26,694 nucleotides of DNA from Deltaproteobacteria bacterium RIFOXYA12_FULL_61_11 (lineage in GTDB: Bacteria > Bdellovibrionota_F > JAHFAK01 > YA12-FULL-61-11): contig MGSU01000324.1 of assembly GCA_001799195.1 (NCBI GenBank), positions 1 to 26,694 of the forward strand, in the 5' to 3' direction. The translations under genes were made by a program, and so were the position numbers. Below, one piece after another: positions 1 to 26,694 of this stretch. The notes below the pieces were generated by a model. The model searched no databases. It was not told the DNA's origin and worked only from the letters and a program-made list of their open reading frames with translations. Position 1 is the stretch's first letter. Each line of letters begins with the position of its first letter.

Positions 1-1256
1 CCGGTTTCGGTCTGCTCCGGTCACTATCTCTCGGATCGTCTCGCCATACGCTCCTGCATCGCCGCACGCTCGGGCTGACGGTCCTCGCCGTCGCCGGGCT
101 TTACTTGGCCCTCGACCTGCCCGGGACCTACGCTCTCTGCCAGGCGCTGCCCGTGCTCTCCAGCCTTCGGGCGCCGGGCCGCTTCCTGCTCCTTACCACT
201 ATGGCCCTCCTGCTCGTCGGGGCTCTCTGGCTGGATCAACTCCTCTCGCCCGGGAGACCCTTGGCGAAATGGCGTCTCCCCCTGCTGGGCCTCGCCCTGC
301 TCGAGGCTCTCGTGACCACGACCCTCCTCTCCTCCCAAGTCCCGAGTTCTGTCAACGAGTTCCAGCCTTGGCAACTCCCCCTGCTCCGGAGCAGCGAGCC
401 CGATAGCGCGGGTTTCCCCCCGAGGTACTATGCCCCCGGCTTCTGGGTCCGGCCCGAGGAAATGGAGGACCACACACCTGCGGCCCTCATCGCTCTCTTC
501 TCGGACCTGCCGCCGGATAGGGATCTGGCCATGAGCTTCGGGCTCGCTTCCGTGCAGGGCTATGGGGAACCCCTTCCGCGCTGGCAGGAAGCGACCCTCG
601 CGGATTTGACTCCCTTGCTGTTGGCCCGGTTCGGAGCGGCGTGGCTCTTCCTGCCCCAACCGCTCGACCATGCCACGCTCGAGCTCGTGGCACACAACGG
701 CCGGGTGTGGCTCTATCGCAATCGTCTCACCCTGCCGCGGACCCGCTTGGTGCGCGAGCTCATCCAGGCGCCCTCGACCCAGGAAGCCCTGGTACTCCTG
801 CGAGGCACCGCCGTGGATCCCCGCCGGTCGGCCGTCGTCGAGACCGACGTCCCTGCACTCCCGGCTACCACCAACGAGCTCGTGGGCACGGTCCGTCTGC
901 TCCGACAAGGTCCGAACGACCTGGAACTCGCGGTCGAGAGTTCCGGTCCCGCGTACCTCGTCGTGGCCGAGACGTGGGCGCCGGGCTGGCGCTGCAGCGT
1001 GAACGGACACGAGACGCCGCTCTATCGCGCCGACGCCATGTTCCGGCTGGTTGCCGTGCCGGCGGGTCATTCCCTGGTCCTCATGGACTATCTCCCACCC
1101 GGACTGTTCCCCGGTGCCCTCTTGGGTGCCATCGGGTTCGTCCTCCTGGCGTTCGTCGCGTTCGGGGGAAAACTCGTACCGGGAGGTAGGAAGCCGAGGA
1201 AGGGGGGATCAATCCCCCCGGCGCTCGTCCATGGCGCCGGAGAGGCAAGGGCATAG
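1..1256 (+). CDS. YfhO-like multi-pass membrane protein, C-terminal part
   Basis: The reading frame is open from the first bases of the window, so the N-terminus lies outside it. About 418 residues are visible. Hydrophobic segments appear near the start (around LTVLAVAGLYLALDL) and again after the APGRFLLL stretch. A long extracytoplasmic part follows, then a last membrane segment (LLGAIGFVLLAFVAF) and a basic tail. The segment AETWAPGWRCSVNGHETPLY with the later VPAGHSLVLMDY matches the C-terminal sandwich domain of YfhO and related GT-C membrane proteins, which in known members help attach sugars to lipid or wall polymers. The family call rests on this C-terminal signature; substrate is unknown. 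The last codons overlap the hairpin array that begins at 1202. Confidence 0.75.
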   Translation, partial: GFGLLRSLSLGSSRHTLLHRRTLGLTVLAVAGLYLALDLPGTYALCQALPVLSSLRAPGRFLLLTTMALLLVGALWLDQLLSPGRPLAKWRLPLLGLALLEALVTTTLLSSQVPSSVNEFQPWQLPLLRSSEPDSAGFPPRYYAPGFWVRPEEMEDHTPAALIALFSDLPPDRDLAMSFGLASVQGYGEPLPRWQEATLADLTPLLLARFGAAWLFLPQPLDHATLELVAHNGRVWLYRNRLTLPRTRLVRELIQAPSTQEALVLLRGTAVDPRRSAVVETDVPALPATTNELVGTVRLLRQGPNDLELAVESSGPAYLVVAETWAPGWRCSVNGHETPLYRADAMFRLVAVPAGHSLVLMDYLPPGLFPGALLGAIGFVLLAFVAFGGKLVPGGRKPRKGGSIPPALVHGAGEARA

Positions 1257-1547
1257 GGTATGGGAAGGTAGGCCGACGTCCGTGCGGCCCCGATCTGCGC
1301 GACCAAACCCTCCCGGGCGCTTCTTTTCGCCCAGGAGGAGTAGAGCATAGGGAAACGCCGACCGTCCCTGGTCGGCTGTAGAACCTCTTGGGTTACGATC
1401 CCCGGGCAACGTCCGTGCCCCCGGGGACGGGAATACCACAACGCCGGTCTTCCCTGCCGGCCCTCGCACTTCGAACAAACCCCCCCGGAGCACGTCCTTG
1501 GCTCCGGGGGCGTAGAGCATAGGAAAACACCGGGCCGCCCTGCCCGG
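1218..1547. repeat. Array of four double-hairpin units with conserved loops and linkers
   Basis: Four units start at 1218, 1309, 1400 and 1482 (spacing 91, 91, 82). Each has a long stem-loop, a purine-rich linker and a short stem-loop. Long stems: 1218-1224/1234-1240 (CCGGCGC), 1309-1319/1328-1338 (one mismatch), 1400-1408/1416-1426 (two-base bulge), 1482-1491/1501-1510 (ten perfect pairs). Short stems: 1271-1275/1285-1289, 1357-1363/1370-1376, 1443-1447/1457-1461, 1530-1535/1542-1547. Stem sequences differ while both arms change together. Loops keep a GTCC core (TCGTCCATG, ACGTCCG, ACGTCCTTG, GTCCCT). The linker GTAGAGCATAGG is kept in units 2 and 4, and a relative, GGGCATAGGG, is in unit 1. 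The array lies between convergent genes, and a GGGGGGAT-CA-ATCCCCCC hairpin at 1202-1219 precedes it. I do not recognise the element: structured RNA, REP/BIME-like DNA element or a Rho-independent stop cluster are all open. Confidence 0.7.
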
Positions 1548-1575
1548 CTGGTGGTCCTCGAACTCAGTCGTCCTC

Positions 1576-1744
1576 GTCCCCTCCTGGGGACACTGGGTGC
1601 TTGCCGTCCTCCGTGACCTCGTCTACCGGGTCCGTTCCGTCGGACCTCCTCACTCGCGTCGTCGCCGGCGACCCTGCCCGATCGACGCCTCCGCCCGGGA
1701 TCGTCCCTGCTCCCGGTACTCACGCAGCGCTCCCCTTCGGGAGC
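1576..1744. repeat. Further hairpins, degenerate continuation of the array
   Basis: Beyond the four clear units, inverted repeats continue up to the end of flgE. They are GTCCCC/GGGGAC at 1576-1581/1586-1591, GGTCCG/CGGACC at 1629-1634/1641-1646, the perfect palindrome GTCGCCGGCGAC at 1661-1672, CCGGGA/TCCCGG at 1695-1700/1711-1716, and GCTCCC/GGGAGC at 1729-1734/1739-1744. The 1701-1710 loop TCGTCCCTGC again carries the GTCCCT core of the main array. The last hairpin lies just past the flgE stop on the minus strand and may help end that transcript, but no T-run follows. No credible gene is seen in 1257-1762. Confidence 0.5.
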
Positions 1745-1762
1745 CTCCACTCAGCGCCAGCC

Positions 1763-3211
1763 TCAGCGCACGATGTTAACCAACTCCGCCAGCAGGTCGG
1801 AAGAGGTCGTGATACACCGAGAGTTGGCCTGGAAGCCGCGCTGATGCTGGATCAGCGAGACGAACTGGGCCGACAGGTCGACATTGGACTGCTCCAGCGT
1901 GTTGGACACGATGGTGCCGCGGTCGGCCTCTCCCGGGGCGCCAACGGTCGGGGGACCCGAGGACGGGGTGTCGACGAAGGTATTGCCGTTGTCCTTGACC
2001 AGGCCGTTGGGGTTCTCGAAGGAGGCCAGCACGACCTGACCGATGGTCCTGGTCTCACCGTTACTGAAGATGCCGGTGATGCTGCCGTCGATCTCGAACT
2101 GGTAGTCGGTCAGCGAACCGGCTGCGCGGCCGTTCTGGTACAGCGAGGAGGTCGTCGAGGGCAGCCGGAACTGGGTGGTGCCCGCGAGACCGGTGCCAGC
2201 GGCTTGACCGTAGACCGCGTTGCGCGGATCGCCGTAGTCGAGCTGGACGTTGTTCATCGAGTCTACGCCGCCGACGAACTGGACCGAGTAGCTCGGCAGG
2301 AGATCGGTCGGCGCGAAGTCGGTCACCGCGTCGTTGAAGCCGTTGGAGGCCCAATCGAGCCGCCCCTGGCCGTCGAACTCCAGGGTGCCCTGGCCGACGA
2401 TGGTATAGGCCGGGGTGCTGTTCACGCCGTTGAGGTCGCCGGCCTGCGTGGCGCCTAAACCGGCGATGAAGGCGGGTTCGACCTCGTTGGTGTTGACCAC
2501 GGCGTTCCATTCCCAGCGGTTGTCGCCCGCGGCATTGCCGACCCGGGTGAAATAGACGTTGAGCTGGTGGCTGAGACCCTGGGAGTCGTAGACCTTGAGA
2601 CCGGTGGAGAAATTGCTGGTGTTGTTCGGGTCGGTCAGGTTGAAGGGCCGGGTGTTGAAGTCATCGGCCGGGTTGGCCGGGGTGCCGTTGTCGTTGCTGT
2701 TGCCGGCAATGGTCGGCGCACCGGCGTCGAGGTTGACGTAGACCCGGGTCTTGTTCGAGGCCTGGGACACGACCGAGACATTGGAGAGGTTGATATTGCT
2801 GACCTCGGCCGAGAGATTGCCGTAGATGTCGGTTTGGAACCCCTGCACCTTGAGCCCTGCGTTATTCGAGAGGAAACCCTCCTCGTCGATCTTGAACTGC
2901 CCGTTGCGGGTGTAGTAGTTGCGCGAGCCGTTGCTGGCAATGAAGAAGCCGTTGCCCGAAATGGCCAAGTCGGTCGGCTTGGTCGTGGTCATGAGCGAAC
3001 CCTGGGTGAAGGAGGTGTTGATGCCCGAGGTCCTCGCGCCGAGACCGACCTGTTTGTTGCCCAGATTGGCCAGCAGGCTCTCGAACTCCACCCGGCTGGA
3101 CTTGAAGCCCACCGTGTTCACGTTGGCGATGTTATCGCCGATGACCGCGATGGCCTCGCCGTTGGTCGCAAGACCCGTGATGCCCGAATACAGGGTACTG
3201 AGAATAGACAT
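1763..3211 (-). CDS. flgE: Flagellar hook protein FlgE
   Basis: The 482-residue product builds the hook, the universal joint joining the flagellar rod to the filament. It is exported by the flagellar type III apparatus. The N-terminus (MSILSTLYSGITGLATNGEA, then IGDNIANVNTVGFKSSRVEF) is the classic rod/hook motif. The next region (TDLAISGNGFFIASN) is the conserved start of the FlgE core. The middle is variable, with many Asn, Gly and Thr residues. The C-terminus (VDLSAQFVSLIQHQRGFQAN, then LLAELVNIVR) is the helical zone that pairs with the N-terminus in the hook wall. A GGGAGG ribosome site precedes the ATG. It is the last gene of fliK-flgD-flgE, 53 bases after flgD. Length is in the normal range. 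Confidence 0.97.
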   Translation of the reverse strand: MSILSTLYSGITGLATNGEAIAVIGDNIANVNTVGFKSSRVEFESLLANLGNKQVGLGARTSGINTSFTQGSLMTTTKPTDLAISGNGFFIASNGSRNYYTRNGQFKIDEEGFLSNNAGLKVQGFQTDIYGNLSAEVSNINLSNVSVVSQASNKTRVYVNLDAGAPTIAGNSNDNGTPANPADDFNTRPFNLTDPNNTSNFSTGLKVYDSQGLSHQLNVYFTRVGNAAGDNRWEWNAVVNTNEVEPAFIAGLGATQAGDLNGVNSTPAYTIVGQGTLEFDGQGRLDWASNGFNDAVTDFAPTDLLPSYSVQFVGGVDSMNNVQLDYGDPRNAVYGQAAGTGLAGTTQFRLPSTTSSLYQNGRAAGSLTDYQFEIDGSITGIFSNGETRTIGQVVLASFENPNGLVKDNGNTFVDTPSSGPPTVGAPGEADRGTIVSNTLEQSNVDLSAQFVSLIQHQRGFQANSRCITTSSDLLAELVNIVR

Positions 3212-3264
3212 ACTGACCTCCCTCTATGCTCTTGGCTTTCGCTCTTCTTTCTCTCTCCTCTCCC

Positions 3265-3966
3265 TCACTGGATCCCGGCCACCGGCCCCGCTTCTCGCAA
3301 GGCGGTCACGGTAGCGGCAGGCACCTCCATGCCGTCGATGGTCAGCATCGGGCGTCCGTCCTTCATGCTGACCCCGCTGACCATCCCCTCCTGGTAGATC
3401 TTGCCCTCGACCTCGTCCCCGGCGAAACCCTGTCCGGTGACCGCCAGGCGATAGGCCCCCACGTTGAGTCCGCGTGTATCCACGGCCACGCTGTTGGTGC
3501 CGGCCAAACGCGGTTCGTCGATCGGGACGGTTTTCACCACCTTGCCGCTGCGATCGATCAAGGCCACGCTGAGCGACTTGGTGTTCTCGGGGAGTTCGAA
3601 GGTCACCTCCATCTGGGTGCCGCCACTGAACTGGACCTCCGAGCTGTAGGCCTTGGCCACCTTGCCGAGATATCCCACATAGCCTGCGTCGAGCATATCC
3701 TTGCCCGCGCTGTCTTCGGCGTGCATTGAATCGAGGGTCTTGTTGATATTGAAGAGTTGCTCCAGCGAGCTGAACTGGGCGAGCTGCTGGGTGAACTCGG
3801 CGTTGTCCATCGGGTTCATGGGATCCTGGTACTCGAGCTGTTTGACCAACAGGGTGAGGAACTCCTCCCGGCCCATATCGGCAGGGTTTACCTCTTCCAC
3901 GGTCTGCGCCTGCTTGTTCAGCACGGTCGAGTTCTGCAACGAGGTGATTGCCGGCGTCGTGGACAT
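3265..3966 (-). CDS. flgD: Flagellar hook assembly (capping) protein FlgD
   Basis: This 233-residue protein is the scaffold that caps the growing hook so FlgE subunits can be added; it is exported and later lost. The N-terminal half carries the family signature GREEFLTLLVKQLEYQDPMN followed by DNAEFTQQLAQFSSLEQL, around residues 32-72. The C-terminal half (from about residue 95) fits the FLN/Tudor-like FlgD fold: GGTQMEVTFELPENTKSLSV, a short Gly-rich stretch, and a final TIDGMEVPAATVTAL. The ATG at 3966 follows a GAGGT ribosome site. The fliK stop is only eight bases upstream, so fliK and flgD are probably translated from one message. Confidence 0.96.
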   Translation of the reverse strand: MSTTPAITSLQNSTVLNKQAQTVEEVNPADMGREEFLTLLVKQLEYQDPMNPMDNAEFTQQLAQFSSLEQLFNINKTLDSMHAEDSAGKDMLDAGYVGYLGKVAKAYSSEVQFSGGTQMEVTFELPENTKSLSVALIDRSGKVVKTVPIDEPRLAGTNSVAVDTRGLNVGAYRLAVTGQGFAGDEVEGKIYQEGMVSGVSMKDGRPMLTIDGMEVPAATVTALREAGPVAGIQ

Positions 3967-3974
3967 CGTCTACC

Positions 3975-5273
3975 TCACACTCTGATATCGATGCCGGTCC
4001 CACCGACCAGCCTCGAGGTGGCATATCCAACACTGTCCCCGGACGGCCGGACGACCTCTTCTCCACCGGGGAGCTGGAAGAAGAGGTTCAGGTCCTCGTA
4101 CTCGGCATAACGCTGCCGACTATCGTTTTCGTCGCTCTCGCGATCGTTGAGTTCGACACTGCATTCCTCGAGTTCGAGCTCCTGATGACCGAGCAGCTCG
4201 CGCAACTCGTCGAGGTTCTCTTCCAGCAACTCGAGGGCCTCGGGGTTCTCGGCGATCAGATGAACCTTGACTTCGCCGTCCTTGACCTCGAGCTCGATCT
4301 TGACCTGGCCGAGGTGCTCGGGTTCGAGTTGGATCCTCGCCTTGCCGCCCTCGCCGTCGGCGAGCACCTGTATCTCGCGCGCCAGACCGGTCAGGAGTTG
4401 TTCCTCGGACACCTTCGGCATTTCCTCGGCTCCGGCCTGCTCTGCAGCTTCACTTCCACTCTCGGCGCGGCCTGCCTCGTCGCTCTCGTTCGGTCCCTGT
4501 CCATCCGCCACTGCTTCGAAGGGTTCTCCTTCCGATGGGGGAACTTCCAGGGCGGCCGCGGTCAAGACCTCTTTGGACCCTTGGCCGTTCTCACCCTGCA
4601 ATTCGTCCTTGCCCGAACCGGCCACCGCGACCGGATCCACGGCTTCGCGCTCCTCGTCGGTCCCGACTTCACCGCGGATTTCGGTCGCGCCACGCTGCTC
4701 GGCTCTGCCGGGGCGAACCAGGGCAACGGCCTCGCCGTCACCAAGGGTTTGCTGCCCGGCCTGGGGCTGGATACGTTCCTCGGTACCGGCCGGTGTGGAA
4801 CTTTCTTTTTCGGCTTCCTGCGCTTCCTCCTCGAGCATGGAGGCGAGTACCCGCTCAGCGACCTTGTCGGCAGAAGAAACTCCGGCGGACCGCTGCTGGG
4901 GAACCACCACGTTCGAAGGTACTGCCGCGGGCGGTACGTCCTTGATCTGCGTTTCCGAACCCGCGGTCTCGATCGGGGCCTCTTCGGCCGCAACCATACC
5001 CGCGGTCGCTACGAGCACCGTCTCCAGGGTCTCGGACCCATCCGGGGTCTCCGGTTGGGTCTCGGGTGCTGGGAGTCCTTCCGGAGAAACCGCGAAGGGC
5101 ACATTTCCCAAGAGTTCCAGCGGATCGGTACCCGACTTCTCCGATTCCTGAGGTTGCAGCAAGGTCTCCAACAGGTCCCCGAAACCTTCTCCCTGTTCGC
5201 CGCCTTCGGTCAGGACGGGCTGCTCGGCCGTGCCCGACGGTGCCGCGACGATGTCCAACAGAGAGAGCTCCAT
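3975..5273 (-). CDS. fliK: Flagellar hook-length control protein FliK
   Basis: FliK measures hook length and switches the export apparatus from hook to filament subunits. The long N-terminal part is of low complexity, rich in Glu, Pro and Ala, as usual for the ruler. The conserved C-terminal Flg_hook domain reads ARIQLEPEHLGQVKIELEVK and continues through HLIAENPEALELLEENLDEL, about 100 residues before the end. The frame is open to an ATG at 5324, but I prefer the ATG at 5273 (MELSLLDIVA, 432 residues). It is preceded by GAGGTAGGC, much like the flgD ribosome site, whereas the 5324 codon has no ribosome site and sits almost on top of a TATGAT box. It is first in the minus-strand hook operon and divergent from the TolQ-like gene. 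Confidence 0.9.
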   Translation of the reverse strand: MELSLLDIVAAPSGTAEQPVLTEGGEQGEGFGDLLETLLQPQESEKSGTDPLELLGNVPFAVSPEGLPAPETQPETPDGSETLETVLVATAGMVAAEEAPIETAGSETQIKDVPPAAVPSNVVVPQQRSAGVSSADKVAERVLASMLEEEAQEAEKESSTPAGTEERIQPQAGQQTLGDGEAVALVRPGRAEQRGATEIRGEVGTDEEREAVDPVAVAGSGKDELQGENGQGSKEVLTAAALEVPPSEGEPFEAVADGQGPNESDEAGRAESGSEAAEQAGAEEMPKVSEEQLLTGLAREIQVLADGEGGKARIQLEPEHLGQVKIELEVKDGEVKVHLIAENPEALELLEENLDELRELLGHQELELEECSVELNDRESDENDSRQRYAEYEDLNLFFQLPGGEEVVRPSGDSVGYATSRLVGGTGIDIRV

Positions 5274-5330
5274 GCCTACCTCGATCCTTTCGATCGGGGA
5301 GGCCTTGAGCAAGGGCGATGCCATGGCTTT

Positions 5331-5336
5331 ATCATA
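5331..5336 (-). promoter_or_regulatory. Possible -10 box for the fliK operon
   Basis: Read on the minus strand, a TATGAT hexamer sits in a conspicuously AT-rich tract (AATAATAATAACAATATGAT) inside a GC-rich region, about 58 bases ahead of the preferred fliK start at 5273. No good -35 hexamer lies 16-18 bases upstream, and I see no clear sigma-54 or sigma-28 pattern. The call is therefore weak. Confidence 0.25.
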
Positions 5337-5347
5337 TTGTTATTATT

Positions 5348-5437
5348 ATCCTCTTGCCGTGTCGGAGGGTCCTTCCGGCAGGATTTTCCCCTCTCCTCAC
5401 CCGGCAGGATCTGCCGACTAGGCAGTTCTTGCCGGGT
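5348..5437. promoter_or_regulatory. Cluster of CCGGCA-type repeats and a strong hairpin between divergent operons
   Basis: Four copies of a CCGGCA-plus-GA/GGAT motif occur. Two are direct (CCGGCAGGAT at 5375-5384 and 5401-5410, 26 bases apart). Two are inverted (near 5348-5359 and 5422-5437). The pair 5399-5406/5430-5437 (ACCCGGCA/TGCCGGGT) with the inner pair CTGCC/GGCAG at 5411-5415/5421-5425 forms a long, nearly complete hairpin with a GACTA loop. The place, between fliK and the TolQ-like gene, suggests a protein-binding region or structured leader. A T-rich stretch lies about 14 bases downstream on the plus strand, too far for a normal terminator. Confidence 0.5.
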
Positions 5438-5501
5438 CCATGGCAGCTCTCTTTTGATTTTTTCCACCTCACCCCCCCTCCACCCTCGCTGCACTCTCCC
5501 A

Positions 5502-5530
5502 TTGGCAATCGAGAGAGTCGGTGCTAAGCT
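5502..5530 (+). promoter_or_regulatory. Sigma-70-like promoter for the TolQ/ExbD/FHA-TonB operon
   Basis: TTGGCA at 5502-5507, a 17-base spacer and TAAGCT at 5525-5530 form a plausible promoter 40 bases ahead of the TolQ-like start. A perfect inverted repeat, GAGAGAG (5511-5517) and CTCTCTC (5529-5535), straddles the -10 box and could be an operator or leader hairpin. The -10 match is only moderate. Confidence 0.4.
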
Positions 5531-5570
5531 CTCTCCCTCGAAAGGATCCTCGTCAAACCAGAGGGCAGAC

Positions 5571-6203
5571 ATGGACTTCCTGACCGGCGGCGGCATTTCC
5601 TTCCTCCTCCTGGTGATCATCTCCCTGCTGGCCGTGGCGCTCATCTTCGAAAAAGTCCTCCAGGTGTTCTTCAAGCTGCGCATCAACGTCGATTACTTCC
5701 TCGCCTATGTCCTCAAGTTGGTCGAATCCGATAACTTCAGCAAGGCCATCGGGCTGTGCGACTCCTTGGCCAGGCACCCCATCGGTCAGGTGGTCAAAGC
5801 CGCCCTTCTCAAGGCCAACAAGAGTGATCGCGAGATCGAGCGTTCTCTCGAGCAGACCGCCACCAAGGTTGTCCCCGAAATCCGCCGCCGCACCGTCTAT
5901 CTCTCCCTCTTGGCTCACCTGGCAACCTTGATCGGTTTGCTCGGAACCCTGCTCGGCCTGATCACCGCCTTCGGCGCCATGGCCGCCGTCGATCCGACCG
6001 CACGCTCGGCCATGCTCTCGGAGGGAGTCGGTACGGCCATGCGTAGCACCGTGGTAGGCCTCCTGGTGGCCATGCCCTGTCTCATCGCCTACGTCGTCCT
6101 GCGCACCAGGGAAAATCACTTGATAGAACAACTCGACCACTGCGCCATCACCATGCTCAACGTACTCGCGGCCCGCAATGCGAAGCTTCTCCAGGATAAA
6201 TGA
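5571..6203 (+). CDS. MotA/TolQ/ExbB-family proton channel protein
   Basis: The 210-residue inner-membrane protein is the pentameric channel half of a proton-driven motor. Three membrane segments are visible: residues about 8-30 (SFLLLVIISLLAVALIFEKV), about 108-136 (SLLAHLATLIGLLGTLLGLI) and about 150-172 (MRSTVVGLLVAMPCLIAYVV). The last two hold the family patterns GLLGTLLGLI and TVVGLLVAMP that line the pore. The topology is ExbB/TolQ rather than MotA. The frame is open far upstream, opposite fliK, but the real start is the ATG at 5571 behind GAGGG. It heads a five-gene operon with ExbD-like and TonB-like partners. TolQ, ExbB and gliding-motor AglR cannot be told apart from this sequence alone. 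Confidence 0.93.
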   Translation: MDFLTGGGISFLLLVIISLLAVALIFEKVLQVFFKLRINVDYFLAYVLKLVESDNFSKAIGLCDSLARHPIGQVVKAALLKANKSDREIERSLEQTATKVVPEIRRRTVYLSLLAHLATLIGLLGTLLGLITAFGAMAAVDPTARSAMLSEGVGTAMRSTVVGLLVAMPCLIAYVVLRTRENHLIEQLDHCAITMLNVLAARNAKLLQDK

Positions 6204-6693
6204 GCAGGAACCCCGCTGGTACCGGCTGCAACTCCTGCCCGTACTCACCCTGTTCGCAGCGTTGGTACCGTTGCTGCTCTGTCTGACCAGCTTCAGCCAA
6301 GCCGTCAACTTACGAGCAGGGCTCCTCCTGGTGGAGAATAAAGAAACCCAGGGCGAGGCCCGCGAACGCCAACTCGAACTCAGGATCGAACGCCAGCGTT
6401 TGGTCCTCTTACCGCGCAAGGGTTTCAACCCGGCCCAACGCAAGGCGATCTCCACGGTATTCAAGAGCAAGGGCGGGGCGTTCGAGCTAGACCGCCTGCG
6501 GGCTCATCTGATCAAACTCGGCACGACCGTGCCGCAACTCGGAACCATCGAACTGGTCGCGGACGATGAGACGACCTTCAACCTCCTCATAGCCCTGATC
6601 GACACCGTCACCCAGGCAGGATTCGCGGTCCGCAGCGGCCAGAACGGACCTCCGACCTTCCTCTCGACCCTGTACGTCGAGGGCGAGCGATGA
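6178..6693 (+). CDS. Divergent ExbD/TolR-like protein lacking the membrane Asp
   Basis: A single membrane segment (residues about 17-40, LQLLPVLTLFAALVPLLLCL) is followed by a periplasmic part ending in ELVADDETTFNLLIALIDTV. That part resembles the ExbD C-terminal domain in pattern (strand, helix, then a helix before QAGF). Compared with the next gene, LLPVLTLF lines up with LTPLLDVL, so Thr24 sits where the proton-carrying Asp should be. The gene overlaps the channel gene by 26 bases and the next gene by four, with no ribosome site at its ATG, suggesting coupled translation. The likely role is a structural or regulatory partner of the real ExbD. The family assignment rests on pattern and context, so another single-pass protein remains possible. 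Confidence 0.65.
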   Translation: MRSFSRINEQEPRWYRLQLLPVLTLFAALVPLLLCLTSFSQAVNLRAGLLLVENKETQGEARERQLELRIERQRLVLLPRKGFNPAQRKAISTVFKSKGGAFELDRLRAHLIKLGTTVPQLGTIELVADDETTFNLLIALIDTVTQAGFAVRSGQNGPPTFLSTLYVEGER

Positions 6694-7157
6694 GAACCCG
6701 CTTTGCGACCTGCAGAACCGTCCGGGATCCCGGCATCGACCTTGACCTCACCCCCTTGCTCGACGTCCTGACCCTGTTGGTGGTCTTCTTCCTCCTCCTC
6801 TACGGCGACCAGACCACCGAGTCTTTGCCCGACGACCTCAACCTACCGACCATTTCTAGTACCGCGAAGGCCCAGAGCGGCCTCCCTCTCCTCCAACTCA
6901 ACGACGCCTATCTCTATTTCGAACAGACTTTGGTCGCCACCCTGACCAACGGCCGCTTCGTCCCCGAGGAACTCGAGGCAGGTGTGCTCAAACGCTTACG
7001 AGAACAACTCGAACCGCTCCTCGCCGGCCAACCTACTACCCCTGCGCTCGTCTTGTCCGCCGACAAGAACTCCTCGATGGCCGCCATCCGCGTAATCCTC
7101 CGCACCGCTGCAGCCGCCGGCATCACAGACGTGCGTTTCCTCTTGCGACGGAGGTGA
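6690..7157 (+). CDS. ExbD/TolR-family biopolymer transport protein
   Basis: This 155-residue protein has a short cytoplasmic tail, one membrane helix and a periplasmic domain. The helix carries the family signature DLTPLLDVLTLLVVFFLLLY with the essential Asp at residue 25, which takes part in proton movement through the ExbB/TolQ pore. The periplasmic end (ALVLSADKNSSMAAIRVILR, then AAAGITDVRFLL) is typical of ExbD: DK, then a helix, then a Gly-Ile-Thr turn. The ATG overlaps the previous stop by four bases and has GAGGG upstream. With the channel gene it should form the motor that powers the TonB-like product encoded six bases downstream. Confidence 0.92.
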   Translation: MRTRFATCRTVRDPGIDLDLTPLLDVLTLLVVFFLLLYGDQTTESLPDDLNLPTISSTAKAQSGLPLLQLNDAYLYFEQTLVATLTNGRFVPEELEAGVLKRLREQLEPLLAGQPTTPALVLSADKNSSMAAIRVILRTAAAAGITDVRFLLRRR

Positions 7158-7163
7158 AGGAAC

Positions 7164-9584
7164 ATGACCTCCGACCGCACCGAGATCTATACCGCGGACA
7201 GCCTTCCCTCCTTGACCCTGCGTATCTTCGAGGCAGGCGTAGAGGTGACCACGGTCACCTTCACGAAACCCAATATCACCCTCGGCTCTTCTCCCCGTTG
7301 CGACATCCAACTCCAAGCCTCGGTCATCGATCCCCAGCACCTCCTGATCCGCTTCCAAGGAGGGACCTATCACGTCCGAGAATCGAGTCAGGCCGGGTTG
7401 CTCTTGCTCAACGGACAGCGCTGTAGCCAAGCGGAACTCCGAGAGGGCGATCAACTCGGCCTCGGTCCCTACCTGTTCTTGCTCGGCGCCGGGGAAGGCG
7501 AGGCTACCACCGCAGAAGCGCGGCCTCTCGGGTTCGAAACCGGCGCAACGCCGGAAAACGCGACCACGACAGCTCAGGCCCTACCGAGGCCTCCCTCCGA
7601 CAAGACCGAGATCGCCTTCCGCGAACCCGCTCCCGGGGATCGCACCGAGTATTCTCATCGGCCGGACCTCGCCCTCCCCCCTCTGCTCAACGACCGGACC
7701 CAGATCATCTCCCGGACCGAGCAATCCCTCCGGCAAGCGATGCCCGTACCGCCGGTAGCACCACCTCTTCGTCGCGAGCCCACGGATCACCTCACCCCCC
7801 TCCCCCCTCCCGAACCGCCCGCGGAACGCTCCCAGAAGAGCGCCGCTCCTAGCGACAACCTCGTCCTTCCTCCCTCGGGCCTCCCCTTCGTAGGAGCTTT
7901 CCAGCCCGCCGGCAACGCCGCTGCCGGCACCCGTTTTCAGGACGAAGGTCCCCTCCCTTCCTCCATGGAGGCGAACCTCGAAGCGGCCCTACCCGCGGAA
8001 CACCTCGACCGCACCTTGGCCAAGCCGCTCTTCCGGGACTCCGACTATAACGAGGACGCCCCCTGGCATGAACCCTTCTCACTCATTGAAGCGCTGGCCG
8101 CGAGCCGCGAAGATCCCGCTACCGGGACGAACATCCTCGCAACAGGTTTGGAGATCAGCGTCACTCGAGGCGAAGACCTCCTGGCGCTTCACCACCTCCT
8201 CGAGTTCGAGACCTTCCCGGAACCCCTCGATTTCGGCACCATGCTCTCGCTGCCACTGCCTCTTCAGGACAGCGGTCAGTTCCACTTCCTGCGCGCCGTC
8301 GGCGATGAGTACTTCTTCTTCTGGTACGACGGTCTCGGCGGAACCCTGCACACCAGCGAAGGGGAATTCGACCTCGCCTCGCTGTGCGCCCCTGCCAACA
8401 AGGCTTTCACCGTCGGCGACCTCGGCGTGTACGGAGTGAAGCTGCGGCCCTCGGACTGGGTCTCTTTCACCCTGGGCGTGAGTGACTACGCCATTCGCTC
8501 CCATGGATTGTTACCCTTTGAACCCGAACGAGAAACCCTGTATGCCCCCCTCCTGGCCACGGGTTTGGTCCTCTCCCTGCTCCTCCATGTGGCCCTGGTC
8601 CCGCTCTATGCCTGGATGGGTAGCATGCCGCAACCGGGACCGAGCCCGTCTCCCTCGGAGGTCATCTTCTCCCTGCACCGCACCGCCCCTGAACCAGCGC
8701 CGGCTCCTGCTCCTCCCCAGGAAAGCCTTGCCAATGCCTCCCCAGCGCCGAGCATCGCCCTCCAGCCCGCTCCCTTGCCGATCGCACCACCGATAGTGGC
8801 CCAGTTCCAAAAACCCGTGCCGGTCCGATCGGCCTCCCCACCTCCTCCAGCCAGGTCCCACGGCACCAAGGTCCAGCAACCCGCTCCAACGGTTCGTCCG
8901 GGGAATCGCGCCCTTGCCGAAGAGCGCCCCCGGCCACCGGAACCCAAGGCCGAAAGCCCTGTCCCCGCATCACCTCCACCAGCGCCTCCGCCCCCTCTCG
9001 TGATCGCACCCTCTCCTCCCCCACCGGCACAGAAAGCCACTTCTCTGGTCCTGCCCGCAGACCCAGAACTCGAGCGCCTGTTCGGGACAACCGAGAGTCG
9101 CCCCCGCAGGACCGACGAGGAGGATGACGACGAGGATGAACCCAGCTCACGACGTTCTTCGCGAACGAGAGGATCCGGCCGCGGAGAACAGTCTACCCAG
9201 GACGATGATGGCCCCTCTATCAAGGTAGTCAGCGGTGGGAGCGGCAACTACGGCAGTCTGCTCAGCGAACTCACGGATGGCAGCGGAGGCGGCAGCGTCG
9301 ACACCGAGAAGGTCCAACGCTCCCTGGTCCGCCAGAAACAGAAAGTATTCTCCTGCATGGTCGATCAGCAGCGTAACCTCTCCCGAGCACCCAAGGCCGA
9401 GCTCAAATGGCAGGTCAACGATCGGGGGAAGGTCACCAAGGTCAAGATCGTTCGCACCAACCTGAGCGGCGCCAAGGAAGAGAAACTCAAGGAATGCCTG
9501 AAGCGCGCGGTCAAGAGCATGGAATTCCCCGACCTCCCTCCAGGCACCGTGCTGGAGCTGCGCGAGACCTTCGAACTGAAATGA
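7164..9584 (+). CDS. FHA-domain, single-pass, TonB/AgmX-like energy transducer
   Basis: The 806-residue product has four parts. (a) Residues about 15-105 are a cytoplasmic FHA fold (ITLGSSPRCDI, DPQHLLIRF, LLLNGQRC) in which the usual Arg and Ser of a phosphothreonine pocket are missing. (b) Residues about 329-450 (from LEISVTRGED) look like a second compact cytoplasmic domain. (c) One membrane helix lies at about 460-484, followed by a Pro/Ala-rich periplasmic rod and an acidic run near residue 650. (d) Residues 712-806 form a C-terminal domain like that of AgmX/PglI or TonB, with Cys731 and Cys778 placed as in the paired-cysteine family pattern. This layout recalls the Myxococcus gliding protein GltG. 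It would span the periplasm and pass motor force to an outer-membrane partner. Function as gliding, secretion or uptake is not decided. Confidence 0.8.
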   Translation: MTSDRTEIYTADSLPSLTLRIFEAGVEVTTVTFTKPNITLGSSPRCDIQLQASVIDPQHLLIRFQGGTYHVRESSQAGLLLLNGQRCSQAELREGDQLGLGPYLFLLGAGEGEATTAEARPLGFETGATPENATTTAQALPRPPSDKTEIAFREPAPGDRTEYSHRPDLALPPLLNDRTQIISRTEQSLRQAMPVPPVAPPLRREPTDHLTPLPPPEPPAERSQKSAAPSDNLVLPPSGLPFVGAFQPAGNAAAGTRFQDEGPLPSSMEANLEAALPAEHLDRTLAKPLFRDSDYNEDAPWHEPFSLIEALAASREDPATGTNILATGLEISVTRGEDLLALHHLLEFETFPEPLDFGTMLSLPLPLQDSGQFHFLRAVGDEYFFFWYDGLGGTLHTSEGEFDLASLCAPANKAFTVGDLGVYGVKLRPSDWVSFTLGVSDYAIRSHGLLPFEPERETLYAPLLATGLVLSLLLHVALVPLYAWMGSMPQPGPSPSPSEVIFSLHRTAPEPAPAPAPPQESLANASPAPSIALQPAPLPIAPPIVAQFQKPVPVRSASPPPPARSHGTKVQQPAPTVRPGNRALAEERPRPPEPKAESPVPASPPPAPPPPLVIAPSPPPPAQKATSLVLPADPELERLFGTTESRPRRTDEEDDDEDEPSSRRSSRTRGSGRGEQSTQDDDGPSIKVVSGGSGNYGSLLSELTDGSGGGSVDTEKVQRSLVRQKQKVFSCMVDQQRNLSRAPKAELKWQVNDRGKVTKVKIVRTNLSGAKEEKLKECLKRAVKSMEFPDLPPGTVLELRETFELK

Positions 9585-9592
9585 GGTGGCCC

Positions 9593-10951
9593 ATGCCTCG
9601 GCCCCGCGAGCGTCACCTTCTTGCCAGTCTCTTCCTCCTCGTTGCACTGGCCGACTGTAGCGAAACCTCGGTCCCGGTGGACGAGGAACCGTCCACCGCG
9701 ATCGTCTCCCCGATAACTCCGACCCGGCCTACCCTCCCCGGTCCGACCGAGGCGAGCGACCCCGACTCCGACGATCCTCTCATGCCCGTCCCTGCAGACA
9801 ACTCCCCCGAGGAAGACCCCTCGAACCAGCAAAATCCCGGCACGGAACCGCCCGAACCGACCAACGATACTACCCTACCACCACTGAACGAGCGGGTGTT
9901 ACTGCTGGTCGATACCGCCGATCACGCCGCGCTCGAGACCTCCCTCGAGACCTATCGGCAGGATGTCCTCTCCCGGTATCCCGCTGTGGAACTAACCCTC
10001 CGTCACGACGGCGATTTCCTTCGCCATACCGCAGCACAGCTCCGCGACGTCTTGCTCGAAGAATACCGAGAGCCGGGGCTCCGCGGCGTCATCCTGGTCG
10101 GGGCCTTCCCCTTCCGGCTGTGGGAACAAGGTCCCCTGGATCAGCGCCAGACAGGGCTCAATCCCCTCTATTACGAAGACCTCGACGGTTTTTGGAAAGA
10201 CGTCGACGGGAACGGCATCGACGACTTCCACGGCGAAGGCCCCTCCGAAGGGCCGGAGCTCTTCGTCGCGTGGCTGCCCGCTCCCGCCTCCACCCGGATA
10301 GAAGCCCTCACCGCCTTCTTCGCCAAAACCCACGACTACGCGACCGGCCAGCTCGCCTTTCGTAAACGCGGGCTCCTGGCCGCGACCGCCGCAGCGCCAA
10401 CCTCGGTGCTCGACGATTACCGGGCAGCCCTGACCGCGCTGTACGGCTCCTCTCTCGACCTCCTGACCGCTACCTCCGCGGTGACCCTTACGACCTATCA
10501 GGAAGGCCTCGCGAAGCGGTACGAGTCGGCCGTCCTCCACCCTGACGACGACACCCTCGCCTATCTGCGCCACGATCTCGGGGACAGCAATCTCTACGCT
10601 ACGGCCCTGCGCTCCCTCGACGGCGGGAGCATCGTAACGATCTTGGCGGGAGGGCTCGCCGGAGGCTTGCACAAGACGACGACCACCACCGTGGCAGCTT
10701 CGTACCTGTTCGGTACCTCGATCACCCAGGCCGTACTCGCCTCCACCCTACCCACTCCCTTGGTCGGCGGGGTACAGGTGTTGGAGGAACTCGGCACCGG
10801 CACCTACCTCGGCCAGGCCTGGCAGGAGACCTTCTCGGACTTCCTGAGGCAGGACAACCTCCTGCGCCGTTACGGTGCGGACTTCGATCGGACCACCTGG
10901 CTCCCGGGTTCGATCCTGCTCGGCGACCCGTTCACGACTCTCCAGCGCTGA
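9593..10951 (+). CDS. Lipoprotein resembling an inactive C25 (gingipain-like) peptidase
   Basis: The frame opens at ATG 9581 overlapping the previous stop, but ATG 9593 has GAGG six bases upstream and is preferred (452 residues). A signal peptide ends in LFLLVALADC, a possible lipobox with an unusual Asp before the Cys. A Pro/Glu/Thr-rich linker of about 75 residues follows. The folded part has the pattern of C25-like proteins: GLRGVILVGAFPFRLWEQ, YYEDLDGFWKDVDGNGIDDF, a PELFVAWLPA strand and a final SILLGDPFTTLQR. A His is present in AVLHPDDD. Where the catalytic Cys is expected the sequence reads TILAGGLAGGL, and there is no Cys anywhere after the lipobox. A binding or structural role at the outer membrane, in partnership with the transducer, is inferred. 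Confidence 0.6.
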   Translation: MPRPRERHLLASLFLLVALADCSETSVPVDEEPSTAIVSPITPTRPTLPGPTEASDPDSDDPLMPVPADNSPEEDPSNQQNPGTEPPEPTNDTTLPPLNERVLLLVDTADHAALETSLETYRQDVLSRYPAVELTLRHDGDFLRHTAAQLRDVLLEEYREPGLRGVILVGAFPFRLWEQGPLDQRQTGLNPLYYEDLDGFWKDVDGNGIDDFHGEGPSEGPELFVAWLPAPASTRIEALTAFFAKTHDYATGQLAFRKRGLLAATAAAPTSVLDDYRAALTALYGSSLDLLTATSAVTLTTYQEGLAKRYESAVLHPDDDTLAYLRHDLGDSNLYATALRSLDGGSIVTILAGGLAGGLHKTTTTTVAASYLFGTSITQAVLASTLPTPLVGGVQVLEELGTGTYLGQAWQETFSDFLRQDNLLRRYGADFDRTTWLPGSILLGDPFTTLQR

Positions 10952-12101
10952 TCCCGAGATACTCGGCCATGTGCCTGGTCAAGACGGCCAAGCGCCGATC
11001 CAGACCGTGCTCTGCGAGCACGCGTGCGCGCCCGGCCTCGATCAGGGCCAGCCGCCGCTCCGGATCCGCCCTCAGGTCCCGCAGCATCCCGGCAGCCTCC
11101 TCGACCCGCGCATACACCGGTATCTCCGACGGACCGAAGAAGCGGTCGAGATTCCGTCGGCGATCGGTCAAGACCAAGGAGGAAGCGGCGAAGACGTCGA
11201 AGACCCGTTGGTTGATGTCCCAGCGGTTCTTCGGCAGCGTGGCGTTGAGCACCACCGCGCTGTCGCGATAGAGTTCCGCGAGCTCTGAACCATAGTTCAC
11301 CCTGCCACGGTACCTCCCGGCGGGCACGACCTCCCGCCACCCAGGATCCCCGAAGACCTCGAGGTCCCGGATCGAGGCCACCACATCCTGGCGATAGCGC
11401 AAGCTGAGATGGATCTCGGCGAAGAGTTCGAAGCGCCGCGCCCCGAGGTCGTCGGCGAAGACCCTCGGACCGGCTGCGGCGAGCTCGCGCAGGTGGTCGA
11501 TCAGGGGGATGGCGGTGTCGCGGAGATGGGCCTGGTAGGCTTCTTCGAGGATCCCGGCGAGCACGGGGTGTTGGCGATAATCAACCCCGAGCAAGCGCCG
11601 CACCAAGTGTTCGTGGAACTCCCGCAGCGAGGTGCCGACGAACACCGCGCCGTGCCGCGGCAATCGTGACGGGGACGGCTGGTCGAATCCCCGGAGGTCC
11701 ACCCCGAGGGGCAGGTACTCGACCCGTTCGTAGCCCCACTCCCGCAGTTCCTGCACATACCCCTCGTCCCAGACGAACTGGACGAGCTCCCCACCCGGAG
11801 GTTTGGGCCGCAACCCGAGGAGTTCCATGGCCAGAGGATGGTCCAACTCCCAGCTCGCGACCGGCACCCCTCGCCCGGCCAGCAGGCGGCGCACCTCCCC
11901 GTCGCGGTCAAAACCCTGGTAGTTGACCGTCAGGACGAAGTGGGGCCTCGAGGCGTCGAGCTGTTCCAGGAGGTGGCCGGCCGAGAGGACCCGGACGTGG
12001 CCTCCCACATTCAGGACCCGGACTTGGTGTCCAAGTCCCTGAAGGGTCGCGACGATCTCATCCTCGAGCACCGTGGCCGCATGGAAGTAGAGGATGTTCA
12101 C
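10932..12101 (-). CDS. CgeB-like (DUF3880-type) glycosyltransferase
   Basis: The 389-residue protein looks like a two-domain GT-B enzyme. The N-terminal half starts MNILYFHAATVLEDEIVATL and contains VLTVNYQGFDRDGEVRRLL and VASWELDHPLA, as in DUF3880 proteins. The C-terminal half contains VFGDPGWREVV, RVNYGSELAELYRDSAVVLN and then RVFDVFAASSLVLTDRR, the usual CgeB/Glyco_trans_1 signature for nucleotide-sugar binding. Acceptor and sugar are unknown; relatives decorate spore coats, flagella or surface glycans. GTG is the start, overlapping the permease stop as GTGA, so translation is coupled. Its 3' end overlaps the convergent lipoprotein gene by 20 bases. Confidence 0.8.
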   Translation of the reverse strand: MNILYFHAATVLEDEIVATLQGLGHQVRVLNVGGHVRVLSAGHLLEQLDASRPHFVLTVNYQGFDRDGEVRRLLAGRGVPVASWELDHPLAMELLGLRPKPPGGELVQFVWDEGYVQELREWGYERVEYLPLGVDLRGFDQPSPSRLPRHGAVFVGTSLREFHEHLVRRLLGVDYRQHPVLAGILEEAYQAHLRDTAIPLIDHLRELAAAGPRVFADDLGARRFELFAEIHLSLRYRQDVVASIRDLEVFGDPGWREVVPAGRYRGRVNYGSELAELYRDSAVVLNATLPKNRWDINQRVFDVFAASSLVLTDRRRNLDRFFGPSEIPVYARVEEAAGMLRDLRADPERRLALIEAGRARVLAEHGLDRRLAVLTRHMAEYLGISAGES

Positions 12102-13192
12102 GGTAAGTGGAAGGCCACCTTGCCCTTGAGCAGGTAACGGTAGATTTCCTTAACCACGATGAAGAAGATATTCACCACGGGCACGGCGATGATCATGCCC
12201 AGCACGCCCTGGAGCTGGCCGCCGATGATGATGGAGAGGAAGACGACCAGCGGGTGGAGATTGGCCACCTTGGAGATGAGGATCGGGATCAGGATAAAGG
12301 TGTCGACAATAACCTGCCCGATCAGGATGTAGAGCACGAAGACCCAGAGGATCTCTCCGGTGCTGTCGAGCTCGACCAGGGCGATAAACAGTCCCGGGGC
12401 CATGCCGACGATCGGTCCGACGTAGGGCACCAGGTTGGCCACGCCGGCAAAGGCTCCCAGCACGGCCGCATATTTCAGGTCGACCAAAAGGAGGCCGACC
12501 ACGATGGTCAAACCGACGAAGAAGGCCTCGATGACCCTGCCGCGGATGAAGCTGCGGAGCTGCACGTTGATCTTGGCCATCATGTCCATGGTCATCTCGA
12601 AGTAGCGATTCGGGACCAAGCTATACATTGTCTTCTTGAATTGCTGCCCATCGGCCAGGAGGAAGAACGAGAACAAGGGCACGGTGACCAGGAGCGACAG
12701 CACGGTGACGATGGACATGGTCATCTGGCGGAGCGCTGTATTGAGATAGGGCGCCACGGCGGGCATCAACTCGCTGCCGATATCGAAGTCGCGAAAATAG
12801 GGGATGAAGTCGAGCCGTGCTACAACCAGGGTCACCAGACCAGACAGCTTGTCGCGGTACACCGGCAGGTCGGCCTTGAGGCTGCGCACCTCGGCCACCA
12901 CGCCCGGCCAGCCGAAACCGAGCAGGAGTCCGATACCGCCGAAGACGATCACATACGTCAGCACCACGGCCCAGAGCCGGCCCATCCGCCCGCGCTCGAG
13001 CAGCACTACCAGAGGGCTGACCAGATAGATGAAGACCATGGACAGCAGTCCGGTGAGGAACATCCCCTCGACGATCATGCGCAGGACATCCACCCCCGCC
13101 GAGATCACGTCCACCAACAGCAAGCTGAAGGTGATGGCCGCGGAGAAGGTCAGGAAGGTCTTCCAACCCGTGCCCAGTTCTCTGGTCTTCAT
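12098..13192 (-). CDS. AI-2E-family (PerM/UPF0118) membrane transporter
   Basis: The 364-residue polytopic protein follows the family layout: two hydrophobic stretches near the start (FLTFSAAITFSLLLVDVISA and LTGLLSMVFIYLVSPLVVLL), another at IVFGGIGLLLGFGW, a soluble helical domain around residues 98-155, then several helices to the end. The C-terminal half contains GAFAGVANLVPYVGPIVGMA, the hallmark segment of the AI-2E permease family, and FLSIIIGGQLQGVLGMIIAV. Some members export AI-2 and others Na+ or small molecules, so the substrate is open. It overlaps the cyclic-nucleotide-binding gene by four bases (ATGA) and is second in a three-gene minus-strand operon. Confidence 0.9.
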   Translation of the reverse strand: MKTRELGTGWKTFLTFSAAITFSLLLVDVISAGVDVLRMIVEGMFLTGLLSMVFIYLVSPLVVLLERGRMGRLWAVVLTYVIVFGGIGLLLGFGWPGVVAEVRSLKADLPVYRDKLSGLVTLVVARLDFIPYFRDFDIGSELMPAVAPYLNTALRQMTMSIVTVLSLLVTVPLFSFFLLADGQQFKKTMYSLVPNRYFEMTMDMMAKINVQLRSFIRGRVIEAFFVGLTIVVGLLLVDLKYAAVLGAFAGVANLVPYVGPIVGMAPGLFIALVELDSTGEILWVFVLYILIGQVIVDTFILIPILISKVANLHPLVVFLSIIIGGQLQGVLGMIIAVPVVNIFFIVVKEIYRYLLKGKVAFHLP

Positions 13193-13776
13193 ACCGTCCC
13201 TACCGCCCCCGAGACGGACTGCAGGGGGACACGTTGGTCCAGCTTGGCCAGCTCCTCCTCAAGCACCGAGCGCTTGGTGCTCTCTGCGGCGAGGAGCTTG
13301 TCGTACTCGAGGTTCTTTTGATTGGCGTCGCGCAGCCGAGTGCCGAGAACCTCGGCGATCGGCAGGAGGATCTTGGCGGCCAGGGCCGGCCTTTGTTCTA
13401 TGAGGCGGAGCAACTCTGGCCGGAAGAAACCGAGGCACTCGGTGTTGCCCACGGCCCTGGCTGTCGCGGTGCGGTCCGAGGCATCGGCTAGCGACACCTC
13501 ACCGAAGAAGGTCCCGACCCCAAGTCTGACAAGTTCCCGCGAGCCATCGTCGTCCTCGAGGCTGATGGTCACCGCACCCGAGATGATGATGTACATACCG
13601 AGCCCGGTGTCGCCGGACTTGAAGATGACCGCGCCTGGCTCGTACTTCCGGTGGTGGAGCAGCCTCTCGACCTCACGTACATCGGAGCGGCTGAGCTTGG
13701 CGAAGACCGGGATGCCCCGGAGCAGCTCAAGCAGCTCTTGGTACGGGTCGTTCTTGGCGAAGAGGTAGGACCACAT
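13189..13776 (-). CDS. Stand-alone cyclic-nucleotide-binding domain protein
   Basis: One cNMP-binding barrel fills most of this 195-residue protein: IPVFAKLSRSDVREVERLL, YEPGAVIFKSGDTGLGMYII and the phosphate-binding cassette FFGEVSLADASDRTATARA. The Gly-Glu and Arg of a working pocket are present. No DNA-binding helix-turn-helix follows; the tail (EYDKLLAAESTKRSVLEEEL) looks like a short coiled coil. It may therefore sense cAMP or c-di-GMP and act on a protein, perhaps the permease encoded next. I chose the ATG at 13776 because AAAGG lies seven bases ahead; two further in-frame ATGs lie upstream (MKGSS, MAITTAGVPS). It begins a three-gene operon behind a good promoter. Confidence 0.85.
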   Translation of the reverse strand: MWSYLFAKNDPYQELLELLRGIPVFAKLSRSDVREVERLLHHRKYEPGAVIFKSGDTGLGMYIIISGAVTISLEDDDGSRELVRLGVGTFFGEVSLADASDRTATARAVGNTECLGFFRPELLRLIEQRPALAAKILLPIAEVLGTRLRDANQKNLEYDKLLAAESTKRSVLEEELAKLDQRVPLQSVSGAVGTV

Positions 13777-13832
13777 GCTCGAACCTTTCATCGAGGGTAC
13801 CCCAGCGGTAGTGATGGCCATACGCGGGCTCG

Positions 13833-13862
13833 GTTGTACTCGGCGGGCTCTGTCCCTGTCAA
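13833..13862 (-). promoter_or_regulatory. Sigma-70-like promoter for the cNMP/permease/glycosyltransferase operon
   Basis: On the minus strand a perfect TTGACA (13862-13857), an 18-base spacer and TACAAC (13838-13833) precede the operon. The promoter sits in the 100-base gap after the DUF2723 stop, which makes the two minus-strand gene sets separate transcription units. Confidence 0.55.
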
Positions 13863-13876
13863 GGTCAGTGCAGGAA

Positions 13877-15781
13877 TTAGCGCCGCTTACCTGAGCGGAG
13901 AACGGCCAAGGATCTTGCCGCTGCGAGGTTGTCCGGATCGAGCCGCAAGGCCTCCGAGAGCACCTCCTCGGCCTCAATTGGTTTGCCTTGGCCCAGCAGC
14001 GAGAAACCCCTCCCCACCAGGAGTTCGGCGTCCGGTCCCCATAAGCGGTCGAGCTCGTCGAACAGGGCCTCCTGGATCAACGCATCGGGCTCCTCGAGGG
14101 TCAAGGCCAAGGCATCTCGGTAGAACACCTCTCGCTGGGCATGACGCAAATAGCCGTTACTCGGGTGAAGCATACGGCGCAGGGAAGCCAGAAGGGCCCT
14201 GTTGGGCCTCTGGTCCGCCCGGTACTCCAGCACGAAGCCCCGGGGTTCGAAGGCCGGCCGCTGCAGCTCCAGTTGCGGATCCGGTTGCACGGCCAGGGAA
14301 ATCCCCTCCGGGAGGTGGCGCAACAACCGTTCGACTTGCCAGGCATAGAAACCTCCCCCGAGCACCGCGCGCTCTCCCGCGAGATGGGGGAGCGGTGCCC
14401 CTTCGGGCGGGAGCTCTGGGAACAAGCGCGGATGAGCCCGTTGCAGACGGCGGTAATTCTCGAGGTATTGCAGGAGGAAGCGTCCCACGGGAAGGACATC
14501 GCGCCGTTCCCCAAGACACCCCTGCAGGTAGAAGAGAGGGAATACAAGGTCATCGTTGCGGAAGACCAGGACGCTCTCGGGTGGGAGGTGCCGGGCGAGC
14601 GCATCGGCCACCTCGTCCTGACCGTCGCGTTCTTGGAAATGATAGTTCGGAGCGCTGCGCAGGATGAGCAGGGTTCCGAGCAAAATTCCACCCGCTGCGA
14701 TCAGGATACGTCCTGGCCGCGGCAACCCTCCGTCTCGCAAGGGCAAAAAGAAGAGCTGTCCGAGCAGGACGGCCTGAGCAATCACCGAGAGCGTCAGGTA
14801 ACCGTGCAGGTCCGGGTTATCTGCATGGACGATCCCAAGAGCCAGGATGGGCACCACAGGGAGTATGACCAGGCCGAGCAGGAGGGTCGCTGCCCCCTTG
14901 TTCACCCTCCAGAGAACCCCCAGGGCCAAGGGGAGCAGGAGCATGAGCGGCAGAGGAAGGTTTTGTTCCATCAGGTCGAGGAGGACCTGGCCCTTGTCGA
15001 GGACATCGGTGGCGGTGAGTCTGCCTGCATAGTACCCACCGAGGAGGTACCGCAGGAACGTCGTGGGTCCTTCGATGAGTTGCCATTGCAGGATGCCGGC
15101 CTTCTCGGTGCGGAGGAGCAGATAGAGGACCGGAGAGAGACCGAAGAGGGTGAACAGTGGCCACCAACCCTTCTCGTGATCGCCGGACAGCGCCCTGAAC
15201 AACCGGATCCTCGTCGCCCGGTCCAGGAGGAGTTGCCCCCCGAGAGCCGCAATGAGGCCAAGGAAAGCAATGAGATGGGTGATCGAGGAAGCGGCCAGGA
15301 AGAGGAGCAAGCTCCTCATGCTTCCCCTCGGGGTTTCACCGTCCAAGATCCTCTGGTAGGAGAGCAGCGCTCCGAGATTGAGGAGGAGGGCTAGACCGTA
15401 GACCTCGAACCGTACGCCTTGCAACGCGATCGACGTCAGACCAGCACAACACACAGCAAGGAACGGCGCGAACACGGCTCCCTCGCGGTTGCCAGGCGCC
15501 AGCAGCCGACGCAACCACCTCGCCAACACATACATCGCCAGGCCGCCGACGGCTGCGCTGAACAGGTGCAACCGCACCGCCGCGCTGCCGAAGGGCATCT
15601 GGAGAGCGACCTGCCCGAAGAGGTGCAAGAGGGGTTGACCCGGAGGATGGGAAAGGCCGAGTTGGCAGGTCGCCGCAAGCAGCTCGGCGCTGTCGAACCA
15701 CACCAAACCTTCCGGCAGGTGGAGGAGATAGAGCAGGAAGGCGAAGAGCCCTGCCAGGAGATCCAATCGCCGGCCTTGCAC
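13877..15781 (-). CDS. DUF2723/PMT-like membrane glycosyltransferase with C-terminal TPR
   Basis: A multi-pass membrane protein of about 634 residues. The N-terminal signature LHLPEGLVWFDSAELLAATC (with Asp30 and Glu33) and LSHPPGQPLLHLFGQ is that of DUF2723, a family related to protein O-mannosyltransferases (GT-C fold, polyprenyl-linked sugar donor). Many Leu-rich helices follow up to about residue 400, then a soluble part. The end (LLVGRGFSLLGQGKPIEAEE and LRLDPDNLAAARSLAVL) is a TPR unit. No ATG fits the start. GTG at 15781 gives MQGRRLDLLAG; TTG at 15766 has AAGG seven bases upstream and is nearly as likely. The reading frame continues upstream but there overlaps the small membrane protein and does not look coding. 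It is third in an operon with a TPR protein and a small membrane protein. Confidence 0.8.
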   Translation of the reverse strand: MQGRRLDLLAGLFAFLLYLLHLPEGLVWFDSAELLAATCQLGLSHPPGQPLLHLFGQVALQMPFGSAAVRLHLFSAAVGGLAMYVLARWLRRLLAPGNREGAVFAPFLAVCCAGLTSIALQGVRFEVYGLALLLNLGALLSYQRILDGETPRGSMRSLLLFLAASSITHLIAFLGLIAALGGQLLLDRATRIRLFRALSGDHEKGWWPLFTLFGLSPVLYLLLRTEKAGILQWQLIEGPTTFLRYLLGGYYAGRLTATDVLDKGQVLLDLMEQNLPLPLMLLLPLALGVLWRVNKGAATLLLGLVILPVVPILALGIVHADNPDLHGYLTLSVIAQAVLLGQLFFLPLRDGGLPRPGRILIAAGGILLGTLLILRSAPNYHFQERDGQDEVADALARHLPPESVLVFRNDDLVFPLFYLQGCLGERRDVLPVGRFLLQYLENYRRLQRAHPRLFPELPPEGAPLPHLAGERAVLGGGFYAWQVERLLRHLPEGISLAVQPDPQLELQRPAFEPRGFVLEYRADQRPNRALLASLRRMLHPSNGYLRHAQREVFYRDALALTLEEPDALIQEALFDELDRLWGPDAELLVGRGFSLLGQGKPIEAEEVLSEALRLDPDNLAAARSLAVLRSGKRR

Positions 15782-15782
15782 C

Positions 15783-16193
15783 TCACACCATCCAGAGATG
15801 CAGGTACAAGGTCGAGAACAGCACGGTGACCAGCAGGATCCTGCGACGATCCACGCGGAGCACCGCGCCACAGAGAGCGCCGAGGGCGAGCAGGATATGT
15901 GCGGCCAAGAACAGGCCTGCGGTCCGATCCGGACGGCGGGCCGGTTGGCCGGTAGAGATGGGTCCGGGCACAGAGTTTTCGGAGAATGGTCCGCACCATG
16001 CGGCTCGACGGTCTGCATCGAGCGGCGAGAACCAGGCATCTTGCACACAGAGGCGCCGGCGCGCCCTCAGGGAATCGCTCGGGTCCTGCTCCCCTGGATC
16101 TTCCGCCCGGCGCAACAGCAGCGTGTTGGTACAGTGCAGGTCGGCAGCCACAGCGGCCAGGGCGAAAAGGAGGACGAGGAGGACGTCACGCAT
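15783..16193 (-). CDS. Small membrane protein between TPR and DUF2723 genes
   Basis: The 136-residue product starts at an ATG that overlaps the TPR gene stop by eight bases (ATGCGTGA), a strong sign of coupled translation. It has an N-terminal hydrophobic segment (VLLVLLFALAAVAADLHC), a soluble loop of about 75 residues with two further cysteines (RLCVQDAW, AAWCGPFSE), and two closing membrane helices (AGLFLAAHILLALGALCGAV and ILLVTVLFSTLYLHLW). I do not recognise a family. Its fixed place between the TPR and DUF2723 genes suggests a subunit of the same membrane complex. Frame choice is supported by the clear membrane pattern, whereas the competing frame here is rich in Cys, Ser and Pro and looks spurious. 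Confidence 0.65.
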   Translation of the reverse strand: MRDVLLVLLFALAAVAADLHCTNTLLLRRAEDPGEQDPSDSLRARRRLCVQDAWFSPLDADRRAAWCGPFSENSVPGPISTGQPARRPDRTAGLFLAAHILLALGALCGAVLRVDRRRILLVTVLFSTLYLHLWMV

Positions 16194-17046
16194 CGCTGGG
16201 CAAGCCCAAGAGGGGAAAACGTTCCTCGAGGTCGTCACTGTCATCGTCCTCGGCCTCGAGTTCCACCACCTGGAGCCACAACCCGAAGGGAAGATAGGGG
16301 AATTCGGTCCTATATCGTTCCCCCAGGGCGCGCGAACGCTCGAGGAGGTCGGGGTTGTTCTCGTTGTATTGGACGAGGCGCTGGAGTAACTTCGCCTCGA
16401 CCTGTTTATCACTCATACTATCCGCTTGAGCGCGGATCAGCTCCGTCGTCAACAAGCCGACGGCAGCGTCCCGACGGCCGACCTCTTTAAGCCATCTTGC
16501 GGCGAGGGTCTTGTACCGCACCGGGGCTCCGGGTATTTCAGCGGCTCGGACCATCCAATCGGCTGCCCGCTCGAAATCCCGCAACTCGAGATAATAATTG
16601 ATCGCCAGCATGAAGGGGATTTCCCAATTGTCCGGTACCCTCGCGGCCCCCTTCTCGAGGATCCAGTTGGAGAGCCGGACCATCTCCTCGGTGATCAACT
16701 TGCCGTTGTAAATGAAGCTGGCTCCTCCCCAGATATAGATATTGGCCCACGTGGGATCGAGTTCGGTGACGAGCTCGAGGAGAGGTTGCATCCAGCGCAC
16801 GTCTTGGTTCTCGAGCATGATATCTGCGGCGTACAGCACCACCTTGATCCACGAGGCATCGGCCAGAAGGCCGTGGTGCCCCAACGCCAGAGCCTTGGCC
16901 ACGGTCGCTCGCGGCACGACGAAGAGGGTCTGATGCCGTACACTGACAGCATCCCTTTCGAATTGGACCAGGGTTGAGCAGAGTCCAGCGAAGAGCAACA
17001 ACCCACAGAGAAGGACGACGAGGAGAACCTGTTTGGACCTGTTCAC
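16186..17046 (-). CDS. Membrane-anchored TPR-like protein
   Basis: A 286-residue protein with an N-terminal signal-anchor (SKQVLLVVLLCGLLLFAGLC) and a helical periplasmic or outer-face domain. Helix pairs typical of TPR solenoids are seen: HGLLADASWIKVVLYAADIM, LLELVTELDPTWANIYIWGG, NWEIPFMLAINYYLELRDFE and RYKTLAARWLKEVGRRDAAV. The C-terminal end is acidic (ELEAEDDDSDDLEERF). GTG at 17046 is the start, with AGGT five bases upstream. It leads a three-gene operon with a small membrane protein and a DUF2723 protein, and a promoter with an inverted repeat lies just ahead. TPR proteins usually hold complexes together; no enzymatic motif is visible. Confidence 0.75.
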   Translation of the reverse strand: MNRSKQVLLVVLLCGLLLFAGLCSTLVQFERDAVSVRHQTLFVVPRATVAKALALGHHGLLADASWIKVVLYAADIMLENQDVRWMQPLLELVTELDPTWANIYIWGGASFIYNGKLITEEMVRLSNWILEKGAARVPDNWEIPFMLAINYYLELRDFERAADWMVRAAEIPGAPVRYKTLAARWLKEVGRRDAAVGLLTTELIRAQADSMSDKQVEAKLLQRLVQYNENNPDLLERSRALGERYRTEFPYLPFGLWLQVVELEAEDDDSDDLEERFPLLGLPSDA

Positions 17047-17082
17047 GGTGACCTACGGCACGGGGTTAGGGACCAACGCACG

Positions 17083-17111
17083 ATTGTACCTCTCTCACCG
17101 GGTACGATCAA
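17083..17111 (-). promoter_or_regulatory. Sigma-70-like promoter for the TPR/DUF2723 operon
   Basis: Minus strand: TTGATC (17111-17106), a 17-base spacer and TACAAT (17088-17083), 36 bases ahead of the GTG start. The -35 box lies inside the loop of the inverted repeat at 17095-17130. Confidence 0.5.
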
Positions 17112-17130
17112 GGCACAGAATACCCGGTGA
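17095..17130. promoter_or_regulatory. Ten-base perfect inverted repeat around the -35 box
   Basis: TCACCGGGTA (17095-17104) and TACCCGGTGA (17121-17130) are exact reverse complements with 16 bases between them. The spacing of 26 bases between half-site centres and the position over a promoter suggest an operator, though a hairpin in a plus-strand leader is also possible. Confidence 0.5.
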
Positions 17131-17151
17131 CAGGCCCGCGAGGATCTGGCA

Positions 17152-17174
17152 TGATTTCGCCTCGAGGCGAATCA
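17152..17174. promoter_or_regulatory. Palindrome upstream of the acyl-CoA synthetase
   Basis: TTCGCCTCGAGGCGAA (17156-17171) is a perfect 16-base palindrome. With one extra T on the left side the symmetry extends outward through TGA/TCA to 17152-17174. It lies 65 bases before the synthetase ATG, where a TetR- or GntR-type fatty-acid regulator could bind. It does not match a regulator site I know. Confidence 0.5.
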
Positions 17175-17238
17175 TTACCCATCGTGACGTTACCCCGAGC
17201 CTCGCTGAACGGTCACCCCAACGTGCGAGGAAACGCCG

Positions 17239-19014
17239 ATGCAGTTCCAACCCCGTTTCACCAACCTGGTCACCATGCTCCAGCAGGCCGTGGAACGCAA
17301 TGCCGACCGCCCCTTGTTCGGTTCGCGGAAAGAGAACGGGTGGCAATGGACCACCTATCGAGAATTCTCGGCCCTGGTCGATCGCTGCCGCGGCGGACTT
17401 GCAGCCCTAGGGGTGGGTCAAGGCGATCGAGTGGCCCTCATCTCCAACAACCGACTTGAATGGGCGGTCACCGTCTTCGCCGGGTACGGTCTCGGCGCTG
17501 CCTATGTGGCCATGTACGAGAACCAACTCCCCCGCGACTGGCAGTACATCCTCGCCGACAGCAGTGCCACGGTCTGCCTTGTGGCCAACCAGGCCATCAA
17601 GAAGACGCTCGAGGGCATGAGGGACCAGCTCGGTGCGTTGCGGCACCTCGTGGTCTTCGATGCCGAGCAAGAGGCCGAAGACGGTTTCGCCGCACTGCTG
17701 GCCAGGGGGGCGGGCAACCCGGTTCCGATCACAGTGCCTCCCGATGAAGCCCACGCCTGTTTCATCTATACCTCGGGCACGACCGGCAAGCCCAAGGGCA
17801 CTCGCCTGACCCAGCGCAACCTCGCCATCAATGTGTGTGGGGTCCAGGAGGTCATCCCGTTCTGCAGGGACGATCGCTCCCTGGCCTTCCTGCCCTGGGC
17901 CCACGTGTTCGGCGGCAGTATCGAGATGAACAACCTCATCTCGCTGGGGGCCTCCATGGCCATCTGCGAGAGTAATGACCGTATCCTGCCTTACTTGGTC
18001 GAGGTCCGGCCCACGGTGCTCATCGCCGTACCCCGGATCTGGAACCGCATCTATGACGGCGTCAACAAACAGATGGCCGCAAAACCCGCTCTTATACGCT
18101 CTGTCTTTCGCGCCGGTCTGTCCGCGAGCGCGAAGAAACGCCGAGGTGAGACCCTCTCCCTCTCCGAACGTGTGGTCCTGTTCCTAGCCGAACGCCTCAT
18201 CTTCTCCAAGATCAGGGGCAAGTTCGGCGGCCGCCTCAAGTATGCCCTCTCCGGGGCTGCGGCCCTGTCCCAAGACGTTGCTGACTTCATCGACAACTTG
18301 GGTATTGAGGTCTTCGAAGGCTACGGCATGACCGAGATCGCGGGCGTTACCTCGGTCAACCGCCCAGGGGCAAAACGTCGCGGCAGTGTCGGCCTGCCGA
18401 TCCCCGCGGTAGCTATCACCATCGACTCCTCGGTGACCGGCACCAGCGAGCGGGAAGGAGAGATCATCCTCTCCGGTCCCTGCGTCCTGGACGGCTACCA
18501 CAACCTCCCCGAAGAGACGGCAGCCTGCTTGACCCCGGAAGGGCACCTGCGCACCGGAGACCTCGGCTATATCGATGCCGACGGGTATCTCACCATCACC
18601 GGCAGGATCAAAGAACTCTACAAGATGGCCAACGGCAAGTACGTCGCTCCCGCGGCCCTGGAAGAGCAACTCGCGCTCAGCCCATTCATCCTGCAGGCCA
18701 TGGTCTACGGTGATGACCGGATGTGCAACGTCGCTCTCATCGTTCCCGACCTGGCTGCGCTCAAGGAGTGGGCAGCCCACCGAGGCCTTCCCCTCTCAGA
18801 ACGCGAACTGCTCGGGCGAGCCGAGGTGCGCGCTCTGTTCGAGAACGAGCTCAAGATCTTCAGCGCCGAATTCAAGCATTATGAACGCATCGACCGTTTC
18901 CTCTTCGCACGCGAAGAGTTCAGCGTGGCCAACGGACTGCTCACCCCGACCCTCAAGCTCAAACGTCGCATCGTCCTCGAGCAGTACGGGAACGAGCTCG
19001 CGACACTCTTCTGA
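17239..19014 (+). CDS. Long-chain fatty-acyl-CoA synthetase (AMP-forming)
   Basis: The 591-residue enzyme activates fatty acids to acyl-AMP and then acyl-CoA, feeding beta-oxidation or lipid synthesis. The P-loop signature YTSGTTGKPKG starts near residue 176. EGYGMTEIAG near residue 359, GDLGYIDADGYLTITGRIKE near 441 and the catalytic-Lys region MANGKYVAP follow in the expected order. The length and the insertions place it with the FadD15-like long-chain group. The ATG at 17239 follows GAGGAAA. It stands alone on the plus strand, ends 12 bases from the convergent pssA gene and has a palindrome upstream. No signal peptide is present, so it is cytoplasmic or peripheral. Confidence 0.93.
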   Translation: MQFQPRFTNLVTMLQQAVERNADRPLFGSRKENGWQWTTYREFSALVDRCRGGLAALGVGQGDRVALISNNRLEWAVTVFAGYGLGAAYVAMYENQLPRDWQYILADSSATVCLVANQAIKKTLEGMRDQLGALRHLVVFDAEQEAEDGFAALLARGAGNPVPITVPPDEAHACFIYTSGTTGKPKGTRLTQRNLAINVCGVQEVIPFCRDDRSLAFLPWAHVFGGSIEMNNLISLGASMAICESNDRILPYLVEVRPTVLIAVPRIWNRIYDGVNKQMAAKPALIRSVFRAGLSASAKKRRGETLSLSERVVLFLAERLIFSKIRGKFGGRLKYALSGAAALSQDVADFIDNLGIEVFEGYGMTEIAGVTSVNRPGAKRRGSVGLPIPAVAITIDSSVTGTSEREGEIILSGPCVLDGYHNLPEETAACLTPEGHLRTGDLGYIDADGYLTITGRIKELYKMANGKYVAPAALEEQLALSPFILQAMVYGDDRMCNVALIVPDLAALKEWAAHRGLPLSERELLGRAEVRALFENELKIFSAEFKHYERIDRFLFAREEFSVANGLLTPTLKLKRRIVLEQYGNELATLF

Positions 19015-19026
19015 CCCCTCGATCTC

Positions 19027-19836
19027 TCAAGCTTCTTCGCGGTGCAACACCCTTTCGGTCACGATGCGCCACATCGGCAACCCGAGGGAGTAGGTCATGG
19101 CCAGGAGGAAGAGGATAATCTCGGTCTGCCAGGCCAGAACGGCCAGACTCACCACGATGGCGATGAGCATCCGGAAGGATCGTTTGCTGCGGAAGTCGAA
19201 GTCTTTGAAATTACGATAGCGAATATTGCTAACCATAAGGAAGGCCACCACATAGGTCAAACCCAGGAGAAAAACGCTATCGCCCCGAACATCAGGCCAG
19301 AGATCACGGGCGAGGATGAAGGTCGCGGCGAGAGTCAGGGCAGCTGCCGGGGTTGGCAGGCCGTTGAAGTACCCCTTGGCCGCCGTGACGGTATCGGTCG
19401 AGTTGAACCTCGCCAGCCGCAGTGCCGCGCAGGCGAAGAAGAGGAAGCAGCCGACCCAACCGAGCTTGCCGAGATCGCGCAACCCCCAACAATAGAACGT
19501 CACTGCCGGAGCCAAGCCGAAGGAGACCAAGTCGGAAAGGGAGTCGTATTCCATGCCGAAACGACTGGTCGTGTTGGTCAACCGAGCCACACGTCCGTCG
19601 AAGCTGTCCAGGAACGATGCCACGATGATGGCCAGGATGGACCTGAAGAACATATCGTTATTGGTGGCATTGATCGAGGTGGTCACGGCAAAGAAACCGC
19701 AGAAGAGCGACCCCGAAGTGAACAGACTGGGCAGGATGTAGATGCCCTTACCAACCTGCAAGCGGCGACCATCTCGGCGCATCGGATTGATCTTGCTGTA
19801 CAATTTAAAACGTCGGCGTTGGGTTTGTTCAGGCAT
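19027..19836 (-). CDS. pssA: CDP-diacylglycerol-serine O-phosphatidyltransferase
   Basis: This 269-residue membrane enzyme makes phosphatidylserine, the precursor of phosphatidylethanolamine. The CDP-alcohol phosphotransferase motif is complete: Asp77, Asp80-Gly81, Ala84-Arg85, Gly94, Asp98 and Asp102 (within DSFDGRVARLTN and SRFGMEYDSLSD), with the exact family spacing. A basic N-terminus and several membrane helices follow (AGVTFYCWGL-type region, FILARDL, VFLLGLTYVVAFLMV, IAIVVSLAVLAW). It is the membrane-helix (type II) form found in many Gram-negatives and Bacillus, not the E. coli PLD-type enzyme. GGAGG precedes the ATG, which overlaps tsaB by eight bases. Last gene of the rseP-tsaB-pssA set. 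Confidence 0.95.
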   Translation of the reverse strand: MPEQTQRRRFKLYSKINPMRRDGRRLQVGKGIYILPSLFTSGSLFCGFFAVTTSINATNNDMFFRSILAIIVASFLDSFDGRVARLTNTTSRFGMEYDSLSDLVSFGLAPAVTFYCWGLRDLGKLGWVGCFLFFACAALRLARFNSTDTVTAAKGYFNGLPTPAAALTLAATFILARDLWPDVRGDSVFLLGLTYVVAFLMVSNIRYRNFKDFDFRSKRSFRMLIAIVVSLAVLAWQTEIILFLLAMTYSLGLPMWRIVTERVLHREEA

Positions 19837-20560
19837 GCTGCCTCCTCTCAGCCTCGGAAGGTCGAAGATAACGCGGTTCGAGCCGAGTCAGGACCGCATG
19901 ACCGTCCGCGCTTTGGACCGCCGCGAGGTCTGCGGGTGTCGGCCGGGATCCGGTCGCGATGCCTGCCTCGAGTTCGAGCAGGGCCGACGCGACTCTTGGA
20001 CGTGCCGGATGCCCCGGGGCGAGTTCGAAAGCCGTCCCCTTGGGCAGGGCGAGCAACTCGGCTCCGAAGCGACGCGTTCCCTCCCCCACGATCATCCGAG
20101 GACCGTCGCACAGGCCGACGAGGTCGTCAAGCGTACCGACCGCATCGTCGCGAAGGCAGAGCAGTCCGCGCTCGGTCCAGCGGTAGAGTCCGTAGTAGAT
20201 CTCATCGACCCGGGCGTCGAGCAGGGGTACCAGGGGAACGTCCATGCGAGCTTGTTCCAGGCAGAGCATCCGCAAAGACGAAACTTCGTAGAGCGGTTTG
20301 CCCGAGGCATAGGCCAAGGCCTTCGCAACGGAGTAGCCTATTCGCAGGCCGGTATAGGATCCCGGTCCAGCGCCTACCACTATCGCCTCGATGCCCGCGA
20401 ACTCGCACCCCGCCAATTCGAGCACCGAGGCGACATGCTCGACCAATCGTTCGCCGCGCGCCACGGATACGTCCACGCTCAACTCCGCGAGCACAAGGCC
20501 TTCGGCGGTCACGGCCAGGGAGAGGGTTGCCGAGGAGGTATCGAGGCCCAGGCAGCGCAC
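19829..20560 (-). CDS. tsaB: tRNA threonylcarbamoyladenosine biosynthesis protein TsaB
   Basis: TsaB partners TsaD in adding the threonylcarbamoyl group to A37 of ANN-decoding tRNAs. The 243-residue sequence has the ASKHA-fold start LGLDTSSATLSLAV, then RGERLVEHVASVLELAG and the diagnostic VVGAGPGSYTGLRIGYSVAK, around residues 62-82. Next comes the usual VSSLRML and a region with LDARVDEIYYGLY. A GTG start lies two bases after the rseP stop with no clear ribosome site, so translation probably restarts from rseP. Length and motifs are normal. Confidence 0.95.
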   Translation of the reverse strand: MRCLGLDTSSATLSLAVTAEGLVLAELSVDVSVARGERLVEHVASVLELAGCEFAGIEAIVVGAGPGSYTGLRIGYSVAKALAYASGKPLYEVSSLRMLCLEQARMDVPLVPLLDARVDEIYYGLYRWTERGLLCLRDDAVGTLDDLVGLCDGPRMIVGEGTRRFGAELLALPKGTAFELAPGHPARPRVASALLELEAGIATGSRPTPADLAAVQSADGHAVLTRLEPRYLRPSEAERRQHA

Positions 20561-20562
20561 GG

Positions 20563-22152
20563 TCAGGAGAACAACCGGACGAGGTCGTTGTAGAAGGTGA
20601 AGATGATCAGCGCGACGAGGATGGTCAGGCCGACCTGATTGGCCACCCCCCAGATGCGCAGGTTGACCGGCCTACGGAAGACCAACTCGATCCCGAAGAA
20701 CAAGAGATGCCCGCCGTCGAGGACCGGGATGGGCAACAGGTTGATGACGGCCAGGGTGATGCTGAGCAGGGCGATGAGCCGGAAAAACTCGAGCAGGTCC
20801 CTCACCTTGCTGGTGATCTGGTAGATCAAGATGGGCCCACCTACGGTCTTACTGGAGACCTCCCCGGTCACCAGTTTCCCGAGACCTATCAGCGTCATCA
20901 CAACGATCTCGGCGGTTTTCTCCGTGCTGCGCGCGATCAGGGTCAAGGGATTGAAATACTGTTCCGAAGCCAGGGCAACCTCGCCGTACCGGTCATAGAA
21001 GGCCAAGCCCAGCCGATAACGGACCTCGTCTCCGAGGAACGGGTTGCGCTCTTCGGTCCGTCGCGGGGTCAGCAGGTGCTCAAAACGTTGTCCGGCTCGC
21101 TCCACCACCACCGGGACCGGGGTGCCGTCGAGCGCGTCGAGCAGAGCCTGGGTCTTCCAATGCGAGAGCGGCATGCCCGAAATGGCGACGAGGCGATCCC
21201 CCGGACGTAACCCGGCGTCCTGGGCGGCACTGTTATCCGCGATCTCACGTAGAAATTCATTGAGTTGATACAACCCGAGCTGATCTGGATGCGTCACCTC
21301 GGGAGGAACCTCCACGTTGAGGGTCCGTTCCTCACCACCCTCGCCCTTCACGCGCACCTCCACCGTGCGGCCTGCCGCGGCGAGCAGTGCTTGCGTGAAG
21401 GTGTGCCAGGAGAGAACCGCACGACCGTCCAGAGAGAGGATCTCGTCCTGACTGCGCAATCCGGCAAGGGCCGCCGGCGAAGAGGGATCTGAAAGCCCTA
21501 CGAACGCGGCTCGAGCGACATAGAGGATACCGATCTTACCAACCTGTTTGAACTCACCGTACTCGGTCAGACCTTCTTGTTGCTGCGGGGTGATGCGTAG
21601 CGACAGATCCCGTCCCTCCCGTCGGATCCCCAAGTCCAGAGGGCGGCCGAGCCCTTCTTTGATGGTGCGGGTCAGATCATCCCAGGACCGCAGGGTTTCT
21701 CCATCGGCGGTGAGGATCTCGTCTCCTTCGAGGAGCCCGGCCTGCGCTGCCGGACTGCCGGGCAGGACCTCGCCGACTTTTGCGGGGATGTACGGCCAGC
21801 CGATGAGATAGACAAGGGAGAACAGGAACAGTGGAAGGATCAGGTTGAACACCGGACCGGCGAGCACGATGACGATGCGTTTGAGCACATGCTGGTTGGA
21901 GAAGGCCCTCTCCGCCTCGGGTCCATCGTAAGGTTCGACCGGACTCTCTCCCAGCAATCGGACGTAGCCTCCCAGGGGCAGGGCCGACAGCAGATAGGTG
22001 GTCTCCCCCCGGGTGAAGGAGAAGAGCTTGGGCCCGAAGCCCAGGGAGAATTTCTCGACCCGCACCTTGAACAGTTTGGCGGCCAGGAAATGCCCCAGCT
22101 CATGGACGAAGACCAGAACCCCGAAAAGAATGACGACATAGGCGATGGTCAT
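20563..22152 (-). CDS. rseP: RseP-type intramembrane zinc protease (site-2 protease) with three PDZ domains
   Basis: The 529-residue inner-membrane protease cuts membrane-bound anti-sigma factors or signal peptides during envelope stress. The zinc motif HELGH lies at residues 17-21 in the first helix. GGYVRLLGE and GPVFNLILPLFLFSLVYL follow, and the second active-site motif is NLLPIPVLDGGHLLFF near residue 471. Between them I count three PDZ-like repeats: about 120-190 (PGSPAAQAGLLEGDEIL), 210-280 (DPSSPAALAGLRSQDEIL) and 295-365 (DNSAAQDAGLRPGDRLVAIS). E. coli RseP has two and about 450 residues; the extra length here fits one more. The ATG at 22152 follows AAGGA by eight bases; upstream codons in frame do not look coding. 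Confidence 0.93.
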   Translation of the reverse strand: MTIAYVVILFGVLVFVHELGHFLAAKLFKVRVEKFSLGFGPKLFSFTRGETTYLLSALPLGGYVRLLGESPVEPYDGPEAERAFSNQHVLKRIVIVLAGPVFNLILPLFLFSLVYLIGWPYIPAKVGEVLPGSPAAQAGLLEGDEILTADGETLRSWDDLTRTIKEGLGRPLDLGIRREGRDLSLRITPQQQEGLTEYGEFKQVGKIGILYVARAAFVGLSDPSSPAALAGLRSQDEILSLDGRAVLSWHTFTQALLAAAGRTVEVRVKGEGGEERTLNVEVPPEVTHPDQLGLYQLNEFLREIADNSAAQDAGLRPGDRLVAISGMPLSHWKTQALLDALDGTPVPVVVERAGQRFEHLLTPRRTEERNPFLGDEVRYRLGLAFYDRYGEVALASEQYFNPLTLIARSTEKTAEIVVMTLIGLGKLVTGEVSSKTVGGPILIYQITSKVRDLLEFFRLIALLSITLAVINLLPIPVLDGGHLLFFGIELVFRRPVNLRIWGVANQVGLTILVALIIFTFYNDLVRLFS

Positions 22153-22177
22153 AAGGGACGTCCTTCCTTCGTCCAAG

Positions 22178-22223
22178 GTCCCGGAACTCGGGACGATACC
22201 TCGTACTCGCGGAGGCAGCCTCC
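22178..22223. promoter_or_regulatory. Two short inverted repeats in the rseP leader
   Basis: GTCCCG/CGGGAC (22178-22183/22189-22194) and GGAGGC/GCCTCC (22211-22216/22218-22223) lie between the proposed rseP promoter and its start codon. They could form small leader hairpins. The 142-base gap holds no gene. Confidence 0.3.
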
Positions 22224-22234
22224 CCGTGGATCCT

Positions 22235-22263
22235 GCTATAGCATCGCCAGGATGCGGCGGCAA
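22235..22263 (-). promoter_or_regulatory. Possible sigma-70 promoter for rseP-tsaB-pssA
   Basis: Minus strand: TTGCCG (22263-22258), 17 bases, TATAGC (22240-22235), in the gap after the DUF218 gene. Each box matches the consensus at four of six positions. It would make rseP-tsaB-pssA at least partly independent of skp. Confidence 0.35.
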
Positions 22264-22294
22264 GCGACAAGGCGATCCAGGGACGGCCCCCCCA

Positions 22295-22882
22295 TCAGAC
22301 CAGCAGCAGCAACAGCCACACGAATTGATCTTTGAGGTACTCGGTCACGAGCAGACGCAACCAGAGCAAAGAGGTATGGTCAGGCTGGCCCGGGCTGAAA
22401 TCCGAGAGCGTCGGATGGGGATGGATATGCGCCCCATCGCCGAGCACCCGGGTGAAGAGGTGCAAGGCTCTCGGCAGGTGGTACTCGGCGGTGATCAGGA
22501 GCATGGAGGTCGCACCGTGTCGTTCGAGGAAGTTTTTTGCTTCCCGGGCGTTGGTCAGGGTATCCACCGAGACATTCTCATGCCGGACCGCTTCCCAGGG
22601 AACCCGGTAGCGACTCCGGTAGGGTTCGAGGATGCGCCCGAGCGAAGCATCCTGGCCTGTTCCAGAGATCAGTAGGAAACGGGCCATACCGGTGCTGAAG
22701 AGGTTGAGGGCCTCTTCGATCCTGCCGCTACCGCCGGCGAGGCAGACGATGACGTCGACCTTGTCGGGCAGCGGGAACTCCCGATAACGGACCTCCCTGC
22801 TATAGGCGACAAGCCCTACGAGCTCACAACCGAGGAGCAGGGTCGCCGTGCCATAAACAAGGACGCGGCGTCGGTCAAGCAA
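22295..22882 (-). CDS. DUF218 (YdcF/SanA/ElyC-like) envelope protein
   Basis: A 195-residue protein with an N-terminal membrane anchor (RRVLVYGTATLLLGCELVGL) and a DUF218 domain. Signature pieces are VDVIVCLAGGSGRIEEALNL, RFLLISGTGQDASLG, the Glu-Asn-Val-Ser-Val-Asp-Thr-Leu-Thr-Asn-Ala segment (ENVSVDTLTNAREAKNFL) and LLITAEYHLPRALHLF. Family members such as ElyC and SanA act in lipid-carrier or outer-membrane integrity functions; the exact reaction is unknown. The start is TTG, with its first eight bases overlapping the Trm112-like stop (TTGCTTGA), so it is probably translated by coupling. A hydrophobic C-terminal end (FVWLLLLLV) is unusual. Confidence 0.85.
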   Translation of the reverse strand: MLDRRRVLVYGTATLLLGCELVGLVAYSREVRYREFPLPDKVDVIVCLAGGSGRIEEALNLFSTGMARFLLISGTGQDASLGRILEPYRSRYRVPWEAVRHENVSVDTLTNAREAKNFLERHGATSMLLITAEYHLPRALHLFTRVLGDGAHIHPHPTLSDFSPGQPDHTSLLWLRLLVTEYLKDQFVWLLLLLV

Positions 22883-23063
22883 GGGGCAACGCCTCCTCGG
22901 GGAGCAAGATCAGGATACCGTCGCGCAGAGGGTAGCGCACGGCACAACCGGCACAGTCGAGGCCCTTGCTCGGGTCCTCGGCAGGAACCAACGGACCGCA
23001 GCAGCCGGGACAACGCAGCAGGGCCAGAACGGCTTCGTCGACACCTTGCTCCGGGGTCTTCAC
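22875..23063 (-). CDS. Trm112-family small zinc-finger-like protein
   Basis: A 62-residue protein with two Cys pairs (LRCPGCCGPL around residues 17-26 and LDCAGCAVRYPL around residues 35-46) and the ending RDGILILLPEEA. This is the usual Trm112/UPF0434 (YcaR-like) pattern. Eukaryotic Trm112 activates methyltransferases; the bacterial role is poorly known. GTG start overlaps the skp stop as GTGA, with a G-rich ribosome site (GGGGGG) upstream. Short but well supported by the motif and by the operon. Confidence 0.88.
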   Translation of the reverse strand: MKTPEQGVDEAVLALLRCPGCCGPLVPAEDPSKGLDCAGCAVRYPLRDGILILLPEEALPLA

Positions 23064-23581
23064 TTCCCCCCCTTCCCCTTGCGAGCATTGTAGATCTCGA
23101 TGACCTTCTGCGTGAGATTGTCGCTCTCGGGGGCGAAGAGGAGGACGTTGTCGGACTTTTCGAAGACGTAGGTGAAACCTTCCTTGGCGGCCAACTCGTT
23201 GACGATCTGTTTGACCTTCTCGATGATCTTGACCGTCTCCTTGGCTTCGGTTTCGCGGATGTCGTTCTGATAGGTCGCCGCGAGCCGCTGGTAATTGAGG
23301 AACTTCTGCTGGAAGTCTTCTTGCTTCTTCTTCAGGGCGGCTTCGTTGAGGATCATGCTCTGTTGTTCGAGGCTCGCCTTGAGTTGCTTGAGCTCGGCTT
23401 CCATCTTCTCGAGTTCGCGCTTTTTATCCTGGTACTCGCGTTCGAGCTTCTCCCTTGCCGAACGGCCCTCTTCGACGCCGAGGATGATCTTCTGTAACTC
23501 CACGTAGCCGAGGCGCGGTCCCGCGGTCCAGGCCGAAGTGCTCCACCCGATGAGGATCAAACAGAACAAAGTCGTGCGCAC
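23060..23581 (-). CDS. skp: Periplasmic OmpH/Skp-family chaperone
   Basis: A 173-residue protein that holds unfolded outer-membrane proteins in the periplasm. A signal peptide (about residues 1-20, VRTTLFCLILIGWSTSAWTA) is followed by RLGYVELQKIILGVEEGRSA, the conserved start of the mature domain. A long charged coiled coil follows (KKRELEKMEAELKQLKASLE and on), then the closing VKQIVNELAAKEGFTYVFEK and LTQKVIEIYN. The frame is open further upstream, but the GTG at 23581 is preceded by AGGAGG with six-base spacing and opens directly into the signal peptide. First gene of the minus-strand set skp-Trm112-DUF218, with rseP-tsaB-pssA downstream; a promoter lies 57 bases upstream. Confidence 0.93.
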   Translation of the reverse strand: MRTTLFCLILIGWSTSAWTAGPRLGYVELQKIILGVEEGRSAREKLEREYQDKKRELEKMEAELKQLKASLEQQSMILNEAALKKKQEDFQQKFLNYQRLAATYQNDIRETEAKETVKIIEKVKQIVNELAAKEGFTYVFEKSDNVLLFAPESDNLTQKVIEIYNARKGKGGK

Positions 23582-23637
23582 GGTTTCCTCCTGGTACCAC
23601 CTTCGTAAACGCCGGGACCGACCCGGACGCGGGAGCG

Positions 23638-23665
23638 ATGATAGCCTTCCGGCCCGGGTTTTCAA
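23638..23665 (-). promoter_or_regulatory. Sigma-70-like promoter for the skp operon
   Basis: Minus strand: TTGAAA (23665-23660), a 16-base spacer and TATCAT (23643-23638). Both boxes match at five of six positions. Confidence 0.5.
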
Positions 23666-23719
23666 GAAAAACCTGGTACGCCTTCCTCGAAGGGATCGTC
23701 CAAGGCCCGGTGAGGAACA

Positions 23720-23754
23720 GGTGGCTTGTCCACCGACCGAAGTCCGTGTAGATT
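23720..23754 (+). promoter_or_regulatory. Possible glnA promoter with a small inverted repeat
   Basis: TTGTCC (23726-23731), 17 bases, TAGATT (23749-23754), about 53 bases ahead of glnA. GGTGG/CCACC (23720-23724/23730-23734) encloses the -35 box and may be a regulator site. I found no sigma-54 GG-N10-GC pattern here. Confidence 0.4.
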
Positions 23755-23806
23755 CCCGGCATTCGGCCAAGGCCGACGACCACAGGGATCTTCACGAGGA
23801 GGCCCC

Positions 23807-25231
23807 ATGCAGCGCGAACGAATGACCTCGATGATCGCCGAACACGGGATCGAGAGCATCGACATCAAGTACTCGGACCTTATCGGAAACTGGTACCATC
23901 TCGGCTTTCCCACCGGGCGATTGGCCTCCGTACTCGAGCACGGCATCCCCTTCGACGGCTCCAGTGTGCCGGGAATGCGCGCCGTGGAATCCGGCGACAT
24001 GTTGCTCAGACCTGATCCCGCCACGGCCATCCTCGATCCCTTCACCCGGCGTCCAACCCTGCGTATGTTGGCCTACATCTGCGACGCGGTGACCGGCGAG
24101 GGAGTGGCCAAAGACCCGCGCAGCCTGGCCCAGCGCGCTCAGAGCTTCCTCGAACACAGCGGCGTAGCCGACCAATCGAAGTGGATCCCCGAATTTGAGT
24201 TCTACCTCTTCAACGAGGCCGAGATCCATAACGGCAAGTTCAGCGCCGGCTTCAGCTTCACCTCGGCGGAGAACAAGGAGGATTTGCCCTTCGGGTACCA
24301 GGACAAAGCCGGAACCGCGGTGTCCAACCGCAAGGGTTACCACATCGATGTTCCCTTCGACCGCTATGCCGACGTGCGACAAGAGATGGTCGAACAGATC
24401 GAGCGCATCGGCTGTCCCGTGCGCTACCACCACCACGAGGTCGGCCTCTCGGGGCAACAGGAGATCGAGACCGAGCTGATCGACTTCCGGCAGATCATCG
24501 ACAAGATGATGTACATCAAGGACATCATCCACAACACCGCGCTCAAAAACGGTCTGACCGCGACCTTCATGCCCAAACCCCTCTACGACGAGCCGGGCAG
24601 CGGCATGCACTTCCACCTCCAACTCCTCAAACAGGGCCGCAATGTCTTCTACCGAAAGGGAGGCTATGCCGACCTCTCCGACGAGGCCCTCTGCTTCATC
24701 GGCGGCATACTCCACCACGGCCGCAGTCTGGCAGCCTTCACCAACCCGAGCACCAATTCCTACAAACGCCTGCTCCCCGGCTTCGAGGCCCCGGTCAAGC
24801 TCTTCTTCGGCCTGGCGAACCGCAGCGCGGCCATCCGCATCCCCCGCTACGCAAACAGCGAAGAGGCAAAGCGGATCGAATTCCGCACCAGCGACGGCAC
24901 CTGCAATTACTACTTCGCCATGAGCGCCCTGCTCATGGCTGGGCTCGACGGCATCCACCGCAAACTCCGACCAACAACCGAGAATCGCTTCGGGCCTTAC
25001 GACGACAATGTCTTCGCCTGGAGCGAGGAACGCCGCGCGACCCTGCACTCCATCCCCTCGAGCCTCGAGGAAGCCCTGGCAGCCTTACAGGAAGACCACG
25101 AGTATCTGCTTGCCGGTGGCGTGTTCAACGAAGAACTGTTGCAGAGCTGGGTCCTCGAGAAGCAGAAGGAAGTCGTCGCCGTCCGCAATCGTCCCCACCC
25201 GTTCGAAATGAATTTGTATTACAGTCTGTAA
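23807..25231 (+). CDS. glnA: Type I glutamine synthetase
   Basis: The 474-residue enzyme joins ammonia to glutamate using ATP and forms a dodecamer. Family motifs in order: FDGSSVPGM (residues 49-57), EFEFYLF with metal Glu residues (129-135), HHEVGLSGQ (209-217), GSGMHFHLQL (264-273), NPSTNSYKRLLPGFEAPV (313-330) and NRSAAIRIP (338-346). The region where E. coli carries the adenylylated Tyr (NLYDLPPE) reads ENRFGPYDDNVFAW here, so adenylylation control in the usual form is unlikely. The preceding stretch SDGTCNYYF differs from the common NPYLAF. AGGAGG lies four bases before the ATG at 23807; an in-frame ATG 15 bases later also exists. It is monocistronic and divergent from skp. Confidence 0.95.
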   Translation: MQRERMTSMIAEHGIESIDIKYSDLIGNWYHLGFPTGRLASVLEHGIPFDGSSVPGMRAVESGDMLLRPDPATAILDPFTRRPTLRMLAYICDAVTGEGVAKDPRSLAQRAQSFLEHSGVADQSKWIPEFEFYLFNEAEIHNGKFSAGFSFTSAENKEDLPFGYQDKAGTAVSNRKGYHIDVPFDRYADVRQEMVEQIERIGCPVRYHHHEVGLSGQQEIETELIDFRQIIDKMMYIKDIIHNTALKNGLTATFMPKPLYDEPGSGMHFHLQLLKQGRNVFYRKGGYADLSDEALCFIGGILHHGRSLAAFTNPSTNSYKRLLPGFEAPVKLFFGLANRSAAIRIPRYANSEEAKRIEFRTSDGTCNYYFAMSALLMAGLDGIHRKLRPTTENRFGPYDDNVFAWSEERRATLHSIPSSLEEALAALQEDHEYLLAGGVFNEELLQSWVLEKQKEVVAVRNRPHPFEMNLYYSL

Positions 25232-25238
25232 GTGTTGA

Positions 25239-25257
25239 AACCAAGTTGGACTTGGTT
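25239..25257. repeat. Short hairpin repeat after glnA, left copy
   Basis: AACCAAGT-TGG-ACTTGGTT is a perfect eight-base stem with a three-base loop, eight bases after the glnA stop. No T-run follows. Its first 15 bases (AACCAAGTTGGACTT) recur at 26499-26513 with further similarity on both sides. The two copies frame the AT-richer gene between them. Confidence 0.6.
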
Positions 25258-25293
25258 CTACCGTACATTGAAAAGATGCTCGACAAAGCATCA

Positions 25294-26343
25294 TCAATAG
25301 GTGCGGAAATCCATGGTCAAGGATGCCCCATGGGATTCTGAAAAGGAAACCCGATCAAACGTATGGAGGAAACCGACGCGCAGAGAATATTGCGGAATCA
25401 TGGTGAATTGGCTGAAGAACTCAAAGCCGATAACGGCATCGGTCGATACCCTATCCATAAAAAGAGCAGCCTGGGTGAAATCCACCCAGGCGATGTGAAA
25501 GGCTGTAAAAGCACCCAGGGCCCAATGTTCTGGACGGTAGCTGAGACTCATTTCAGATGACAAAGTCCTGGCTCTTTGGTACCCATTCGGTGAACTTTGA
25601 TACAGTGCTCCTGGTTCGAGGCTTGTGCCTATCTTGTAGTGCGCACTTTGGTACCAGAAGACGAGGCCAGGTATCGAGTACTCATTCGCGCCGAAGGCTA
25701 TCACTCGGAAGGAACTTCTCAGTGTGGGGGATAGCCAGCTTGGTTCCTCTTCATCCACGTTGGTCCAGGTGGGACGAGGACATTCCCGGAGTGTCAACAA
25801 CAGAGTCTCTCCGGGTGCTGGATTGAAGTGCAAAGCAAGTCGATCATACGCTTTGTGAGGGTTGTCTTCTTTATAGAGCAACCATAAATCGCGTTCTGCA
25901 CCTGGTCCGAGCTCGAATTTCAGCCGGTTCGATGTTGTCATCTCGTCTTTGAATTCGTGGGGGAACTTGCCGAGACCGAGGGCATAGGGGAGCAACTGAA
26001 TGTCGCTGCTTACATCTTTTCCTCCGATCAGAAGGATAAAGGCCCCCTGATCAACAGAAACCGTATCCGGTGAATCGTTGCGCATGACCAGGGATAGGCC
26101 GATCCAACAGGTAGTGTCGCGGATAAAGATACCACTTGACGGTCGGAAGAACAGCTCTTCTACTTCGATGGCAAGGTGTCGTGCGGGGATTTCTTGGCGG
26201 AGCGGGGTGGTTTTACTTGTATACCGAGCAAAGCGAGGAGTACAGCCAAGAGAACAGGAAACGCCGACGATGAACCCCAACAAGAGCAGTGGAAGCTCGA
26301 TCTTTGTCAGGCTTATTTTCTGGTGCCTTGGCAATAGAGGCAT
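25294..26343 (-). CDS. Unrecognised envelope protein, possible lipoprotein or beta-barrel
   Basis: A 349-residue protein that I cannot assign to a family. The N-terminus is basic and then hydrophobic (ELPLLLLGFIVGVSCSLGC), with two Cys positions that could serve as a lipobox, neither ideal. Residues about 50-190 look like a beta-rich domain (LAIEVEELFFRPSSGIF, WIGLSLVMRNDSPDTVSVD). From about residue 205 short alternating strands rich in Tyr, Phe and Ser appear (SMSLSYRPEHW-like segment, FTMIPQYSLRVGFLHTF), and the chain ends SLTMDFRTY with a terminal aromatic, as in outer-membrane barrels. Base and codon use are clearly AT-richer than the neighbours, which suggests transfer. It is alone, convergent with glnA. 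Confidence 0.65.
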   Translation of the reverse strand: MPLLPRHQKISLTKIELPLLLLGFIVGVSCSLGCTPRFARYTSKTTPLRQEIPARHLAIEVEELFFRPSSGIFIRDTTCWIGLSLVMRNDSPDTVSVDQGAFILLIGGKDVSSDIQLLPYALGLGKFPHEFKDEMTTSNRLKFELGPGAERDLWLLYKEDNPHKAYDRLALHFNPAPGETLLLTLRECPRPTWTNVDEEEPSWLSPTLRSSFRVIAFGANEYSIPGLVFWYQSAHYKIGTSLEPGALYQSSPNGYQRARTLSSEMSLSYRPEHWALGAFTAFHIAWVDFTQAALFMDRVSTDAVIGFEFFSQFTMIPQYSLRVGFLHTFDRVSFSESHGASLTMDFRTY

Positions 26344-26373
26344 AACTCTCTTGCGTATTGAAATCCGGTCACG

Positions 26374-26402
26374 ATGCTAGCCTGAATTTCCACACAAAAC
26401 AA
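26374..26402 (-). promoter_or_regulatory. Possible promoter of the AT-richer envelope gene
   Basis: Minus strand: TTGTTT (26402-26397), 17 bases, TAGCAT (26379-26374), about 30 bases before the ATG at 26343. Boxes are moderate matches. Confidence 0.3.
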
Positions 26403-26475
26403 ATGAGCTTACATTCATGCCCGATGAGCATCAAGAGTCGTGCGTTCTGCCTTCTGCCACAAGGAAAACCACAGG

Positions 26476-26520
26476 AGTTTGAAAAACCAAGTTTGAAAAA
26501 CCAAGTTGGACTTTGCTCTG
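26476..26520. repeat. Tandem 14-base repeat joined to the right copy of the AACCAAGTTGGACTT repeat
   Basis: AGTTTGAAAAACCA occurs twice head to tail (26476-26489 and 26490-26503), followed by AGTTGGACTTTGCTCTG. The second unit plus this tail parallels the sequence after glnA (GTTGAAACCAAGTTGGACTT, then GGTTCT). The 26344-26694 stretch otherwise has no credible gene; the one plus-strand frame in it (26358-26564) has neither a ribosome site nor protein-like composition. Confidence 0.6.
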
Positions 26521-26653
26521 TCCATACCATTGGTTTTCCCCCATCCTCACCTCAAACCTGGTAGCGGTGTTATTCGAAAAGGAGGTGGAACAATCGAAAA
26601 GGCCATAAACCGTTGACTTGCGGGCGAACCTCTCCCGTCCTCGCGCGGCGCTG

Positions 26654-26686
26654 AAAAGACTGCCGAGATTGGGGCTCAGTCTTTTT
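26654..26686. terminator. Hairpin with flanking A and T runs at the window edge
   Basis: AAAAGACTG (26654-26662) and CAGTCTTTT (26677-26685) form a nine-base stem with a 14-base loop; one more T follows at 26686. With A's on one side and T's on the other it could end transcripts from both directions. What it serves lies beyond the window. Confidence 0.6.
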
Positions 26687-26694
26687 GCGACGCG

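Follow-up and report, generated by a model that had tools for sequence, protein, structure and literature searches.

The hook gene flgE of Deltaproteobacteria bacterium RIFOXYA12_FULL_61_11 is followed by a dense array of GC-rich hairpins, and the question raised by this locus is whether these hairpins act as RNA or as DNA and, if as RNA, on what. Within the window (the whole stretch of DNA analyzed, 26,694 nucleotides), the array lies between two convergent gene ends. On the plus strand, a gene for a YfhO-like membrane protein, represented by its 3' part (105 to 1256, open at the window edge; Pfam YfhO 3.9e-07, supported by codon usage), ends inside it, so that the lower array edge overlaps the last codons of this gene. 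On the minus strand, the array is preceded by a fliK-like hook-length control gene (3975 to 5324; Pfam Flg_hook 2.4e-20), a flgD-like hook assembly gene (3265 to 3966; NCBIfam FlgD 8e-31), and flgE itself (1763 to 3211; Pfam FlgE_D2 and others; NCBIfam FlgE 4.7e-92), whose stop codon is ca. 50 nt from the upper array edge. Beyond this gene set, the window holds two ExbD/TolR-like genes followed by the gene of an 806-amino-acid FHA-domain protein (6178 to 9584).

The first-pass annotation had described four double-hairpin units at 1202 to 1547, with stem arms that vary together around a constant loop core and linker. The array is real, and its span of ca. 1202 to 1716 is larger than that: the four double-hairpin units are present, further GGA hairpins are found at 1576 to 1716, and there is a GC-rich hairpin at 1202 to 1219. 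A covariance model of the four units recovered all of them, on the minus strand (1554 to 1471, 1467 to 1388, 1382 to 1299, and 1295 to 1204; 63 to 94 bits), and the stem arms originally listed were correct. In the alignment of the units, 7 of the 15 consensus pairs had both partners changed in one unit or more, a covariation whose basis is four paralogous units of one locus only. In positions 1205 to 1762, there were seven perfect stems with a length of 6 bp or longer, against 1.3 in dinucleotide shuffles, with none of 1,000 shuffles reaching seven. Selection on structure with conserved loops, as had been proposed, is supported, and so is the possibility of a structured RNA. A coding repeat was considered and rejected: none of the unit steps (91, 91, and 82) is divisible by three, and no gene was called there by codon scoring.

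The nature of the loops depends on the strand on which they are read. On the plus strand, the GTCCNT loops match none of the known RNA families and GGA hexaloops are absent, and this reading was rejected. On the minus strand, which is that of flgE, the loop core GTCC(C)T becomes A-N-GGA-C, in hexaloops closed by C-G: C[AAGGAC]G, C[ACGGAC]G (twice), C[AUGGAC]G, C[AGGGAC]G (twice), and C[AGGGAA]G. Judged from their sequence, these are putative binding hexaloops of the CsrA/RsmA type, in the CANGGANG form, and they were overlooked when the first-pass annotation, using the wrong strand, stated that the array matched no known family. Apical CANGGANG hexaloops have been described as high-affinity CsrA/RsmE sites (PMC4894983). 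In SELEX, the consensus for CsrA was RUACARGGAUGU, with loops mostly of six nucleotides, and the repeats of CsrB read CAGGA(U/A/C)G (PMC7652899).

Following the minus strand away from flgE, the array begins with H1, a single CsrA-type hexaloop hairpin (CCGGGA-G-C[AGGGAC]G-A-UCCCGG; 1695 to 1716), then the GGA hexaloop hairpin H2 (GGUCCG[ACGGAA]CGGACC; 1629 to 1646), the weak H2b of 3 bp only (GUC[ACGGAG]GAC; 1606 to 1617), and H3 (GUCCCC[AGGA]GGGGAC; 1576 to 1591). Since H1 and H2 are outside the repeated units, the loop motif was not solely inherited through unit duplication. Unit a (1471 to 1554) consists of a short hairpin (1547 to 1530), a linker containing CCUAUGCUCUAC (1523 to 1512), and the long hairpin H5 (1510 to 1482; C[AAGGAC]G). 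Unit b (1388 to 1467) has the short hairpin H6 (1461 to 1443; C[AGGGAA]G) and the long hairpin H7 (1426 to 1400; C[ACGGAC]G). Unit c (1299 to 1382) has the short hairpin H8 (1376 to 1357; C[AGGGAC]G), a linker with CCUAUGCUCUAC (1351 to 1340), and the long hairpin H9 (1338 to 1309), and unit d (1204 to 1295) has the short hairpin H10 (1289 to 1271; C[ACGGAC]G) and the long hairpin H11 (1240 to 1218; C[AUGGAC]G). The last element is the GC-rich hairpin GGGGGGAUUGAUCCCCCC (1202 to 1219) followed by UUCCUC, a possible but poor transcript end. The loop core was thus kept in most hairpins, with two unit hairpins lacking GGA: the short one of unit a, altered to C[AGGGCG]G, and the long one of unit c, where the loop is degenerate (AAAAGAAG). 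The linker varied more than initially described, with GTAGAGCATAGG exact only in two units (1340 to 1351 and 1512 to 1523), partial in one (near 1250), and missing in the fourth.

The concentration of these motifs was then compared with the rest of the genome. On the flgE strand, CANGGANG occurred 8 times in 510 nt, versus a genome mean of 0.206 per 510 nt, and the next densest place, with five, was a transposase-linked repeat (1.94 Mb scanned; unchanged on 2.17 Mb). Hairpins with an ANGGAN hexaloop numbered seven in the array, whereas the shuffles averaged 0.109 (maximum of 2 in 1,000) and the plus strand had none. For strict hexaloop hairpins, the genome rate was 0.027 per kb per strand (1.94 Mb), and six were present here in 569 nt, with no more than two in any other 569-base window. 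With a genome-wide pattern requiring two CGTCCNTG sites, the window was the sole place to give two separate matches. GGA was the commonest triplet in minus-strand hairpin loops (9 of 24 copies). Two features count against the CsrA reading: in a span-limited fold, just 9 of the 24 GGAs were unpaired, and the array stems are longer than those of typical CsrA sites, as the majority of CsrA ligands in SELEX had no more than four contiguous pairs (PMC7652899).

No intrinsic terminator was found between flgE and the array in the promoter and terminator scan, nor any match to sigma-70, sigma-54, or sigma-28 promoters, although the patterns used may not be the host's own types. Therefore, the array is probably the 3' untranslated region (3' UTR) of the fliK-flgD-flgE transcript. 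Within it, there were a weak sigma-54-like match at 1421, a sigma-28-like match at 1395, and a chance-like terminator call at 1548 to 1529; no promoter of its own with a GacA/UvrY box and no Rho-independent terminator were recognized at the array. A structured 3' UTR might also stabilize the flgE mRNA, or end transcription between the convergent genes, with no part for CsrA, and the position, the very stable hairpins, and the terminal hairpin at 1202 to 1219 agree with such a role. However, it would leave the one-strand conservation of the ANGGAN hexaloops unexplained, and there is no terminal U tract on either strand, so that a bidirectional terminator is not supported; we regard this explanation as improbable. 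Slightly less probable again is that CsrA binds the array and acts in cis, controlling the stability of the flgE message with no titration. The same loop evidence and the adjacency to flgE would fit, but some 8 to 10 sites are beyond the need of a cis switch and resemble CsrB/RsmZ.

Similar loops are also found elsewhere in the genome, within repeats that are probably DNA elements. A MITE-like interspersed repeat, bounded by TTCAGTCTTGGG and CCCAAGACTGAA and containing double-hairpin modules in varying number, was present at ca. 50 places (e.g., L141:8171-8400, L183:2971-3170, L180:10344-10539, and L212:3278-3451). Its modules have the loops CANGGATG and CAGGATG, the linker ACCTCCA, and the flank GTCGG, and their upper stems vary while the loops are kept. 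The repeat is mostly located between divergent genes with little orientation bias, and this orientation and location point to DNA mobility, not RNA. Two loci with CANGGATG and CAGGATG loops, L141 and L226, were considered as further sponges and rejected as members of this high-copy transposase-linked repeat; they were not counted as support. The compact CAGGGATG/CAGGATG hairpin array of L226 (7085 to 7250), just upstream of a ribosomal-protein-S1-like gene, is apparently a diverged member of the repeat and could be transcribed as a leader. The transposase domain Y1_Tnp (PF01797) had 12 matches in the genome, with transposase genes at L254, L255, L256, and L257 (contigs C341, C5, C194, and C295), and in L256 the hairpin modules are inserted where the C terminus of the protein is encoded, GGA being on the antisense strand.

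Given these interspersed repeats with similar loops, the flgE array could itself be REP-like or another DNA hairpin array, with palindromes made or recognized as DNA (e.g., by a Y1 single-strand transposase) and compensatory changes generated by palindrome correction and not by RNA function. The DNA hairpin element of the first-pass annotation thus keeps some weight, as other transposase-linked hairpin repeats exist in this genome. The array shares GC-rich palindromes, conserved loops, and compensatory stems with the REP/BIME elements of RAYT (TnpA_REP) transposases, and CANGGATG-loop elements of this kind occur here. Besides the 12 Y1_Tnp matches, the high-copy modules with C[ANGGAU]G loops, in the 3' end of one Y1_Tnp gene and in the MITE-like repeat, favor this explanation; CANGGATG hexaloops in what are probably DNA elements indicate that such loops can arise otherwise. 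A one-base bulge is also frequent near the hairpin loops, a feature used by single-strand transposases (PMC8266576).

However, REPs are dispersed and multicopy, while the flgE array is restricted to a single locus. Further copies in the genome had been proposed as a check, and the covariance model matched the array alone in 4.64 Mb; the linker had no second locus, and blastn of the array against 2.17 Mb gave no match elsewhere save one (28 bases; E value of 0.08). The script scans covered these 2.17 Mb, about half of the genome, and the remainder was covered by pattern and model searches. There was no significant similarity between the array and the other hairpin modules in pairwise comparison (best E value of 0.08), and no Y1_Tnp on the contig of the array. 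As to the REP-type GTAG/GGAG tag at the 5' foot of the hairpin, none was clearly recognized; GTAG is found on the plus strand immediately behind the long hairpin of two of the four units, yet 14 nt before the next hairpin, and is lacking there in the other two. The array loops end mostly in C and not in T, GGA hairpins are present outside the units too, and the GGA strand is sense to flgE here and antisense to the transposase gene in L256, the case examined. Altogether, we consider a DNA hairpin array unlikely, though it is the leading alternative to a CsrA-binding RNA.

Comparisons beyond this genome gave no relative of the array. No Rfam family matched at gathering score, including the CsrB and RsmX/Y/Z models, which are gammaproteobacterial, so that only those sequence families are rejected. 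The sole Csr-type match was RsmW (RF02809), on the same strand, with 15.4 bits (E value of 4.9), far under the gathering score of 52. A covariance model search of 97 other genomes, proposed at first as a check in relatives, returned no homologue and only matches as expected by chance for so many genomes, the best weak match (in the GC-rich genome G020) lacking CANGGANG, and DNA searches in relatives were also negative. The closest FlgE relatives, with up to 42% identity, belong to Myxococcota and other former Deltaproteobacteria, and no comparable GGA array was found near flgE in 80 related loci. There was no FlgE match in the sole other genome of the same phylum searched.

If the array binds CsrA, the protein should be encoded in the same genome. 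One CsrA was found (69 bits), with L4, the RNA-contact residue R44, the FliW-contact residue N55, and a C-terminal extension, and its gene adjoins fliW and flgL. The N55 residue and the C-terminal extension are hallmarks of a FliW-controlled CsrA (PMC13407953). On another contig, the leader of a flagellin gene (L230, ca. 1410 to 1500) has GGA motifs at the Shine-Dalgarno sequence and upstream of it, together with a sigma-54-like promoter (TTGGCATTGGACTTGC); these motifs are weak evidence for this flagellin as a candidate CsrA target.

Direct observations are the array itself, with GGA hexaloops on one strand only, its single occurrence in the genome, its position behind flgE, and the presence of CsrA and FliW in the genome. 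As read from these sequence features, we think it rather probable that the array is a CsrB/RsmZ-like, CsrA-titrating RNA within the FliW-CsrA flagellar circuit. Transcription would extend into the region 3' of flgE, giving the 3' UTR of the fliK-flgD-flgE mRNA or an RNA processed from that mRNA, and this RNA would fold into about ten GC-rich hairpins, most with a C[ANGGAN]G hexaloop. A CsrA dimer may bind each such hexaloop with one of its faces, and with adjacent sites ca. 25 to 90 nt apart, several dimers could be loaded. Transcription of the hook genes would then lead to titration of CsrA by the array RNA, with a putative role in flagellar timing, and CsrA repression would be lifted from targets such as the flagellin mRNA, in parallel to the protein antagonist FliW.

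The closest functional parallels to such a CsrA-titrating RNA are CsrB/CsrC and RsmX/RsmY/RsmZ of Gammaproteobacteria, with which the array shares the many hairpins, the loop GGA matching the CsrA consensus, and, putatively, the titration of CsrA. In contrast to that family, it has no sequence or Rfam match, longer and more GC-rich stems, and no recognized promoter of its own, GacA/UvrY box, or U-tract terminator; it is located in the 3' region of a flagellar operon, in a FliW host. Another parallel is the flaA mRNA of Campylobacter jejuni, which titrates CsrA together with FliW (PMC4894983). It, too, comes from a flagellar gene and has apical hexaloops resembling CANGGANG in a FliW organism, the titrator role being proposed for our array, but its sites are two and in the 5' leader, while here ca. 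eight motifs are downstream of flgE.

Known CsrA antagonists are of two kinds: sRNA sponges, mainly in Gammaproteobacteria, where FliW is absent, and, in other bacteria, the protein FliW. The BarA-UvrY system, driver of the sponges, shows a strong anticorrelation with FliW (PMC4682653), and according to a review (PMC7652899), it is still to be settled whether FliW and sRNAs cooperate in any species. For Geobacter sulfurreducens, a deltaproteobacterium, characterized CsrB-like RNAs are lacking (PMC13407953). A multisite CsrB-like sponge outside Gammaproteobacteria, carried by a hook operon in its 3' UTR and working alongside FliW, would bring both kinds of antagonist into one cell, a proposal to which we give slightly less than even weight. 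The locus suggests that CsrA sponge RNAs can escape Rfam models. It also makes the coexistence of FliW and RNA antagonists testable, as a specific RNA is here linked, in a host with FliW, to transcription of the hook genes, which immediately precedes the export of flagellin. If true, a many-site CsrB-like array in an organism with FliW would bear directly on the question of whether both antagonists coexist.
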